A stretch of DNA of 64,000 nt, from NCBI RefSeq assembly GCF_947501425.1, contig NZ_CANMVN010000004.1:1-64000 (forward strand). The letters are read 5' to 3'. Numbering within the stretch: position 1 is the first letter of the stretch; every line of letters starts with the position of its first letter. Below, piece after piece: positions 1-64,000 of this stretch. The notes below the pieces were generated by a model, which did not search any database, was not told the origin of the DNA, and saw only the letters and a program-made list of their open reading frames with translations. The position numbers were made by a program, and so were the translations under genes. This DNA is from an uncultured Psychroserpens sp. (GTDB lineage Bacteria > Bacteroidota > Bacteroidia > Flavobacteriales > Flavobacteriaceae).

Positions 1-324
1 CAACCTGCAGAACCTGCAACAGAATGTTACGAAACAGCAACGTTTAATAATACCACATGTGCTTGGGAAATCACAGGAACTCAACCTGCAGAACCAGCAA
101 CAGAGTGTTACGAAACGGCTACGTTTAATAATACCACATGTGCTTGGGAAATTACAGGAACTCAACCTGCAGAACCAGCAACAGAATGTTATGAGACGGC
201 TACGTTTAATAATACGACGTGTGTTTGGGAAATTACAGGAACTCAACCTGCAGAACCAGCAACAGAATGTTACGAGACGGCTACGTTTAATAATACCACA
301 TGTGCTTGGGAAGTAACTGATAAT
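1..324 (+). repeat. Four tandem 81-bp in-frame repeats
   Basis: The unit starts with CAACCTGCAGAACC at bases 1, 82, 163 and 244, an exact 81-bp period (27 codons). Copies differ by few substitutions, mostly silent, and the last copy diverges at its 3' end (GAAGTAACT instead of GAAATTACAGGAACT). The array probably continues upstream of the window. The two cysteines per unit are conserved. Confidence 0.95.
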
Positions 325-807
325 GGAACAGGTGTAACATATTACGCGGATACAGACAACGACGGATTTGGAGATCCAGACAACACTGTAGTTGATTGTA
401 CGCTTCCAACAGGATATGTAACCGACAATACAGATTGTGATGATACTAATGACATGATCTATCCAGGTGCAACTGAAATTCCAGATAATGGAATTGATGA
501 AGACTGTGATGGAATTGATGATAGTACTCTAAGTACAGGAGAAGTGAATAGTAGAGATATTACTATAAAACCAAATCCGTTTGAAACAACAATCAATATT
601 AATCTACCATTAAGCTTAAATGGAAGTGAATTTGAAATAAATATATATGATCTGAATGGTCGTGTGGTTTACAAGAAAAGAAAATCAAGTATTGATGGTA
701 CAATTATTATAAATGATCTTGATCGATTAGAACAAGCACCATATTTCATAAAAATCTCAAATAGAGATAATGGAATTACGGTAACTAAGAAACTGATCAA
801 GTTTTAA
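1..807 (+). CDS. T9SS type A secreted protein, C-terminal part (5' truncated)
   Basis: The reading frame is open from base 1, so the N terminus lies outside the window. In order, the 268 visible residues hold four tandem 27-residue repeats (residues 1-106) with the core ETATFNNTTCAWEITGT, a calcium/metal-binding-like Asp/Cys-rich stretch (about 115-175; YYADTDNDGFGD, TDCDDTND, DEDCDG) that resembles the MopE-type metal-binding motif, and a roughly 75-residue type A sorting domain (IKPNPFETTININLP ... GRVVYKK ... KKLIKF). Type A sorting domains send proteins through the type IX secretion system. The protein is therefore extracellular or surface-anchored and probably an adhesin. The ligand cannot be told. 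It is followed by a clear terminator, so it ends its transcript. Confidence 0.85.
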   Translation, partial: QPAEPATECYETATFNNTTCAWEITGTQPAEPATECYETATFNNTTCAWEITGTQPAEPATECYETATFNNTTCVWEITGTQPAEPATECYETATFNNTTCAWEVTDNGTGVTYYADTDNDGFGDPDNTVVDCTLPTGYVTDNTDCDDTNDMIYPGATEIPDNGIDEDCDGIDDSTLSTGEVNSRDITIKPNPFETTININLPLSLNGSEFEINIYDLNGRVVYKKRKSSIDGTIIINDLDRLEQAPYFIKISNRDNGITVTKKLIKF

Positions 808-825
808 ACATAATCCTTATTGAAT

Positions 826-860
826 AAAAAAAGCTGAATTGTATGATTCAGCTTTTTTTT
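826..860 (+). terminator. Rho-independent terminator
   Basis: A nine-base-pair stem AAGCTGAAT/ATTCAGCTT (831-839 with 846-854) closes a six-base loop and runs into eight T residues. It lies 20 bases after the stop codon of the first gene. Confidence 0.9.
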
Positions 861-988
861 CATATAAATATCTAATAATCAACAAAGAAAGGATAGAGTA
901 ATATACTAAAGCAATGTGAAATCCCAGCGATTTTCAATCAACTAGTAATCAGTGAATTAAAAATCATTTACGCATTTCGTCGAATAAA

Positions 989-1020
989 TTTGCATTTCAA
1001 GGAGTTATAAGATACATTTG
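989..1020 (+). promoter_or_regulatory. Bacteroidota promoter of the LamG/T9SS gene
   Basis: TTTG at 989-992 and TACATTTG at 1013-1020 are separated by 20 bases, matching the family -33/-7 consensus (TTTG, TAnnTTTG). The predicted start of transcription is near 1025, giving a leader of about 35 bases. Confidence 0.75.
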
Positions 1021-1037
1021 TATCATAATTTATTAGT

Positions 1038-1060
1038 CCCAAACTAAAATTTAACCGCTT
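1038..1060 (+). promoter_or_regulatory. Leader motif shared with the T9SS gene at 56790
   Basis: CCCAAACTAA (1038-1047) and TTAACCGCTT (1051-1060) stand directly before the ATG. The same two decamers occur in the same order before the start at 56790. The motifs replace a Shine-Dalgarno sequence, which is not visible here. The role is unknown. Confidence 0.5.
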
Positions 1061-4000
1061 ATGAAAATTTCTACTTTTTTTCAGAAAAAGTATGCTCTAT
1101 TGGTTTTTACATTATTAACCATATGCATATCACACTCCCAAACGACAACAACTATAGGTTATTACGATTTTGAATCAGGAACCCAAGGTTGGTCAGGAGC
1201 ATCGCAAGCTTTTCGTAATAATAATGCCACTTGGGCTTACGAAGGCACGCATAGTTATTGGATACGTAATGGTTCAACACCTACAAACTCCACGATGACC
1301 TCTCCCAATTATAGTCTCTTTCTTTATGACAAAATTGACATCAAGTTCTTTTTCTCTGCTTACAGTATGGAAAATGGAGAAGATTTTATTATTGAATATA
1401 ATCATGGAGGTCTTGGTTCTTCATGGCAAATCATTGCCACCTATCGATCAGGAGATGTCGTCAATAAAAATGGAGATTTTGAGAGTACCAATAGTACGAT
1501 TTTTTACGGTAAAACAGCTACAATATTTGCTGCCGATTACACATTTCCTGTATTACCAACTGGTCAATTTAGAATTCGACCTAGAGCTAACAATAATAGT
1601 GATACTGTTATGATTGATGCCATAAGTATCATAGGAACTACATTTCAAAACCCAACAACTGGTCCTGGTGGTATTACAAACGATCTTGATTTATGGTTAA
1701 GAGCCGATCAACTGGATGGCTCTTCTGTAGCGTCTGATGGTTCGGGAGTATCACAATGGATTGATAATGGAAAAGGCAATCATGCTGAAACTGTGGTGAC
1801 TGGACAAGAACCAGTATACCGAAACAATATCAACAGAAACTTTAACTTTAATCCAGTAATAGAATTTGAAAACAATCCGAATACTGCTCCTCGGGATATG
1901 ACTTATATCATTAATAATGGTAGTAGAGATGTCTTAAAAGGAACTGGTGGCTTTAATACAAACGATATGTTTGTAGTTATAATGCCTGATCCAGAAATTA
2001 CAACATCAATGATCCCATTAGATACATTTACAAGTACCGATCCGTTAGGACAAACCTATGATGAAGATGTAACAGGGTTTGGTTACGGAGGATATTCTGC
2101 AAGATTTATTGACGAACGTTTCGCATACTGTATTGGAGTAACTAATGAATCTTCAGCTTCTAATCCAGCGCCTAGTTACGATGACGGCTATGGTCGTGCA
2201 GAAATAGGTACTGGAACTGATTATAACCAAGTCCAAATTATTAATATCAGACAAAATGCTGCTGATACAGATATGGAATTATACTTCAATGCCAATCAGA
2301 TAGGTACATTAACCAATGATATTGCAGCCTATGCTATGGTCAACAATGGGAGATTTTGGTTAGGCCGCAGTCAATACTGGGCTGGTAGTTTTGACGGACG
2401 TATCGCTGAAGTAATTACGTTTGATGATAGAAAAGATGATTCTGATTTAACAAGAGAGCGTAACAGAATACAATCTTATTTAGCGATTAAGTATGGAATT
2501 ACTTTAGGTGTCAACGGAACATCCCAAGATTATGTAAATAGTGATGGTGATGTCATATGGGACCAATCTGCAAATTCTGGCGCATACAATTATGATATTG
2601 CTGGAATAGGTAGAGATGATGATTCAGAATTAAACCAATTACAATCCAGAAGTGTCAATGATGCTGCTGATGGCACTGGTAGAATTGAAGGGATATTAAC
2701 CATGGGATTGAATGATATTTATGATACTAATAGTGAACATGCGGCTACAGATCCTACTACATTTAATGATAAAGAATACTTGGTATGGGGTAATAATGGT
2801 GTTGATTTAAATCTGGCAGCAACTACCATAACGGTAAACATGAGTGCTGGTATTACGCCTGCTCTCAGTACTGATGTATCTTTTACAGCGATGCAACGTG
2901 TTTGGAGAGTTGAAGAAACTGGTGGAGATATTCCTTCAGTGAAAGTAAGAATTCCTCAGGATGCTATTAGAAATATTACACCTCCTGGTAATTACTACAT
3001 GTTCATTTCAAGCACAGGTGTATTTGACCCTACAGCCGATTACAGAATTATGACTCCTGATGGAAGTGGAAATCTTGAAACAAATTACGATTTTGACGGT
3101 GTGAAATTTATCACTTTCGGATATGCGCCTCAGGTTATCGTTGAACGATCTGTGTATTTTGATGGTTCTGTAGATTATGTAGATATGGAAGATGCCTTAG
3201 ATCTAAACCCTTCAGGATTTACCATTTCAGCATGGATTAAAAGAGATGCTGTTGATAGTGGAACAAAGTCTATAGTATCTAAAAGAAATGTTGCGTTTAC
3301 TACAGGTTACGATTTCAGAATTTTAAACAGTAACCGTATAAATATTTCATGGAAAAATCCTGGAAGTAGAACACTAACATCTTCAGCACAAGTACCTAAC
3401 GATGAATGGCATCATGTTGCTGTCATTTATGATGGTACTACTGCATCTTTGTATATTGATGGTGTATTAGATTCGTCTGCAAACTTAACAGCTCCAGTAG
3501 ATACTGATGATTCATTTTTTATTGCTGCGGCTGGTAAAACGGCACCACAACGACATTTTAGAGGAAATATTGATGAAGTACGTGTTTGGGATAGAGCTCT
3601 TACTGAGGACCAATTACGTTTCATCATGAATCAGGAAATAGAAAATAACGCTACATTTTGTGCAGGTAAAGTATTACCTACAACCATCACTAAGAATGAT
3701 GTAGGAACCATTCCTTGGTCTGATCTGGCAGGATATTATCCAATGTCTGTTTACACGTATACCAACACTGAAGATGCTTCAGGAAATGGTAATCAAGGTG
3801 CCTTGAGAAACCTGGATACAGTTGACCGTCAAACGGCTCCACTACCTTATGAATCTCAAGCTGATGGTGACTGGACGAATAATGCAACCTGGGAAAATGG
3901 TACCATTCAAGCAATACCTAACGAATTATCTGTAGTTGATGGTACAACACCAATTGACTGGAATATTGTTAGAGTAGCTCACGATGTCACTATTGACACT

Positions 4001-5722
4001 GAAGTTGTATTAGGTAGAGACCGTAAAGTACTCGGTTTATATGTAGATTCTGGAGAATTAACCCTTGATGGTGATAATGCAGATGCTGCAGCTGGTAACG
4101 GTTTAACCATTTCGCATTATTTAAAACTCGATGGAACAATTGATCTTGAAGGTCAGTCACAACTGGTTCAGGAAACAGGTAGTGATCTTGATCCTACGTC
4201 GTCAGGTGCTTTAGAGAAAGACCAACAGGGTACAGCAGATCTTTATACATATAATTATTGGTCATCACCAGTAGGTGAGCGTAATGCGACAACAAATAAC
4301 AACTCGTATACAGTTACTGATGTCATGTTTGATGGTACAACACCAATTAACTTCATTAATTCTGGATATGATGGTACAAGTGGATCTCCAATTGGAATTG
4401 CTGATTATTGGATATGGAAATTTGCCAATCAACCAGATGATGACTATTCGGCATGGCAACATGTTAGACGAAATGGAACACTCAATGCAGGTGAAGGATT
4501 CACCATGAAAGGACCTGGAACCGGAACCATTACAGATTTACAAAATTATGTATTCCTCGGAAAACCAAATAATGGAGATATTAATCTTACATTAAATACT
4601 GGAAACGATTATTTAGTAGGAAACCCATACCCTTCTGCTATAGATGCTAACCAATTTATTACAGATAACGGACCAACAATTGATGGTGCTGGTGCTAACC
4701 CTTTAATTAGTGGTACACTTTATTTCTGGGAACATTGGGGCGGAGGAAACCATAACCTACAGGACTACCAAGGTGGTTATGCTACGTATAACTTCTCTGG
4801 TGGTGTAGCAGCACCTTCACTAGGAACCAATGATCCAGATGTAGGGACTGGTGGTACACCAACAAAATTACCAGCGCGTTACATTCCGGTAAGTCAAGGA
4901 TTCTTTGTTGTTGGTGAAAATACAGGTACGATAAACTTTAATAACGGACAACGTATTTACAGAAAAGAAGGCGTAGGAACTTCTATATTTGTTAGAAATG
5001 CTGATCCAAATTCAACAGTATATAATTACAATCAAGATACTGATGATCGTATGAAATTTAGACTAGGGTTCAACTCTGTTAATACCATTCATAGACAGTT
5101 ATTATTAACAATCGATGAAACTACAACAACAGGTTACGATTGGGCTTTTGATGCAAAGATCTACGACAACCAAATGGATGATCTATACTGGTTAATAGAC
5201 AATGAAAAATATACCATTCAAGGTAGTAATGAAGCTGAACCACATAGCGTTTACCCATTAGGTATTAAAACTCAGGACGGAGGATTAAATACAATCACTA
5301 TTGATGCCTTAGAGAATGTTCCTGATAATATCGAAATCTATATTCATGATATTGAAAATGATACATACCACAATTTAAGAGAGAGTGATTTCCAATTCTA
5401 CCTTGCAGCTGGTGAGTATTTAGATCGATTTGAATTAACCTTCAGTGAAGGCGATTCTCTAAGTACTGAGGAACAGGAACTAAATACTGTGGATGTATTC
5501 TATAATAATGACACAGATAGCATTGCGTTATTCAATCCTAATTTTGTAGACATTCGATCTATCGAGGTTTACAACATGATCGGACAAAACATAACAACTA
5601 TTGAAAATATTTCAGAACTGGACTATTCTGAATATAAAGTTAAGAACCTAAGCACTGGAACTTACATTTTAAAGATAGATACTTTAAGCGGTTTGCTATC
5701 GAAGAAAGTTTTGGTGAAATAA
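1061..5722 (+). CDS. Giant T9SS type A secreted protein with LamG domain
   Basis: A 1553-residue exported protein. Residues 1-26 form a signal peptide (LLVFTLLTICISHSQ). Next come a jelly-roll-like region (about 30-195), a long region starting LDLWLRADQLDG that matches the concanavalin/DUF8202-like part of many flavobacterial surface proteins (about 205-690), a LamG/concanavalin-like domain (about 697-860; VYFDGSVDYVDMEDALDL, FTISAWIKRD, WHHVAVIYDG), a G8-like stretch (DGDWTNNATWENG), and a C-terminal type A sorting domain ending TGTYILKIDTLSGLLSKKVLVK. The family is exported by T9SS, and LamG folds usually bind glycans or protein, so a role in adhesion or glycan binding is inferred. It has its own promoter and terminator and is monocistronic. 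The ligand is unknown. Confidence 0.85.
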   Translation: MKISTFFQKKYALLVFTLLTICISHSQTTTTIGYYDFESGTQGWSGASQAFRNNNATWAYEGTHSYWIRNGSTPTNSTMTSPNYSLFLYDKIDIKFFFSAYSMENGEDFIIEYNHGGLGSSWQIIATYRSGDVVNKNGDFESTNSTIFYGKTATIFAADYTFPVLPTGQFRIRPRANNNSDTVMIDAISIIGTTFQNPTTGPGGITNDLDLWLRADQLDGSSVASDGSGVSQWIDNGKGNHAETVVTGQEPVYRNNINRNFNFNPVIEFENNPNTAPRDMTYIINNGSRDVLKGTGGFNTNDMFVVIMPDPEITTSMIPLDTFTSTDPLGQTYDEDVTGFGYGGYSARFIDERFAYCIGVTNESSASNPAPSYDDGYGRAEIGTGTDYNQVQIINIRQNAADTDMELYFNANQIGTLTNDIAAYAMVNNGRFWLGRSQYWAGSFDGRIAEVITFDDRKDDSDLTRERNRIQSYLAIKYGITLGVNGTSQDYVNSDGDVIWDQSANSGAYNYDIAGIGRDDDSELNQLQSRSVNDAADGTGRIEGILTMGLNDIYDTNSEHAATDPTTFNDKEYLVWGNNGVDLNLAATTITVNMSAGITPALSTDVSFTAMQRVWRVEETGGDIPSVKVRIPQDAIRNITPPGNYYMFISSTGVFDPTADYRIMTPDGSGNLETNYDFDGVKFITFGYAPQVIVERSVYFDGSVDYVDMEDALDLNPSGFTISAWIKRDAVDSGTKSIVSKRNVAFTTGYDFRILNSNRINISWKNPGSRTLTSSAQVPNDEWHHVAVIYDGTTASLYIDGVLDSSANLTAPVDTDDSFFIAAAGKTAPQRHFRGNIDEVRVWDRALTEDQLRFIMNQEIENNATFCAGKVLPTTITKNDVGTIPWSDLAGYYPMSVYTYTNTEDASGNGNQGALRNLDTVDRQTAPLPYESQADGDWTNNATWENGTIQAIPNELSVVDGTTPIDWNIVRVAHDVTIDTEVVLGRDRKVLGLYVDSGELTLDGDNADAAAGNGLTISHYLKLDGTIDLEGQSQLVQETGSDLDPTSSGALEKDQQGTADLYTYNYWSSPVGERNATTNNNSYTVTDVMFDGTTPINFINSGYDGTSGSPIGIADYWIWKFANQPDDDYSAWQHVRRNGTLNAGEGFTMKGPGTGTITDLQNYVFLGKPNNGDINLTLNTGNDYLVGNPYPSAIDANQFITDNGPTIDGAGANPLISGTLYFWEHWGGGNHNLQDYQGGYATYNFSGGVAAPSLGTNDPDVGTGGTPTKLPARYIPVSQGFFVVGENTGTINFNNGQRIYRKEGVGTSIFVRNADPNSTVYNYNQDTDDRMKFRLGFNSVNTIHRQLLLTIDETTTTGYDWAFDAKIYDNQMDDLYWLIDNEKYTIQGSNEAEPHSVYPLGIKTQDGGLNTITIDALENVPDNIEIYIHDIENDTYHNLRESDFQFYLAAGEYLDRFELTFSEGDSLSTEEQELNTVDVFYNNDTDSIALFNPNFVDIRSIEVYNMIGQNITTIENISELDYSEYKVKNLSTGTYILKIDTLSGLLSKKVLVK

Positions 5723-5758
5723 TAGACCCAAATCTACCGTGATCTTAACTTAAGAATG

Positions 5759-5791
5759 CCTCTTTCCTTAATTGGAAAGAGGTTTTTTTTT
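5759..5791 (+). terminator. Rho-independent terminator
   Basis: A nine-base-pair stem CCTCTTTCC/GGAAAGAGG (5759-5767 with 5774-5782) with a six-base loop is followed by nine T residues. The T run overlaps the stop codon of hisS on the opposite strand, so two convergent genes are packed tightly here. Confidence 0.9.
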
Positions 5792-7163
5792 ATGATTTTA
5801 ATTCTGAAATAAGCTGATTCAAACTCAACTGCTGTTGTTCACCAGATTCCATATTTTTAAGTGTATAAGTACTTGATGCTAACTCAGACTCACCTAGCAA
5901 TACCACATAAGGAATTTCACGCTTGTTAGCATAATTGAATTGCTTGATGGTTTTCTTTTTATCTGGAAATAATTCGGCACTAACACCTTGTTCGCGGAGT
6001 GCTTTAATAGCCTTCATGCTAGCCATAGCTTCAGTAGTTCCAAAATTGATAAAGAGCACTTTTACCGTATTGGTTATGGTCTCAGGAAATAAATCCAGAT
6101 CCTCTAACACCAAAGCAATACGATCCAAACCAAAACTAATTCCAACACCACTCATATCTTTGAGTCCGAAAATCCCAGTGAGATCATCATAACGACCTCC
6201 ACCTCCAATAGATCCCATCTTCACACCTTCTGGTGCTGCCACTTCAAATATCGCACCTGTGTAATAATTCAATCCACGAGCTAAAGTCACATCCAGTTGC
6301 AGACTAGCTGTTTTTAATCCAAGAACATCAATATTATCGTTTATAAATTCTAGTTCCTCTATACCCTTTTTTCCTTCTTCGGAAGTCTCTAAAATCGATC
6401 TCAATTCACTAATCTGATCTCCAAAGCTGCCCTTCAGGTTAAACAACGGTTGCAACTTGTCGATACCAGATTGCGGAATCCCTTTTTCTAACATTTCAGC
6501 TTTCACCTTCTCCTCTCCTATTTTATCCAGCTTATCTAAAGCCACAGTAAAATCGATAAGCTTATCCTGAGCACCAATCACTTCGGCAATACCTGATAAT
6601 ATCTTTCGATTATTGATTTTGATAGTGACTCCTTCAAGTTTCAGCGCAGTAAACACAGCATCATATAACTGTACGAACTCCACTTCTTGCCATAAAGAAT
6701 CACTTCCTACCACATCAGCATCGCATTGATAGAATTCTCTAAAGCGTCCTTTTTGCGGACGATCTGCTCGCCAAACCGGTTGTATCTGATATCGTTTAAA
6801 TGGAAAATCGATGTCATTTTGGTGTTGTACCACATAACGCGCAAACGGAACGGTTAGATCATAACGAAGGGCTTTTTCTGAAATACCAGCTGTTAACTTA
6901 TTTGAATCTTTTGCTTGATATAACTCATCATTAACTTTACTTAAATAGTCTCCAGAATTCAAAATCTTAAAGATCAAGCGATCCCCTTCATCTCCATATT
7001 TTCCCATTAAGGTACTGGAGTTTTCAAAGCTTGGGGTTTCAATAGGTTGAAATCCGAACATTTCAAACTCACGACGAATCGTATTAAAAATATAATTTCG
7101 CTTTGCGACCTCTTGCGGATTAAAATCTCTGGTGCCTTTTGGTATGCTTGGTTTTTGTGCCAT
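5790..7163 (-). CDS. hisS: Histidyl-tRNA synthetase
   Basis: Charges tRNA-His with histidine using ATP in the cytoplasm. The 457 residues match the normal class II length. Motif 1 lies around residues 45-75, motif 2 reads [13 protein letters not shown], the histidine-specific loop is seen as [14 protein letters not shown], and motif 3 reads [13 protein letters not shown]. The C-terminal anticodon-binding domain follows (KVLFINFG to the end). The ATG start gives the usual [15 protein letters not shown] terminus. A -7 box lies at 7293-7300 on this strand, so the leader is about 125 bases and contains a REP-like element. Confidence 0.97.
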
Positions 7164-7168
7164 AATTT

Positions 7169-7261
7169 TTCCTGCGAAAGCAGGAATCTTTTTTGATAAA
7201 ACGTTTCATTTAAATCGAGAGGAATCTGTTTTAAGATGTCTCGACTACGCTCGAAATGACA
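7169..7261 (-). repeat. REP-like intergenic repeat in the hisS leader
   Basis: Read on the minus strand, the element opens with TGTCATTTCGAGCGTAGTCG, continues with GAGACATCT, and ends in a seven-base-pair hairpin TTCCTGC/GCAGGAA with a four-base loop. This type of sequence recurs between genes in many Flavobacteriaceae (recalled knowledge). It sits between the hisS promoter and start codon, so it is probably transcribed. Confidence 0.6.
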
Positions 7262-7292
7262 GATCTATCAGAATTTATCATTTCAAACTTCA

Positions 7293-7300
7293 CAAAAATA
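7293..7300 (-). promoter_or_regulatory. Probable hisS -7 box
   Basis: The minus strand reads TATTTTTG, an exact TAnnTTTG match, about 130 bases before the hisS ATG. The -33 element is weak (TTTC at a spacing of about 21). Confidence 0.5.
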
Positions 7301-7401
7301 TTATAAATTTTAGTCGCATTCGAAAGTTATTTCAATTTTATAGTAACTTTATGCTTGTTTTGTAGTCTTACAATAAAACGCAACCAACTTTAGAGTTTAC
7401 T

Positions 7402-8640
7402 ATGTTTTCATTAGTTAGAGAAAATATCCGCATTGCCTTTGATTCTATTAGAAGTCAACTGTTACGTACCATCCTTACCGTTTTAATCATAGCCATTGGC
7501 ATTACGGCCTTGGTTGGTATTTTAAGTGCAGTATCTGCTTTGGAAAACACCATATCCAGTGATTTTTCATCCATGGGAGCCAATACCTTTAATATCCAAC
7601 GATATGAGTTTAATACGCAACGTCGTGGAGACGAAGCTCAAAAGATAAATCCAGTTATTAATTATCGACAAGTAAAAGCCTTTGAAGAAGATTATAACTT
7701 TCCGTTTACAAAAACTTCCATCTCATTCCTTGGTACACGAACTGCAGAAGTTAAATATGAAAACGAGAAAACCGATCCTGAAGTTCAGGTATATGGGATT
7801 AATGAAAACTTCATTGCAAATTCTGGATTGGAGGTTGAAGTTGGTAGAGCACTCAACTATTTTGATGTTGAGAATAGCAATAGCGTTTGTGTTATTGGTA
7901 GTGATTTGAAGAAGGCATTACTCGACGAGGTCAACCCGTTGAACAAAACCATAAGCATTAGAGGTTCAAAATTTAAAGTCATTGGTGTTTTAAAAGAAAA
8001 AGGTGCGACGTTTGGGAATAATCAGGATTTACGTGTTTTGATGCCATTACAAAAGGCTCGGACTATTTTTACCAATGCTAATATCAATTACAGTTTGAGT
8101 GTCAAAACTGATAAAAAAGACATGCTTGAAGGTGCTCAGGATGAAGCTATTTTATTATTCCGAAATATTAGAGGCTTGAACCCTATTGAAGAAAACAACT
8201 TTGGTTTAGAGCGTAGTGACGACCTTATCAACAGAATTGGATCCATTACAGGTGTTCTAGAAACAGCTGCATGGATTATTAGTATCATTACCATTTTTGG
8301 TTCTACCATTGCCTTATTAAATATGATGTTGGTGTCTGTTACTGAACGTACACGAGAAATTGGTGTGCGTAAATCGCTTGGAGCAAAACGAAGTACCATC
8401 GCATTTCAATTCTTTATCGAAACCATTATCATTGGTCAGTTAGGTGGAATTTTAGGAATCATTCTAGGAATCCTATTAGGTTTTGGTTTTGCAGCTATTG
8501 TCGACTTCAAATTTGTGATTCCATGGACTGCCATGATCTGGGCCAGTGTCATCACCTTTATTGTAGCTGTGATTTCCGGATCATATCCTGCAAATAAAGC
8601 TGCTAAGCTTGATCCAGTAGAATCGTTGCGTTATGAGTAA
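7402..8640 (+). CDS. ABC transporter permease, MacB/FtsX family
   Basis: A 412-residue inner-membrane permease. It has one N-terminal transmembrane helix (about 20-42), a periplasmic MacB-type domain (about 45-260), and three C-terminal helices of the FtsX core (about 270-400), with the conserved VTERTREIGVRKSLGAKR cytoplasmic loop and a C-terminal PVESLRYE. Such proteins pair with an ATPase and move lipoproteins, peptides or drugs, or transmit force across the membrane. No matching ATPase gene lies beside it, so the ATPase must be encoded elsewhere. An AraC-type regulator starts five bases after its stop, which suggests co-transcription. The substrate is unknown. Confidence 0.9.
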   Translation: MFSLVRENIRIAFDSIRSQLLRTILTVLIIAIGITALVGILSAVSALENTISSDFSSMGANTFNIQRYEFNTQRRGDEAQKINPVINYRQVKAFEEDYNFPFTKTSISFLGTRTAEVKYENEKTDPEVQVYGINENFIANSGLEVEVGRALNYFDVENSNSVCVIGSDLKKALLDEVNPLNKTISIRGSKFKVIGVLKEKGATFGNNQDLRVLMPLQKARTIFTNANINYSLSVKTDKKDMLEGAQDEAILLFRNIRGLNPIEENNFGLERSDDLINRIGSITGVLETAAWIISIITIFGSTIALLNMMLVSVTERTREIGVRKSLGAKRSTIAFQFFIETIIIGQLGGILGIILGILLGFGFAAIVDFKFVIPWTAMIWASVITFIVAVISGSYPANKAAKLDPVESLRYE

Positions 8641-8645
8641 CTAGT

Positions 8646-9551
8646 ATGACGCTTTCCTCAGCACATATCAAAAGCATTAATAAAGCCTTACATTATATTG
8701 AACACCATCTCGAAAGTGATCTATCATTAGAGTGTGTTGCCAGTATAGCACATTACTCGCCTTATCATTTTCATCGTGTGTTCAAACAGTTCACCAATGA
8801 AACGCTTAATAATTACATTGCCAGAAAGCGTGTAGAGAAAGCTTCTGCAGATATACTACATCGCGATGGTATTACGATTTCAGAGTTATCAACACAATAC
8901 GGATTTACAAGTCACTCATCATTTACTAGAGCTTTTAAAAAGTTCTATGGTGTGAGTCCGTCCAATTTCCGAAGAGATAGTAAAGGCAAGTATAGCAAGA
9001 TTAGTCAAGCGAAAAGCAAGAATGGACAACCCATTACCACTTTTGAGGATTATGTTTGTCATATCAATCAAAAAAACGATACAGATATGACATCCAACAT
9101 TAACGTAAAAACAATTGGTAACATACAAACTGTTGGGATAACCTGTATAGGCAAACAACAGTTAGATCAGTCTTTTAATCGCCTGCTGGAATGGGCTGGA
9201 TCAAAAGGATTGTTAAGGAATTCTGAGTTTAAAATGGCAACTATCTTTTACGATAGCTTTAAAATCACAGCTCCAGATAAAGTAAGAATGACCTGTTGTC
9301 TAGTTGTAGACGAGCCTGTAAACACTGATGGCGAGGTTGTCTCAACCACTATTAATGCAGGACAATATATTATTGCTCATTATGAAATTGGTGTTGAAGT
9401 GTTTCCTGTGACCTGGATGAATCTATTTAAATGGATGAATGATAATGGTTACAAAAAGCGTGATGCACCTCCCTTTGAAATTTACCACAACAACTTTAAT
9501 GAGCATCCTGAAAAAAAATGCATTGTTGACATGTATATTCCTGTGGAGTGA
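8646..9551 (+). CDS. AraC-family regulator with GyrI-like effector domain
   Basis: A 301-residue protein in two parts. Residues 8-108 form the two helix-turn-helix motifs of the AraC family (SVASIAHYSPYHFHRVFKQF-like segment, then TISELSTQYGFTSHSSFTRAFKKFYGVSPSNFR). Residues 145-301 match the GyrI/SoxS-effector (Rob C-terminal-like) fold and end in ECP-like KKCIVDMYIPVE. Rob-type regulators sense small hydrophobic or toxic compounds and switch on efflux. The gene starts five bases after the permease, so it may control that permease or be co-expressed with it. That link is inferred from position only. Confidence 0.9.
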   Translation: MTLSSAHIKSINKALHYIEHHLESDLSLECVASIAHYSPYHFHRVFKQFTNETLNNYIARKRVEKASADILHRDGITISELSTQYGFTSHSSFTRAFKKFYGVSPSNFRRDSKGKYSKISQAKSKNGQPITTFEDYVCHINQKNDTDMTSNINVKTIGNIQTVGITCIGKQQLDQSFNRLLEWAGSKGLLRNSEFKMATIFYDSFKITAPDKVRMTCCLVVDEPVNTDGEVVSTTINAGQYIIAHYEIGVEVFPVTWMNLFKWMNDNGYKKRDAPPFEIYHNNFNEHPEKKCIVDMYIPVE

Positions 9552-9579
9552 TTTCTAATTGTAATAAGATAAGTACAAA

Positions 9580-9659
9580 TGTCATTCAGAAGGAGGTACG
9601 ACTGAAGAATCTTAGTAAAATTTAAACTGAAAGATTCTTCGCTAGCGCTCTGAATGACA
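9580..9659. repeat. REP-like inverted repeat
   Basis: Outer arms TGTCATTCAGA/TCTGAATGACA (9580-9590 with 9649-9659) enclose inner arms GAAGAATCTT/AAGATTCTTC (9604-9613 with 9631-9640), leaving a 17-base loop. The start TGTCATT and the AGAATCT block match the element in the hisS leader, so both belong to one dispersed family. It lies between the convergent AraC and DUF6495 genes. Confidence 0.7.
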
Positions 9660-9725
9660 AGCTTTAAATTAAAAAGCAAGAGTGAGTAACAACTCAACGA
9701 CTTAACGTCAAACAACTAAACGCCA

Positions 9726-10199
9726 TTATTTACCTACTAAATTTTCAAAATACTGGTATAATTGACCTTTAGTGATGTTAGCACCTTCTTGAATAAGTTT
9801 AAATTTATCGGCACCTTTATCGTCTGAATACTCTTTTTTTGCAGTAAAAAATTCGATATCATCAGACATCAAGTTCTCTCTAAACCAGTGATAACCTTCT
9901 GTTGTAGTGATATCTATTTCGGTGTTTTTTATTTTGAGAGCAATTAAGCGCATATGCTTTTCGGTGCAATGAAAGAGGTGCATTTGCTGTGGTGAAATAT
10001 GTTCGAGGTAATCGACTTTAGACAAGACACCTTCCCAGATCAAATCGCTAAACACATCTAATTCTTGCTCAGCAACTTCAGGCTTATTCGCTTTGATATC
10101 TGTCCATTCATCTGCAGTTATGGATTGCGTAGCTAGAAAATTGATGAATTCCTGGTGGAGTTCTTCAAACTGTTCTTTTGTTAGTCTTGAGTACTTCAT
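9726..10199 (-). CDS. DUF6495 family protein
   Basis: A 157-residue cytoplasmic protein with no signal peptide or membrane segment. It starts MKYSRLTKEQFEELHQEF, is rich in charged residues, and contains an HLFHCTEKHMRLIALK stretch with clustered His, Cys and Met. I recognise it as a conserved Bacteroidota protein of unknown function (DUF6495). It follows rplI by 77 bases, with a hairpin terminator in between, and this gene order is common in the family, hinting at a role linked to translation. No function should be assigned. Confidence 0.75.
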   Translation of the reverse strand: MKYSRLTKEQFEELHQEFINFLATQSITADEWTDIKANKPEVAEQELDVFSDLIWEGVLSKVDYLEHISPQQMHLFHCTEKHMRLIALKIKNTEIDITTTEGYHWFRENLMSDDIEFFTAKKEYSDDKGADKFKLIQEGANITKGQLYQYFENLVGK

Positions 10200-10224
10200 T
10201 ATTTATGCTTTTAAAAAATAATCA

Positions 10225-10254
10225 GAAAAAAGCCTCAACGGTAAGTTGAGGCTT
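10225..10254 (-). terminator. Terminator of the rpsF-rpsR-rplI operon
   Basis: The stem AGCCTCAAC/GTTGAGGCT (10231-10239 with 10245-10253) is followed on the minus strand by a run of T residues. It lies 23 bases after the rplI stop and before the DUF6495 gene, which would then depend on read-through. Confidence 0.85.
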
Positions 10255-10276
10255 AGTGTTATAATGTATTTGAAAA

Positions 10277-10726
10277 TTAAGCTTCAGCTACAACTTCAAA
10301 TGGTAAATCAACTGATACTTCTCTGTGTAATCTTACAACAGCGTCGTATTTCCCTAAACGTTTTACAGTTCCACCAGCAACAGAGATGAATTTTTTATCA
10401 ATCTCGTGACCAGCTTTTTGTAATGCGTTAGCTAAATCAATATTGTTTACAGATCCAAATAATTTGTCTCCAGATCCTACTTTAGATGAAATTTTAATTT
10501 CAAGATCCTTGATAGCATCTGCAGTTTTTTGTGCTGCTTCAATAATTGATTTTTCTTTGTAAGCTCTTTGCTTTAATGTTTCTGCTAATACTTTCTTAGC
10601 AGATGACGTCGCCATTACAGCTTGTCCTTGAGGAATTAAAAAGTTTCTACCATAACCGTTCTTTACTGTTACAATATCGTCTTTAAATCCTAAGTTCTCA
10701 ACGTCTTGTTTTAATATAAGTTCCAT
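10277..10726 (-). CDS. rplI: 50S ribosomal protein L9
   Basis: A 149-residue protein of normal L9 length that binds 23S rRNA near the base of the L1 stalk. The N-terminal domain has the signature MELILKQDVENLGFKDDIV followed by NGYGRNFLIPQGQA. A long connecting helix (about 45-75) leads to the C-terminal domain with VGSGDKLFGSV and the final VDLPFEVVAEA. It is the last gene of the rpsF-rpsR-rplI operon, 13 bases after rpsR. Confidence 0.97.
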   Translation of the reverse strand: MELILKQDVENLGFKDDIVTVKNGYGRNFLIPQGQAVMATSSAKKVLAETLKQRAYKEKSIIEAAQKTADAIKDLEIKISSKVGSGDKLFGSVNNIDLANALQKAGHEIDKKFISVAGGTVKRLGKYDAVVRLHREVSVDLPFEVVAEA

Positions 10727-10739
10727 AGTTATTGGTATT

Positions 10740-11036
10740 TTATTTTAATAAATCTGCTACGTATGGCATTAACGCTAAATGACGCGCTCTCTTTACGGCT
10801 ACAGATACTTTTCTTTGGTATTTTAAAGATGTTCCTGTTAAACGTCTTGGTAAGATTTTACCTTGTTCGTTTACAAAACCTAATAACCAATCTGGATCTT
10901 TGTAATCAACATACTTAATTCCAGATTTCTTAAAACGACAATATTTCTTCGTTTTAGTTGTATCGATATTTAATGGAGTTAGATACCTAATCTCTCCATC
11001 TTTTTTTCCTTTTGCTTGTTGTTCAATTGAAGACAT
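10740..11036 (-). CDS. rpsR: 30S ribosomal protein S18
   Basis: A 98-residue protein that binds 16S rRNA next to S6 on the platform of the small subunit. Its typical features are the [16 protein letters not shown] block and [30 protein letters not shown] at the C terminus. It begins with a charged extension ([19 protein letters not shown]) common in Bacteroidota. It starts two bases after rpsF ends, in the usual order. Confidence 0.97.
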
Positions 11037-11038
11037 AA

Positions 11039-11377
11039 TTACGCTTTTTGTTTATCTCTGTTTCTTCTCTTTTCTGCCCAAGCAATCGCATGCTTGTCTA
11101 ATTTTACTGTTAAGTAACGCATAAAACGCTCATCACGTCTAAACTCTACTTCTAATGGATTAATTACTTCTCCATCTACAGTGTACTCAAATAAGTGGTA
11201 AAATCCACTCTTTTTGTTTTGAATTGGGTATGCTAATTTTTTTAAGCCCCAATCTTCTTTGGCTACCATCTTCGCTCCTCTAGAAACAAGAAAATCTTCA
11301 TATTTCTTTACTGTTTCCTTTATCTGGTCATCAGATAAAACGGGATTTAAGATGAAAACAGTTTCATAATGATTCAT
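11039..11377 (-). CDS. rpsF: 30S ribosomal protein S6
   Basis: A 112-residue ribosomal protein that forms a heterodimer with S18 on the 30S platform. The start [20 protein letters not shown] and the block [21 protein letters not shown] are diagnostic. It heads the rpsF-rpsR-rplI operon. A consensus promoter lies just upstream and would give a leader of about 25 bases. Confidence 0.97.
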
Positions 11378-11408
11378 AAAAATCTATTTATTGTGTTAAA
11401 AATGAGTG

Positions 11409-11439
11409 CAAAAATAACTATTATTTCTAATTCTGGCAA
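11409..11439 (-). promoter_or_regulatory. Promoter of the rpsF operon
   Basis: On the minus strand TTG (11437-11439) and TATTTTTG (11409-11416) are separated by 20 bases, an exact Bacteroidota -33/-7 pair. It lies 32 bases before the rpsF ATG. Confidence 0.75.
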
Positions 11440-11576
11440 TGTTTTTGTTTATTAAATTTCAGAAGGCAAAAATATGTTAAGAAAATGTTAAAAATCACAC
11501 TTTACCGATGTTTTTTGGTTTTTATCCGAATTTTTCGTACTATTGTCGATATCTTAACCTAAAATATAATAATGTT

Positions 11577-12272
11577 ATGACTTTAAACTGTGTAGTAGTT
11601 GATGATTCTGCGATTCAACGATTATCGATTGTAAAGTTAATTGAGAATCATTCCTCACTTAACCTTATTGCAGAATACAGCAGCGCATTAGAAACTAAAA
11701 ATGGACTTAACACTCATAAAGTAGATCTTATCTTCTTGGATATTGAGATGCCAGTCCTCAACGGTTTCGAATTGCTGGATGTACTCAACAACAAACCCCA
11801 AATTATTTTCGTTACAGGTAAAACTGAATACGCGTTTAAAGCTTTTAATTATGATGCAACCGACTACCTACAAAAACCTATAACTAGGGAAAGATTCAAT
11901 CAATCTGTAGAAAAGGCGCTAGAACAACATAAATTAAAGCTAGATTTCAATGAAACTGATGGCGAACACATCTTCGTCAAAAGTAATCTAAAAAAACGAA
12001 AAGTTTACATTAAAGATATTAAATGGATCGAAGCCCTTGGTGATTATGTAAAATTAGTTACTGAAGAGAACAGCCTTGTCGTTTTATCTACAATGAAAGC
12101 TTTTGAGCACGAATTACCAGAAGGTAAATTTCTAAGAATCCATAAATCTTACATCGTTAACCTAGACAAGGTTGATCGATTTAACAGCAAGAACGTAGAA
12201 GTTGGCGCTTATGAGATTCCATTAAGTAGAAACAAGAAAACCCAACTTGTTGATGCCTTAAACAATATTTAA
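11577..12272 (+). CDS. LytTR-type response regulator
   Basis: A 231-residue two-component response regulator. The receiver domain (about 1-118) shows the acidic pocket VVDDS, the phospho-acceptor FLDIEMPVLNGFELL, the TGKTEYAFKAF segment and the KP pair in YLQKPI. The LytTR DNA-binding domain (about 135-231) has KWIEALGDYVKLVTEENSLVV and FLRIHKSYIVNLDKVD. I chose the ATG at 11577 because it yields the standard MTLNCVVVDDS start; an in-frame ATG at 11508 would add 23 unlike residues. No histidine kinase gene is adjacent, so its partner lies elsewhere. LytTR proteins bind direct repeats about two helical turns apart. Confidence 0.93.
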   Translation: MTLNCVVVDDSAIQRLSIVKLIENHSSLNLIAEYSSALETKNGLNTHKVDLIFLDIEMPVLNGFELLDVLNNKPQIIFVTGKTEYAFKAFNYDATDYLQKPITRERFNQSVEKALEQHKLKLDFNETDGEHIFVKSNLKKRKVYIKDIKWIEALGDYVKLVTEENSLVVLSTMKAFEHELPEGKFLRIHKSYIVNLDKVDRFNSKNVEVGAYEIPLSRNKKTQLVDALNNI

Positions 12273-12332
12273 AGGACATTAAGACTTTATTAGTTTGGAG
12301 ATATAACGTTAAACGATTGACTAATTAACTTT

Positions 12333-14786
12333 TTAATAATTATCGACATTTAAAATTACTCTTATTGCCCTAAAATCTTTCACACTGAGGAAGCTATTAT
12401 TAATTTTAATAATGGCTTCTTTTGTTTTTGACAGTGATTGTTTTTGCGGAATCTTCACTAAAATATGCTTTAAATACTGATTACGAATTCTAGCCACTGG
12501 CGGAAACTCAGGTCCTAAGACATACTTATCAAAAACAGTTCGTAGCGATCTGGCGTACCACTCAGCACCAATATTGACCTTTTGATAATCTTTATGTTTT
12601 AAAGTAATCTTTATCATCCTATAAATTGGTGGATATTTATAAATATGACGCTCATTCAATTGTTCCTCAAACATCTGAATAAAATTATTGGTGGAGACTT
12701 GTTGTAAGATCTTATGATAAGGATTATACGTTTGTATCAATACCTTTCCTCGTTCTTCCGTACGTCCTGCTCTTCCAGAAACTTGTGCCATAAGTTGATA
12801 ACTGCGTTCGTGAGCTCTAAAATCGGGAAAGTTGAGCATATTATCAGCATTCATGATGCCTACAAGTTTTACATTTCTAAAATCTAATCCTTTGGTTAGC
12901 ATTTGCGTACCAACCAAAATATCGATGTCGCCTTGCTCTAAAGAAGTAATAATTTTTTCATAACCGTATTTACCTCTGGTAGTATCCAAATCCATACGCG
13001 CCACATTATGCTCTGGAAATAACAGCTTTGCCTCCTGCTCTACTTGTTCTGTACCAAAGCCTTTACTATCCAGTTCAACACTACCACAGGCCTCACAGGT
13101 TTTAGGCATAACAGTATGATAACCACAATAATGGCATCTTAACTGGTTTTTATATTGGTGAAATGTTAAACTCACATCACAATTTGGGCATTGAGGTGAA
13201 TGTCCGCAGGTGTGACACTCTACAATTGGTGAAAATCCGCGTCGATTCTGAAACAGAATAATTTGATGTCCATTCTTTAAAGTTTCGGTCATCTCCTCGA
13301 TTAGTCGATCACTAAAATGACCTTGCATACGCTTTCGTTTATGCTTATCCTTGATATCGACCAATTCAATATCTGGCATCAGCACATTATTATAGCGCTG
13401 ATTCAATTCTACCAAACCATATTTTCCCTGCTTAGCATTATAATAACTCTCCAAGCTTGGTGTAGCAGATCCCAATAGTGTTTTACACTGAAAGATACTA
13501 GCCAATACAATGGCTGTATCACGTGCATGATATCGTGGTGCTGGATCAAACTGTTTATAAGACGATTCATGCTCCTCATCAACAATGATCAATCCTAGAT
13601 TTTGAAAAGGTAAAAGCACCGAAGAACGTGCCCCAAGAATCACCTGAGCTTTAGAAGCATTCTGTAAGACATTATTCCAAACCTCAACACGCTCATGAGA
13701 TGAATACTTACTGTGAAATACAGCAACTTTTTCTCCAAAATAATTTTGAAGACGTTCCACTAGTTGAGTCGTTAAAGCAATCTCAGGAAGCAGATATAGT
13801 ACTTGCCTTTTTGCTTCAAGCTGATCTTCGATGAGTTTGACATAAATTTCGGTTTTACCTGAGGAAGTTACACCATGCAAAAGTGTAATGTTCTTATTTT
13901 CAAAAGATTCTCGTATGTCACTTAAAGCATTTTCCTGATGCTTATTTAATCGCTTTGAGTCTTCATTATCGTCTCCAGAATACTGAACGCGATCGGTTTG
14001 GATATGATATTCTTCGAGAATTCCTTTATCAATTAATGCTTTTACAATAGATGAAGATGCGCCACTTTCCGAAGTTAGATCAGACACCTTTACAGGTTTT
14101 TTAGTTTGAGCAGAGACAGAGAACAAGGTCATCACTACATCTCGCTGTTTGGGAGCTCGACTAAGATCTTCCATTAAGTTTTGAAGTCCGTTTTCCGAAG
14201 AAAACTCAGTGCCTAACTTTACATATCTAACTAGCTTTGGTTTGTATTTCTCATAGATCTCTTCCTGAACAGAAATAGCATTTTTATCTAATAATCGCTT
14301 GATTACAGGTAAGACATTTTTTTTATCCAGAATAGACATAAGATCCTGAATTTTTAAGGACGATTGATGGTGTAGCGCCTCATAGATTACAAACTCATCA
14401 TCTTTTAATTCCTCATCATTAACAACCGTATTTTCATTTTTGCTTATGATGGTTTCACTTTCTAAAATGAAGACACTTGGCAAAGCTGCTCGCATCACAT
14501 CTCCTAATGTACACATGTAATATTCGGCAATCCATTTCCAATGTTGTAATTGCTGAGAAGTAACAACAGGTGTTTCATCTAAAATTTGATGAATCTCTTT
14601 AGCCTCGTAAACTAAAGGTGCATTGTTATGAATGTCAATAACTAAAGCTGTGTAGATTTTTGTTTTTCCGAAAGGAACAGACACACGAATACCTGGCTTG
14701 AGAAAATCGGCTTCAGCTTTGGAAATAGCGTAAGTAAAACTTTTCTCTAAAGGAATTGGTAATATGACGTTGATGAAATAGTCCAT
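12333..14786 (-). CDS. priA: Primosomal protein N' (replication restart helicase PriA)
   Basis: An 817-residue 3'-5' DNA helicase that reloads the replisome at stalled forks. The N-terminal DNA-binding domain (MDYFINVILPIPLEKSFTY) is followed by a helicase core with Walker A GVTSSGKTE, motif II DEEHESSYKQ, and GSATPSLES. Eight zinc-binding cysteines sit in the CHTCGHSPQCPNCD and CHYCG...CEACG block. Motifs V-VI (GTQMLTKGLDF, QVSGRAGR) and a C-terminal domain complete it. The ATG overlaps the upstream stop by one base (TGATG), which indicates translational coupling. A TTG one codon earlier is also possible but less likely. Confidence 0.96.
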   Translation of the reverse strand: MDYFINVILPIPLEKSFTYAISKAEADFLKPGIRVSVPFGKTKIYTALVIDIHNNAPLVYEAKEIHQILDETPVVTSQQLQHWKWIAEYYMCTLGDVMRAALPSVFILESETIISKNENTVVNDEELKDDEFVIYEALHHQSSLKIQDLMSILDKKNVLPVIKRLLDKNAISVQEEIYEKYKPKLVRYVKLGTEFSSENGLQNLMEDLSRAPKQRDVVMTLFSVSAQTKKPVKVSDLTSESGASSSIVKALIDKGILEEYHIQTDRVQYSGDDNEDSKRLNKHQENALSDIRESFENKNITLLHGVTSSGKTEIYVKLIEDQLEAKRQVLYLLPEIALTTQLVERLQNYFGEKVAVFHSKYSSHERVEVWNNVLQNASKAQVILGARSSVLLPFQNLGLIIVDEEHESSYKQFDPAPRYHARDTAIVLASIFQCKTLLGSATPSLESYYNAKQGKYGLVELNQRYNNVLMPDIELVDIKDKHKRKRMQGHFSDRLIEEMTETLKNGHQIILFQNRRGFSPIVECHTCGHSPQCPNCDVSLTFHQYKNQLRCHYCGYHTVMPKTCEACGSVELDSKGFGTEQVEQEAKLLFPEHNVARMDLDTTRGKYGYEKIITSLEQGDIDILVGTQMLTKGLDFRNVKLVGIMNADNMLNFPDFRAHERSYQLMAQVSGRAGRTEERGKVLIQTYNPYHKILQQVSTNNFIQMFEEQLNERHIYKYPPIYRMIKITLKHKDYQKVNIGAEWYARSLRTVFDKYVLGPEFPPVARIRNQYLKHILVKIPQKQSLSKTKEAIIKINNSFLSVKDFRAIRVILNVDNY

Positions 14787-15220
14787 CAATCTTCAGCTCT
14801 TATCCAATACTGTGTGCGAAAAAAGAATGCAATATAACCTCTTACCTGAAGTTTATTAGAATTGTCTTCATCTAATTTTAATCTACAATCGTAGACTTTA
14901 CCGTCTTCAGGATTGGTTATGGTACCTTTTTTAAATACGTCTCCAATTTTAATCATATTTTTAATGATCTGGAGTCCTAAAACTGGTTTGTTATAATCGT
15001 CACCTTTACAAAATTTACATGGTAGGTCTCGTTTTTCTGGATCGAAAATTTCAATAATCTTACCATAGACTTTACCATTTTCTTTATAAATTTCTACAAT
15101 AGACTTCTCCTCACCTGTTTCATCGTCTACGGTTTTCCATTTTCCAAAAATGGTTTGTGAGGATACTGAAATCGTCACTAAAAGCATTACTAAAACCAGA
15201 ATATATCTATTCATTTTCAT
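14786..15220 (-). CDS. DUF2147 family exported protein
   Basis: A small secreted or periplasmic protein of about 144 residues. A signal peptide (MNRYILVLVMLLVTISVSSQ) is followed by the DUF2147 core: IFGKWKTVDDETGEEKSIVEIYKENGKVYGKI, the CKFCKGDD loop, VLGLQIIKNM, and GKVYDCRLKL to YWIRAED. The family has a small beta-barrel-like fold of unknown function. Start sites at 15226, 15220 and 15214 are all in frame, and I list the middle one. It overlaps the end of the upstream BrkB gene by 8-20 bases and priA by one, so the four genes from nadC to priA look like one operon. Confidence 0.85.
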   Translation of the reverse strand: MKMNRYILVLVMLLVTISVSSQTIFGKWKTVDDETGEEKSIVEIYKENGKVYGKIIEIFDPEKRDLPCKFCKGDDYNKPVLGLQIIKNMIKIGDVFKKGTITNPEDGKVYDCRLKLDEDNSNKLQVRGYIAFFFRTQYWIRAED

Positions 15221-16163
15221 TATCATTTTTCTTACTTAAACGTCTAATGGTTGCATTTAGTTCATAACCTAACAATAAAATATTTGCATTTAACCACAGA
15301 TAAAACAGCAATATCAACAATGCTCCTATGGAGCCATATAATTTATTATACTGTGAAAAATTCTCGATATATACTCCAAATAAATACGATGTTAAAATGA
15401 TTAAAAGCGTTGTAAATAATGCTCCTACAGAGAAAAATTTTGAATGTCTTCCCTCCTTAGTACCAAAATAATACAAGGTAGCTGTAGCAACATAAAGCAT
15501 GACTACAAAGAACAGGTATTTAGAAAACACAACCCAAAACAAGTTAGGGTCTTTAGTTGCAACCTCTAAAGTATCAAATTGTTCATATAGTGGTTGGATG
15601 ATAAAGATTTGAAAGTAACCAAAAACAGCCACAGTCAATATAACCAGAAAAGCCAGTATCAAAGCTACACCTAAAGCATACATGAATTGCTTAAATACAT
15701 TTCTGGTGAGTTCTTGATGATAGGAGTTTTCAAATCCTGAGAACACAGCACTTACACCATTAGCCATTAATACTATAGAAATTAAAAACACAGAAGATAT
15801 CAATCCGCCTCGTTCTGTACTCTCCAGATTTTCAAAGATATTAGTAAAGAAAAAATCAGAGGTTTGAGGTGGAAGAAATGATTCCAGAAACATTAAAAAT
15901 TCTACCTTAAAATCATCTATTGGGATGTATGGTATCAAGATTAATACAAACAGTAAAAACGGAAAAATAGCTGTAAAAAAGCTAAACGCAATGGCACTTG
16001 CTCTTGTAGTTAATGCGCCTTTAAAAATTCCAATAGCATACAATTCTAATAGATCGTATAATGTCAGTCCTTCTAGTGCAGGCAACTTGATACGCTTTAA
16101 CAAATCTACAATGAGATTAATTACAGGAATCTTAGCAAGTCTGTCTTCAATAGATTTAGACAT
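15207..16163 (-). CDS. YihY/BrkB-family inner-membrane protein
   Basis: A 318-residue integral membrane protein with about six transmembrane helices. The first begins at RASAIAFSFFTAIFPFLLFVLILIP, where the FSFFTAIFP motif is typical of the YihY/UPF0761 family (once misannotated as ribonuclease BN), and the region around LYGSIGALLILLFYLWLNANILLLGYELNA is its conserved C-terminal part. The function is not established; some members have been linked to serum resistance or transport. It follows nadC by 27 bases in the same direction and is probably co-transcribed. Confidence 0.9.
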   Translation of the reverse strand: MSKSIEDRLAKIPVINLIVDLLKRIKLPALEGLTLYDLLELYAIGIFKGALTTRASAIAFSFFTAIFPFLLFVLILIPYIPIDDFKVEFLMFLESFLPPQTSDFFFTNIFENLESTERGGLISSVFLISIVLMANGVSAVFSGFENSYHQELTRNVFKQFMYALGVALILAFLVILTVAVFGYFQIFIIQPLYEQFDTLEVATKDPNLFWVVFSKYLFFVVMLYVATATLYYFGTKEGRHSKFFSVGALFTTLLIILTSYLFGVYIENFSQYNKLYGSIGALLILLFYLWLNANILLLGYELNATIRRLSKKNDNENE

Positions 16164-16190
16164 GTAGTCGTTGTTTAGGAATAATTGACA

Positions 16191-17048
16191 TTATACAGCT
16201 TTCAAACTGAGATCCATATTATACACTGAATGTGTCAGCGCTCCTGAAGAAATATAATCTACTCCGCATTCTGCATATGCCCTAACGGTTTTTTCGTTAA
16301 TTCCTCCAGAAGATTCAGTTAGGCATTGCTCACCAATCAATTTTACTGCAGTTCTTGTATCTTCATAATTAAAGTTATCGATTAAGATACGATATACGCC
16401 TTCAGTTTCGAGAATCTCTTTAATCTCTTCAAGATTTCTTGCTTCAACAATAATTTTTAAGTCACGATTAGTGTCTTTCAAATACTGTTTTGTTTTGTTG
16501 ATCGCTTTGGTAATACCTCCTGAAAAATCAATATGATTGTCCTTGAGCATAATCATATCATATAATGCAAATCTATGGTTTTCACCACCTCCAATTTTTA
16601 CTGCCCATTTCTCCAAGGCTCTAATTCCAGGTGTTGTTTTTCTTGTATCTAAGATTTTAGTTCCAGTACCTTCCAATAGGTCGACAAACACTTTTGTTTT
16701 AGTCGCAATAGCACTCATTCGTTGCATAGCGTTTAAGACTAATCGTTCTGCTTTTAAAATAGATTGTGAAGCACCTTCAACGTAAAAAACTATATCACCA
16801 TATTTCACATGACTTCCATCCTCTATTAGTGTCTCAACCTTCATATTACTATCCACATGAGCAAAGACTTGTTTAGCAAATTCCACACCTGCAATAACAC
16901 CTTCATCTTTGACTAGGAGTTTCGCTTTTCCTAGAGCACTTGGAGGAATACAGGCTAAAGAACTATGGTCTCCATCACCTACATCTTCTCTGATGGCGTT
17001 AGCAATAATGAGTTCTATTTCTTTATCGAATTGTTCTTGTGAAATCAT
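16191..17048 (-). CDS. nadC: Nicotinate-nucleotide diphosphorylase (carboxylating)
   Basis: Converts quinolinate and phosphoribosyl pyrophosphate into nicotinate mononucleotide, CO2 and pyrophosphate, the third step of de novo NAD synthesis. The 285 residues match the family length. Diagnostic blocks are LNAMQRMSAIATKT, LDTRKTTPGIRALEKWAVKIGGGENHR (the substrate-binding Arg, Lys and His cluster), MLKDNHI, EARNLEE and ESSGGINEKTVRAYAECGVDYISSGALTHS. It heads the nadC-brkB-DUF2147-priA block. The gene is divergent from rlmH across 69 bases. Confidence 0.97.
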   Translation of the reverse strand: MISQEQFDKEIELIIANAIREDVGDGDHSSLACIPPSALGKAKLLVKDEGVIAGVEFAKQVFAHVDSNMKVETLIEDGSHVKYGDIVFYVEGASQSILKAERLVLNAMQRMSAIATKTKVFVDLLEGTGTKILDTRKTTPGIRALEKWAVKIGGGENHRFALYDMIMLKDNHIDFSGGITKAINKTKQYLKDTNRDLKIIVEARNLEEIKEILETEGVYRILIDNFNYEDTRTAVKLIGEQCLTESSGGINEKTVRAYAECGVDYISSGALTHSVYNMDLSLKAV

Positions 17049-17105
17049 ATTTTCAATATTTACTGTAAAAATAGCAATTGCATCTTAAAAACTTTCAAAA
17101 AATTA

Positions 17106-17113
17106 TAACTTTG
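17106..17113 (+). promoter_or_regulatory. -7 box of rlmH, almost touching the start codon
   Basis: TAACTTTG at 17106-17113 matches TAnnTTTG exactly. Only four bases (AAAC) separate it from the ATG at 17118, so the mRNA should start at or within a few bases of the start codon. The -33 element is not clear. Confidence 0.6.
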
Positions 17114-17117
17114 AAAC

Positions 17118-17591
17118 ATGACAATTAAACTTCTTGCCATTGGCAAAACAGATAATAGAGACCTTCAATCACTAATTGATGAATATCAAAAGCGACTGGG
17201 CTTTTACATCAAATTTGAATTTGAGATTATTCCAGATATCAAGAAAGTTAAAAACTTAAGTGAAGCTCAGCAAAAACAAAAAGAAGGCGCACTTATTTTA
17301 AGTAAGCTTAATAATTCTGATGTTTTGATCCTACTGGATGAGAATGGCAAGCAATTAGACTCCGTTGGCTTTTCTCAATATTTACAAAAACATATGAATT
17401 CTGGTATTAAACAATTAGTATTTGTCATAGGAGGTCCCTACGGATTTTCACCTGAAGTCTATCAAAAAGCAAATGGGAAACTGTCATTATCAAAAATGAC
17501 CTTTTCCCATCAGATGATTCGCTTATTTGTTATTGAGCAATTATATCGTGGCTTTACCATTCTTAAGAATGAGCCGTATCATCATCGCTAG
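17118..17591 (+). CDS. rlmH: 23S rRNA (pseudouridine1915-N3)-methyltransferase
   Basis: A 157-residue SPOUT-family enzyme that methylates pseudouridine 1915 in helix 69 of 23S rRNA on the assembled 70S ribosome. The C-terminal knot carries the conserved FVIGGPYGFSPEVY and KMTFSHQMIRLFVIEQLYRG blocks, then the terminal KNEPYHH, all typical. The length is standard. The gene has its -7 promoter box only four bases before ATG and its stop is three bases from the convergent hibernation factor gene. Confidence 0.97.
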   Translation: MTIKLLAIGKTDNRDLQSLIDEYQKRLGFYIKFEFEIIPDIKKVKNLSEAQQKQKEGALILSKLNNSDVLILLDENGKQLDSVGFSQYLQKHMNSGIKQLVFVIGGPYGFSPEVYQKANGKLSLSKMTFSHQMIRLFVIEQLYRGFTILKNEPYHHR

Positions 17592-17593
17592 TT

Positions 17594-17893
17594 CTAATAA
17601 GGTTTATAGACTTCTTTTCGTTTTTTTAGTTGACGAACTAAATCACTAATCGTTTCTTTTACAGCAACTTCATAATTCTTTTCATTAGATGTCGCAAAAA
17701 TACGTGGTCCTGGCAAACTTAATTCTATATCACAAATCTTACCGTTTGTGTGATCATTTTCGTCTTGTTTAAAGCGTACTGCAGCACCAACTAAAAACTC
17801 ATATCTATCAAATAATTTCTTCAATTTCTCTTCTGTAAAAGTGTTTAATGTTTCACTTATATCTACATCTACGTATCTAATCGTTACATTCAT
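17594..17893 (-). CDS. Ribosome hibernation-promoting factor, short type (HPF/RaiA family)
   Basis: A protein of about 99 residues that binds the small subunit at the tRNA and mRNA sites in slow growth and silences it. The start MNVTIRYVDVDISE and the pattern FTEEKLKKLFDRYEFLVGAAVRF, KICDIELSLPGPRIFATSNEKNYEVAVKETISDLVRQLKKRKE match the beta-alpha-beta-beta-beta-alpha fold of the family. It lacks the C-terminal dimerisation domain of long HPF. An in-frame ATG two codons earlier (17899) is possible. It is convergent with rlmH across two bases. Confidence 0.92.
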   Translation of the reverse strand: MNVTIRYVDVDISETLNTFTEEKLKKLFDRYEFLVGAAVRFKQDENDHTNGKICDIELSLPGPRIFATSNEKNYEVAVKETISDLVRQLKKRKEVYKPY

Positions 17894-18048
17894 AATCATT
17901 CTTGTTTTAAAGGTTAATTTCTTAATACTAATTTACAAATTTTACTGGTCTTTGAAGGTGACATATGTCATAAAAAAAACTAAAAATTGAAGTATTTTGA
18001 AAGCATTTATTTTTTTATTCGTCTACTTACATAGCAAAACCTATAATC

Positions 18049-18435
18049 ATGAAATCAGAAAGAAATAAAGATATTATCGTTTTTGACGGCGAATGCAATT
18101 TGTGTAATGGCGTTGTTGGATGGTTGTTGAAATTTGCGCCTGAAGATCTTTTTCAATTTGTTGCATTCCAATCCAGTTACGGACAAGAACTGTTAACAGC
18201 TTATGGATTTCCAACAGAGCAATTAGATACGGTTATCCTAATTGATGAACAGGGTGTTAAAACGCATTCTGATGGGTTTTTGATAATTGTATCTAAGATA
18301 CCTAAATGGAAACGAGTTGCTGCTTTATTAGCCTTTATTCCTAAGCTAATACGTGACTACATTTACAAAACAGCCTCAAAACATCGGATTCAATGGTTCG
18401 GACAATCAAAAAGCTGTACTATTGATTTAAGCTAA
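18049..18435 (+). CDS. DCC-family thiol-disulfide oxidoreductase-like protein
   Basis: A 128-residue protein of the DCC1/DUF393 family, named for the conserved DxxCxxC-type motif seen here near the N terminus as VFDGECNLCNGVVGWLLK. The two cysteines (residues 16 and 19) are the likely redox pair, and the fold is thioredoxin-related. No signal peptide is present, so it is probably cytoplasmic or membrane-peripheral. The substrate is unknown. The gene is monocistronic and convergent with the lipoprotein gene two bases downstream. Confidence 0.9.
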   Translation: MKSERNKDIIVFDGECNLCNGVVGWLLKFAPEDLFQFVAFQSSYGQELLTAYGFPTEQLDTVILIDEQGVKTHSDGFLIIVSKIPKWKRVAALLAFIPKLIRDYIYKTASKHRIQWFGQSKSCTIDLS

Positions 18436-18437
18436 GT

Positions 18438-19367
18438 TTATTTCTGCTTGTAAAGATACCATCCATCCATAATAGGAATAGCTAACAGATAAGGTTCCCG
18501 TCCTGAGAATAAATCCAATGGACGCACCACTGCATTTGGTTTTGCCTTTAAAAAGCCTATTTGTTGTCCTTCCAGGCCTTCGCCAAAACCACCAATAATT
18601 GAAAAGTAATAGGTATCATTCTCATAGTTATACGATTCTAAAAGCAAATTTTTTAACAGCTCTCCTTGCTCAGAATCATAAGAATCTAAATAGGTTTTAT
18701 CTTTTAAATTTAATAACAAAGCCTCAAATTTTGAGATATTAGACTTGAAATAATCTACAATGTCTTTATCGGTTTTACTCAATAAAGTGATCTTTTCAGC
18801 TTTCAAAAGATAAGTATCAAAATCTCCTAAACGCTTGTTGTATAGCAACGTATCACGCATTCCTTTGCGCTCCATATATGAATTGCGTTCTTTTTTAAAT
18901 TTGACTAACAACTCACTTTTAGATTTCCCTTGATATGTGTTTTTATAGATTTCTCTCATAACCTCCTGAAGGTCGTACAAATAAATTCGATCTACTTTCC
19001 ATTGTTTATTTTCAAATACGAGTTTAGCGTAGTAATTTGCAACAATAGCAGTATCCTGAAACAACTCAATACTATATAAAGCATAAGACATCTGTTTAAA
19101 ATTAAACACAATATCTTCGGGAAATAAAGCTGGGTTTATTCCACTCGCAGGTGGTAAGACAGTATAGGTTGAACTATGAGCATCTCTGTAATTTTCAAAT
19201 TCATTATTAAAATATTGTTGTATTAACTCTGAATCAGTTACAGCCTTTTCAATCGGTTCAACAGTCTCCTTAACAGGTTGCGCTTCAATGACAGGCTGTT
19301 TGCTTCCGCAGTTAAAAACCAAAATGGATAATACAAATAAAACAGAACTCGTAAGATGGTTTTTCAT
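18438..19367 (-). CDS. Lipoprotein of unknown function
   Basis: A 309-residue lipoprotein. The N terminus has a signal peptide ending in the lipobox LVFNCGSK, so the cysteine at residue 20 would be lipidated. The mature part is rich in Glu/Lys and mostly alpha-helical by pattern, with repeated short Tyr/Lys segments and a C-terminal block ending PYLLAIPIMDGWYLYKQK. It has no acidic stretch after the cysteine, so it is probably periplasmic-facing rather than surface-exposed. I do not recognise the family. It sits 22 bases after the AtoE-like transporter in the same direction and is probably co-transcribed. Confidence 0.75.
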   Translation of the reverse strand: MKNHLTSSVLFVLSILVFNCGSKQPVIEAQPVKETVEPIEKAVTDSELIQQYFNNEFENYRDAHSSTYTVLPPASGINPALFPEDIVFNFKQMSYALYSIELFQDTAIVANYYAKLVFENKQWKVDRIYLYDLQEVMREIYKNTYQGKSKSELLVKFKKERNSYMERKGMRDTLLYNKRLGDFDTYLLKAEKITLLSKTDKDIVDYFKSNISKFEALLLNLKDKTYLDSYDSEQGELLKNLLLESYNYENDTYYFSIIGGFGEGLEGQQIGFLKAKPNAVVRPLDLFSGREPYLLAIPIMDGWYLYKQK

Positions 19368-19389
19368 CGTTGATTATTAATTTAGAATA

Positions 19390-20787
19390 TTAAAATGGTA
19401 CATAGAGGACCATCAAGGTTTGAATCACAAAGAATATCACAAACGGTAATACTAAATATCCCATAATATCTCTGGCTTGCAACTTCACTCCTGCTCCCAT
19501 GACTGGCAATACTAATAAGATAAAAAAGGGCTGAAGCATATTACTTAAGCTCTCTCCATAAGCAATTGACATAGACGCTCTAGACACCATAGCAGTGACT
19601 TCGTTTTGAGGTAGGCCTGTAGCAATATCCTGAACCGCCTGAATAATACTTGGTCCTACAACAGCAAACTCTCCTCCTGCTGAAGGAATAGCAAAATTGA
19701 CCAAGCCTCCTGTAATGTAGGCAAAAAACGGATAGTTATCTATTGTCATTACCGAAACCAACATAGCTGTAAGTTTTTCGCCAATACCCGTATATAACAT
19801 AATACCCATAATTCCAGCATAAAATGGATACTGGAACAAAATTCCTGAGATATTACTACTGGCGCGTTTCATAGCTATACTATATTGCATAGGCGTTTTA
19901 TGAAGCAACAAGCCTAGCATCAAGAAAATGAAAATCATGATATTTAAATTAACATCAAAACCGAAGGTCACGAAATGATAAATGACATAGGACAATCCCA
20001 TGGTAAAAATGATCAAAGACAGTATTGAGGTATTGTTTAAAGTATCAGATATTGCTTTAACTGGCAACTTGAAACTTTCTGCTTCATCTTTTATTGAGGA
20101 TTCGTTAGATTGGTAATTGGACTGCAATAGATCTTTTAATTCTTTTCCATCTGTTTTTTTGGGAACTAACCATAGAAACAATATTGGTGCTACTACCATA
20201 AACACGAGTATCATAGCTATATTCAATATAGAACCCAAAGTAAAACTTGTGGAGATCTTAGAAGCTAAAATACCTTCTTCGATTAAAAAATTATTTTCAG
20301 TGTTTAACAGTAAAGGAATTGAACTTGATAAACCACTCACCCAACCTCCGAAGGAAAAATAAGCACAAGCAATTAAAAACGGATAATTAACCCCTTTTAC
20401 TCGCATCGCTAATTCTCTTGCCAATACACAGGTTATGACTATCCAACCAAAACTCACAAAGGATAATAATGAACCTATAATTAGCACAAAAGCATACACC
20501 TGTTTTGGTGTTTTAATGAACGTGGTTAGTTTATCTATGCCTCGTCTTATCGCTGGTGACAAGGCAATACTAAAACCCGTTACAATTATAAGTACAATCT
20601 GCATCCCAAAACTCAACAAATTAAAAAATCCATCATACCAGGACTTAATAATATCCAAAGGTTTAGTATCTACCCAAAAGTAAGCAGCTAAAGCCGTTAT
20701 TAAAGTTAAAAGAATGGCAAACACAAATGCACTTGGCATATACTTTTGAAATAGATCTGTAAATCGTTCGCCGAGTTTGGTTAGCAT
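19390..20787 (-). CDS. Short-chain fatty acid transporter, AtoE family
   Basis: A 465-residue inner-membrane protein with about 11-12 transmembrane helices. The N-terminal KLGERFTDLFQKYMPSAFVFAILLTL and the block FAIPSAGGEFAVVGPSIIQA match the AtoE/YfcC-like short-chain fatty acid transporter family (TIGR00366 type). Such proteins take up butyrate or acetoacetate. The direct substrate cannot be told here. Its gene is divergent from rdgB across 71 bases. The following lipoprotein gene may be its partner, but no function links them except position. Confidence 0.88.
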   Translation of the reverse strand: MLTKLGERFTDLFQKYMPSAFVFAILLTLITALAAYFWVDTKPLDIIKSWYDGFFNLLSFGMQIVLIIVTGFSIALSPAIRRGIDKLTTFIKTPKQVYAFVLIIGSLLSFVSFGWIVITCVLARELAMRVKGVNYPFLIACAYFSFGGWVSGLSSSIPLLLNTENNFLIEEGILASKISTSFTLGSILNIAMILVFMVVAPILFLWLVPKKTDGKELKDLLQSNYQSNESSIKDEAESFKLPVKAISDTLNNTSILSLIIFTMGLSYVIYHFVTFGFDVNLNIMIFIFLMLGLLLHKTPMQYSIAMKRASSNISGILFQYPFYAGIMGIMLYTGIGEKLTAMLVSVMTIDNYPFFAYITGGLVNFAIPSAGGEFAVVGPSIIQAVQDIATGLPQNEVTAMVSRASMSIAYGESLSNMLQPFFILLVLPVMGAGVKLQARDIMGYLVLPFVIFFVIQTLMVLYVPF

Positions 20788-20832
20788 GGTTGATCAAGTT
20801 AATAATTAAGTCACAATTTAAGTAAAAATATA

Positions 20833-20840
20833 TACTTTTG
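20833..20840 (+). promoter_or_regulatory. -7 box of rdgB
   Basis: TACTTTTG matches TAnnTTTG exactly, 18 bases before the ATG at 20859. A TTG at 20838, which would extend the frame, lies inside this box and is therefore not a likely start. Confidence 0.55.
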
Positions 20841-20858
20841 AATCAAACAATCATCCAT

Positions 20859-21440
20859 ATGCAACTCGTTTTCGCTACAAACAATCTCAACAAGCTAAAG
20901 GAAGTCCAAAGCTTGATTCCAAAACATATCAAATTGCTTAGCCTTAAAGATATTGGTTGTTTTGAAGATGTTCCTGAAACACAATTGACCATTGAAGGTA
21001 ATGCCATTCAAAAAGCAGAGTATATCAAAGCACATTACGGATTTAATTGTTTTGCCGATGATACAGGCCTAGAAGTTGAGGCGCTTAACGGAGAGCCTGG
21101 TGTCTTTAGTGCACGTTATGCTGGTGAGCAACGTGATGCCAATGACAATATGAATTTACTATTAGAAAATTTAAAAGTTAAATCAAACAGAACAGCACAG
21201 TTTAAAACAGTTATTGCACTACATCTTAATGATAAATTGGAGACATTCGCTGGAATTTGCAAAGGTGAGATTACTACGACCAAACATGGCGATAAGGGGT
21301 TTGGTTACGATCCGATTTTTAAAGCCGAAGGTTATGATAAAACATTTGCTGAAATTTCCTTGGATGAGAAGAACACCATTGGACATCGTGGGAAGGCTGT
21401 TAGGCAATTAGTTGATTATTTAAACACCTTAGACATTTGA
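20859..21440 (+). CDS. rdgB: Non-canonical purine NTP pyrophosphatase (Ham1/RdgB)
   Basis: A 193-residue enzyme that hydrolyses ITP, dITP and XTP to monophosphates and keeps these bases out of DNA and RNA. The motif LVFATNNLNKLKEV at the N terminus is the substrate site. Also present are the FADDTGLEVEALNGEPGVFSARYAG block, GDKGFGYDPIF and the final GHRGKAVRQLVDYL. The ATG at 20859 gives the family start MQLVFATNN. The stop overlaps the following glycosylase start, so both DNA-protection genes form one transcript. Confidence 0.96.
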   Translation: MQLVFATNNLNKLKEVQSLIPKHIKLLSLKDIGCFEDVPETQLTIEGNAIQKAEYIKAHYGFNCFADDTGLEVEALNGEPGVFSARYAGEQRDANDNMNLLLENLKVKSNRTAQFKTVIALHLNDKLETFAGICKGEITTTKHGDKGFGYDPIFKAEGYDKTFAEISLDEKNTIGHRGKAVRQLVDYLNTLDI

Positions 21441-22051
21441 TTACTAGTGATATCATAAATTATTTGTATGAAACCGATACAAAACTACAACAGGTTATTT
21501 TTGATATTGATGCAATACCTAAGTTAGAGTCTCCAAATTCTATTTTTGAAGATTTAGTTAGCTGTATTCTAGATATGCAGATCAGGTATCGTGGCAAAGC
21601 CATTAGATTTAAAAGACTCAAAGAATTACTCAATGAACAAGTGGTAACTCACGAAAACATTTTTTCCATTGGAGAATCTGGCTTAGCTCATATCAATATG
21701 TCTCGTCAAAAGTATAATGCTCTAATTGACATAACACAATATTGGGAAACGCATGAGCTTAAAAATTTCGATTGGGAATTGGCAGAAGACAATCACATTA
21801 GAAATCTACTTTTACCAATCAAAGGTATTAGTCACTGGAGTATAGATATGGTCTTATTATTTACTCTAGGGAGAAAAAATATTTTTCCCACTGATGATTA
21901 TCAGGTTAAAAAAATAATGTCTAAGCTTTATGTAATTGACGATTCTCAGAACTTAAAAACTGAAATGTTAAACATTTCAAAAGCTTGGCAGCCATATTGC
22001 TCTGTAGCTGTTCTATATTTATTAGAAGCCAGAAAACTAAAATTGATTTAA
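21437..22051 (+). CDS. DNA-3-methyladenine glycosylase, AlkA/HhH-GPD family
   Basis: A 204-residue base-excision repair enzyme of the HhH-GPD superfamily. The helix-hairpin-helix is LLPIKGISHWSIDMVLLFTLGR and the catalytic Asp is in NIFPTDDYQVKK. AlkA-type enzymes remove alkylated bases. The start is a TTG at 21437 that overlaps the rdgB stop (TTGA). No in-frame ATG lies before the HhH core until about 21574, so the non-ATG start is well supported. It is shorter than E. coli AlkA because it lacks the N-terminal domain. Confidence 0.85.
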   Translation: MITSDIINYLYETDTKLQQVIFDIDAIPKLESPNSIFEDLVSCILDMQIRYRGKAIRFKRLKELLNEQVVTHENIFSIGESGLAHINMSRQKYNALIDITQYWETHELKNFDWELAEDNHIRNLLLPIKGISHWSIDMVLLFTLGRKNIFPTDDYQVKKIMSKLYVIDDSQNLKTEMLNISKAWQPYCSVAVLYLLEARKLKLI

Positions 22052-22124
22052 ATTGAATTAAGCTAGATAAAAAAGTATCTGACATATCATAAATAGTCAT
22101 TTGCTAAGCAGAAACTATCAAAAC

Positions 22125-22156
22125 AAAAAGACCCTACACATATGTAAGGTCTTTTT
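22125..22156. terminator. Bidirectional terminator
   Basis: AAAAAGACC (22125-22133) pairs with GGTCTTTTT (22148-22156), with further pairing inside. It has A and T runs on the two flanks. It lies between the convergent glycosylase and lipoprotein genes and can end both. Confidence 0.85.
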
Positions 22157-22226
22157 AATTTTTGGAAGCTTAAAAATAAGCTAATAACAAGAACACATTC
22201 TAATATAGCTCACTAAATTGTGTATT

Positions 22227-23213
22227 CTAATGCAATAGAAATCGTTTTAAATTTAATGCTCTATCATCAGTACTTGCATTAGTATCGCTTGTTCTTTGAG
22301 CAGTAGGATAATTGAAAATCTCATAATAACCTCCTTCACCTTGTAATAGTTTATAATTACCTATACCATCTTCATAAGTGTACATTTCTTCCCATGACCA
22401 TCCTTCACCACTCTCAGAAATAGACTCTAAAAGTCCCAGATTATTATAGCTATAGTATACACTATCATCTAATTCCCAAGTTTCAGTAAAACTATTATAA
22501 TCGTAATCATCTATTTGCGTCACTTTATTTCCAGAATATGAGTATACATCTTTATCAGAATTTTTCCATACTCCCTCATTAAAATAATATGATAATAGCT
22601 CTGTTAAATTTCCATTTGTATAAGAGAATTCGTATTTGTAGTCAAATTCTTCAATACCACCATTGTAATCGTACTCAATAATTTCATCTAAGTTATCTCC
22701 GTCATACGTACACACATACTTGCTATTTAATTCTCCATTAGTGAAACTCTCAACTTTAATTATTTTATCTCCACTATAGGTATAAACCGTACTTGAAGTA
22801 TAATTTATAGATGTATATTTAATTTCTACAATTTTTCCATCTACAATTTTTATTTGATCTGACGACTGCATACCTTGTGATACCCATTCATCTCCATCTT
22901 TGTAATAACGACTTGAAGACACCCAATCCCCATTATACTCAAATTCTGTTTTTCTATCGTCTATCCAGCTTCCATTTTCCTTATCGAGTTCAATGATTTC
23001 CATTAAACGATTATCAATATAATTATAAACAGATTTGTCTTCATAAATATTTGATCCGGAAATTTCAGTACTAACTTTTTCTGCAACTCTATAATTCAAA
23101 ATTGCTGGTTCATCTATACCTCCATCATCATCACTACACCCTACAAATGTGAAGGCAAAGCAATATATAATGAGCATAGAAAAAACACCTGTAATAAATT
23201 GTTTAGTTTTCAT
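22227..23213 (-). CDS. Surface-exposed lipoprotein with YD-like repeats
   Basis: A 328-residue lipoprotein. The signal peptide ends in FTFVGCSDDD, where cysteine 26 is the lipidation site. The acidic SDDD that follows matches the lipoprotein export signal described in Bacteroidota, so it probably faces the medium. The mature part repeats short Tyr/Asp-rich strands (YNYIDNRLMEI, YTYSGDKIIKVES, YSYSGNKVTQIDDYDY), resembling YD/RHS-type beta-strand repeats in an irregular spacing of about 20-25 residues. The role is unknown. An inverted repeat at 23242-23257 upstream may be an operator. Confidence 0.8.
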   Translation of the reverse strand: MKTKQFITGVFSMLIIYCFAFTFVGCSDDDGGIDEPAILNYRVAEKVSTEISGSNIYEDKSVYNYIDNRLMEIIELDKENGSWIDDRKTEFEYNGDWVSSSRYYKDGDEWVSQGMQSSDQIKIVDGKIVEIKYTSINYTSSTVYTYSGDKIIKVESFTNGELNSKYVCTYDGDNLDEIIEYDYNGGIEEFDYKYEFSYTNGNLTELLSYYFNEGVWKNSDKDVYSYSGNKVTQIDDYDYNSFTETWELDDSVYYSYNNLGLLESISESGEGWSWEEMYTYEDGIGNYKLLQGEGGYYEIFNYPTAQRTSDTNASTDDRALNLKRFLLH

Positions 23214-23441
23214 GATTATTAAATTTTATATATTAAACAAATACTCAACATTGAGTAAATTTTTCGCATTTTATTAACTATTCAAAAGTTACGAGAGTTA
23301 TAAAAGACACACAATGACCTACATCATTTTTACAGAAAAATTCTACAAAAAACCAGAAAAGCACGCTACATAGTAAATTTTAAAAAATGCTTTTTGGCAA
23401 CGTAATTAATCCCTACTCCTTAATAGAGAGACGTCAAAACA
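23214..23441. other. Gene-free stretch upstream of the helicase promoter
   Basis: Apart from the palindrome at 23242-23257 I see no feature here. It is an AT-rich divergent intergenic region between the lipoprotein gene (minus) and the helicase promoter (plus). Confidence 0.5.
23242..23257. promoter_or_regulatory. Palindromic operator-like site
   Basis: TACTCAA and TTGAGTA form a perfect seven-base inverted repeat around two bases (CA), 29 bases upstream of the lipoprotein ATG. The symmetry suits a dimeric repressor or activator. The hairpin is too short to be a terminator. Confidence 0.35.
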
Positions 23442-23470
23442 TTGATTATCCAAATAATAGTCTATCTTTG
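23442..23470 (+). promoter_or_regulatory. Promoter of the DEAD-box helicase gene
   Basis: TTG at 23442-23444 and TATCTTTG at 23463-23470 are separated by 18 bases. The -7 box is an exact consensus match. Transcription should start near 23475, which leaves about 160 bases of leader before the ATG at 23637. Confidence 0.75.
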
Positions 23471-23475
23471 CACCC

Positions 23476-23636
23476 GTTCTAAGAAACTATAATGTGAAAT
23501 AGAACCTTGAATTCCGAAGCGTCGGGATTAAATATTCCTCAGAGTGAGGATGTGTTACCTGGAAGTTTAAGTGTTTAGTATGTCGATTCGCTTCTTTTGT
23601 AACACCAAAAGACATAATCGAATACGAAACAAAAGA
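23476..23636 (+). ncRNA. Long structured 5' leader of the helicase mRNA
   Basis: Two hairpins are seen directly: AATTCCGA/TCGGGATT (23510-23517 with 23522-23529, loop AGCG) and TCCTCA/TGAGGA (23536-23541 with 23545-23550, loop GAG). A third, CTTTTG/CAAAAG (23594-23599 with 23606-23611), has the loop TAACAC. GTGTTAC at 23552-23558 is complementary to GTAACAC at 23599-23605, which spans that loop, so a pseudoknot or switch is possible. TATGTC/GACATA (23579-23584 with 23611-23616) could extend the third helix. I do not recognise a named RNA family. Confidence 0.45.
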
Positions 23637-25547
23637 ATGAGCACATTCAAAGAACTCGGTCTCAATGAAGACCTATTATCTGCTATTACTGATCTGGGAT
23701 TTGAAACTCCAAGTGATGTTCAGCAAAAAGCAATTCCACTTTTATTAGAAGAAGAATCAGATCTTGTAGCCTTAGCGCAAACAGGTACTGGTAAAACGGC
23801 AGCATTTGGATTTCCAATGCTACAAAAAATTAATGTTGATAGTCGTACAACGCAAGGATTAATCTTATCACCTACACGTGAGCTCTGTTTACAGATCACC
23901 AATGAACTTAAACTCTACGGAAAGTATTGTAAAGGCTTAAATGTTGTTGCCATTTATGGTGGTGCCAGCATTACAGATCAGGCAAGACAGGTCAAACGTG
24001 GCGCACAAATTATTGTAGCGACTCCTGGTCGTATGAAAGATATGATTAGTAGAAACATGGTGGACATCTCTAAAATTGAATATTCTGTTTTAGATGAAGC
24101 CGATGAAATGTTAAACATGGGATTCTATGAGGATATTACTGATATTTTATCTCATACTCCTGAAGACAAAAACACATGGTTGTTTTCAGCTACTATGCCT
24201 AAAGAGGTTGCAAGAATCGCAAAAGATTTTATGCATGACCCAATTGAAATTACTGTAGGTAACAGAAATGAAAGTACCAGTCAGGTTTCTCACGAATATT
24301 ACCTCGTCAACGCCAGAGATCGTTATCAAGCACTTAAGCGTTTAGCAGATGCCAATCCAGATATTTTCTCAGTAATCTTTTGTCGTACCAAACGCGATAC
24401 TCAAAAAGTTGCTGAAAATTTAATTGAGGATGGTTATAGCGCTGGAGCTCTTCATGGTGACCTGAGTCAGAATCAACGAGATCTGGTAATGAAATCCTTT
24501 AGAAACAAACAAATACAAATGTTAGTCGCTACAGATGTAGCTGCTCGTGGTATTGATGTAGATGATATTACTCACGTGATCAATTACCAATTACCAGATG
24601 AAATTGAAACCTATACACACCGTTCTGGTCGTACAGGTCGTGCCGGTAAAACTGGAGTTTCAATGGTTATTGTCTCTAAAAGTGAAGTCCGTAAGATCAA
24701 AAGTATTGAGCGCATCATCAAGAAAGAATTTGAGAAAAAGGAAATTCCTGATGGTATGGAAATTTGCGAAGTACAACTCATGTCACTCGCCAATAAAGTT
24801 CACAACACCGAAGTTAATCATGAAATCGATGCTTATTTAGAGAGTATTAATGAATTATTTGAAGATACAGATAAAGAGGAATTGATCAAGAAATTTTTCT
24901 CTGTAGAATTCTCGCGTTTCTTCAATTACTATCAAAAGGCCAAAGATCTTAATGTCACAGATTCCTCTCGAGGTCATGATAGTGAAGGTACAGCACGTAG
25001 TGGAAATGAAACGCGTTACTTTATCAATGTTGGTCGTAAAGACGGTTATGATTGGATGAAACTTAAAGATTTCTTAAAAGAAGTCTTAGAATTAGGTCGT
25101 GATGATGTCTTCAAAGTAGATGTCAAAGACAGTTTTTCTTTTTTTAATACGGAAAAATCGATTCAGGAGAAAGTTCTTGCATTCTTTACCGATTTCAAAC
25201 ACAACGGACGTTTTGTCAATGTTGAAGTAAGTGAAGACAGAGGTGGCGGACGAAATCGAGGCGGAAGACGTCGTGATAGTGGTGGAAGACGCAGACGCGA
25301 TGATAAGCCAAGAGGAGAAAGACGATCTAGTGGAAGACGAAGTGATTCGGGTTCTCGTAATCGAAGTGATAGACGCTCTTCTGAAAATTCAGGAAGACGT
25401 AGCGATTCTAGAAATAGAAGTGACAGACGTTCAAGTGAACATTCTGGAAATAGAAAAGAAAGACGACGTTCAGAACGTGAATCAAGTGGATCTGGAAATT
25501 CTGATCGAAGGTCTGCATCAGACAGACCAAGACGTTCTAGACGTTAA
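23637..25547 (+). CDS. DEAD-box ATP-dependent RNA helicase (CsdA/DbpA-like)
   Basis: A 636-residue RNA helicase that unwinds structured RNA in ribosome assembly or cold response. The motifs are AQTGTGKTAAFG (Walker A), PTRELCLQI, TPGRM, VLDEADEM, FSATMP, and HRSGRTGRAGKTGV. After the core, an RNA-binding domain of the DbpA type follows (ETRYFINVGRKDGYDW to about residue 535), then about 100 residues of a basic, disordered Arg/Ser/Gly/Asp tail with repeats such as RRSDSRNRSDRRSSE. I start at ATG 23637 (MSTFKELGLNEDLL), as in homologues. In-frame ATG 23580 and GTG 23571 lie in the structured leader. The gene ends in a strong terminator. Confidence 0.95.
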   Translation: MSTFKELGLNEDLLSAITDLGFETPSDVQQKAIPLLLEEESDLVALAQTGTGKTAAFGFPMLQKINVDSRTTQGLILSPTRELCLQITNELKLYGKYCKGLNVVAIYGGASITDQARQVKRGAQIIVATPGRMKDMISRNMVDISKIEYSVLDEADEMLNMGFYEDITDILSHTPEDKNTWLFSATMPKEVARIAKDFMHDPIEITVGNRNESTSQVSHEYYLVNARDRYQALKRLADANPDIFSVIFCRTKRDTQKVAENLIEDGYSAGALHGDLSQNQRDLVMKSFRNKQIQMLVATDVAARGIDVDDITHVINYQLPDEIETYTHRSGRTGRAGKTGVSMVIVSKSEVRKIKSIERIIKKEFEKKEIPDGMEICEVQLMSLANKVHNTEVNHEIDAYLESINELFEDTDKEELIKKFFSVEFSRFFNYYQKAKDLNVTDSSRGHDSEGTARSGNETRYFINVGRKDGYDWMKLKDFLKEVLELGRDDVFKVDVKDSFSFFNTEKSIQEKVLAFFTDFKHNGRFVNVEVSEDRGGGRNRGGRRRDSGGRRRRDDKPRGERRSSGRRSDSGSRNRSDRRSSENSGRRSDSRNRSDRRSSEHSGNRKERRRSERESSGSGNSDRRSASDRPRRSRR

Positions 25548-25553
25548 TATGAT

Positions 25554-25589
25554 AAAAAAGCCTCAAACTAAGTTTGAGGCTTTTTTTTT
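25554..25589. terminator. Bidirectional terminator
   Basis: The stem GCCTCAAAC/GTTTGAGGC (25560-25568 with 25572-25580) has a three-base loop, six A residues before it and nine T after. It ends the helicase transcript and, in reverse, the convergent T9SS gene, whose stop codon overlaps the T run. Confidence 0.93.
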
Positions 25590-28506
25590 ATCGTACCAGT
25601 GCAAAATGACCTCGGTAAGTTTTACCATTACTTGGCCTGTTCACCACAAACCAATAATCTGATGCTGGCATATTTTGTCCTTTATAGGTTCCATCCCAAC
25701 CTGCTGAGACAGGATCTAGTTCTTTTATCAATTTTCCGAAGCGATCAAAGATCAAAATTTGAAGATCCGGTTCTATTTCAGAGAAGATAATCTGCCAATA
25801 TGCATTATAGGTATCACCATTTGGTGTAAAGAATTTTGGATAGTATAATAGGTAAACATCTTCGGTAACGATTCCGCAGTCATTTCTATCTCTCACATAT
25901 ACTGTATAATCGCCAGGACTCAATCCGTCAAATACGTTACTGTCCTGATACACAATTCCGTCTATAGAATACTCATAATCGCCAAGTCCCTCAACAAATA
26001 CAGTAATCATATTATTATTTTGAGACCAATCATCAATTTCTATGCTTGTAATTTCGGCTGCATTAGATTCAATAACCGTAAACGTTTTGGTTTTAGAACA
26101 TCTCAATACAGGATCTGTTGGATATTCCTGTGAAATGTCAACAGTATAAGTTCCTGCCTGATCGACATCTATACTGCTGGTGGTTTCACCCGTTGACCAA
26201 TCGTAATAATACAGTCCAGCATCTGCGACTAATTCAATGGTTTCTCCTGTACAGAGGTAAAAGGTTTCATCTGTTTCAATATCAGGAGTTCCTAATACAT
26301 TAACTTCAAATGATGTTGTATTAAAACAATTCGTATTGGTTGTGTTTTCTATTCTGGCAAATATAGTTTGCGGATTACTGGTGTTTTCATAATTAGTTGG
26401 TAGCGCATTCTGATTGAGATTCGCATCCTCTTCTGAAATGTGATACGTAATTTCAAAAGTCCCTGTTTGTCCGTTTGAAATCTGATCGTCTTGTGAGGAC
26501 AAATTAAAAAACTCAAAGCCATCATTACTATCGTCATCACAGGTATTCATATCTTGAGGTTGAAACGCAAGAAGCTGTTCATCTACGGTTATTGTAATGG
26601 CATTAGTATCAAAACAATCTGGATTGGTATTGGATTCTATTCTTACAAAAATGGTTTGTGGGTTAGTAACGGTCTCATAATTTATAGGAAGCTGATTTGC
26701 AGCATTATCTGCATCATTCTGTGTAAGGTAATAGGTTACGGTTACTGCTGTATCATCCTGATTTCCAATTACAGTGCTGTCAAACATCGTGAGGTTGACT
26801 TCTTCTAAACCATCATTTACTTCATCATCACAAAGAATTAAATCATCAACAGCATTAGCAATAGGTTGTAAATTGACAATCAAATTAAAACTTGTTATGT
26901 CGTAACAGGCTGTATTTTGGCTATTATGAATTCTAACAAACACCTCTTGACTGTTACTGATATTGCTGTAAGATAATGGTAATACATTTTCGTTGTTATT
27001 AGCATCTTCAGCAGTTTCAAAGAATAATACATCAAAAAGCGTTGCCGATTGCATACCAAGTACTTCATCTACTTTTGTAGACAGATCAAAAATTTCTGTC
27101 TCATCGTTTGATACGTCGTCGCAAAGAATATAATCAGAAGGCTGATTGGCTAAAGGCACTTCATAAACTGTTACCTCACGTGATAAAGTTGCCGTATTCT
27201 CTAAGGTAGTCACAGTTACATTTACTGTGTATGTTCCAGTTGAGGCATAGATATGTGTAGGACTTTCATCGGTTGATGTAGTCATATCTCCAAAATCCCA
27301 ATCAATAGACACGATAGCTTCACTTGAGTTTACCGAGAACTGTGTTTCATCTCCAAAACAGGTATCATTGATTTGTATACCTACATTAAAAAACGATTGA
27401 ATGAATGGCGGAAGTCCGAGACGACATTGCCTTCCCATCAAATCCACTCCATTATCAGTGTACATTGTTGTGGCGCCAAGCGTATTAGGATTTTCTATAA
27501 CATCTAAGAAGTTTGTTGCATAATTAGCCACGTAGATCTTTTCATCAATAGCCAATTGCAAACTACCAAGAACACCGTTGCCTTGAAAAAGTACAAAATC
27601 TGAATTTATAATATCCGTTTGATTTCCTAAGGAAATATCAAATTGATGAATACGTGACGGTCCAGAACCAATATCACTAACATAAAGCACATTGCTATCA
27701 GAGGAAAACTCAATACCATAAGGCCCTTCACTGGTATTATAGAACACACCCGAAATTGTAATAGGATTACTTATCACACCAGTGTTGGCATCAAAATCAA
27801 AAAGCTCTACAAAATTTGGCGAGAAGGATTTGGCTAAAGCCAGTTTCTCTCCACTAGGTGAAAATTTCAAATTACCAATAGTTGATTGATTAGATCCTGA
27901 ATGTGGAGAACCTGAAGTTGACACAACAGGTGTGGCATTTACTCCAGCTGCTGTAATTTCATAAGCAAGAAAATCAGCATTATTAAATTCGTGTGTTACT
28001 ACCCAGAAATCAGTGCCATTAGCATGTGCTACTGCAGATATTTTTTCAGTTGTTGGTGTGGTTAACAAAATATTCTTGTTTGTTGTAATATCACCATTAC
28101 CCGAGTTTAATGCCAGATCTAATTCTGAATAGCGCAATCCATTCGGACCAGCTTGCTCATCTACAGTAAAAATATAGTATATATCTATGTTTCCTGGTTT
28201 AGGAACTACAATAGCAGATTGTGTACTGGAAGGATCTCCTAATAATCCTGTGCCATTTGGCATGATATTGTGATTTTTATCCCAAACGGTTATTCCATCT
28301 GTGTAAAATAATAGCTGACCAGCACTATTTGAAATTGTTGCGCAACCTTCTGTAGTATTTAATTCACCATCCAGCATGGTTACTGGTGATCCACTATTGA
28401 AAGTAACTCCAGCATTAAATCCGAAATACCAATTTGCAGCTTCGTTTTGAGAGAATAATATGCTAGAAACCAGCATAAAAGATAAAAGTAGTATTGTGTT
28501 TCTCAT
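25588..28506 (-). CDS. T9SS type B secreted protein with PKD domain
   Basis: A 972-residue exported protein. A signal peptide (MRNTILLLSFMLVSSILFSQ) precedes a beta-propeller-like N-terminal region (WYFGFNAGVTFNSG, VVPKPGNIDIYYIFTVDE; about 22-390). A PKD domain follows (VNSSEAIVSIDWDFGDMTTS ... GTYTVNVTVT; about 395-450), then three copies of a roughly 90-residue module (ILCDDVSND..., ILCDDEVND..., NTCDDDSND...). A second Ig-like part (YYYDWSTGETTS) and a C-terminal type B sorting (gliding-motility-associated) domain with FFTPNGDTYNAYWQI, LIFDRFGKLI, GWDGTYKGQNMPASDYWFVV end it. It is a paralogue of the protein at 50961. The ligand is unknown. Confidence 0.9.
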   Translation of the reverse strand: MRNTILLLSFMLVSSILFSQNEAANWYFGFNAGVTFNSGSPVTMLDGELNTTEGCATISNSAGQLLFYTDGITVWDKNHNIMPNGTGLLGDPSSTQSAIVVPKPGNIDIYYIFTVDEQAGPNGLRYSELDLALNSGNGDITTNKNILLTTPTTEKISAVAHANGTDFWVVTHEFNNADFLAYEITAAGVNATPVVSTSGSPHSGSNQSTIGNLKFSPSGEKLALAKSFSPNFVELFDFDANTGVISNPITISGVFYNTSEGPYGIEFSSDSNVLYVSDIGSGPSRIHQFDISLGNQTDIINSDFVLFQGNGVLGSLQLAIDEKIYVANYATNFLDVIENPNTLGATTMYTDNGVDLMGRQCRLGLPPFIQSFFNVGIQINDTCFGDETQFSVNSSEAIVSIDWDFGDMTTSTDESPTHIYASTGTYTVNVTVTTLENTATLSREVTVYEVPLANQPSDYILCDDVSNDETEIFDLSTKVDEVLGMQSATLFDVLFFETAEDANNNENVLPLSYSNISNSQEVFVRIHNSQNTACYDITSFNLIVNLQPIANAVDDLILCDDEVNDGLEEVNLTMFDSTVIGNQDDTAVTVTYYLTQNDADNAANQLPINYETVTNPQTIFVRIESNTNPDCFDTNAITITVDEQLLAFQPQDMNTCDDDSNDGFEFFNLSSQDDQISNGQTGTFEITYHISEEDANLNQNALPTNYENTSNPQTIFARIENTTNTNCFNTTSFEVNVLGTPDIETDETFYLCTGETIELVADAGLYYYDWSTGETTSSIDVDQAGTYTVDISQEYPTDPVLRCSKTKTFTVIESNAAEITSIEIDDWSQNNNMITVFVEGLGDYEYSIDGIVYQDSNVFDGLSPGDYTVYVRDRNDCGIVTEDVYLLYYPKFFTPNGDTYNAYWQIIFSEIEPDLQILIFDRFGKLIKELDPVSAGWDGTYKGQNMPASDYWFVVNRPSNGKTYRGHFALVR
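26285..27145 (-). repeat. Three tandem modules of about 90 residues in the T9SS type B protein
   Basis: Each module has the pattern CDD...FDL, then a Thr/Val strand with a FETxxDAxxxxNxLP stretch, a NPQTIFVRIE core and a C(F/Y)DTxSFxxxV end. The boundaries are approximate. The same module recurs in the four T9SS genes at 50961-64000. Confidence 0.8.
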
Positions 28507-28729
28507 AGTTAGGTTGGTGATAAAAAATCAAGCGAATATTAAATATATATATAAAATTTCTTACATTTTTATTTTTCGTTTAAACAACTATAAAAGCGGA
28601 TAAAGTGCATATAAAAAATAACTCTGAATAATAAATCACTAAACCTTCTTGTTAATATTAAGTCAAATTTACGTCTACCACAATAGTGGTATGCAATTTG
28701 TTTAGTATTTTTATGCATTATTACAGTAC

Positions 28730-29494
28730 ATGAAACACTTACTGACTATATTCCTATTTATTGCCACATCTGTTGGTTTTTCGCAAGAAGCAACTAGTGT
28801 TAAAGGTACTGTTATTGACCTTAGCACAGATAAACCTATAGATCGTGTGAATATTGTCAATTTAAATCAGGTCATTGGTACTTCAACTGATGACGAAGGA
28901 AACTTTGAAATCCAAGCTCAAGTTAATGATACTTTACATCTATCCTATTTGGGTTATAAATCTATAAAGGTTAGAGTTACTAATGATTGGCTAAAATTTG
29001 GTGAGACTAAAATAGGAATGACAGAACTAGCTTTAGCACTTGATGAAGTTGTAGTGAATCAACTCAAACTCACTGGTTATTTAGATATTGATGTAAAGCA
29101 AGTCCCAATCAAATCTAACTACAGGTATAGCATTTCTGGATTACCAAACAAAGGCTATGAAGCAGGAGATCGAAGACCAAATGCTGTTAGTAAAGTATTA
29201 GGTGCCATTTTTAATCCTGCAGACTTTTTACACAAAATCTTCGGAAAGAAACCCAATGAGTTGAGAAAGCTCAAAAAAATGAAAAAAGACGATGAAATTA
29301 GAAACCTACTCGCTTCTCGTTTTGACAGAGAAATGCTTATGGTTTTACTACAAGTTGATCGTTATGACCTTGACGAAATTGTCAATCAATGTAATTACTC
29401 TAGAGACTTTATAACTTCTGCAAATGATCTTCAGATTTTAGACGCCATAAGTGAGTGTTATGAAGAATATAAGGTCTTAAACCGAAATAAATAA
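28730..29494 (+). CDS. Carboxypeptidase-regulatory-like domain protein
   Basis: A 254-residue exported protein. After a signal peptide (MKHLLTIFLFIATSVGFSQ) comes a CarboxypepD_reg-like beta-sandwich (about 22-105; VKGTVIDLSTDKPIDRVNIVN, GNFEIQAQVNDTLHLSYLGYKS), as found at the start of TonB receptors and many periplasmic proteins. The rest is Lys/Glu/Asp-rich and helical (about 140-254), and I do not recognise it. No barrel or plug domain follows, so it is not a TonB-dependent receptor. It is monocistronic. The function is unknown. Confidence 0.85.
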   Translation: MKHLLTIFLFIATSVGFSQEATSVKGTVIDLSTDKPIDRVNIVNLNQVIGTSTDDEGNFEIQAQVNDTLHLSYLGYKSIKVRVTNDWLKFGETKIGMTELALALDEVVVNQLKLTGYLDIDVKQVPIKSNYRYSISGLPNKGYEAGDRRPNAVSKVLGAIFNPADFLHKIFGKKPNELRKLKKMKKDDEIRNLLASRFDREMLMVLLQVDRYDLDEIVNQCNYSRDFITSANDLQILDAISECYEEYKVLNRNK

Positions 29495-29629
29495 GTTGCT
29501 CAGACAGACAGATTTTAATCGATACGCATCTAACAGGTCTTTCCAGTTTCTTGTAAAATAGAATAATACCTAGAATAATATTCTAATAAACAACTAAAAC
29601 ACCCGTTAATCACTAACCTAAACTTCTAT

Positions 29630-30004
29630 TTATACATTAGAATGTAATGCTACTCTATTACCTTCTGTATCTATAAACACTGCCATGCATCCATGTTCGG
29701 GTGAAATTTGAGTTTTGGGTTGGTATATCTTTCCGCCTGCTGCCTCTACCCGACTTATTTCATTAGCCACATCATCACATTGGAAATATACCAGTGTACC
29801 TTCCTGACTTGGAATATACGACTCCTGTTTGATAAGCGTACCAGCTGCACCAGTCTTATGCTCTGAGAATGGAAACCATCCCATTAAAACACCACCAAAA
29901 TCATGAATCTCAATCTTAATGTCAAAAACAGACTCATAAAACGCTTTAGCTCTATTCATATCATTTACTGGAATCTCAAACCATGCTACCATATTATGCT
30001 TCAT
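29630..30004 (-). CDS. VOC-superfamily (glyoxalase-like) protein
   Basis: A 124-residue protein of one vicinal-oxygen-chelate unit pair: AWFEIPVNDMNRAKAFYESVFDIKI at the N terminus and GKIYQPKTQISPEHGCMAVFIDTEGNRVALHS at the C terminus. The start MKHNMVAWFEIPVNDM is typical of the small Bacteroidota glyoxalase/bleomycin-resistance-like proteins. The metal ligands cannot be assigned with certainty, and the substrate is unknown. It starts six bases after the SRPBCC gene, so they form an operon with trmH upstream. Confidence 0.88.
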   Translation of the reverse strand: MKHNMVAWFEIPVNDMNRAKAFYESVFDIKIEIHDFGGVLMGWFPFSEHKTGAAGTLIKQESYIPSQEGTLVYFQCDDVANEISRVEAAGGKIYQPKTQISPEHGCMAVFIDTEGNRVALHSNV

Positions 30005-30010
30005 AATTAT

Positions 30011-30535
30011 CTAGTTTTCTAAAATATCTTTTAAACTTGCCAAACCTTCCTCAAAGTCTTTACCTACGTGTTTATCAACATTATACAACATCATGAAGAT
30101 ATTTGCAGGCACTTTATTAGTTCCAGAAAATCCCCATGTCACTTTCGTTTTTCCTTCTCTTGCATCCTCAACTTTGGTTACCGCATCAGATTCAGATTTC
30201 CATGGTTTAAAAAAGCGAAGCCTTGCTTCTACTCTATCATTTTCGACGATATTCATAATCTCCTGTTCACCAGTTCCAACTTCCTTGTTGCCTTCCCATT
30301 TAGAAATAAAACCTACTTCTCCATCAGTACCAATAAATTCCTGAGTCATATTTGGATCTTTCTTTTTCCAGGGTGACCAATGATCTTGATTTTTAATATG
30401 TTTTAGGTAATTGAAAACCTCAGGTACAGGTTTGTTGATAATAATACTGCGATAGACTTCGTATTTTTTTGGAGCAATTAATGCCAGCAGTACAAAGAGC
30501 AAGACTATTGCTCCAATAATGTACAGGAAAATCAT
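30011..30535 (-). CDS. SRPBCC-family (START/polyketide cyclase-like) protein
   Basis: A 174-residue protein with one N-terminal transmembrane segment (IFLYIIGAIVLLFVLLALIAPKK) and then a START/SRPBCC fold (YEVYRSIIINKPVPEVFNYLKHIKNQDHWSPWKKKDPNM to the end), a cavity domain that holds hydrophobic ligands. It resembles the PYR/SRPBCC proteins found beside VOC proteins in Bacteroidota. The ligand is unknown. It is 41 bases after trmH and six before the VOC gene in the same direction. Confidence 0.87.
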   Translation of the reverse strand: MIFLYIIGAIVLLFVLLALIAPKKYEVYRSIIINKPVPEVFNYLKHIKNQDHWSPWKKKDPNMTQEFIGTDGEVGFISKWEGNKEVGTGEQEIMNIVENDRVEARLRFFKPWKSESDAVTKVEDAREGKTKVTWGFSGTNKVPANIFMMLYNVDKHVGKDFEEGLASLKDILEN

Positions 30536-30576
30536 GATGTATCGTTTTTGGTTGTTAGTCTAAATTTACGAAATTA

Positions 30577-31230
30577 TTAAGCTTGATAAAAACGATCAAT
30601 AATCTCCTTATGACTTTTGATCGTTTTCTTACACCAATCTAAACGTTTTTCCAGTTGCTCGTCTTCGGTTAAGTGCCAATTGACATCAGATTGTTTTAGC
30701 TTTGTTGTGACATGTTGTAAGATAATTGCTGCAGACACTGAAATATTTAAACTTTCAGTAAAACCAACCATTGGTATTTTTAAGAAACAATCAGCCTGAT
30801 CAATCACTTCCTGAGATAAACCACTCATTTCTCTTCCGAAGAAAAAACAGGATTTATTGGTCACATCAAATGTTTCGAGCAGACTATCATTCTCATGAGG
30901 TGTAGTAGCGACAATCTGGTATCCTTTTCGTTTTAGGTCTTTGATGGCATCTTTTACAGAATGATAGCGATGGAGATCTACCCATTTTTGAGAGCCCATA
31001 GCTATTTCTCTATCTATTTTTTTTGTATTCTGTTCTTCTATAATATTGACTTCCTGAATTCCAAATACATCGCAACTTCTTATTACTGCACTGGTATTAT
31101 GCAATTGGTAGACATCTTCAGTTGCCACTGTAAAGTGTTTGGTTCGTTGCGCCACAATACGCTCAAACTTTTCTTTGCGTTGGGTTGTGAGATAACTTTC
31201 AAGATGTTCTAAAAGTTTGATGTCAATCAT
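30577..31230 (-). CDS. trmH: SpoU-type tRNA/rRNA 2'-O-methyltransferase (TrmH-like)
   Basis: A 217-residue SPOUT-fold methyltransferase that transfers a methyl group from S-adenosylmethionine to a ribose 2'-OH, in the TrmH case at guanosine 18 of tRNA. The three SpoU motifs are seen: NTSAVIRSCDVFGI (motif 1), FFFGREMSGLS (motif 2) and IPMVGFTESLNISVSAAI (motif 3). An N-terminal extension (about 1-45) and a basic C-terminal helix flank the knot, as in TrmH. The exact target is inferred from similarity. The gene is divergent from the TPR protein across 38 bases. Confidence 0.88.
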   Translation of the reverse strand: MIDIKLLEHLESYLTTQRKEKFERIVAQRTKHFTVATEDVYQLHNTSAVIRSCDVFGIQEVNIIEEQNTKKIDREIAMGSQKWVDLHRYHSVKDAIKDLKRKGYQIVATTPHENDSLLETFDVTNKSCFFFGREMSGLSQEVIDQADCFLKIPMVGFTESLNISVSAAIILQHVTTKLKQSDVNWHLTEDEQLEKRLDWCKKTIKSHKEIIDRFYQA

Positions 31231-31268
31231 TAAAAAGATTTATATTAGTTGAAAAATATAAAAACTCT

Positions 31269-32486
31269 ATGGTATTAAAAAAACTATCACTCTTTTTTTC
31301 GCTTGTCATTATTTGTAATACAAATGCCATAAGTCAGGAAAATATAAAAACAGTACTGCAAGATACTGTTAGTTACAATGAAGAAAACACGCAGAAGATA
31401 ATTGAATTTGCCAATCAAATTTCGCAAGCTATACATTCTTATGATGATAATGCTTTTATTGCTAAACTAAATAAAGATCGATTTTTTGACCGAATCTTAA
31501 ATCAGGATAAGCGTATTGATCCCAATGATGATTTTGTAAAAGGATTTATGATGGGAATGGAAGAAGCACTAAATTCTTTTCCTAATGAAATTATTACAGA
31601 TGTAAGAAATGGCTCCTATTATGATTTTATAAGTTATAGGTATGATACAGATGATCAAACTTATTATGCACTATTTAGATTGTATTCTGCGGAAGCAGGA
31701 ATGAATTACCACGATTATAGAATTTATAAAAAGGATGGTGAGATTCAGTTTTCTGACATGTATATTTATTTATCTGGAGAACACTTTACCGAAACTTTGG
31801 GAAGAATGTTAGCCTTCTCTCTACCTCAGGATAAAATTTTTGGAGTTATCAAAACATCTCGAGATGCAGAAGTGGAAGATATATACAAAGCGTTTTTGTA
31901 TAACTCTAATGGAGAATTTCAGAAGTCATACGATATTATAGATGGATTAAAATCTGATCTTGGGAAAGAAAAATTTCTACTCATATTCAAATCACTCGTT
32001 GCTACAAATATTGGAGAGAAAGAATATTTAAAATCACTTGAAGACATTATCAATACCTTTCCTGACGACCCGACAATTTATCTCAATAAAATTGATTACC
32101 ATGTTTATAAAGAAGAATATTATGAAGCCATTCAAACCATTAATCAATTACAAAATGAAACGGAGGACGATTTTCTAAATTACCTCAAAGCCTGTATTGC
32201 TTTTGAAGACCAGAATTATGATATGGCATTAAACTTTTTTGAATACACTAAAGATAATTATCCAGATTTTTTTGAAGGGCAAGCGGGTTATCTCAACACA
32301 TTAGTAATGATGAAGAACTATGCTGACGCTGTGAAATATCTTGATGTTCTTGTGGAAGAAGGTTATGAAAAATCAGTAATAGTAGAGTATGTTGAAGAAG
32401 ATGATGAATTTGGTGAGAACATATTAGAAGACTTGGTAAAATCTAAAGACTTTAAAATCTGGAAACGTAAAAAAACAAAGAACTAA
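31269..32486 (+). CDS. Exported TPR-like protein of unknown function
   Basis: A 405-residue protein with a signal peptide (MVLKKLSLFFSLVIICNTNAISQ). A middle block (about 70-195; TYYALFRLYSAEAGMNYHDYRIYKKDG) is followed by several helical repeats (about 200-395) with TPR-like spacing, for example FLNYLKACIAFEDQNYDMALNFFEYTKDNYPDFFEG. I do not recognise the first half. TPRs suggest protein-protein contact in the periplasm. Its stop directly abuts the ATG of the sirtuin gene (32486/32487), so the two are probably translated from one mRNA. Confidence 0.8.
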   Translation: MVLKKLSLFFSLVIICNTNAISQENIKTVLQDTVSYNEENTQKIIEFANQISQAIHSYDDNAFIAKLNKDRFFDRILNQDKRIDPNDDFVKGFMMGMEEALNSFPNEIITDVRNGSYYDFISYRYDTDDQTYYALFRLYSAEAGMNYHDYRIYKKDGEIQFSDMYIYLSGEHFTETLGRMLAFSLPQDKIFGVIKTSRDAEVEDIYKAFLYNSNGEFQKSYDIIDGLKSDLGKEKFLLIFKSLVATNIGEKEYLKSLEDIINTFPDDPTIYLNKIDYHVYKEEYYEAIQTINQLQNETEDDFLNYLKACIAFEDQNYDMALNFFEYTKDNYPDFFEGQAGYLNTLVMMKNYADAVKYLDVLVEEGYEKSVIVEYVEEDDEFGENILEDLVKSKDFKIWKRKKTKN

Positions 32487-33161
32487 ATGAAACACCTTGT
32501 TGTATTAACTGGAGCTGGTATGAGCGCTGAAAGTGGCATTAAAACATTTAGGGATGCTGGTGGTTTATGGGAAGGACACGATGTAATGGAAGTTGCTTCA
32601 CCTCATGGATTTGCCAAAAACCCAGAATTAGTTCTTGATTTTTATAATCAAAGAAGACGACAACTATTAACTGTAGAACCCAACAGTGCGCATAAAGCTC
32701 TGGCTCAGCTGGAGAATGCGTATAAAGTTTCTATTATTACTCAAAATATAGATGATCTCCATGAACGTGCTGGCAGTAATAACATTGTCCATTTACATGG
32801 TGAATTATTAAAAGTACGTAGCACTAAAAACCATCACGATGTAAAATCCTGGACTACTGATCTTAATCTGGGAGACACCTGTGATCTTGGTCATCAATTA
32901 AGGCCTCACATTGTTTGGTTTGGAGAAGATGTTCCTATGATGGAAACCGCTATTGATATTTGTCAAACTGCAGACCTCTTATTGATTATTGGAACATCTA
33001 TGCAAGTCTATCCTGCTGCTGGACTCATGAATTGTGTTCCATACAACACGCCAAGTTTTTTTATTGACCCTAATCCAGCCGTAGAAAGTAAGACCAACCT
33101 TACTGTTATTAGTGAAACTGCTACTAAAGGTTTAAAAACTTTTTTAGAATTAATAGGGTAA
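32487..33161 (+). CDS. cobB: NAD-dependent protein deacylase, sirtuin family
   Basis: A 224-residue sirtuin that removes acetyl or succinyl groups from protein lysines, using NAD and releasing nicotinamide. Seen are VLTGAGMSAESGIKTFRDAGGLWEG (NAD site), TQNIDDLHERAGSNNIVHLHGEL with catalytic His, RPHIVWFGED, and IIGTSMQVYPAAGLM. The usual four zinc cysteines are missing: the first pair is replaced by RSTKNHHDV and only one Cys remains in DTCDLGHQ. It resembles bacterial class III sirtuins. It abuts the upstream TPR gene without a gap. The substrate is unknown. Confidence 0.93.
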   Translation: MKHLVVLTGAGMSAESGIKTFRDAGGLWEGHDVMEVASPHGFAKNPELVLDFYNQRRRQLLTVEPNSAHKALAQLENAYKVSIITQNIDDLHERAGSNNIVHLHGELLKVRSTKNHHDVKSWTTDLNLGDTCDLGHQLRPHIVWFGEDVPMMETAIDICQTADLLLIIGTSMQVYPAAGLMNCVPYNTPSFFIDPNPAVESKTNLTVISETATKGLKTFLELIG

Positions 33162-33196
33162 CAAACACCACAAGTAATACAAATAATAAAGACAGC

Positions 33197-33397
33197 TTAA
33201 TCATTTTCTGATAGTTTAAAAAATTCATTTACTGATTTACCAAATACCTCAGATAATTTAAGCGCCAAAACAGTTGAAGGCACATATCTATTGGCTTCAA
33301 TTGAATTAATAGTTTGACGAGATACTCCAATTTTTTTGGCCAGGTCATCTTGAGTTAAACTTAAAATGGCACGTTCTACTTTGATTGTGTTCTCCAT
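33197..33397 (-). CDS. XRE-type helix-turn-helix regulator (YozG-like)
   Basis: A 66-residue DNA-binding protein consisting of a single Cro/CI-type HTH (SLTQDDLAKKIGVSRQTINSIEANRYVPSTVLALKLSEVFG), with no effector domain. It begins with MENTIKVERAIL. The start overlaps the stop of the preceding membrane protein gene by one base (TAATG). Small HTH proteins paired with a membrane protein of this type often control their own operon. That use is inferred. Confidence 0.88.
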   Translation of the reverse strand: MENTIKVERAILSLTQDDLAKKIGVSRQTINSIEANRYVPSTVLALKLSEVFGKSVNEFFKLSEND

Positions 33398-33846
33398 TAT
33401 CTGTAACGCTTTAAATTGTGGTAAAACAGAAGCTGGATCATAAGCATGAATAGTAGAACCTGAAAATCACCTAAATCTTTAAGCACTTCTCCTCCTGAAT
33501 TCACAACATTAGACACACCAAACTCTACATAAGGCATAACAAGGGCATAAATAACTCCAATAACAAAAGCAATAGCATAAGATTGTGCTCGTAATGTTAT
33601 TGTCATTTCATCTTCAACCTTATCTTTTGATAAAGACATAATAAGTAAACCAATCAACATCGTTTTTTGCAGTAAGTGTTTTAACCATTCTGTATCGCCC
33701 TCGATAACAAAAGCTCTGATAAACATAGTAACTATAGATAGTAAAACTACAACCACTCCTATGGACATAAAACGATAAGGCAATCTAAAATTGATCATCT
33801 TTTGAAATCGGCTGCGTTCACAATTAATAATATTTTCAGCATTCAT
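33397..33846 (-). CDS. Small membrane protein coupled to the HTH regulator
   Basis: A 149-residue protein with four predicted transmembrane helices (about residues 22-45, 55-75, 90-115 and 125-148), no signal peptide and a charged N terminus (MNAENIINCERSRFQKM). I do not recognise a named family beyond a membrane partner of YozG-like regulators. I use the ATG at 33846; a TTG at 33855 would add three residues. The stop and the next ATG overlap by one base, so the two are translationally coupled. Confidence 0.75.
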   Translation of the reverse strand: MNAENIINCERSRFQKMINFRLPYRFMSIGVVVVLLSIVTMFIRAFVIEGDTEWLKHLLQKTMLIGLLIMSLSKDKVEDEMTITLRAQSYAIAFVIGVIYALVMPYVEFGVSNVVNSGGEVLKDLGDFQVLLFMLMIQLLFYHNLKRYR

Positions 33847-34178
33847 AATTGACAAGTATATTTTATATTAAGTAAAAATATTTTTACTATATGACAAATA
33901 TACTTTACATTTTTGAAATAACCAAATCTTAATTAAAAATGTAAAACAAGAATCTTAGTATTGTATAAATTATTTGATGAGACCTTTGTAAATAATAAAA
34001 TCCTGTCTGAATATACAGACAGGATTCTACCCCTAACTAAACTAAATTTTAAATCTTAATGCGTCCGCTTAACTACTACATTAAGATTACCTACTTATGA
34101 TTAAGAAACTTTAAAAAGTTCCTATCTGATTTATATACGATTGATTTTATTGTTTTGGATGACGGCTTTGAAAAAAAA
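33847..34178. other. Gene-free stretch with a hairpin unit
   Basis: I see no coding region here. It holds the hairpin at 33999-34026 and, 54-74 bases farther on, TTAAGA-containing blocks that loosely resemble the units at 36598-37111. The part at 33847-33990 shows no other structure. Confidence 0.5.
33999..34026 (-). terminator. Terminator of the mazG transcript
   Basis: An eleven-base-pair perfect stem AATCCTGTCTG/CAGACAGGATT (33999-34009 with 34016-34026) with a six-base loop. On the minus strand it is followed by a short T-rich run (TTTTATTATTT). It lies 152 bases after the mazG stop. Confidence 0.6.
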
Positions 34179-34952
34179 TTACATTTTTTTTGCTTCTTCC
34201 CAGAAAACGTCCATTTCTGCTAAGGTCATTTCAGAAAGTGATTTATCTAAATCTTTTGATTTTTGCTCTAAATACTGAAATCGTTTGATAAATTTTTTGT
34301 TGGTACGTTCGAGAGCGCTTTCAGGATCTATTTTTAAAAATCGTGCAAAATTAATCATAGAAAAAAGTACATCTCCAAATTCATTTTCAATTTTATCCAT
34401 ATCTCCTGCGTTGACTTCATCTTCTAGCTCTCCTAATTCTTCTACGACTTTAGCAAGCACCTGATAAGGTTGCTCCCAGTCAAATCCAACACCAGCCACT
34501 TTATCTTGAATGCGATTAGCTTTTACCATTGCAGGTAAACTCTTCGGAACACCTTCCAAAACACTCTTCTTTCCTTCTTTAAGTTTTAACTGTTCCCAAT
34601 TTCGTTTGACCTCCTCTTCGTCACTAACTGTTACATTTCCGTAGATATGAGGATGACGTTCTATGAGTTTATCACAAATACTATGGCAGACATCTGCTAT
34701 GTCGAAAGCCTTGGTTTCGCTTCCTATTTTAGAGTAAAAAACAATGTGAAGTAAAACATCACCTAACTCCTTTTTAACCTCATCAAGGTCATTATCAAGT
34801 ATAGCATCGCCTAGTTCGTAAACTTCTTCTATGGTGAGATGACGAAGTGATTGTAAGGTTTGTTTTTTATCCCAAGGACATTGCTCACGTAGCTCATCCA
34901 TGATGATAAGTAAGCGTTCAAAAGCTTTTAATTGCTGAGTTTTATCTGACAT
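34179..34952 (-). CDS. mazG: Nucleoside triphosphate pyrophosphohydrolase
   Basis: A 257-residue housecleaning enzyme that hydrolyses abnormal NTPs and dNTPs to monophosphates. Two MazG domains are seen: LREQCPWDKKQTLQSLRHLTIEEVYEL with KKELGDVLLHIVF (first) and KVVEELGELEDEV with ENEFGDVLFSMINFARFL (second). The metal-binding EExxE/D...D patterns are in both. The length is normal. It is the last gene of the ruvX-def-DUF5606-mazG run. An exact -7 box (TATTTTTG) at 34970-34977 suggests its own promoter too. Confidence 0.96.
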   Translation of the reverse strand: MSDKTQQLKAFERLLIIMDELREQCPWDKKQTLQSLRHLTIEEVYELGDAILDNDLDEVKKELGDVLLHIVFYSKIGSETKAFDIADVCHSICDKLIERHPHIYGNVTVSDEEEVKRNWEQLKLKEGKKSVLEGVPKSLPAMVKANRIQDKVAGVGFDWEQPYQVLAKVVEELGELEDEVNAGDMDKIENEFGDVLFSMINFARFLKIDPESALERTNKKFIKRFQYLEQKSKDLDKSLSEMTLAEMDVFWEEAKKM

Positions 34953-34969
34953 TTTTAAAATTTAAAACT

Positions 34970-34977
34970 CAAAAATA
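34970..34977 (-). promoter_or_regulatory. Probable mazG -7 box
   Basis: The minus strand reads TATTTTTG, an exact TAnnTTTG match, 17 bases before the mazG ATG. No clear -33 element stands at the usual distance. Confidence 0.45.
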
Positions 34978-35042
34978 CAATCCTTTCTCTCAGATTTATG
35001 TTCTGAAAGCGTTTTAATATGAACAATCTATTAACGAAAAAG

Positions 35043-35468
35043 CTACTCTTCTTCGTCGGCTGTAACTTCTTCGCCGTCTTCTATGCTTCCTAGCAAATCA
35101 TGTTTTTGAAGTAAATTGTACCATTGCACAATTTTTTTAATATCGCTGGCATACACACGGTCTTCATCATAATCTGGTAAAATCCCAAAGAAATATTCTT
35201 CTAAAGTATCTTTAGAATCTTTATGACTGATAGAGGTTTGCTGTGCGTTTTCTTTATCTTTTATTTTTTTAAAGACTTCTTTAAGAGGTAACTCCTCACT
35301 CAAAGTATAGACAGCAATTTCACTTAAAACACTAATGTTATTGTGAATACCTACAGACATCTTTTTTTTATCAATCAACGATTCTGCAATGAAACCGCTT
35401 CGTGTTTGGGCTAGTATTTTAAATAAACCAGGCTTACCTGATATAGAAAGTATTTTATCTAAACTCAT
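35043..35468 (-). CDS. DUF5606 family protein
   Basis: A 141-residue cytoplasmic protein without signal peptide, starting MSLDKILSISGKPGLFKILAQTRSGFIAESL, a pattern I recognise as the Bacteroidota family DUF5606. Its C terminus is acidic (GSIEDGEEVTADEEE). The function is unknown. The gene sits 15 bases after def and 90 before mazG, in an order conserved in flavobacteria, which hints at a role in translation or nucleotide quality control. Confidence 0.85.
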   Translation of the reverse strand: MSLDKILSISGKPGLFKILAQTRSGFIAESLIDKKKMSVGIHNNISVLSEIAVYTLSEELPLKEVFKKIKDKENAQQTSISHKDSKDTLEEYFFGILPDYDEDRVYASDIKKIVQWYNLLQKHDLLGSIEDGEEVTADEEE

Positions 35469-35483
35469 CTTATATATATTGTA

Positions 35484-36074
35484 TTAGCGTTTCTTTTTCA
35501 TTGCTGGGAAACGCATTTTGTAATCTACTCTAATTTTTCCTTTTGAAATATTTGCCAATTTACCTTTAATCAAACGCTTTTTTAAAGAGGATAGTTTATC
35601 GGTAAATAAAACGCCTTCAATATGATCATATTCATGTTGGATAATTCTAGCAATGATACCATCAAAAACTTCTGTATGTGTCTTAAAGTTTTCATCTTGA
35701 TACTTTATGGTAATCTTTGGCTGTCTGAACACATCCTCTCTTACATCAGGAATACTTAAGCAACCTTCATTGAAAGCCCATTCATCTCCTTCTTCATCTA
35801 AAATTTCAGCATTAATAAAGGTGCGTTGAAAATTTTCAAATATTTCACGTTCTTCCTCAGTAAATCCCTCATCTTCAGCAAAAGGAGCAGTATCTACTAT
35901 AAATAATCGTATTGGCAGTCCAATTTGAGGTGCAGCCAAACCGATGCCATAAGCACCATACATAGTCTCTTTCATATTCTCGATAAGGGTATCAAGATTA
36001 GGATAGTCTTTTGTAATGTTTTCAGCTTTTTTTCTTAAAACTGGGTCGCCATATGCAACAATTGGTAATATCAT
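35484..36074 (-). CDS. def: Peptide deformylase
   Basis: A 196-residue metalloenzyme that removes the formyl group from the initiator methionine of new proteins. The three motifs are GIGLAAPQIG (motif 1), EGCLSIPDVR (motif 2) and QHEYDHIEGVLF (motif 3), giving the Cys and two His metal ligands and catalytic Glu. The block around residues 65-90 is an insertion (EDEGFTEEEREIFENFQRTF) common in Bacteroidota. It has its own -7 box at 36095-36102, so it need not depend on ruvX transcription. Confidence 0.97.
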   Translation of the reverse strand: MILPIVAYGDPVLRKKAENITKDYPNLDTLIENMKETMYGAYGIGLAAPQIGLPIRLFIVDTAPFAEDEGFTEEEREIFENFQRTFINAEILDEEGDEWAFNEGCLSIPDVREDVFRQPKITIKYQDENFKTHTEVFDGIIARIIQHEYDHIEGVLFTDKLSSLKKRLIKGKLANISKGKIRVDYKMRFPAMKKKR

Positions 36075-36094
36075 TATATTGTAATTTTCGGGTG

Positions 36095-36102
36095 CAAAAA
36101 TA
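36095..36102 (-). promoter_or_regulatory. -7 box of def
   Basis: The minus strand reads TATTTTTG, an exact match, 20 bases before the def ATG. A TTC stands 20 bases upstream in the -33 position. Confidence 0.5.
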
Positions 36103-36139
36103 CGATTCTTATTGTTATTTCAGAACTTTTAAGACGGAT

Positions 36140-36553
36140 TTAAGAACGATTATACAAATAACTTTGCAATATTATAGTAGCACTTATCTCATCAACCAAG
36201 GCCTTGTTTTTTCGTTGCTTTTTGTTGAGTCCGCTATCAATCATTGTTTGAAAAGCCATTTTAGATGTGAAACGTTCATCTACACGATGGATTGGGATTT
36301 CAGGAAACGCTTTAGCCAATGTCTTTAAAAATTTTGAGATTGAAGCTTCGCTTTCAGAGGCTTCATTATTCATTTGCTTTGGTTCACCTACAACAAATAA
36401 TTCAACTTGCTCCTCGGAAGTATATTGTTTCAAAAAGGCAACCAACTCTTTTGTAGCCAAAGTAGTTAAGCCAGATGCAATAATCTGTAATTCATCTGTA
36501 ACAGCTATTCCTGTTCGAACAGTTCCGTAGTCTAAAGCCAATAATCTTGCCAT
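36140..36553 (-). CDS. ruvX: Holliday junction resolvase RuvX/YqgF (ribonuclease H fold)
   Basis: A 137-residue nuclease-fold protein, needed for pre-16S rRNA processing in other bacteria and named for resolvase activity. Motifs are ARLLALDYGTVRTGIAVTDELQIIASGL (first catalytic Asp), VGEPKQMN, RVDERFTSKMA and KALVDEISATIILQSYL (last Asp). The gene starts the ruvX-def-DUF5606-mazG run. The -7 box lies only four bases before its ATG, so its mRNA is likely leaderless. Confidence 0.95.
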   Translation of the reverse strand: MARLLALDYGTVRTGIAVTDELQIIASGLTTLATKELVAFLKQYTSEEQVELFVVGEPKQMNNEASESEASISKFLKTLAKAFPEIPIHRVDERFTSKMAFQTMIDSGLNKKQRKNKALVDEISATIILQSYLYNRS

Positions 36554-36557
36554 TTTA

Positions 36558-36587
36558 CAAAGGTAATCTTATATTCTTGTTAATCAA
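36558..36587 (-). promoter_or_regulatory. Promoter of ruvX with minimal leader
   Basis: On the minus strand, TTG (36585-36587) and TACCTTTG (36558-36565) are 19 bases apart. Only four bases (TAAA) separate the box from ATG, the same distance as in rlmH. Confidence 0.7.
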
Positions 36588-36597
36588 TCTTAATGCC

Positions 36598-36733
36598 ATA
36601 AAAAAACTCTTCTTTGGAAACCAAAGAAGAGTTCAAAATAATCAACTATTAATTAAAATCCATGATACTATTCACCCTCTACCTTAAACAGCTCATGTAC
36701 TATTAAGACACATGAATTTCTAATAAGTCACAT
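36598..36733 (-). ncRNA. Hairpin unit A (candidate small RNA or operator unit)
   Basis: A perfect 13-base-pair stem (36605-36617 with 36621-36633, core CTCTTCTTTGG) has a three-base loop and is followed on the minus strand by T residues. Then 69 bases away stands a 31-base block (36703-36733) with GACACA and GTCACA starting 20 bases apart. Between them is CTATTAATTAAAA, also found in unit C. The unit has the shape of a short RNA with a terminator, but no promoter match is seen. Confidence 0.45.
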
Positions 36734-36820
36734 CGATTTAAAAAAATCTTTCTCATTTAAAAAAGGTTTAGAGTATCTATAAATTATGTAAGGCGTTTAG
36801 AAAGGATTATCAGTAATAAT

Positions 36821-36955
36821 ATTATAAAATAAAAACCTTTCCTGGGGCGAAGAAAGGTTTTTGGTATTGCTATTATTTAAAAGGGTATATAGGGCTTTCG
36901 CTATTATCAACTCATAACCAATTATTTAGACACCTCTTTTTTAAATAGGTCACAT
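36821..36955 (-). ncRNA. Hairpin unit B (candidate small RNA or operator unit)
   Basis: The stem AAAAACCTTTC/GAAAGGTTTTT (36831-36841 with 36852-36862) has a GC-rich ten-base loop. T runs flank it on both strands. The 31-base block stands at 36925-36955, 62 bases away, with GACACC and GTCACA 20 bases apart. The intervening CTATTATTTAAAA parallels units A and C. Confidence 0.45.
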
Positions 36956-36960
36956 CTCAT

Positions 36961-37111
36961 TTTTTGAGAAAGAAAACTCTCCTAAGGGAGAAGGAGAGTT
37001 TTCACAAAAATTAGCTATTAATTATTAAATAGACTGATATTAGTTTAGGGAAATACCTGCCTAATAATAATTCACATTAATTAAGACACAACACTTTTTA
37101 AATGGTCACAT
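36961..37111 (-). ncRNA. Hairpin unit C (candidate small RNA or operator unit)
   Basis: The stem GAAAACTCTCC/GGAGAGTTTTC (36972-36982 with 36993-37003) is followed on the minus strand by a T-rich run. The 31-base block lies at 37081-37111, 77 bases away, with GACACA and GTCACA 20 bases apart and TTTTTAAATG between. The block ends 50 bases upstream of the dapD -7 box, so it could instead be an activator site for dapD. Confidence 0.45.
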
Positions 37112-37161
37112 TTATTTTTATATTTTTATTTTTAAGCTTTTCATCTAACCAATTATACCAT

Positions 37162-37169
37162 TATCTTTG
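37162..37169 (+). promoter_or_regulatory. -7 box of dapD
   Basis: TATCTTTG matches TAnnTTTG exactly, 22 bases before the ATG at 37192. Its place inside the longer frame that starts at 37102 argues against that earlier start. Confidence 0.65.
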
Positions 37170-37191
37170 TGCTTATACAGGAGAAAAATTT

Positions 37192-38007
37192 ATGAAACAA
37201 TTACAACAGAATATAGAAAACGCTTGGAACGATCGCTCATTATTAACTGATCAGGTCACCATTGATAGCATAAGAAGTGTCATCGATTTATTAGACGAAG
37301 GAACATTAAGAGTTGCAGAACCAACAAACAATGGCTGGCAGGTCAATGAATGGGTAAAAAAAGCTGTAGTACTTTATTTTCCAATACAAAAAATGGAAAC
37401 TCTAGAGGCTGGCATTTTTGAATATCACGATAAAATTCCTTTAAAACGAGATTATCAAAAAAGAGGTATTCGCGTGGTACCAAATGCTGTAGCTCGTCAT
37501 GGTGCTTATATTTCTCCTGGTACTATTTTAATGCCAAGTTATGTAAATATTGGTGCCTATGTAGATGAGGGAACAATGGTAGATACTTGGGCAACTGTGG
37601 GTAGTTGCGCTCAAATTGGTAAGAATGTACACTTATCTGGTGGTGTTGGTATCGGAGGTGTTCTAGAGCCATTACAAGCAGCACCTGTAATTATAGAGGA
37701 TGGCGCTTTTATTGGATCTCGTTGCATTGTAGTTGAAGGAGTACGAGTTGAAAAAGAAGCTGTTCTGGGAGCCAATGTGGTATTGACAATGAGTACCAAA
37801 ATTATTGATGTTACTGGTGATGCACCTGTTGAGATGAAAGGTGTTGTTCCAGAACGCTCTGTAGTGATACCTGGTAGTTATACTAAACAATTTTCTGCAG
37901 GAACATATAATGTCCCTTGTGCTTTGATCATCGGAAAACGTAAAGAGAGTACTAATAAGAAAACCTCTCTAAATGATGCGTTACGTGAATATGATGTAGC
38001 AGTTTAA
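37192..38007 (+). CDS. dapD: Tetrahydrodipicolinate N-succinyltransferase
   Basis: A 271-residue enzyme of lysine and cell-wall synthesis. It transfers succinyl from succinyl-CoA to 2,3,4,5-tetrahydropyridine-2,6-dicarboxylate. The left-handed beta-helix hexapeptide repeats run from GTILMPSYVNIGAYVDEGTMVDTWATVGSCAQIG to PERSVVIPG, and the N-terminal helical domain includes EAWN-like ENAWNDRSLL. The ATG at 37192 gives the usual MKQLQQNIENAW start and follows a promoter box. The GT9 gene starts 45 bases after it in the same direction. Confidence 0.96.
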   Translation: MKQLQQNIENAWNDRSLLTDQVTIDSIRSVIDLLDEGTLRVAEPTNNGWQVNEWVKKAVVLYFPIQKMETLEAGIFEYHDKIPLKRDYQKRGIRVVPNAVARHGAYISPGTILMPSYVNIGAYVDEGTMVDTWATVGSCAQIGKNVHLSGGVGIGGVLEPLQAAPVIIEDGAFIGSRCIVVEGVRVEKEAVLGANVVLTMSTKIIDVTGDAPVEMKGVVPERSVVIPGSYTKQFSAGTYNVPCALIIGKRKESTNKKTSLNDALREYDVAV

Positions 38008-38052
38008 AAACTGACTCCATAACAATCAATAACATAATATAACACCTAGCGC

Positions 38053-39111
38053 TTGAAAATCTTAATCATACAGCAAAAAATGATTGGTGATGTACTCACC
38101 TCAAGTATTTTGTTTGAAGCTTTAAAGGCAGAACATCCAAATAGTGAGTTGCATTATGTTATTAATTCACATACCTACCCTGTTGTTGAAAACAATCCGT
38201 TTGTAGATAAATTTGTATTCGTCACTCCAGAGATTGAAGAAAAAAAATCTTTATTTCTGAGCTTTTTAAAATCCATTAAAAAGGAGAAGTATGATGCAGT
38301 AATAGATGTATACTCTAAGTTTTCAAGCAATTTGATGACTAAGTTTTCAGGAGCCAAAATTAAAATCTCCAAGAAAAAATGGTACACCTCACATTATTAT
38401 ACGCATACATTCAAAGAAGCTACAACACCTAAAACTAATGCAGGTTTAGCTATCGAGAATAGACTACAATTATTACAACCTCTATGTAACTCAATACCAG
38501 AAAAATTACAACCTAAAGTCTATTTGACCGATAATGAAATTAAAACTTCTAAACAGTTTTTGATTGACTCAAATATTGATTTATCCAAACCTCTGTTTAT
38601 GATAAGTGTATTGGGAAGTGGTGAAAACAAAACCTACCCTCTTCCGCATATGGCTGATTTGATTGATACTATTGTGGAGGAAACTAACGGACAAATAGTA
38701 TTCAATTACATACCGAAACAAATAACTGAAGCTAAAACCGTTTATAACTTTTGTAATAAAAAGACCAAATCTCACATCTTCTTTGATGTCTTCGGAAAAA
38801 GTTTACGGGATTTCTTATCCATAACACATCATTGTACTGCATTAATAGGAAACGAAGGTGGTGCAGTTAACATGGCCAAAGCATTAAACATCCCAACATT
38901 TACTGTATTCTCACCTTGGATCTTAAAGGAAGCTTGGAATATGTTTGAGAATAACAGCACGCATGTATCTGTTCATTTAAAAGATGTAAAGCCCGAATTA
39001 TATGAGGGAAAATCAATTAAAGAAATGAAGACTGAAGCTTTCTCATTATATGAAACGTTCCCTCCAGAGTTAATCATTCCGAAGTTAAAAACCTATTTAC
39101 AGCAGTTTTAA
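38053..39111 (+). CDS. Glycosyltransferase family 9 (heptosyltransferase-like)
   Basis: A 352-residue GT-B-fold enzyme of family 9, the group that adds heptose or related sugars to lipopolysaccharide core. The N-terminal KILIIQQKMIGDVLTSSILFEALK and the C-terminal ALIGNEGGAVNMAKALNIPTFTVFSPW blocks are typical. The start is TTG at 38053; the first N-terminal motif begins at residue 2 and no ATG fits before it. The 3' end overlaps the convergent GT2 gene by four bases. The donor sugar is unknown. Confidence 0.88.
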   Translation: MKILIIQQKMIGDVLTSSILFEALKAEHPNSELHYVINSHTYPVVENNPFVDKFVFVTPEIEEKKSLFLSFLKSIKKEKYDAVIDVYSKFSSNLMTKFSGAKIKISKKKWYTSHYYTHTFKEATTPKTNAGLAIENRLQLLQPLCNSIPEKLQPKVYLTDNEIKTSKQFLIDSNIDLSKPLFMISVLGSGENKTYPLPHMADLIDTIVEETNGQIVFNYIPKQITEAKTVYNFCNKKTKSHIFFDVFGKSLRDFLSITHHCTALIGNEGGAVNMAKALNIPTFTVFSPWILKEAWNMFENNSTHVSVHLKDVKPELYEGKSIKEMKTEAFSLYETFPPELIIPKLKTYLQQF

Positions 39112-39929
39112 AGCTTCTCGATTCCATAAGGCGTCCTGGTAACTTTTTCGCTTTTAGTGGTCGCCCTAATCTTTAAATTCTTTTCGATCATCTCAGGTTT
39201 AACATAACCTCTCTCATGATCGAGATGCAAACAAATAGCACTGTAACGAACCTGTTTGGCTTTGATGCCAGCATTAAATAAACGCTCTCCCAATTCTCTG
39301 TCCTCTCCTCCATACTGCATGCGTTCATCATAACCATTTGCTGCAATGATATCAGCTTTATAACCTGAGGCATTATGTCCATTCCAGGTTGCTGTTGTTG
39401 GTGTTAGAGCATTTAATAACTTCTGCTTAAATCCTTTAGCTGTAATTTTATTCGTCTTAAATGAAGATTTCAATCCTTTAGATTTCAACCAATCAATATC
39501 AAAGCATCTCTGGGTTTTAATGTCTTCTTCGGAAATGAGCTCACTAATATGCATTGGGAGTTTAAAATAACCACCAGACAAAAAATAACCTTGTTCCCTA
39601 TGATCGATATGAACTTGTAAAAAATCTGCTCGAGCAATACAATCGCCATCAGTATAGACTAAATAATTACCTTGACTTGCAACAGTAGCTTTATTGAGAA
39701 TAATGGTTTTTTGAAAACCGTTATCTTCATGCCAGATATGCTGAATTGGATAACTCACCTCAGTTTTCATAGCATCAATGAGTATTCTTGTCTCTTCTCC
39801 AGAACCATCATCGGCAATCACTACCTCAAAATCTTTGAAGGTCTGTTGCTCAAAACTCCACAGCACTTTCTGTAACCACTCTGGGCTATTGTAAGTACTA
39901 ATAATTACTGAAGTATCTATTCGTTTCAT
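39108..39929 (-). CDS. Glycosyltransferase family 2 (galactosyltransferase-like)
   Basis: A 273-residue GT-A-fold enzyme. SVIISTYNSPEWLQKVL is the nucleotide-sugar site, IADDGSGEE follows, and YLVYTDGDCIARADF holds the DxD-type metal site. The C-terminal half matches the Glyco_transf_7C type (AANGYDERMQYGGEDRELGERL). It is a paralogue of the GT2 at 41492. The acceptor is unknown; its place among core-type genes suggests an envelope glycan. A promoter box lies five bases before the ATG. It is convergent with GT9 by a four-base overlap. Confidence 0.9.
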   Translation of the reverse strand: MKRIDTSVIISTYNSPEWLQKVLWSFEQQTFKDFEVVIADDGSGEETRILIDAMKTEVSYPIQHIWHEDNGFQKTIILNKATVASQGNYLVYTDGDCIARADFLQVHIDHREQGYFLSGGYFKLPMHISELISEEDIKTQRCFDIDWLKSKGLKSSFKTNKITAKGFKQKLLNALTPTTATWNGHNASGYKADIIAANGYDERMQYGGEDRELGERLFNAGIKAKQVRYSAICLHLDHERGYVKPEMIEKNLKIRATTKSEKVTRTPYGIEKL

Positions 39930-39934
39930 TGGGT

Positions 39935-39952
39935 CAAAAATAGTTATTTTTA
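39935..39952. promoter_or_regulatory. Divergent promoter boxes between two GT2 genes
   Basis: On the minus strand TATTTTTG (39935-39942) lies five bases before the GT2 start. On the plus strand TATTTTTA (39945-39952) is one mismatch from consensus and serves the other GT2. The two boxes form one palindrome. Confidence 0.5.
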
Positions 39953-39978
39953 CCCACTAAACGCATCGTAAAATTATT

Positions 39979-40752
39979 TTGAATTCTGAAAAAAGCAACA
40001 TATCTGCATTACTAATCACTTACAATGAGATTAACCATATTGAAGAGGTCATAAACACTGTTGCTTTTGCAGATGAAATTATTGTTATAGACTCACATAG
40101 TACTGATGGCACTTTTGAAAAATTATCTGAAATGGATCATGTCAAAGTTATCTTACGTGAATTTAAAAACTTTGCAGATCAGCGTAACTACGCTATAGAT
40201 CAAGCCAATTGTAAATGGATTTTCTTTATCGATGCTGATGAACGTTTAACACCTGAGTCTCAAAAAGAAATTGTAGAAACCGTTAAACAAGCTAATGGTG
40301 TTGAAGCGTTTAAAATTCCGAGACGTTTTATGTTTAATGACAAAGTCATGCGATTTAGCGGACTCCAAACTGATCGTGTGTTTCGTCTATTTAAAAAGGG
40401 AGTCACCAAATATAGAGAAGATAAATTGGTTCATGAATTACTAGATTTTAAAGGCGAATTTAAAGTTTTAAAACATTACATGCTCCACTATTCCTTTAGT
40501 GATTACGAAAGTTATAAGCGTAAAACAGAGCATTATGGATTACTTAAAGCACAAGAACTTTACACTAAAGGACAACGTCCTAATTGGTTTCATTTTTATA
40601 TCAAACCAGTTTATAAATTTTTAACGAATTATATTTTCCGACTTGGCATTCTGGATGGTAAAGAAGGCTATACCATTTGTACGTTAAACGCCTATGGTGT
40701 GTTTTACAGATATAAAGCCTTAGAAAGGTTATTTGCTTCTACGCCAAAATAA
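39979..40752 (+). CDS. Glycosyltransferase family 2 (WaaE/KdtX-like)
   Basis: A 257-residue GT-A-fold enzyme starting at TTG 39979 (MNSEKSNISALLITYNEINHIEEVI). The motifs are FADEIIVIDSHSTDGTFE, FFIDADERLTPE (metal-binding DxD) and a C-terminal KFLTNYIFRLGILDGKEGYTICTLNAYGVFYRYKALE. Its likeness to WaaE-type proteins, which add glucose to the core heptose, is family knowledge; the product here is not known. It overlaps the convergent kinase-like gene by 24 bases. Confidence 0.88.
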   Translation: MNSEKSNISALLITYNEINHIEEVINTVAFADEIIVIDSHSTDGTFEKLSEMDHVKVILREFKNFADQRNYAIDQANCKWIFFIDADERLTPESQKEIVETVKQANGVEAFKIPRRFMFNDKVMRFSGLQTDRVFRLFKKGVTKYREDKLVHELLDFKGEFKVLKHYMLHYSFSDYESYKRKTEHYGLLKAQELYTKGQRPNWFHFYIKPVYKFLTNYIFRLGILDGKEGYTICTLNAYGVFYRYKALERLFASTPK

Positions 40753-41499
40753 TATCTTGTTCTTGAGACGTTTTTTTCTGTGATATCGATTTTGAAACGC
40801 CTCAGTATAGGTCCACATCAAATCAAAAACAATATTAAAATCAGCACCAGAACATTTAGCATATTCATCACTCATGATCTTAACCATAAATTTATGAGTT
40901 GTTAATTTTGAAAAATTCTTGATACGTGTTTCAAAATCTAATGGTTTAAATTCCATACGATTGAGATCTACTAAGAAAAACTCATAGTTTGCTCCTACTT
41001 TTTTTATCAAGGTATTTCCTGGAGAATGATCTAAAAAATGAACTTTCTTTTCGTGCAATCTATAAGTAAATCTTGTAAACGCTCTAAGAATATTTTCATG
41101 GTCAGGATAATCAAAATCTGTAGTCAGTTCACGATAAGTCAAGTCGCATTCTAACTGTTCACTAATGTAGTAGCTTTTCTTAAAAAGAAATAAAGTTTTA
41201 AACTCGTAATACGCTATTGGTTGTGGTGTACCAATATCTAAACTTTGTAACCATTTTCCGTATTCAAAAGAACGTTGAGCCTTACTTTTTCTAAAGAACC
41301 TATACGCTATTTGATTGATAAGATTTGGAATTCGAAATGATTTAACATTTAGCAATTTATCATCAAGTTTAAAGAGCTTTAAAGAGTTCCTGTCTTGGTT
41401 ACCAAAATCCTCACCTTTGCTATCAAAGTTGGTAATGATATCATCCAAAAACGCTTCATTATGTTTGAAGTTGTCGTGTATGTGCTTGGTTCTACTCAC
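40729..41499 (-). CDS. Lipopolysaccharide kinase InaA-like protein
   Basis: A 256-residue protein with a protein-kinase-like fold. The motif LDHSPGNTLI stands where the catalytic loop would be, and FLVDLNRMEF stands for the Asp-containing motif after it. Such proteins phosphorylate sugars of the lipopolysaccharide core. The first catalytic Asp is not in its usual place. The start is GTG 41499 and no ATG follows in the next 25 codons. It overlaps the end of GT2 41492 by eight bases and is encoded with it. Confidence 0.85.
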   Translation of the reverse strand: MSRTKHIHDNFKHNEAFLDDIITNFDSKGEDFGNQDRNSLKLFKLDDKLLNVKSFRIPNLINQIAYRFFRKSKAQRSFEYGKWLQSLDIGTPQPIAYYEFKTLFLFKKSYYISEQLECDLTYRELTTDFDYPDHENILRAFTRFTYRLHEKKVHFLDHSPGNTLIKKVGANYEFFLVDLNRMEFKPLDFETRIKNFSKLTTHKFMVKIMSDEYAKCSGADFNIVFDLMWTYTEAFQNRYHRKKRLKNKILFWRRSK

Positions 41500-42283
41500 T
41501 TAAATATTTATCAATTCCGTGGTTACACCAAACGGTTTTATTTTTTACGGCATCAACTTCCATTTGATGATTCTCATCCAATTTATCCTTAGGTTTTTCA
41601 TAATGGTAAATATGATAAACAATAGCGATGTTTTTTAATCTTCGGTTTAATAATCCGTAATTATGAAATCGTCTACCCAATTCAGAATCCTCTCTTCCCC
41701 AACCTTCAAAATCTTCATTATAACCATTAACGGCAATAAAATCTTCTCGAGCAAAAGACATGTTACACCCTCTATTCTTCAAATTAAATCCGTCACTTTC
41801 TTTATAAAAAGTACTCAAAATTGGTAAACGTAATGCTCTACCTCTTTTCTTTATACCTTTGGTAAATACATTTAAACGCGTTTTTTGTTGTCCAAATAAA
41901 GTCTTCAAATAAGATTCTTTGATAGTCACCCGGCTTCCAGAGAGGTAAACACCTTGACGCGCATATCGCAGGTGATCTTTTATAAAAGATGGATGCAGGA
42001 TACAATCACCATCAACTTGAATAATATAATCACCTTTAGCTTTTGCAACAGCCTTATTAATAATCATTGACTTTCTAAACCCGTTATCCTCCTGCCAAAC
42101 ATGAACTAAAGGTATATTGAATTTGGATCTGTAATTATCTATTAACGCTTTTGTGTCATTTTTAGAACCATCATCAGCGATGACAATTTCCAAAGGCATC
42201 ATCTTTTGCTTAAGCACACTTTTAAGCACCAGCTCTAATGCTTCTTTCCAATTGTAGGTAGAAATAACCAATGAGGCTTTCAT
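41492..42283 (-). CDS. Glycosyltransferase family 2 (Glyco_transf_7C type)
   Basis: A 263-residue GT-A-fold enzyme, starting MKASLVISTYNWKEALELVL. The sugar-nucleotide site is IVIADDGSKND, the metal site is YIIQVDGDCILHPSF, and the C-terminal MSFAREDFIAVNGYNEDFEGWGREDSELGRRF is the acceptor-side domain. I prefer ATG 42283 over the in-frame 42337 because the promoter box lies at 42307-42314. It is a paralogue of the GT2 at 39108. Confidence 0.9.
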   Translation of the reverse strand: MKASLVISTYNWKEALELVLKSVLKQKMMPLEIVIADDGSKNDTKALIDNYRSKFNIPLVHVWQEDNGFRKSMIINKAVAKAKGDYIIQVDGDCILHPSFIKDHLRYARQGVYLSGSRVTIKESYLKTLFGQQKTRLNVFTKGIKKRGRALRLPILSTFYKESDGFNLKNRGCNMSFAREDFIAVNGYNEDFEGWGREDSELGRRFHNYGLLNRRLKNIAIVYHIYHYEKPKDKLDENHQMEVDAVKNKTVWCNHGIDKYLSE

Positions 42284-42306
42284 ATGTGCTTTTGATTTCA
42301 TTAAGG

Positions 42307-42342
42307 CAAAACTACAACTTTTATATATTGAACTCAAAACTA
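42307..42342 (-). promoter_or_regulatory. Promoter of the GT2-kinase operon
   Basis: The minus strand carries TAGTTTTG twice, at 42335-42342 and 42307-42314. The TTG inside the first copy is 20 bases before the second, so it can act as its -33 element. The second copy is 23 bases from the chosen ATG. Confidence 0.55.
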
Positions 42343-42417
42343 CACACTGTTCTTAAATGTTTTTTTAATTACTTTGCGGTATATTAATGGATATCTAACT
42401 TTCGACATCAACCATCA

Positions 42418-43533
42418 ATGAAATTATTACAAATTACTGCATCTGGAGTTTGGAGAGGTCATGAACAAAAGATCATCTACCTTTACGAAGCATACAGAGA
42501 CAACAACTCCTTTGAAGATCAATATATCGTTTGTGCTAAAAACACACCTATATATGAGGTTGCTAAAGAAAAGAACATGCAGGTGATTGGCTTTGATTTC
42601 AAATCTGAATACGATTTTAAGTTTGCTAAGCAACTTGCTAAAATTGTTGAGGAAAAAGGTATTGATGTAGTGCTAATGCATAATAGTAAATCACACACAA
42701 TAGCTGTGTTGGCTCATATGTTCTACAAGATGCAAGCACCATTAGTGTTATGTCGAACCCTTATAAGGCGTGTAGACACAAATGCGCTCCGTAAATGGAA
42801 ATACAATTATAAAGGTATTAAAGATATTATTTGTGTATCTCAAGCGGTTGTGGATGTCTTAAAATTTGCAGTAAAAGATCACAGCAAACTCAGTATTGTA
42901 GGTAGCGTTACAGATATTGCAAAATTTAAAAAACAAGCTCCAAATGGTATGTTGCATGAGCAGTTTGATATTCCAAAAGATTATAAACTCATAGGAAATA
43001 TTGCCGCATTTACAGGTTTTAAAGATCATTATACTTGGGTAGATACTGTCGAAATACTAGTAAAACGTAAAACTGTAAAAGCAAAATATATTTTGGTAGG
43101 TATTGGAGAATTAGAAGAAGAAATCAAACAATATGTAAGCGATAAAAATTTGAATGACCATATTATTTTTGCTGGTTTTAGAAAAGATATTCCTGAGTTA
43201 CTTCCTGAGTTTGATCTGTTCATGTTTACCTCTAACAACGAACCTACAGGTGGTGTTCTTTTAGAATCCTATGCTTGTAAAGTACCAATTGTAGCTGCTA
43301 ATGCTGGTGGAATTCCAGAAGTTATTGTAGACAAAAAAACAGGACTATTGGCTGAAGTTGGGAATCCAACCGATTTTGCAGATAAGGTAGAATTACTCAT
43401 CAATAACAAATCGTTACAGCAAGAACTTGTTGAGAACGGATATCAACACCTCAAAAATAATTTCACTAAAGATGTGATCTCTCAAAAATTTTATGAACGT
43501 TTAAAAAGCGTGGTTGAACATCACAAACGCTAA
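42418..43533 (+). CDS. Glycosyltransferase family 4
   Basis: A 371-residue retaining GT-B-fold enzyme. The N-terminal domain starts MKLLQITASGVWRGHEQKIIYLYEAYR. The donor-binding signature is the C-terminal FMFTSNNEPTGGVLLESYACKVPIVAANAGGIPEVIVDKKTGLLAEVGNP (EPTGGVLLE and the GG loop). It starts 134 bases from the divergent GT2 gene and is nine bases before the next GT4, with which it is probably co-transcribed. The sugar and acceptor are unknown. Confidence 0.9.
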   Translation: MKLLQITASGVWRGHEQKIIYLYEAYRDNNSFEDQYIVCAKNTPIYEVAKEKNMQVIGFDFKSEYDFKFAKQLAKIVEEKGIDVVLMHNSKSHTIAVLAHMFYKMQAPLVLCRTLIRRVDTNALRKWKYNYKGIKDIICVSQAVVDVLKFAVKDHSKLSIVGSVTDIAKFKKQAPNGMLHEQFDIPKDYKLIGNIAAFTGFKDHYTWVDTVEILVKRKTVKAKYILVGIGELEEEIKQYVSDKNLNDHIIFAGFRKDIPELLPEFDLFMFTSNNEPTGGVLLESYACKVPIVAANAGGIPEVIVDKKTGLLAEVGNPTDFADKVELLINNKSLQQELVENGYQHLKNNFTKDVISQKFYERLKSVVEHHKR

Positions 43534-43542
43534 TATTAATAG

Positions 43543-44718
43543 ATGAAAATTGTCTTTTTTACAAATGAATACGCTCACCCAAAACTTCCATCTTCTGGAG
43601 GTGTTGGCTCATTTTTAAAAACCATGGCAGAATCTATGAGCAAGCTAGGTCATGAGGTTCACATCTATGGGTTTTCTAAACGTGCTGTTGCATTTGGGTA
43701 TGACAATATCAAAATCACTTACATAAAAAATTACAAAAAACAATTTCCGTTCTCTGAGTTTTTGAGATCAATTAGCGGAAAATTAAATCTCAAAAATGCT
43801 GAGCTTAACTTTTTAAAAAAAGAACGTCGTTACCTTGCCAAAGAGCTCAAAAATTACTGCAAAATTCATGACATAGATATCATAGAATCATTTGTATTTA
43901 ATGGGTTTACAGCGTATTGGAACAACTCTACTCCACTTGTCATTCGTTTTCATGGTTCTCGCGGATTTTGGCATTACTATCTTGGTGCAAAAAAAGAAGA
44001 GCATAAAATACATATGGAACAAAAAGCGCTTGAAGCCACACCATACACTGTTACTGTATCTCAATTTTCAGCCAACGCTCTAAAACATATTTATGCCATA
44101 GATGTGGATACAATCATCTACAATGGTATTGATGCAAATCTGTTTGCTCCAAATCCTAACATCAAAGAAATTGAACACTCCATTTTTTATTTTGGAACAA
44201 TTTCAAAAGCTAAGGGTCTAGACACTCTTTGTAAGGTTTTTAATGAGGTCATAAAGGCATACCCAGATGCCTCATTACATTTAATTGGCAGAGGAACAAA
44301 CTATCTGGATCATCTCAAAACTAATGTGCTTTCTCCTGTAGCAAAAGACAATGTAACCTATTATGGTGCCAAACAAATAGAAGAACTCCCAAAGTTAGTT
44401 TCTAAAGCAACTGTTTGTGTATTTCCATCACTCAATGAAACTTTTGGGCTCATCATTGCTGAAGCCATGGCTTTACAAAAGCCTGTGATTGCCTCAGACA
44501 TTCCCTCTTTTAATGAGATCATCACACCTAAAGAAAACGGCTTTATTGCAAAAACACTTCAAGACTACACCAAATACATTGATTTGATCTTTACAAATTC
44601 AGAAGAAAAACTACGTATTTCAAAAAACGCAAGAGCTCACGTCTTGAGTACGTTTACAAAGGAAAAAATGGTTGAAACATCAATCGCTTATTATCAAGAG
44701 ATTTTAGACCAAAATTAA
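43543..44718 (+). CDS. Glycosyltransferase family 4
   Basis: A 391-residue retaining GT-B-fold enzyme. The glycine-rich acceptor loop is LPSSGGVGSFLKTMAESMSKLGHEVHIYG. The donor side reads FYFGTISKAKGLDTLCKVF, then VCVFPSLNETFGLIIAEAMALQKPVIASDIPSFNEII, the classical E-x7-E pattern. It follows the other GT4 by nine bases. It is the last gene of the glycan cluster. The substrates are unknown. Confidence 0.92.
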   Translation: MKIVFFTNEYAHPKLPSSGGVGSFLKTMAESMSKLGHEVHIYGFSKRAVAFGYDNIKITYIKNYKKQFPFSEFLRSISGKLNLKNAELNFLKKERRYLAKELKNYCKIHDIDIIESFVFNGFTAYWNNSTPLVIRFHGSRGFWHYYLGAKKEEHKIHMEQKALEATPYTVTVSQFSANALKHIYAIDVDTIIYNGIDANLFAPNPNIKEIEHSIFYFGTISKAKGLDTLCKVFNEVIKAYPDASLHLIGRGTNYLDHLKTNVLSPVAKDNVTYYGAKQIEELPKLVSKATVCVFPSLNETFGLIIAEAMALQKPVIASDIPSFNEIITPKENGFIAKTLQDYTKYIDLIFTNSEEKLRISKNARAHVLSTFTKEKMVETSIAYYQEILDQN

Positions 44719-44797
44719 ATCCAAACGTTATCAAAAAAATATCTTTAATCTTTTAAATAAAAAAGATAAGAGATTTTAAAAGATGTCTGTTATGTCG

Positions 44798-44805
44798 TAA
44801 ATTTG
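44798..44805 (+). promoter_or_regulatory. -7 box of the cca operon
   Basis: TAAATTTG matches TAnnTTTG exactly. It gives a leader of about 90 bases before the ATG at 44902. Confidence 0.5.
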
Positions 44806-44866
44806 CAAAACGAAATTAACGACACAAAATCATTCTATTTTTAATAAGTATAGAAGTTTTGTAAAG

Positions 44867-44902
44867 ATGAAAGCGAAACGATATTTGCCAGGAGCAATTT
44901 GA
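44867..44902 (+). CDS. Candidate 11-codon upstream ORF before cca
   Basis: ATG at 44867 opens a frame for MKAKRYLPGAI, and its TGA stop shares one base with the ATG of the CCA enzyme (TGATG). The AGGAG that seems to serve the CCA enzyme lies inside it. The geometry suits translational coupling. The peptide is too short to judge by composition alone. Confidence 0.25.
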   Translation: MKAKRYLPGAI

Positions 44903-46323
44903 TGATGAATTACAAACAAGCCCTTACACATCCTATTTTTAAAATCATCTCTAAATCTGCAAAAGAATTAGGGTTAGACAGCTATGTTATTGGTGGATTT
45001 GTTCGTGATTACATTTTAGATCGTGGTGAGCATAAAGATATTGATATTGTTGCTATTGGAAGCGGTATTGCTCTAGCCAAAGAAGTTGCTAAAAATCTCC
45101 CTGACCAACCCAAAGTTCAAGTGTTTAAAACTTACGGAACAGCTATGTTGGTGCATGATGGGATGGATATCGAATTTGTTGGTGCTCGTAAAGAGTCTTA
45201 CAATGAAGATAGCAGAAACCCAATCGTTGAGAATGGCACCTTACAGGATGACCAAAATAGAAGAGATTTTACCATAAATGCTATGGCTCTCAATCTTTCC
45301 GAGGATCACTTCGGAAATTTATTAGATCCATTTAATGGTGTTCAGGATTTGAAAGATAACATCATCCGTACACCTCTCGACCCAGACATTACTTATAGTG
45401 ATGATCCTCTAAGAATGATGCGTGCTATCAGATTTGCAACACAATTGGGATTTTCAATTGAATCAGAGTCACTCAAAGCTATTTCAAGAAACAATCATCG
45501 TATTAAAATCATTACTAAAGAGCGAATAGTCGTAGAACTCAATAAAATTCTTGAAAGCGATACGCCATCAATAGGCTTTTTACATTTAGAAAAAACAGGG
45601 CTTTTAAAATTCATTCTTCCTGAGCTTACAGCATTAAAGGGAATTGATGAAGTTGAAGGTCAGACTCATAAAGATAATTTTTATCACACTTTAGAAGTGG
45701 TTGACAATATTGCTAAGCATACAGATAATCTTTGGCTACGTTGGGCAGCTTTGCTTCATGATATTGGTAAAGCACCTACAAAAAAATTCAGCAAAAAAGT
45801 GGGCTGGACCTTCCATGCTCACGAATTTGAAGGTGCTAAAATGGTATATCATTTATTTAAGCGCTTGAAAATGCCACTGAATGAAAAAATGAAGTTTGTT
45901 CAAAAAATGGTATTTATGAGTTCTCGTCCAATTGTATTGGCTCAAGATATTGTCACTGATTCGGCTGTGAGACGATTGGTGTTTGATGCTGGTGATTATG
46001 TAGAAGATTTGATGACCTTGTGTGAAGCTGATATTACAACTAAGAATCCAAAAAAATTCAACAAATACCACAACAATTTTAAAATTGTTCGTCAAAAAAT
46101 TGTTGAAGTTGAAGCAAGAGATCACGTTAGAAATTTCCAACCTCCAATTTCAGGAGAAGAAATTATGAAGACCTTTAATTTAAAACCATCCAGAGAAATT
46201 GGTAAAATTAAAGAAGTTATCAAAGAAGCTATTTTAGAAGGTGAAATCCCAAATGAATATGAAGCAGCCTATCAACTCATGCTGAAAGAAGGGGAAAAAT
46301 TAGGTCTAAAAACGAATCCATAA
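44902..46323 (+). CDS. cca: CCA-adding tRNA nucleotidyltransferase with HD domain
   Basis: A 473-residue enzyme that builds or repairs the CCA 3' end of tRNAs. The nucleotidyltransferase head has YVIGGFVRDYILDRGEHKDIDIV, RRDFTINAMALNL and the arm region around LRMMRAIRFATQLGF. A C-terminal HD phosphohydrolase domain carries LRWAALLHDIGKA and FHAHEFEGA. The ATG at 44902 is seven bases after AGGAG (44890-44894), one of the few clear Shine-Dalgarno sites in the window. TTG 44899 is less likely. GNAT and ctaA genes follow closely. Confidence 0.95.
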   Translation: MMNYKQALTHPIFKIISKSAKELGLDSYVIGGFVRDYILDRGEHKDIDIVAIGSGIALAKEVAKNLPDQPKVQVFKTYGTAMLVHDGMDIEFVGARKESYNEDSRNPIVENGTLQDDQNRRDFTINAMALNLSEDHFGNLLDPFNGVQDLKDNIIRTPLDPDITYSDDPLRMMRAIRFATQLGFSIESESLKAISRNNHRIKIITKERIVVELNKILESDTPSIGFLHLEKTGLLKFILPELTALKGIDEVEGQTHKDNFYHTLEVVDNIAKHTDNLWLRWAALLHDIGKAPTKKFSKKVGWTFHAHEFEGAKMVYHLFKRLKMPLNEKMKFVQKMVFMSSRPIVLAQDIVTDSAVRRLVFDAGDYVEDLMTLCEADITTKNPKKFNKYHNNFKIVRQKIVEVEARDHVRNFQPPISGEEIMKTFNLKPSREIGKIKEVIKEAILEGEIPNEYEAAYQLMLKEGEKLGLKTNP

Positions 46324-46325
46324 CT

Positions 46326-46778
46326 ATGATTGAGGTAATCAGAACAAATTCAAATACTAAAGATTTTATAAACCTTGTAAAAGAATTGGATGCCTATTTG
46401 AAAACTACTGATGGTGATGAGCATGAGTTTTACAATCAATTTAATGGTATAGATGTTCTAAAACATGTTGTAGTTGCTTACTCAGATAGCATTCCTGTAG
46501 GTTGTGGTGCTTTTAAAACATTTAACGGTTCTAAAGTAGAAATTAAACGAATGTATACCAGCCCTGAATATCGTGGAAATGGTATTGCTTCTAAAATTCT
46601 GGATGCTTTAGAACATTGGGCTAAAGAATTAGGATATGCCGCTTGTATTTTAGAAACAGGAAAACGTCAGCAAGAGGCCGTTGCATTTTATAAAAAGAAG
46701 AATTACAAAATTATTTCAAATTATGGTCAGTACATTGGTATGGACAATAGTTTGTGCTTTGAAAAAGAAATTGTTTAG
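46326..46778 (+). CDS. GNAT-family N-acetyltransferase
   Basis: A 150-residue acetyl-CoA-dependent acetyltransferase. The core has KRMYTSPEYRGNGIASKILDALEHWA, with the RGNGIA pyrophosphate-binding loop, and LETGKRQQEAVAFYKKKNYKII after it. The target amine is unknown. It starts two bases after the CCA gene, and its stop directly abuts the ATG of ctaA, so all three are probably on one transcript. Confidence 0.93.
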   Translation: MIEVIRTNSNTKDFINLVKELDAYLKTTDGDEHEFYNQFNGIDVLKHVVVAYSDSIPVGCGAFKTFNGSKVEIKRMYTSPEYRGNGIASKILDALEHWAKELGYAACILETGKRQQEAVAFYKKKNYKIISNYGQYIGMDNSLCFEKEIV

Positions 46779-47795
46779 ATGAAAAAGGATAACAAAAAGG
46801 TCATTTATTGGCTGTTAACAGGTTGTGTTTTAATTTTTATTATGGTCATTGTTGGTGGTATCACCAGGTTAACCCATTCGGGATTATCAATTTCGAATTA
46901 TAAGTTAATTTCAGGAACAATTCCACCAATGAACGAAGTCGAATGGCAGGAAGCATTTGACCTTTATAAACAATATCCCGAATACCAGAAACTAAACACT
47001 CATTTTGATCTCCAGGATTTTAAAGACATCTATTTCTGGGAATGGATCCATCGTGTGATTGGACGATTTATCGGACTCGTATTCATTATTCCGTTCTTAT
47101 ACTTCCTCATACGAAAACAACTCTCAAAACCAACCATCAAGAAAAGTATCATCCTGCTTTGTATGGGAGCTTTTCAAGGTTTTCTAGGATGGTATATGGT
47201 AAAAAGCGGCTTGGTAGACAACCCAGATGTAAGCCATTACCGACTAGCGATGCACCTTACTACAGCATTCCTGACGTTTGCTTACACGTTCTGGGTGGCT
47301 TTAGATCTCATATTTCCGAAGAAAAAAGAGGTTAATAAAAGTATGAGAAACTTCATTCGTGTAGGACTGGTTATTTTAGTTATTCAAATCATTTATGGTG
47401 CTTTTGTTGCAGGTTTAGATGCTGGTTTTATTCATAATCACTGGCCAATGATGAGTGATGGGAAATTTATGCATGAAACGGTTTACATAGAACAAGAACC
47501 ACTCTACAGAAATTTCATTGAAGGCAAAAGTGGTGTTCAGTTTGTTCATCGAACACTAGCCTATATTGTTGTTGCGTTTATTATTGCTATTTGGTACAGA
47601 ATGAGACGTCTTATAGTTACAAAATATCAAATCACTGGTATAAATACCTTATTGGTTGGTGTTGCTATACAGTTTATCTTAGGTGTGCTTACCATAATAT
47701 ACGCAGTACCTGTATGGCTTGGAGTGGTACATCAGGTTGGTGCATTCTTACTCCTTTCGGCAATGGTATTTACCTTACACCGATTTAGTAAATAA
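46779..47795 (+). CDS. ctaA: Heme A synthase (COX15/CtaA family)
   Basis: A 338-residue inner-membrane enzyme that oxidises heme O to heme A for cytochrome c oxidase. About eight transmembrane helices are seen, in two related four-helix halves, each with two histidines as heme ligands: FWEWIHRVIGRFIG and RLAMHLTTAF in the first half, and VQFVHRTLAYIVV and VHQVGAFLLLS in the second. The first helix contains GGITRLTHSGLSI, a family signature. It abuts the GNAT gene without gap. Confidence 0.93.
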   Translation: MKKDNKKVIYWLLTGCVLIFIMVIVGGITRLTHSGLSISNYKLISGTIPPMNEVEWQEAFDLYKQYPEYQKLNTHFDLQDFKDIYFWEWIHRVIGRFIGLVFIIPFLYFLIRKQLSKPTIKKSIILLCMGAFQGFLGWYMVKSGLVDNPDVSHYRLAMHLTTAFLTFAYTFWVALDLIFPKKKEVNKSMRNFIRVGLVILVIQIIYGAFVAGLDAGFIHNHWPMMSDGKFMHETVYIEQEPLYRNFIEGKSGVQFVHRTLAYIVVAFIIAIWYRMRRLIVTKYQITGINTLLVGVAIQFILGVLTIIYAVPVWLGVVHQVGAFLLLSAMVFTLHRFSK

Positions 47796-47821
47796 TTTAA
47801 AAAATAGTTTATTTTTACATC

Positions 47822-48340
47822 ATGATTTATAGATTTAGAGTCATACTAGATAACGACACAGAAGACGATATTTTCAGAGATATTGAAATCCGTGAAACAG
47901 ATTCACTTGAGGATCTACACAATACAATTACGCAATCTTTTGGATTTGACGGATTGGAAATGGCTTCTTTCTATATCAGTAATGATGCTTGGGAACAAGG
48001 TGAAGAAATCTCTATGTTTGATGTTAGTGAAGGTGCTAATGCAGTTCGCACTATGAATGAAACTACTCTAAATGATGTGGTCCATGAAGCTCAAACAAAA
48101 CTCATTTATGTTTACGATTTTTTAAGCATGTGGACCTTTTTTGTAGAGCTTGCTGAAATTGTCGATGAAGCTGAAGGTACCGACTACCCAAACCTTATGT
48201 TTGTTCACGGACAAATACCAGATACAGCTCCGGAAAAAGCATTTGAAGCTGAAGATTTTGGAGACGACTTTAATGAGTTTGATGATGATATCGATGTTGA
48301 TGATTATGACAATTTAGACTTTGACGAAAATTGGAATTAA
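47822..48340 (+). CDS. pRiA4b ORF-3-like protein
   Basis: A 172-residue protein of the plasmid pRiA4b ORF-3-like (IS1096 passenger-like) family. The start MIYRFRVILDNDTEDDIFRDIEIRE leads to LHNTITQSFGFDGLEMASFYISNDAWEQG, typical of the domain. The C-terminal 40 residues are very acidic (DDFNEFDDDIDVDDYDNLDFDENWN pattern, about 140-172). No function is proven for the family. There is no transposase nearby, so it is an ordinary chromosomal copy. Confidence 0.85.
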   Translation: MIYRFRVILDNDTEDDIFRDIEIRETDSLEDLHNTITQSFGFDGLEMASFYISNDAWEQGEEISMFDVSEGANAVRTMNETTLNDVVHEAQTKLIYVYDFLSMWTFFVELAEIVDEAEGTDYPNLMFVHGQIPDTAPEKAFEAEDFGDDFNEFDDDIDVDDYDNLDFDENWN

Positions 48341-48352
48341 TACATCTTACTA

Positions 48353-48931
48353 ATGACTGATTTTAAATTCTACCTAGAAGAAGGCATCAATCATATTCTG
48401 GACCCAGATGGTTTAGATCATTTCTATTTCATACTCTCATTTTGCATCTTATACACATTTAACGACTGGAAAAAAATCTTGGGATTAGTTACTGCTTTTA
48501 CCGTTGGGCACTGTGTGACATTATTTCTCTCTGGATTAGATCTCGTTAGAATTAACTCTGATCTTGTTGAACTACTCATCCCTATTACTATCCTGTTGAG
48601 TTGTATCAATAATTTTTGGTTATTAGCTAAAGACAAACAATCTAAACAACAACTTACTACAACATACATCATTTTATTAGCCTTTGGTCTCATTCACGGA
48701 TTAGGATTTTCTAACTATATTAAAATGATGATCTTTGATGATGAGTCTATCGTTTTACCCTTATTAGGATTTAATATTGGTATCGAACTCGCTCAATTAC
48801 TTATTGTTGCTGGTTTTCTAGTACTAATTTCTGTAGGAAATCTCATTTTGAAATCTAAAATAAAATGGCTAAGATTAACTGTTAATCTCATTATTTTTCT
48901 ACTTGTCCTTAAGATGATGATCATAGATTAG
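48353..48931 (+). CDS. HupE/UreJ-family membrane protein
   Basis: A 192-residue membrane protein with about six transmembrane helices and the family start FYLEEGINHILDPDGLDHFYFILSF, including two conserved His residues, then TAFTVGHCVTLFLSG and FGLIHGLGFSNYIKMM with further His. HupE/UreJ proteins are often nickel or metal permeases; the substrate here is not known. The gene lies 12 bases after the pRiA4b-like gene and is probably co-transcribed. Confidence 0.88.
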   Translation: MTDFKFYLEEGINHILDPDGLDHFYFILSFCILYTFNDWKKILGLVTAFTVGHCVTLFLSGLDLVRINSDLVELLIPITILLSCINNFWLLAKDKQSKQQLTTTYIILLAFGLIHGLGFSNYIKMMIFDDESIVLPLLGFNIGIELAQLLIVAGFLVLISVGNLILKSKIKWLRLTVNLIIFLLVLKMMIID

Positions 48932-49016
48932 TTATCTTTTCAGAATGAACTATATCTGGATTTTGTAACAAAACGAATGTATAGTCGTCATACTTTAATA
49001 ATCAACCACTGCAGAC

Positions 49017-49946
49017 ATGAGTTCCGCAGAAAAAATCAATCAAATTTTGGAATCAATTCTAACCATTAACAATCTCAGTAAGAATTTTGGTCACGTCAAA
49101 GCTGTAAAAGATTTATCATTTACAATCAATAAAGGTAATGTTTATGGCATTTTAGGTCCTAACGGAAGTGGTAAATCAACCACTCTAGGTATTGTATTAA
49201 ATGTGGTCAATAAAACCGAAGGTAATTTCCATTGGTTTGACGGTAATACCTCTACTCACGATGCACTTAAAAAGGTTGGTGCTATTATCGAGCGACCAAA
49301 CTTTTATCCTTACATGACCGCTCAGCAAAACTTAAAGTTAGTCTGTAGAATCAAAGGTGTGGACGATAGTAAAATTCAAGAAAAACTTGACGTTGTCGGA
49401 CTTCTAGATCGAAAAGATCATAAATTCAAAACCTATTCATTAGGTATGAAACAGCGTTTAGCAATTGCATCTGCTTTGCTAAATGATCCTGAAATCTTAA
49501 TATTAGATGAACCTACAAATGGTTTAGATCCGCAAGGAATTCATCAAATTCGTCAGATTATAAAAGATATTGCCAATGACGGAACCACCATACTTTTAGC
49601 CTCTCACCTATTGGATGAAGTTGAAAAAGTATGCTCTCATGTTGTAGTATTGAGAAAAGGAGAGAAATTGTATTCAGGTCGTGTAGATGAAATGATATCC
49701 AGTCATGGATTTTTCGAACTAAAAGCAGAAAAACAAGAGAAACTTATCAAAGTTCTTGAAGAGCATTCGTACTTCGGAACTATAAAAGTTGAAGACAATT
49801 TGATTACTGCCTTTTTAAATGAACCTATGGATTCGCATACATTTAACAAACTCATGTTTGATAAAGGTATCGTCCTATCTCACCTTGTGAAACGTAAAGA
49901 AAGTTTAGAAGAGCAATTCTTACAATTAACAGATAATAACAACTAA
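49017..49946 (+). CDS. ABC transporter ATP-binding protein
   Basis: A 309-residue ATPase of an ABC exporter. Walker A is LGPNGSGKST, the Q loop is around PNFYPYMTAQQN, the signature is YSLGMKQRL, Walker B is ILILDEPTNGLDP, and the H loop is LLASHLLDEVE. A C-terminal regulatory part follows. Its partner permease lies 58 bases downstream. The substrate is unknown. Upstream of IESILTINNLSK there are about 12 residues of ill-conserved N terminus, so a later start is possible. Confidence 0.94.
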   Translation: MSSAEKINQILESILTINNLSKNFGHVKAVKDLSFTINKGNVYGILGPNGSGKSTTLGIVLNVVNKTEGNFHWFDGNTSTHDALKKVGAIIERPNFYPYMTAQQNLKLVCRIKGVDDSKIQEKLDVVGLLDRKDHKFKTYSLGMKQRLAIASALLNDPEILILDEPTNGLDPQGIHQIRQIIKDIANDGTTILLASHLLDEVEKVCSHVVVLRKGEKLYSGRVDEMISSHGFFELKAEKQEKLIKVLEEHSYFGTIKVEDNLITAFLNEPMDSHTFNKLMFDKGIVLSHLVKRKESLEEQFLQLTDNNN

Positions 49947-50004
49947 TCATCAATCAAATCAAGTCTGAAACGCAAATTTTCAGAACAATCAAAAACCAAC
50001 CACC

Positions 50005-50829
50005 ATGTTAAGATTATTACAGTTAGAACTTCAAAAATTATTGCTCAACAGAGCAAGTAAAGTTCTTATTTTTATATCATTCATTCTACCATTCTTCGTT
50101 ATTATATTATCTTCATTACGAATCAACTTTTTTGGTTTATTTGTACTAGAATTAGGACATTATGGTGTGTTTAATTTCCCCATAGTTTGGCATATTACGA
50201 CATTCTTTGCTGCCCAATTTAAGTTCTTTTTTGCTATAGTTGTTGTAAGTATGATTGGTAATGAATATAGTAATAAGACCATAAAACAAAACCTTATTGA
50301 CGGATTGAGTAAAAAGGAATTCATTTTATCAAAATTCTACACCATTTTATTCTTTTCTGCCGTAGCTACATTAATTATATTTCTAATCTGTTTAGTTATC
50401 GGGTTATATTATTCTAGTATCAGTGAGCCTCACCTCATCTTTAGAGGCACAGAATTTCTGTTAGCTTATTTCCTTAAATTAGTCGGATTTTTTAGTCTCT
50501 GTTTATTCCTCGGAATGTTGGTAAAGCGTTCAGCTTTTGCATTAGCATTTTTATTCGTGCTTTGGTTATTAGAATGGATTATTTTCGGACTAATTACTTG
50601 GAAAGTTAATGCTGATGTTGCTGAAAGAATTCAGAATTTCTTTCCGTTAAAATCTATGTATAAGCTTATAGATCAACCTATACAGCGAATTGTAATGTCC
50701 AAGATGCCAGAAAAAGCAGATATTGCTTACGATTTTGCAGTGCATTGGCATGAGATAGCTATTGTAATTTGCTGGACAGCTTTATTTATCTTTTTATCGT
50801 ATAGATTATTAAAAAAGCGAGATTTGTAA
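50005..50829 (+). CDS. ABC transporter permease
   Basis: A 274-residue inner-membrane protein with six predicted transmembrane helices, starting MLRLLQLELQKLLLNRASKVLIFISFILPFFVIIL. The pattern MIGNEYSNKTIKQNLIDGLSKKEFILSKF matches the ABC-2 permease family. It is paired with the ATPase directly upstream. The substrate is unknown. A family-2 exporter of this kind often moves lipids, polysaccharides or peptides. Confidence 0.9.
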   Translation: MLRLLQLELQKLLLNRASKVLIFISFILPFFVIILSSLRINFFGLFVLELGHYGVFNFPIVWHITTFFAAQFKFFFAIVVVSMIGNEYSNKTIKQNLIDGLSKKEFILSKFYTILFFSAVATLIIFLICLVIGLYYSSISEPHLIFRGTEFLLAYFLKLVGFFSLCLFLGMLVKRSAFALAFLFVLWLLEWIIFGLITWKVNADVAERIQNFFPLKSMYKLIDQPIQRIVMSKMPEKADIAYDFAVHWHEIAIVICWTALFIFLSYRLLKKRDL

Positions 50830-50960
50830 TATCTTTATTGACTCAGTAGTTCTATAAGAACAGAAACCAATTTTGAACTCTCTTTTTTAAAGAAAATTAG
50901 GAGTTTTAAATGTCAGTTTGTTATATCCATAGAACGTCTTGGTTAATTGCTAAATATTAC

Positions 50961-53900
50961 ATGAAAAAGAATCACGTTTTAATTTTTATTACGCAACTCT
51001 GTATTGCCCTTACCTTTGCACAACAAGAAGCTTCCTTTTGGTATTTCGGACAAAATGCTGGTCTGCAATTTGATGCTGGAACAGGCACAGTTACTGCAGT
51101 CACTAACGGTCAACTAAATACGCTCGAAGGCTGTACATCAATTTCTGATACTAATGGAAATCTATTGTTTTACTCTGATGGTCGTACCATTTGGAACGCC
51201 AATCATATTCCAATGGCTAATGCCAGCGAATTGTTTGGTACTGGATTAAAAGGTGACGACTCAAGTACATCTTCTGGATTGATTGTTCCTAAACCGCAAG
51301 ATCCAAACTTGTATTATATTTTTACAGTGGACGAGCCTCATCATTTTAACTCTGCAGCATTTCCTGGAGAAACTGATGGAGATGGTGTTAATGATGGTCT
51401 CCAATATTCTTTAGTAGATATTACTTTAGATGGTGGTCTGGGTGATGTTGTAGATACTGAAAAAAACGTACCTCTCATTACCTATGATGAAACTAATCCA
51501 GATGAAGTTGACTATAAATGTTCTGAAAAAATCACCGCTGTAAAAGCTGACGATTGCTCATCATTTTGGGTGATTACTCACTTTGTAGATAAGTTTTATG
51601 CATTTAAAGTAGATACGAACGGTGTCAATACAACACCTGTAATTTCTACAGTTGGTCCCGAAGTACCAGTCTCTGGATATCGTAGAAATGCACTTGGTTA
51701 TATCAAAGCATCTCCTGATGGTACTAAATTAGCAGTAGCTCATTTTGGGTTTTCTACAGTAACAGCTAATGATGCAGCTGGTGGTGTCTATTTATTCGAT
51801 TTTGATAATGATACAGGAATCATTACCAACCCAGTTGAGCTATATGGTCCTCAAAATGGAGATAGTCCTTATGGTGTTGAGTTTTCCGCAGAAAACAGAA
51901 AAGTATACGCAACTGTAGGCGCAGGTATTCAAGGGAATGGTGCTAGTAGTATTTACCAATGGGATTTGGAGAGTGCAGATATTCCAGCGTCAATCCAATT
52001 GATCCATAGTTCAGGTACTCTCAGTGCTGGAGCTTTGCAATTAGGATTAGACAAACGCATCTACAGAGCTCAGGTGAGTTTTGCTAATTTTACAACTTCA
52101 GGAAATTATATTGGTGTTATTGAAAATCCAGAGGCCACAGGTGGCGCCTCAAACTATGATGAAACTGGTGTACTATTGGATATTAATGGTGGATTTCAAA
52201 ATTTAAGCCGTATCGGTTTACCACCTTTTATTCAATCTCTTTTTAATTCACAAATAGATATCATTCAAAATGGCATTAGTACAACAGACCTTAGCTTATG
52301 CGTTGGCGATTTGTACTTTTTAACAGCTGAAGAAATTCCAGGTGCTACTTATACTTGGTCAAAAGATGGTGTTGTGCTTCCCGAAAACACATTTGAATTA
52401 GGCGTAGATACTCCAGGCTTCTATGAGGTCTTTATTGAACCCAATAATGGTGAATGCCCAATTGAAGGCGAAGCTGTAGTTGGTGTTTTTGATATTCCAA
52501 CTGCAACTCAACCACAGGATATTGTAGTTTGTGATACGACAGAAACATCCGTTTTTGATCTTAGCATTCAAGATGCTGATATTCTTGACACTCAAGACCA
52601 AGCTCAGTATAGTGTTAGATATTTTGAAACACAAGATGATGCTGATGCAAATACAAATGAAATTGTTGGTGATTTTTCTAATTTTCAAAACCCACAAACC
52701 ATTTACGCACGAGTAGAAAATAACGACAACACCAACTGTTTTGCAACAACAAGCTTTACACTATCAGTTTTTGTTACACCAATAATAACTACGCTAAATG
52801 ATATTACTGTTTGTGATTCTGGGGACGATAACAATAATATGGATGGTTTTACAACAACTAATCTAAATGATTTAAATGCAGGTATTTTAGGAAATCAAGA
52901 TGAAACCTTATATACTATCTCTTATCACCCAACCCAACAGGACGCTGACGATAATACAGGTGCTTTACCATCAAATTACACAAATACAGTTGCTAATTCT
53001 GAAGAAATATTTGTAAGAATAGAAAATAGCACCAATACAGACTGCTATAGTACAGATTCATTTATTCTAACAGTGAATAATTCTCCTGAGGCTATAGATT
53101 CAACCTTAATTCAATGTGATGAAGATGGCATTCCAGAAGGCTTTACCATCTTTGATCTTAATCAGGCATTTGATGATATTACTGGAGGTGCATCAGACAG
53201 AACCATAAACTTTTATGTATCACTATCTGACCTTGAAAATGCTGAAGACGAAGTCAACGCTGATGCTTTTGAGAATTATTTTAATCCGCAAACACTTTAC
53301 GCTTTAGTTACTAATACTACAACAGGCTGTACTAATATAGCAGAATTAACTCTTGAAGTGAGTTCAACAGCTTCAAACAATACAGTTTTAGAAGTCTGTG
53401 ATGATGATGGCACCGAAGATGGTCTCTATAACTTTAATTTAAATGATGCTTTGGATGCTATTTTGTTTGGACTACCAGCTGATCTTGATGTGACGTTTTA
53501 CGAGACCTATGAAAATGCTTTAGTTGAGGATGATGCACTAGATACAAATTACACCAATACTAATCCGTATTCACAAACTATTTATGCTCGTGTTGAAAAT
53601 ATGAATGCTTGTTTTGGAATTAGCGAAATACAGCTTACCGTATTTGAACTACCTAATATTGAAATTCAGGAAGATGTGTATTACTGTCTGAATTTCTTCC
53701 CCCAGACCATTACATTAACTGGTGGATTAATTGATGATATCCCAAATAATTATTATTACGAATGGTCAACAGGCGAAGATGAATTTTCTATTGAAGTTAA
53801 CGAACCTGGTACCTATACTGTTAGAGTGACCTCAACTGATGGCTGCTTTAAAGACCGAACCATAAATGTATTACCATCAGACATTGCCAACATTACAGAA

Positions 53901-54365
53901 ATTGAAGTTACTGATGCAACATCAAATAACTCCATTAGTGTTTTTGTTACAGGAGATGGTGTTTATGAATATGCCTTAGATGATCCAAATGGACCATATC
54001 AGGAAAGCAATCTATTTGAAAATGTAAGTTTTGGTTTTCATACCGTTTACGTGCGTGATATTGAAAATGATTGTGGGACAGTAGAAGAAATTGTCTCTGT
54101 GATAGGATTTCCAAAATTCTTTACGCCAAATGGTGATACCTTTAACCAGTTTTGGCAAGTGAAAGGGATTAATGCTGATTTTCAACCTAACTCGCAAATT
54201 CTGATTTTTGATCGGTTTGGAAAATTACTCTCAGAACTCGATCCACTTGGACCAGGATGGGATGGGACATTCAATGGTGCTAATATGCCTGCAAGTGATT
54301 ATTGGTTTGTAGTGATCTTAGAAGATGGACGTACAGTAAAAGGACATTTTGCCCTAAAACGCTAA
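50961..54365 (+). CDS. T9SS type B secreted protein with four modules
   Basis: An 1134-residue exported protein. I start at ATG 50961 (MKKNHVLIFITQLCIALTFAQ, signal peptide); an in-frame ATG at 50910 would add 17 unlike residues. The N-terminal part (WYFGQNAGLQFDAG, LIVPKPQDPNLYYIFTVDEP; about 24-440) is the same beta-propeller-like region as in the protein at 25588. An Ig-like segment follows (YTWSKDGVVLPENTF), then four of the roughly 90-residue modules (about 515-900), a second Ig-like part (YYEWSTGEDEFS) and the type B sorting domain (FFTPNGDTFNQFWQV, LIFDRFGKLL, GWDGTFNGANMPASDYWFVV). The ligand is unknown. Confidence 0.9.
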   Translation: MKKNHVLIFITQLCIALTFAQQEASFWYFGQNAGLQFDAGTGTVTAVTNGQLNTLEGCTSISDTNGNLLFYSDGRTIWNANHIPMANASELFGTGLKGDDSSTSSGLIVPKPQDPNLYYIFTVDEPHHFNSAAFPGETDGDGVNDGLQYSLVDITLDGGLGDVVDTEKNVPLITYDETNPDEVDYKCSEKITAVKADDCSSFWVITHFVDKFYAFKVDTNGVNTTPVISTVGPEVPVSGYRRNALGYIKASPDGTKLAVAHFGFSTVTANDAAGGVYLFDFDNDTGIITNPVELYGPQNGDSPYGVEFSAENRKVYATVGAGIQGNGASSIYQWDLESADIPASIQLIHSSGTLSAGALQLGLDKRIYRAQVSFANFTTSGNYIGVIENPEATGGASNYDETGVLLDINGGFQNLSRIGLPPFIQSLFNSQIDIIQNGISTTDLSLCVGDLYFLTAEEIPGATYTWSKDGVVLPENTFELGVDTPGFYEVFIEPNNGECPIEGEAVVGVFDIPTATQPQDIVVCDTTETSVFDLSIQDADILDTQDQAQYSVRYFETQDDADANTNEIVGDFSNFQNPQTIYARVENNDNTNCFATTSFTLSVFVTPIITTLNDITVCDSGDDNNNMDGFTTTNLNDLNAGILGNQDETLYTISYHPTQQDADDNTGALPSNYTNTVANSEEIFVRIENSTNTDCYSTDSFILTVNNSPEAIDSTLIQCDEDGIPEGFTIFDLNQAFDDITGGASDRTINFYVSLSDLENAEDEVNADAFENYFNPQTLYALVTNTTTGCTNIAELTLEVSSTASNNTVLEVCDDDGTEDGLYNFNLNDALDAILFGLPADLDVTFYETYENALVEDDALDTNYTNTNPYSQTIYARVENMNACFGISEIQLTVFELPNIEIQEDVYYCLNFFPQTITLTGGLIDDIPNNYYYEWSTGEDEFSIEVNEPGTYTVRVTSTDGCFKDRTINVLPSDIANITEIEVTDATSNNSISVFVTGDGVYEYALDDPNGPYQESNLFENVSFGFHTVYVRDIENDCGTVEEIVSVIGFPKFFTPNGDTFNQFWQVKGINADFQPNSQILIFDRFGKLLSELDPLGPGWDGTFNGANMPASDYWFVVILEDGRTVKGHFALKR

Positions 54366-54399
54366 AAATCATGTAAATTGTTATTCTAAAGTTCGTTAA

Positions 54400-56241
54400 A
54401 TGAGGTTTTTGAAATCCATAATGGTTATAGCATCTATTGTTTTTACAATATCCTCATCTGCACAAGACATCAATTTATTCGAACAGTACAACGGTCGATA
54501 TGATTATATAGCCATAGGCAATACACTTAATCCTTTTGAAAACAATCTTGATTTTAGCTTTTGTTTTCCATTAGAATCATCAAGTGCTACATTAAACTTA
54601 TCGTCCTCAGCTACAATTGTTTCTGCATATTTGTATTGGGCTGGTTCTGGAACAGGTGATGCTAATGTCACACTTAATGGTCTCCCAATTGATGCTGAAG
54701 ACATATACACTGTTGATTATACAGAACCTTTTAGTGAAACGCTTACCTATTTTTCTTGTTATGCAAATATTACCGATATGATAATTTCCGAAGGTAATAT
54801 TTCTTACGAACTCGCCGATCTTGATATTACAGAAGCACTAACTAATACACCAGGATATTGCAGTAATCGAACAAATTTTGCAGGTTGGAGTATCTACATC
54901 ATTTATGAAGATGACAGCCTTCCTCTTAATCAATTGAACCTGTATCAAGGTCTTGAGATCATCAACAGAAATAATCAGGAAAAAACCATTGTAATTGATA
55001 ACCTGAATGTCATCGATAATGAAGGCGCAAAAATTGGTTTTTTAGCTTGGGAAGGTGATAATAGTTTAAATTTTGGAGAAAGTCTATCTATTAATGATAA
55101 TGTGCTTTCTAATCCACCGTTAAATTTAAGTGATAATGCTTTTAACGGAACCAACAGCTTTACAAATTCCAACACATTTTATAATGCTGATCTGGATGTT
55201 TATAATATTCAGGATAATATAAATATTGGTGACACCAATGCGACCATAAAATTAACAACAGGTGATTTTGATGAATTTGGCGTTTTTAGAGCAGATCTTA
55301 TTATTATCAATAATATAGTTACCGTACTCAATAGCCAGTTACCTGATGCAACGATTGCTCTGGATAATTATGTTGTTAATTGTGGTGATAGAACTATTGT
55401 GATTGATTTTACAGTGTTTAATACTAATAGTACTGATTCATTACCTGCCAACACACCAATTGCATGCTATGCAGATGGTGTAAACATTGGTCAAACCCAA
55501 ACAGAGAATGAGATTCCCATTGGAGGCTCTGAGAGTGGTTCTATAACCTTGATGCTTCCTGATAGTGTTGATGATATATTCTTACTAACTCTGTCTGTTG
55601 ACGATGACGGAACAGGCAATGGCATTGTCACCGAGATCAATGAGAACAACAATATAGATGATGCACTCGTTGAACTTTTAGTTGTACCACCTATTCAAAC
55701 TTTACCTGATCAAATAGCCTGTAATGAAGGGTTTAATAGTGGATCTTTCAATTTGGTTGAATTGATTTCTGAAATTCTAATTACTGAAGAAGAGATCAAA
55801 TTTTTTGAATCTTTAGAAGATCTTGAGGCTAACACCAATGATATTATAAATCCTGAAAATTTTTCTAATACATCCAATCCCCAAACCATCTATGTGAGAG
55901 TCAATAATCCACCATGCTACGAAGCTTATAGTTTTGAAGTTTCGGTAGAAAATTGTCCGCCTTATGTTCCTCAAGGTTTTTCACCAAATGATGATGGAGT
56001 AAACGATTGGTTTAACATACAAGGCTTGTATGATATTTTTGAACAGCATGAACTGAAAATTTTCAATCGTTATGGCACTTTGATCTTTGAAGGTGATAAT
56101 GATAAAAAATGGTATGGACTTATCAATAGAGGATTGAATAACCATGGAAAGTTAGTACCTGTAGGCACATACTTCTACGTGCTTAATCCTAACGACACCA
56201 ATTATCAACCTGTAGTAGGTTGGGTATATGTGAATTATTAA
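54400..56241 (+). CDS. T9SS type B secreted protein with CARDB-like domain
   Basis: A 613-residue exported protein. The signal peptide is MRFLKSIMVIASIVFTISSSAQ. The first 300 residues (YDYIAIGNTLNPFENN, VSAYLYWAGSG, GWSIYIIYEDDSLPLNQLNLYQG) resemble the DUF3344-like adhesin N-terminal region. A CARDB-like domain follows (about 310-430; VNCGDRTIVIDFTVFN), then one copy of the 90-residue module and a type B sorting domain (GFSPNDDGVNDWFNI, LKIFNRYGTLIF). The last gene upstream ends only 34 bases away, so the two T9SS genes are probably co-transcribed. Confidence 0.87.
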   Translation: MRFLKSIMVIASIVFTISSSAQDINLFEQYNGRYDYIAIGNTLNPFENNLDFSFCFPLESSSATLNLSSSATIVSAYLYWAGSGTGDANVTLNGLPIDAEDIYTVDYTEPFSETLTYFSCYANITDMIISEGNISYELADLDITEALTNTPGYCSNRTNFAGWSIYIIYEDDSLPLNQLNLYQGLEIINRNNQEKTIVIDNLNVIDNEGAKIGFLAWEGDNSLNFGESLSINDNVLSNPPLNLSDNAFNGTNSFTNSNTFYNADLDVYNIQDNINIGDTNATIKLTTGDFDEFGVFRADLIIINNIVTVLNSQLPDATIALDNYVVNCGDRTIVIDFTVFNTNSTDSLPANTPIACYADGVNIGQTQTENEIPIGGSESGSITLMLPDSVDDIFLLTLSVDDDGTGNGIVTEINENNNIDDALVELLVVPPIQTLPDQIACNEGFNSGSFNLVELISEILITEEEIKFFESLEDLEANTNDIINPENFSNTSNPQTIYVRVNNPPCYEAYSFEVSVENCPPYVPQGFSPNDDGVNDWFNIQGLYDIFEQHELKIFNRYGTLIFEGDNDKKWYGLINRGLNNHGKLVPVGTYFYVLNPNDTNYQPVVGWVYVNY

Positions 56242-56263
56242 ACCTTTTAACTCCTAACCTCAA

Positions 56264-56566
56264 ATGAGAGAATTATGTTTTAAAATCAAGCTACAGGAAG
56301 AAATAGCTCCAATTAAAGAAGACATTCTAATTGATGAAATAATTGATTTTGCACTACAGAATAAGGTTTCCGTAGGAGGCAATTTCAATAGTGGTTTTTG
56401 CTTTTGTGTAGATCATAATAACGTGTTACCTAAAAAATTAAAAACAGAGAGTATTAGATTTTTTAGGGATAAATTCACAAAGCAAATCAGTGAAATAAAA
56501 TTTAAGATTTTCAATGAAAGTGTAAATATGTTCACCACAACTGAAATTATAAAAATAGATTATTAG
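56264..56566 (+). CDS. Small YggL-like (DUF469) hypothetical protein
   Basis: A 100-residue cytoplasmic protein with no signal peptide, starting MRELCFKIKLQEEIAPIKE. The order of segments (a helix in ILIDEIIDFALQNKVSVGG, then GNFNSGFCFCVDH) faintly resembles the YggL/DUF469 family of ribosome-associated proteins, but the match is weak. It lies 22 bases after the T9SS gene in the same direction. No function is claimed. Confidence 0.5.
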   Translation: MRELCFKIKLQEEIAPIKEDILIDEIIDFALQNKVSVGGNFNSGFCFCVDHNNVLPKKLKTESIRFFRDKFTKQISEIKFKIFNESVNMFTTTEIIKIDY

Positions 56567-56684
56567 TCTGCTCTGTCAATTGTCAAATAAAAATACACTT
56601 AACTCTCAAAAACTATCATTATATCTAAAATTGATAGAGCATACGGATTAAATGTTAAAATTTAATGTATTTCATCGTGTTTTT

Positions 56685-56715
56685 TTGTATTTCGTCTTAA
56701 TTACACCTATTTTTC
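56685..56715 (+). promoter_or_regulatory. Promoter of the 1614-residue T9SS gene
   Basis: TTTG (56685-56688) and TATTTTTC (56708-56715) are 19 bases apart; the second has one mismatch to TAnnTTTG. The leader would be about 70 bases and holds the shared leader motif. Confidence 0.5.
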
Positions 56716-56745
56716 CACCCAATAGGATATCAATATCACATGTGC

Positions 56746-56785
56746 CCCAAACTAACCACTATTGATGCCATAAACTTAACCGCTT
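56746..56785 (+). promoter_or_regulatory. Leader motif shared with the T9SS gene at 1061
   Basis: CCCAAACTAA (56746-56755) and TTAACCGCTT (56776-56785) repeat in order the two decamers seen before the start at 1061. Here 20 bases separate them, against three bases there. Confidence 0.5.
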
Positions 56786-56789
56786 GCAA

Positions 56790-59700
56790 ATGACGTTTAT
56801 TAAAAAATCCCTCCACATATTCGCATGTCTACTATGCTGCATTGTTAGTGCACAACAAATTAGTATCAATAACTCGTTTACAGAGCAAGAACTCATAGAA
56901 AACAATCTTATTCAAGGCTGTGTAGAAACCTCTAATATTCAATCTCAAGTTAATGGTCAGGTTAACGGCTTTAACAGCTTTGCCTATTTTGAGCGTGCTG
57001 GATCAAATTTTCCTTTTGAAAACGGTATTATGCTATCAACAGGTAATGCAACTTCTGGAGGAAATACAGTAAACACTGCTATATTAAATGAAGGACAACC
57101 TAATTGGACAACAGATCCGGATCTGGAGACTGCATTGGGAATTTCAGGTACTTTAAATGCAACATCTATAGAATTTGATTTTGTTTCAGTTGCCAATCAA
57201 ATACAGTTTAATTACATTTTAGCTTCCGAAGAATACTTCGGAAATTTCCCATGTCAGTATTCTGATGGCTTCGCTTTTCTAATCAAAGAGGCTGGTACAA
57301 ATGATCCTTATGTCAACATAGCTGTAATTCCAGGAACCTCAACTCCTGTAAATACAAATACTATTCACGACGAGATTGTTGGATTTTGTGATGCTTCAAA
57401 TGGACAATTCTTTGATGGTTATAATTTAGGAGATACCAATTATAATGGTCGTACTACAGTAATGACTGCCAGCACAAGCATACAACCTAATGTACAATAT
57501 CATATAAAGTTAATTATAGCTGATCAAACTGATAGAAATTATGACTCTGCCGTATTTATTGAAGGTAACAGTTTCAACTCTACCGTTGATCTTGGTGCAG
57601 ATATTCAGACCTGTGCAGATGTTGTTAGTCTAGATGGAAATATTGACAATCCACTTGCTACATATTCATGGTTTCTAAACAATAACGAAATTCCTGGTGA
57701 AGTACAACCAACACTCGATGTAACTCAATCTGGTGAATATCATGTAGCAATTGAAATTCCCTTAGCAGGTTCTACCTGTCTTATAGAAGATACTGTCAAC
57801 GTTACCTTAAGTTCTACACAATCTGCAGGTTCAATTTCCAATTATGAACTTTGTGATGATGCTAGTGCAGATAACATTGAAACTTTTGATCTTTCAACTA
57901 AAGACACCGAAGTTTTAGCTGCAGTTCCAGCATCAACGTATTCAATATCTTATCATTTAACAGCTAATGATGCTCAAAATGGATTAAATGCCATTTCAGG
58001 AACATTTCAGAATACATCAAATCCACAAACCATATTTGTTAGAATTGAAGACACCACCAATGGATGTCTCGCTTTTCAAAATTTTGATCTTATTGTAAAT
58101 GCTTTACCTGTTATTACTCAACCTACAATTCTATTAACTTGTGATGACGCAACAGGTGACGGGTTTACAACAATAGATCTTTCACAAAAAGATGATGAGA
58201 TAACTAACGGGAATTTTGATTTGGCAGTGACGTATCACTATACACAAAATGATGCTGATAGTGGTACAAATGCAATTCCGTTACCTTATGTAAATACTAA
58301 CTCAACAGAAACTCTATTTGTTAATGTTACCAATATTAATACTGGTTGTTCAACTACAACCACACTTGATATAGAAGTATTGAACAATCCTGTGATAAAC
58401 ACAAATAATCATTATATCGATGCCTGTGATACGGATCATGATGGATTTGCAACTTTTGACCTCACCTCTATTGTAGATGATGTATTAGAAGGTATAACTG
58501 GTGTTAATGTAACGTTTCATGAAACACAGGAAGATGCAGATCTTGGTATAAATGCTGTAGCAAATTCAACCAACTATGCCAACACCGTCATTAATGAGCA
58601 AACACTTTATATACGAGTAGAAGACGCCAATACTGGCTGTGCCTCTACAACTCCAATAGAGATTCATACCAATCTTCTTTTAACGGCAACACACATTAGA
58701 GATTTCACTAGATGTGATGAAGATAACGATGGATATGAAGAATTTATTTTTACAAATATCTCTACGGCAATCATTAATGATGTTGAGGAAGTTATGGAAT
58801 ACAACATCGATATCGATTACTATTTAACTGAAACTGACAGGGACAATCAAATCAATCCTATTGATACATCTGTGCCTTTTGCACCAACGTCTAATCCGCA
58901 AACCATATTCATTACTTTAACGAGCCCGTCATGTCAGGAAGTCTCACAATTTGACTTGGTATTATTACCTATTATTGAATTTGAACCTATTGAAGATCAA
59001 ACCGTGTGTGATATTGATCAAGACGGATTTACACTTATTGATCTAAGTCAGTTTGATGCACTTGTAACAAACAATCAAACCTCAGAATTTACAGTCACTT
59101 ATTTTGCTTCTGAAGATGATGCAAACAACAATGTAAATCCGTTACCAACCCAATATAACAACGTTTCAAATCCTGAAACCTTTTACACAAGAATTACAGC
59201 TAATGTAAATTCCTGTTCAGATATTAACAGCTTCGAAATTGAAGTTTTACCAGCACCACTCTCTAATCAACCCACAGATATCATTATTTGTGATGATGAT
59301 CAGGATGGCGTCTTCATTGTTGATTTAGAGACTAAAATCTCTGAAGTAGTCAACGATACAACTGATAGAGCTATTACATTTCACAATACACAAAGTGATG
59401 CTGATAGCAATACAAATCCTATTTCATCTACCTCATCATACGCTGCAAATACACAAACCGTATTTGTAAGAGTTGAAAATACAATTACAGGCTGTCACTC
59501 AACAGAAAGTTTTGAGATCATAGTGAATACACTTCCAAATTTTACTGCAATTTCTAATTATAAAATTTGCGAAGATACTAGTGATGGTATTGGAGACTTT
59601 ATCTTTTCAACTAAAGATATAGAGATCTTAAATGGGCAAACAGGTAAAGAAGTATTTTACTTTTTAAACCAAACAGATGCAGATAATAATACTAATGCAA

Positions 59701-61634
59701 TAGACAAAACTACTGCTTACCAAAATATATCAAACCCACAAACCATAATTGTTAGAGTTGAAAACATTACTGATTCTGATTGTTATGATACGACTTCTTT
59801 TATCATTGAAGTAGGAACAAATCCTCTATACAATACACCAACCGATTGGTTTGTTTGTGATGACATACTGAACGACGGAAGTGAAACGTTTGATCTTAAT
59901 GATAAAATTCAGGAAATTTCAGAAGGTATAAATGATACCTTAGATGTCACATTTTACACCTCATTATCTGACGCTGAAAATTTAAACAATCCTATCCCGC
60001 TTCAGTTTAACAATACCGTAAATCCGCAGCAAATCTTTGCAGTTATTGATAATGGTACCATATGTAATTCCATTACTAGTTTTGAACTAAATGTAATTCA
60101 ATCTCCTGAAGCTAATCCAGCTTTACCAATGACAATGTGTGACGATGATTATGACGGCTTCACGGTTTTTGATATTACACAAGCAGAATTTGACATTCTA
60201 GACGTGAGACAAGATGATATTACAGTCACCTATTTTGAAACTATAGAAGATCTGGAAGCAGACACTAATGCCATTCAAAATCCTGGAGCATATACCAACA
60301 TCTCTAATCCGCAAACTGTATTCATTAAGATCAATAATACAATCTCAAACTGCTTCGTAACAGTACCATTAGAATTGAATGTCAATCTACCTCCTGCTAT
60401 CAATGATTTTGGATCATACTCTATTTGTGACAATGAAACGAATACAACAGACCTGTCAGAGATTAACTCTATATTACTTGCTGAAACTGAAAATGTATTA
60501 GTATCCTACTACATTTCTGATGCTGATGCAAGACATCAAGAAAATGCATTAGATAACGTCTATTCATATCAAACCAATAATGATACCTTGTTTGCAAGAG
60601 TTGAATTTACAACAACATTGTGTTTCGCTGTTTATCAATTCAACTTACAGGTCAATCCTTTACCTAATGCAAATCAGCCCTCAAATCTAGAAGATTGTGA
60701 TGATGACTTTGATGGCTTTTTAGTTTTTGATCTCTCACAACAAAACACACAAATTTTAGGTGGTCAGAACCCTAATATCTTTACAGTGTCTTATTACACA
60801 GATGACATTTTAGCCGAAGAAGGCGTAGGTGATTTAGGAAACACATATGAAGCCATATCAAACGAAATCATTTATGCTCGTGTGGAGAACACCACAACAG
60901 GATGCTATAGCATTACACAGTTTGAAACCATTGTACACCCAAAACCAGTTGTTGATATTAATGATCAGTTTATTTGTTTAGATAATTTACCACATCTAGT
61001 ATCAGCAAATACAAATAATATAGGAGACACCTATTTATGGTCTACAAATGAAACTACTCCTGAGATTGAAATAACTGAAATTGGCACCTATTCGGTTACA
61101 GTAACTTCACCATTTGGTTGCGCAACAACCAGAGTATTTACAATTTCAGAATCTGAAGCTGCTACAATAGAAATTACAGAAACGGTTGACTTTTCCGATC
61201 CTAATAATATTACGGTTACTGTTAGTGGTATAGGAAATTACCTCTATCAGTTAGATGATAATCCACCACAGGATAATGGTTTCTTTCAAAATGTAAGTCT
61301 TGGTTACCACACCATCACTATTATCGATCTTAATGGTTGTGCAGAAGTATCTAAAGAAATCGTTGTTATTGATGCACCAAAATTTTTCACACCTAATAAT
61401 GATGGGTATTTCGATACATGGCATATTACAGGTGTGGAGACCTTAACCGGAACTGTAGTATATATTTATGATCGCTATGGAAAACTACTTAAAACATTAG
61501 ATTCTGACGATAAAGGTTGGGATGGTTTTTATAACGGAAACCTAATGCCTGCCAATGATTATTGGTTTGTTGCCGATGTTAAAAAAGATAACATCGCATT
61601 TCAGGTCAAAGGTCATTTTACTTTGCGACTATAA
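56790..61634 (+). CDS. Giant T9SS type B protein with choice-of-anchor L domain and 11 modules
   Basis: A 1614-residue exported protein. The signal peptide is MTFIKKSLHIFACLLCCIVSAQQ. An N-terminal choice-of-anchor L domain follows (about 25-270; LIENNLIQGCVETSNIQSQV, GIMLSTGNAT, ASEEYFGNFPCQYSDGFAFLI). An Ig-like segment (YSWFLNNNEIPGEVQP) comes next. Eleven modules of about 90 residues then fill about 350-1390, each around CDDxxDGFxxFDL and SNPQTIFVRVEN. An Ig-like part (YLWSTNETTPEIEI) and the type B sorting domain (FFTPNNDGYFDTWHI, VYIYDRYGKLL, GWDGFYNGNLMPANDYWFV) end it. ATG 56790 is used; TTG 56784 falls in the shared leader motif. Confidence 0.92.
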   Translation: MTFIKKSLHIFACLLCCIVSAQQISINNSFTEQELIENNLIQGCVETSNIQSQVNGQVNGFNSFAYFERAGSNFPFENGIMLSTGNATSGGNTVNTAILNEGQPNWTTDPDLETALGISGTLNATSIEFDFVSVANQIQFNYILASEEYFGNFPCQYSDGFAFLIKEAGTNDPYVNIAVIPGTSTPVNTNTIHDEIVGFCDASNGQFFDGYNLGDTNYNGRTTVMTASTSIQPNVQYHIKLIIADQTDRNYDSAVFIEGNSFNSTVDLGADIQTCADVVSLDGNIDNPLATYSWFLNNNEIPGEVQPTLDVTQSGEYHVAIEIPLAGSTCLIEDTVNVTLSSTQSAGSISNYELCDDASADNIETFDLSTKDTEVLAAVPASTYSISYHLTANDAQNGLNAISGTFQNTSNPQTIFVRIEDTTNGCLAFQNFDLIVNALPVITQPTILLTCDDATGDGFTTIDLSQKDDEITNGNFDLAVTYHYTQNDADSGTNAIPLPYVNTNSTETLFVNVTNINTGCSTTTTLDIEVLNNPVINTNNHYIDACDTDHDGFATFDLTSIVDDVLEGITGVNVTFHETQEDADLGINAVANSTNYANTVINEQTLYIRVEDANTGCASTTPIEIHTNLLLTATHIRDFTRCDEDNDGYEEFIFTNISTAIINDVEEVMEYNIDIDYYLTETDRDNQINPIDTSVPFAPTSNPQTIFITLTSPSCQEVSQFDLVLLPIIEFEPIEDQTVCDIDQDGFTLIDLSQFDALVTNNQTSEFTVTYFASEDDANNNVNPLPTQYNNVSNPETFYTRITANVNSCSDINSFEIEVLPAPLSNQPTDIIICDDDQDGVFIVDLETKISEVVNDTTDRAITFHNTQSDADSNTNPISSTSSYAANTQTVFVRVENTITGCHSTESFEIIVNTLPNFTAISNYKICEDTSDGIGDFIFSTKDIEILNGQTGKEVFYFLNQTDADNNTNAIDKTTAYQNISNPQTIIVRVENITDSDCYDTTSFIIEVGTNPLYNTPTDWFVCDDILNDGSETFDLNDKIQEISEGINDTLDVTFYTSLSDAENLNNPIPLQFNNTVNPQQIFAVIDNGTICNSITSFELNVIQSPEANPALPMTMCDDDYDGFTVFDITQAEFDILDVRQDDITVTYFETIEDLEADTNAIQNPGAYTNISNPQTVFIKINNTISNCFVTVPLELNVNLPPAINDFGSYSICDNETNTTDLSEINSILLAETENVLVSYYISDADARHQENALDNVYSYQTNNDTLFARVEFTTTLCFAVYQFNLQVNPLPNANQPSNLEDCDDDFDGFLVFDLSQQNTQILGGQNPNIFTVSYYTDDILAEEGVGDLGNTYEAISNEIIYARVENTTTGCYSITQFETIVHPKPVVDINDQFICLDNLPHLVSANTNNIGDTYLWSTNETTPEIEITEIGTYSVTVTSPFGCATTRVFTISESEAATIEITETVDFSDPNNITVTVSGIGNYLYQLDDNPPQDNGFFQNVSLGYHTITIIDLNGCAEVSKEIVVIDAPKFFTPNNDGYFDTWHITGVETLTGTVVYIYDRYGKLLKTLDSDDKGWDGFYNGNLMPANDYWFVADVKKDNIAFQVKGHFTLRL
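57835..60950 (+). repeat. Eleven tandem modules of about 90 residues
   Basis: Modules begin near LCDDASAD, TCDDATGD, ACDTDHDG, RCDEDNDG, VCDIDQDG, ICDDDQDG, ICEDTSDG, VCDDILND, MCDDDYDG, ICDNETN and DCDDDFDG. They share a DGFxxFDL strand, a TxxDAxxxxNxI stretch and a NPQTIFVRVEN core. DNA identity between copies is low, so they are old duplications. Edges are approximate. Confidence 0.85.
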
Positions 61635-61679
61635 AAGTAATCTTAACACTTTTTAAGGTTTAACAACAGCATCTATACG

Positions 61680-61687
61680 TATCTTTG
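61680..61687 (+). promoter_or_regulatory. -7 box of the last T9SS gene
   Basis: TATCTTTG matches TAnnTTTG exactly, 18 bases before the ATG at 61706. Confidence 0.6.
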
Positions 61688-61705
61688 CAATCGGAAAAAT
61701 TGCAA

Positions 61706-64000
61706 ATGAAATTCGCTGTAAATATTCTTTGTTTTCTATTCACTGTGATGTCTTTTAGTCAAAACATTACAGTAGATAGTCAATCCTTTTCAGCTCAACA
61801 ATTAGTTGAAGACATTCTTATTGATAGTGATTGTATTGACAATGTTCTAGTGACAAATGTGGTTGGTGGCAATTTTGGAAATTCAGATCAAAGCTATGGT
61901 TTTTTTGATGCTACAGGCACCACATTTCCTTTTGAAACAGGAATCGTTTTAAGTACTGGCAGATTATCTAATGTGCCTGGACCTAATACAACGCTTAGTG
62001 ATGATGATGCAACGGACTGGGCTGGTGATTCTGAACTTGAATCCATACTGAACGAAACCAATACACTAAATGCCACAATCTTAGAATTTGACTTTACCTC
62101 TGTGGCTACAGAAATTAGTTTTAGATATATTTTTGCTTCTGAAGAATATCAGGAAGGAAATCCTAATACTTGTAATTTCTCCGATTTGTTTGGATTTTTA
62201 ATTCGACCTGTTAATGGACAACAATACACTAATATTGCTATAGTTCCAGGCACCAATACACCTGTAAAAGTAACTACTGTTCATCCTGATATTCCTGGTG
62301 GATGCCCTGCAGAAAACGAAGCCTATTTTGAAAGTTTTAATGGTGATGTGAGTCCGATTAATTTCAACGGACAAACAAAAATACTTACGGCTACAGCGCA
62401 AGTTATTCCCAATGAGACTTATCACGTAAAACTAGTGATTGCTGATGAGCAAAACTTTAGATTTGACTCAGCAGTATTTCTGGAAGCAGGAAGTTTCAGA
62501 CTTTCAACAGATCTTGGACCAGATCGTTTGGTCGCTAATGGTACTGCCATATGTGGTAACGACACCTATCAAATCCAAACCAACGAATCAGGTAATAACA
62601 ATACTTACAAATGGTTTAAAGACGGTGTAGAATTATTAGCTGAAACAGGAACTACATTAGACGTTTCCGAAGCTGGGATTTACAACGTTGAAATCACAAA
62701 AGATACTTGTGTTCTCTTTGGCGAAGTGATTATAGAGTACGCAGAAAACCCAATTGTTTTTGATTCTATTCTAACAGAATGCGATCAAAATCAGGATGGC
62801 TTAACGTTTTACAACTTGTATGATGTAGAACCTCTGGTGACTAATAATGATTCATCTATTTTTATCAGCGACTTTTTCCTCACCCAAAATGACGCCGAAC
62901 AGAATATAAATGCCATAGTTGGTGGAAATACCTTTGAGAATACTACACCTTTTCAAACCGTATATGCCAGAGTTGAGAATCAGGCGAATTGCTTTAGTAT
63001 TGCCCAAGTAGAACTTCAAATCTCAAATACTACCATTAGCATCCCTCCTCTTGAAGTTTGCGATGGTGATACTGTTGACGGATTTGCGAGTTTTGACCTC
63101 AACGAGATTACAGCGACGATTGCATCTCAAATTCCGATGGATGCTGAAGTCACATTCTATGAAACTGAAGCAGATGCATTTTCAGAGACCAATACCATAT
63201 CTGGCACATTTCAGAATACAACTCCGAATACGCAAACCATTTTTGTAAAAGTAGTGAGTAATGATCAGTGCTATTCTATTACTACTGCTGAATTGATCGT
63301 ACTTTACACACCTGTATTACAAGCTAATGAGACTGTAATTTATTGTCTGAATACCTTTCCGGAAACCCTAACGCTTGTTGGTGGTGTATTAAATGATCTA
63401 CCCAACAATTACTATTACGAATGGTTATTCAATGGAAGTCCCACAGCAGTAAATACAACATTTAATGACATAAATGAACCAGGAACCTATACTGTTATCG
63501 TCACAGATCCCAATGGTTGTTCGTCGAGCAGAACAATTACAGTATTGGCTTCAAATCTTGCTACTATTGATGATATCATCATTTCCGAAGGAACTACCAA
63601 CAATACGGTAACTGTTGAAGTTTCAGGAGAAGGCGATTACGAATTTGCTCTAGATGATCCTGAGGGTAATTATCAAGGGGACAATACATTTTTAAATGTG
63701 TCACCTGGGTTTCACACGGTTTTTGTAAGAGATCTCAATGGTTGTGGCATTGTTGAGCAAACCATTTCGGTACTTGGCTTTCCGAAATTTTTCACGCCTA
63801 ATGGTGATTCATTTAATGAGCGCTGGCAAGTGTATGGTGTCAATTCAGATTTTAACCAAGGTACAGATATTAAAATCTTTAATCGCTACGGAAAATTACT
63901 AACACAGTTTAATAACAGCAGTGCTGGATGGGATGGTACACTAAATGGACAACCCCTTCCAAGCGATGACTATTGGTTTGTAGTCACTTTAATTGATGGC
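61706..64000 (+). CDS. T9SS type B protein with choice-of-anchor L domain (3' end cut)
   Basis: The frame is open for 765 codons to the window edge; only about ten residues seem missing. The signal peptide is MKFAVNILCFLFTVMSFSQ. A choice-of-anchor L domain (about 22-260; LVEDILIDSDCIDNVLVTNV, GIVLSTGRLS, ASEEYQEGNPNTCNFSDLFGFLI) is followed by an Ig-like segment (YKWFKDGVELLAE), two copies of the 90-residue module (TECDQNQDGLTFYNL and EVCDGDTVDGFASFDL), another Ig-like part, and the type B sorting domain (FFTPNGDSFNERWQV, IKIFNRYGKLL, GWDGTLNGQ). It is a paralogue of the preceding gene with far fewer modules. Confidence 0.88.
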   Translation, partial: MKFAVNILCFLFTVMSFSQNITVDSQSFSAQQLVEDILIDSDCIDNVLVTNVVGGNFGNSDQSYGFFDATGTTFPFETGIVLSTGRLSNVPGPNTTLSDDDATDWAGDSELESILNETNTLNATILEFDFTSVATEISFRYIFASEEYQEGNPNTCNFSDLFGFLIRPVNGQQYTNIAIVPGTNTPVKVTTVHPDIPGGCPAENEAYFESFNGDVSPINFNGQTKILTATAQVIPNETYHVKLVIADEQNFRFDSAVFLEAGSFRLSTDLGPDRLVANGTAICGNDTYQIQTNESGNNNTYKWFKDGVELLAETGTTLDVSEAGIYNVEITKDTCVLFGEVIIEYAENPIVFDSILTECDQNQDGLTFYNLYDVEPLVTNNDSSIFISDFFLTQNDAEQNINAIVGGNTFENTTPFQTVYARVENQANCFSIAQVELQISNTTISIPPLEVCDGDTVDGFASFDLNEITATIASQIPMDAEVTFYETEADAFSETNTISGTFQNTTPNTQTIFVKVVSNDQCYSITTAELIVLYTPVLQANETVIYCLNTFPETLTLVGGVLNDLPNNYYYEWLFNGSPTAVNTTFNDINEPGTYTVIVTDPNGCSSSRTITVLASNLATIDDIIISEGTTNNTVTVEVSGEGDYEFALDDPEGNYQGDNTFLNVSPGFHTVFVRDLNGCGIVEQTISVLGFPKFFTPNGDSFNERWQVYGVNSDFNQGTDIKIFNRYGKLLTQFNNSSAGWDGTLNGQPLPSDDYWFVVTLIDG

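Follow-up and report, generated by a model that had tools for sequence, protein, structure and literature searches.

A tandem array of putative small-RNA genes with an ECF-type promoter motif between ruvX and dapD in Psychroserpens

The intergenic stretch between ruvX and dapD in an uncultured Psychroserpens species carries three similar hairpin-bearing units, and raises the question of whether such a repeated arrangement constitutes a set of genes for short RNAs or a set of sites at which a regulator of the neighboring genes binds. Both possibilities had been put forward in a first-pass annotation of the window, the whole 64,000-nucleotide stretch of contig NZ_CANMVN010000004.1 considered here. 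The evidence presented below makes it highly probable that the array consists of three sigma-driven small-RNA genes, each with its own ECF promoter and its own terminator.

Layout and conservation of the array

The three units are arranged head to tail on the minus strand, all reading towards ruvX, and are named A (dapD side), B (middle) and C (ruvX side). Each is composed of a TGTGAC-N15-GTGTC block and a further approximately 85-115 nt, the last part of which is a hairpin with a T run. The features that had first drawn attention to the locus were all recovered: positions 36598-37111 contain three hairpins, stretches of the CTATTA(A/T)TTA type and T runs favoring the minus strand, and GACAC(A/C) and GTCACA start 20 bases apart in every unit (36707/36727, 36929/36949 and 37085/37105). 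The hairpins had been assigned stems of 13, 11 and 11 pairs; the hairpins are present, while their predicted stems are slightly longer.

In unit A, an exact motif site at 37085..37110 (minus strand), backed by a profile over 51 unit copies, is the putative -35/-10 promoter of an ECF sigma factor and precedes a putative small RNA at 36971..37078 (minus strand), the start of which is placed by inference about 7 nt past the -10 box. This RNA is predicted to form a long 5' stem with a UUUCCCUAAAC loop, followed by an intrinsic terminator at 36972..37003 (minus strand) recognized by its predicted fold and minus-strand T run. Unit B has an exact motif site at 36929..36954 (minus strand) and a putative small RNA at 36831..36922 (minus strand), within which alignment and folding reveal a GCCCUAUAUACCCUUUU stretch and a terminator at approximately 36831-36862. 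Unit C, with its exact motif site at 36707..36732 (minus strand), would give rise to a small RNA at 36600..36700 (minus strand) comprising a 5' hairpin (approximately 36661-36697) with the loop AAGGUAGAGGGU, a linker, and a terminator (approximately 36604-36634). With starts placed in this manner, the median RNA lengths are 107, 93.5 and 103 nt for A, B and C, respectively, in a set in which the shortest A (L051) and the shortest C (L041) are trimmed sequences. Every unit has its own promoter motif and an intrinsic terminator ahead of any gene, as a small-RNA gene does.

Both flanking genes have housekeeping-type promoter boxes outside the array. For ruvX (36140..36553, minus strand; Pfam RuvX), the box TACCTTTG lies at 36558..36565 (minus strand), and the last terminator, that of unit C, lies about 50 nt upstream of the gene. 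For dapD (37192..38007, plus strand), an open frame whose name is that given in the first-pass annotation and which shows 81-96% identity among relatives, the box TATCTTTG lies at 37162..37169 (plus strand). A TAnnTTT(G/A) box is found near ruvX in 20/20 stretches that reach this gene, and a box matching that of dapD in 20/20 stretches that reach dapD.

DNA similarity to the array region was detected in 20 of 37 genomes, the one under study included. These make up 20 of 22 Psychroserpens genomes; the 15 genomes belonging to other genera gave no match. The units are thus conserved in close relatives, as the short-RNA proposal demanded. A pattern scan gave 18 records, 6 of them unrelated and probably chance matches. 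Within the genus sample, which comprises 23 genomes after the addition of one more, 20 carry the array, which in G015 is divided between two contigs; it is decayed in G016, in which unit C alone keeps its promoter, and absent from G003 and G021. The number of unit copies per genome ranges from 2 to 4, some of them without an exact promoter. The dapD-ruvX intergenic stretch of G003 is short and holds no unit. That of G021 (L100), also free of units, contains CTTCCGTCTTCAGTCTT-like simple repeats together with reiterated blocks, more than 1 kb in all.

Conservation extends to the predicted RNA structure of two of the three units. MFE z-scores are -5.85 for unit A, -1.41 for unit B and -4.30 for unit C. 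In the stem closing the loop of unit A, 6 of 7 pairs are changed on both sides among 19 sequences, and the UCCCUAA loop is found in 16 of the 19 rows. In unit C, 97.4% of the cells of the 5' hairpin pair and five pairs are changed on both sides, with compensatory changes in both helices; the covariation score was reached by 0 of 500 shuffles, and all 20 sequences have UAGAGGGU unchanged in the loop. The consensus structure of unit B consists of the terminator only (five pairs changed on both sides), and no consensus 5' stem was found in its body by alignment and folding. The suggestion that structure is under selection consequently holds for A and C, where the predicted structure is conserved with covariation, and fails for the body of B. 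Exposed loops are C-rich in A and G-rich in C, and in the alignments the B motif is variable while the C loop is constant. Conservation across the genus, together with a promoter motif and a terminator in every unit, bears out the earlier proposal of a minus-strand family of probable short RNAs ending in terminators. As had been supposed, no named family fits: the Rfam covariance models gave no match at gathering in the whole 64-kb window, the best match in the array region (E 0.4) lay below the gathering score, and membership in LhrC or any other Rfam family was therefore rejected.

The promoter motif, its sigma factor and the motif-bearing genes

A scan for the 20-base-spaced motif had been recommended. 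GTGAC-N15-GTGTC occurs 13 times in the 3.7-Mb genome, compared to once for the reversed pattern, and 3 of the 13 sites fall within approximately 400 bases in the array; because of this excess and this clustering, the array motif is more than chance. The description of the block as a direct repeat did not survive. In 51 unit copies, chosen by GTGAC-N15-GTGTC or GGGTC such that the boxes themselves are fixed by selection, 98% have a T just ahead of the first box (GTGAC) and 55% have one ahead of the second; TTA comes after the second box, and the spacer is A-rich. Boxes with such unequal flanks resemble a -35/-10 pair rather than two equivalent half-sites, and two unequal boxes held at rigid spacing and common to one regulon are characteristic of an ECF promoter. 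The 20-base "repeat" is best read as the probable -35/-10 promoter of one ECF sigma factor, a reading based on the unequal halves, a site before a sigma gene, the co-occurrence of motif and sigma, and the absence or decay of the array where the sigma is missing.

The sigma gene in question, which encodes sigma-70 region 2 and 4 domains and has one motif copy upstream, is located on a different contig from the array (G000:C3) and is followed by a 58-aa ORF and then by an MscS-like channel gene. An ortholog with 81-100% identity is present in 20 of the 23 genus genomes, namely those in which the array is found; in G021, the best sigma matches reach just 31-33% identity. The motif was counted 237 times in the 23 genomes (control, 20), specifically 230 times in the 20 genomes with the sigma (control, 17) and 7 times in the three without it (control, 3). 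A tree built from just two genes, dapD and ruvX, puts G003 with G021 at one point inside the genus and G016 at another; the three outgroups cluster next to G013 in it. Since genomes lacking the sigma stand at two places in this tree, its topology suggests that array and sigma were lost jointly at least twice.

The 58-aa ORF (L060/L068), for which there is no Pfam match, follows the sigma gene in 47/47 close ECF loci. It is a candidate regulator of the sigma factor, in a position comparable to that of CfrX.

A scan of 397 Flavobacteriaceae genomes for both sigma and motif extends the association beyond the genus. Using score bands, including the 250-bit line, that were set after the scores were known, 60 genomes have an ECF match of at least 250 bits, and 60/60 of these have at least 3 motif sites, for 513 sites versus 44 in the control (means per genome of 8.55 and 0.73). 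Lower bands yield 47 sites versus 8 (225-250 bits, 10 genomes), 146 versus 51 (200-225 bits, 39 genomes) and 62 versus 34 (below 200 bits, 19 genomes), and the 269 genomes in which no ECF match reached 1e-45 yield 198 versus 280 (means of 0.74 and 1.04). Motif abundance across the 397 genomes follows sigma presence, as that of an ECF promoter should; counting against the linkage, 17 of the 269 genomes without an ECF match nonetheless have at least 3 motif sites. Position provides a further line of evidence: the exact motif lies at most 200 bp upstream of the sigma gene in 41 of the 47 best-scoring close orthologs, compared to 0 of 10 more distant ECFs. In these 41 the spacing is exactly 15, and the remainder include one N14 and one N16. 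Together, co-occurrence and position point to this sigma factor as the one that would read the motif.

G082 and G303, which belong to one genus, have no ECF match at E<=1e-45 and carry 9 and 15 sites; a divergent sigma factor may perhaps read these.

Genes downstream of the motif in the genome under study include the sigma operon and genes encoding an OmpA-domain protein, DUF3078, DUF2853 and a PAS histidine kinase, among others. In four other genomes, such genes encode MscL, a major intrinsic protein (aquaporin family), M48 peptidases and LysM (a BON domain in the LysM protein scoring below the curated cut-off), as well as DUF937, DUF4197 and DUF2807; Pfam was run on 19 proteins, the remaining family names being assigned by resemblance. 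The 40 sites sampled from these four genomes comprise 3 in coding sequence, 2 that are small-RNA-like according to a simple terminator finder, and 35 others, including 3 for which no ORF was found in the stretch. The sample leaves aside the 3 array sites among the 15 of G008; sites of G301, G211 and G370 are those among the matches listed, with the sigma's own site excluded in G211 and G370. Because mechanosensitive channels and an aquaporin are in the motif gene set, an osmotic or membrane-tension signal is plausible, and the regulon suggests a response to osmotic or envelope stress in which turgor or membrane tension may be what is sensed.

In the genome under study, site L066, which lies inside a coding sequence, was rejected as a regulon promoter. 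In both L066 and L231, the motif match in coding sequence and the M48-like gene after it are about 550 bp apart, and the match may be either a coding coincidence or a distant promoter; in G211 and G370, a motif site is found 78-82 bp before an M48-like gene.

Proposed mode of action, rival readings and known systems

From the motif, its linkage to the sigma factor, the terminators, the conserved structure, and the absence or decay of the array in genomes without the sigma, we infer that the units are transcribed in dependence on this sigma under a stress signal and act on targets by base pairing. Envelope stress, probably felt as turgor or membrane tension, would activate the sigma factor, the gene for which carries the same motif upstream of itself. 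The active sigma would then direct production of RNAs of approximately 85-115 nt from several genes at once, each transcribed towards ruvX and stopping at the intrinsic terminator of its own unit. These RNAs may act in trans, their exposed loops (C-rich in A and G-rich in C) pairing over short stretches with the targets, with less synthesis of envelope proteins as the likely outcome. Taken alone, base-pairing regulation of envelope mRNAs has a chance slightly better than even. A target search confined to near-perfect complements of the C loop (up to 3 mismatches) gave 2 places besides the array versus 7 for the reversed control, and hence no enrichment.

Several other readings of the locus have to be weighed against sigma-driven small-RNA genes. 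A LytTR or two-component response regulator binding the 20-base-spaced repeat to control dapD or ruvX would account for what is superficially a direct repeat two helical turns apart. The halves differ in their conserved flanks, however, and the second has no conserved leading base, such that the 51 unit copies display no true direct repeat of equal half-sites, and a LytTR site was rejected. In addition, single motif copies stand before other genes and before the ECF sigma gene, motif number tracks the sigma, a terminator follows each array copy ahead of any gene, and dapD and ruvX possess TAnnTTTG-type boxes of their own; the block behaves as an ECF promoter, and this part of the first-pass annotation is very improbable. 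The orientation of all units towards ruvX, with the last terminator about 50 nt from the gene, is what would be expected if the units acted in cis, as sigma-dependent leaders tuning ruvX by terminator read-through or attenuation. Against such action stand the TAnnTTTG box of ruvX located after the last terminator, the presence of three serial terminators, which would block rather than tune, the unit A of G015, which adjoins dapD on a stretch that lacks ruvX, and the array of G149, which lies elsewhere in a stretch with no match to ruvX or dapD. A cis role is, on balance, quite unlikely.

It is similarly doubtful that the small RNAs pair with one another, the CCCU stretches of A and B with the AGGGU loop of C, so that one sponges the other. 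The complementarity of CCCU to AGGG, both located in conserved portions of the units, speaks for it, but the predicted duplexes are no better than shuffled ones (mean z of -0.02 for 18 A-C pairs and -0.54 for 12 B-C pairs), and the B motif varies where the C loop does not. As for the units encoding very short peptides instead of acting as RNAs, a check of the C units found in 15 of 20 a mini-ORF, in frame from ATG to TAG, that covers the loop; it is missing from the other 5, and covariation and an invariant loop indicate RNA function. A coding role is most improbable.

Viewed as sigma-driven small-RNA genes, the units invite comparison to the enterobacterial RybB and MicA, Sigma-E-driven small RNAs that form the repressing arm of the envelope-stress regulon. 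These are single-copy, scattered genes, dependent upon Hfq, with other sequences as far as the Rfam scan tells.

The comparisons that follow draw on parts of the papers cited. Within the Flavobacteriaceae, Flavobacterium psychrophilum has a putative regulatory RNA, Rfp11, which is conserved in other species and listed under the ECF-type promoter SM6, as well as Rfp18, a conserved structured small RNA (PMC9723704). Given Rfp11, a single small RNA under an ECF-type promoter is already known in this family and is not new (PMC9723704). By description, Rfp11 and SM6 resemble the array in pairing a small RNA with an ECF-type promoter in Flavobacteriaceae; SM6 has a CGT box in its -10 region and is associated with T9SS genes, whereas the array motif has GTGTC as its final box and is found at channel and envelope genes (PMC9723704). 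No tandem array is described in the promoter (part 1) and small-RNA sections of that paper (PMC9723704).

Outside the Bacteroidota, the LhrC1-5 RNAs of Listeria monocytogenes are multicopy, induced by envelope stress, and equipped with C-rich loop motifs and intrinsic terminators (PMC4132741). The array shares with them its multiple copies, C-rich exposed loops and intrinsic terminators, as well as, by inference, induction by stress; it differs in that LhrC requires the two-component system LisRK, in place of an ECF sigma, and in the G-rich loop of unit C (PMC4132741). The streptococcal csRNAs, several related RNAs under the response regulator CiaR, were found by regulator site plus terminator and are sometimes in tandem (PMC8186281). 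They too are related small RNAs under one stress regulator, but the array block differs from the CiaR repeat TTTAAG-N5-TTTAAG, and membership among them was rejected (PMC8186281). The linkage at the sigma locus is similar to that of SigX with cmaX-cfrX-cmpX in Pseudomonas aeruginosa, in which an ECF sigma, a small ORF and an MscS-type channel are connected to envelope stress with possible autoregulation; gene order differs, and the portion of that source considered here mentions no small-RNA array (PMC7641640). In Bacteroides thetaiotaomicron, a link between a small RNA and an ECF/anti-sigma pair has been suggested as possible (PMC10861873).

No description of such an ECF-driven small-RNA array, of the GTGTC motif, or of its sigma and regulon was found in the literature searched, subscription papers and preprints lying outside it. 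If true, the present reading would go well past the single precedent of Rfp11: it would give the Bacteroidota a small-RNA array under an ECF sigma factor for which promoter, sigma gene and regulon are defined and which some genomes have lost naturally. It would also raise the question of how small RNAs regulate where there are no Shine-Dalgarno sites, flavobacteria being without these sequences (PMC9723704), and that of how small-RNA families grow by tandem duplication.

Units in other genera

The recommended covariance-model search was run with unit C. At E<=0.01, its model found matches in 19 of the 397 genomes of the family, 3 of which belong to the genus. In nine genomes from eight other genera the match lies between dapD and ruvX, and 9/9 of these have a sigma match of at least 250 bits (that of G045 with one in-frame stop). 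The other seven matches lie outside dapD-ruvX, and six of these have a promoter; L118 has none and was dismissed as a probable chance match. By eye, GAGGG is located in a hairpin-like loop in units of G177, G042, G066, G373, G193, G121 and G133. An even chance is given to the broader proposition that the ECF sigma of many Flavobacteriaceae repeatedly builds head-to-tail arrays of 2 to about 10 small-RNA units, each with its own promoter and terminator, as a fast-evolving post-transcriptional arm of the osmotic/envelope-stress response in Bacteroidota. Unit bodies would diverge from genus to genus, with promoter and terminator retained and the GAGGG loop type kept at the dapD-ruvX site.

The longest such arrangement observed, in G149 (L264, G149:C1:2106500-2111500), contains approximately 10 tandem promoter-terminator units, two of them nearly identical in body. 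This array adjoins a gene that is DnaJ-like by eye, and the sigma match in this genome is weaker (216 bits).

The location between dapD and ruvX is not universal, as a motif site was found there in 2 of 30 ECF-positive genomes from other genera (a unit in L167, and a site before a small ORF in L187) and in 0 of 29 ECF-negative genomes. Both sets were hand-picked, the ECF-positive one without genera already known for dapD-ruvX units, except G133. The expectation that every genome with the sigma would have an array at this site was therefore wrong. Where the array is missing, an ORF of one kind, 92-115 aa in length and with a signal-peptide-like start, takes its place in 8 of 10 ECF-positive stretches and in 1 of 2 ECF-negative ones (L168, L169, L174, L177, L181, L187, L191, L193 and L215, the last from a genome without a sigma match). 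L191 has two copies of this ORF, and in L187 the sigma motif precedes it.
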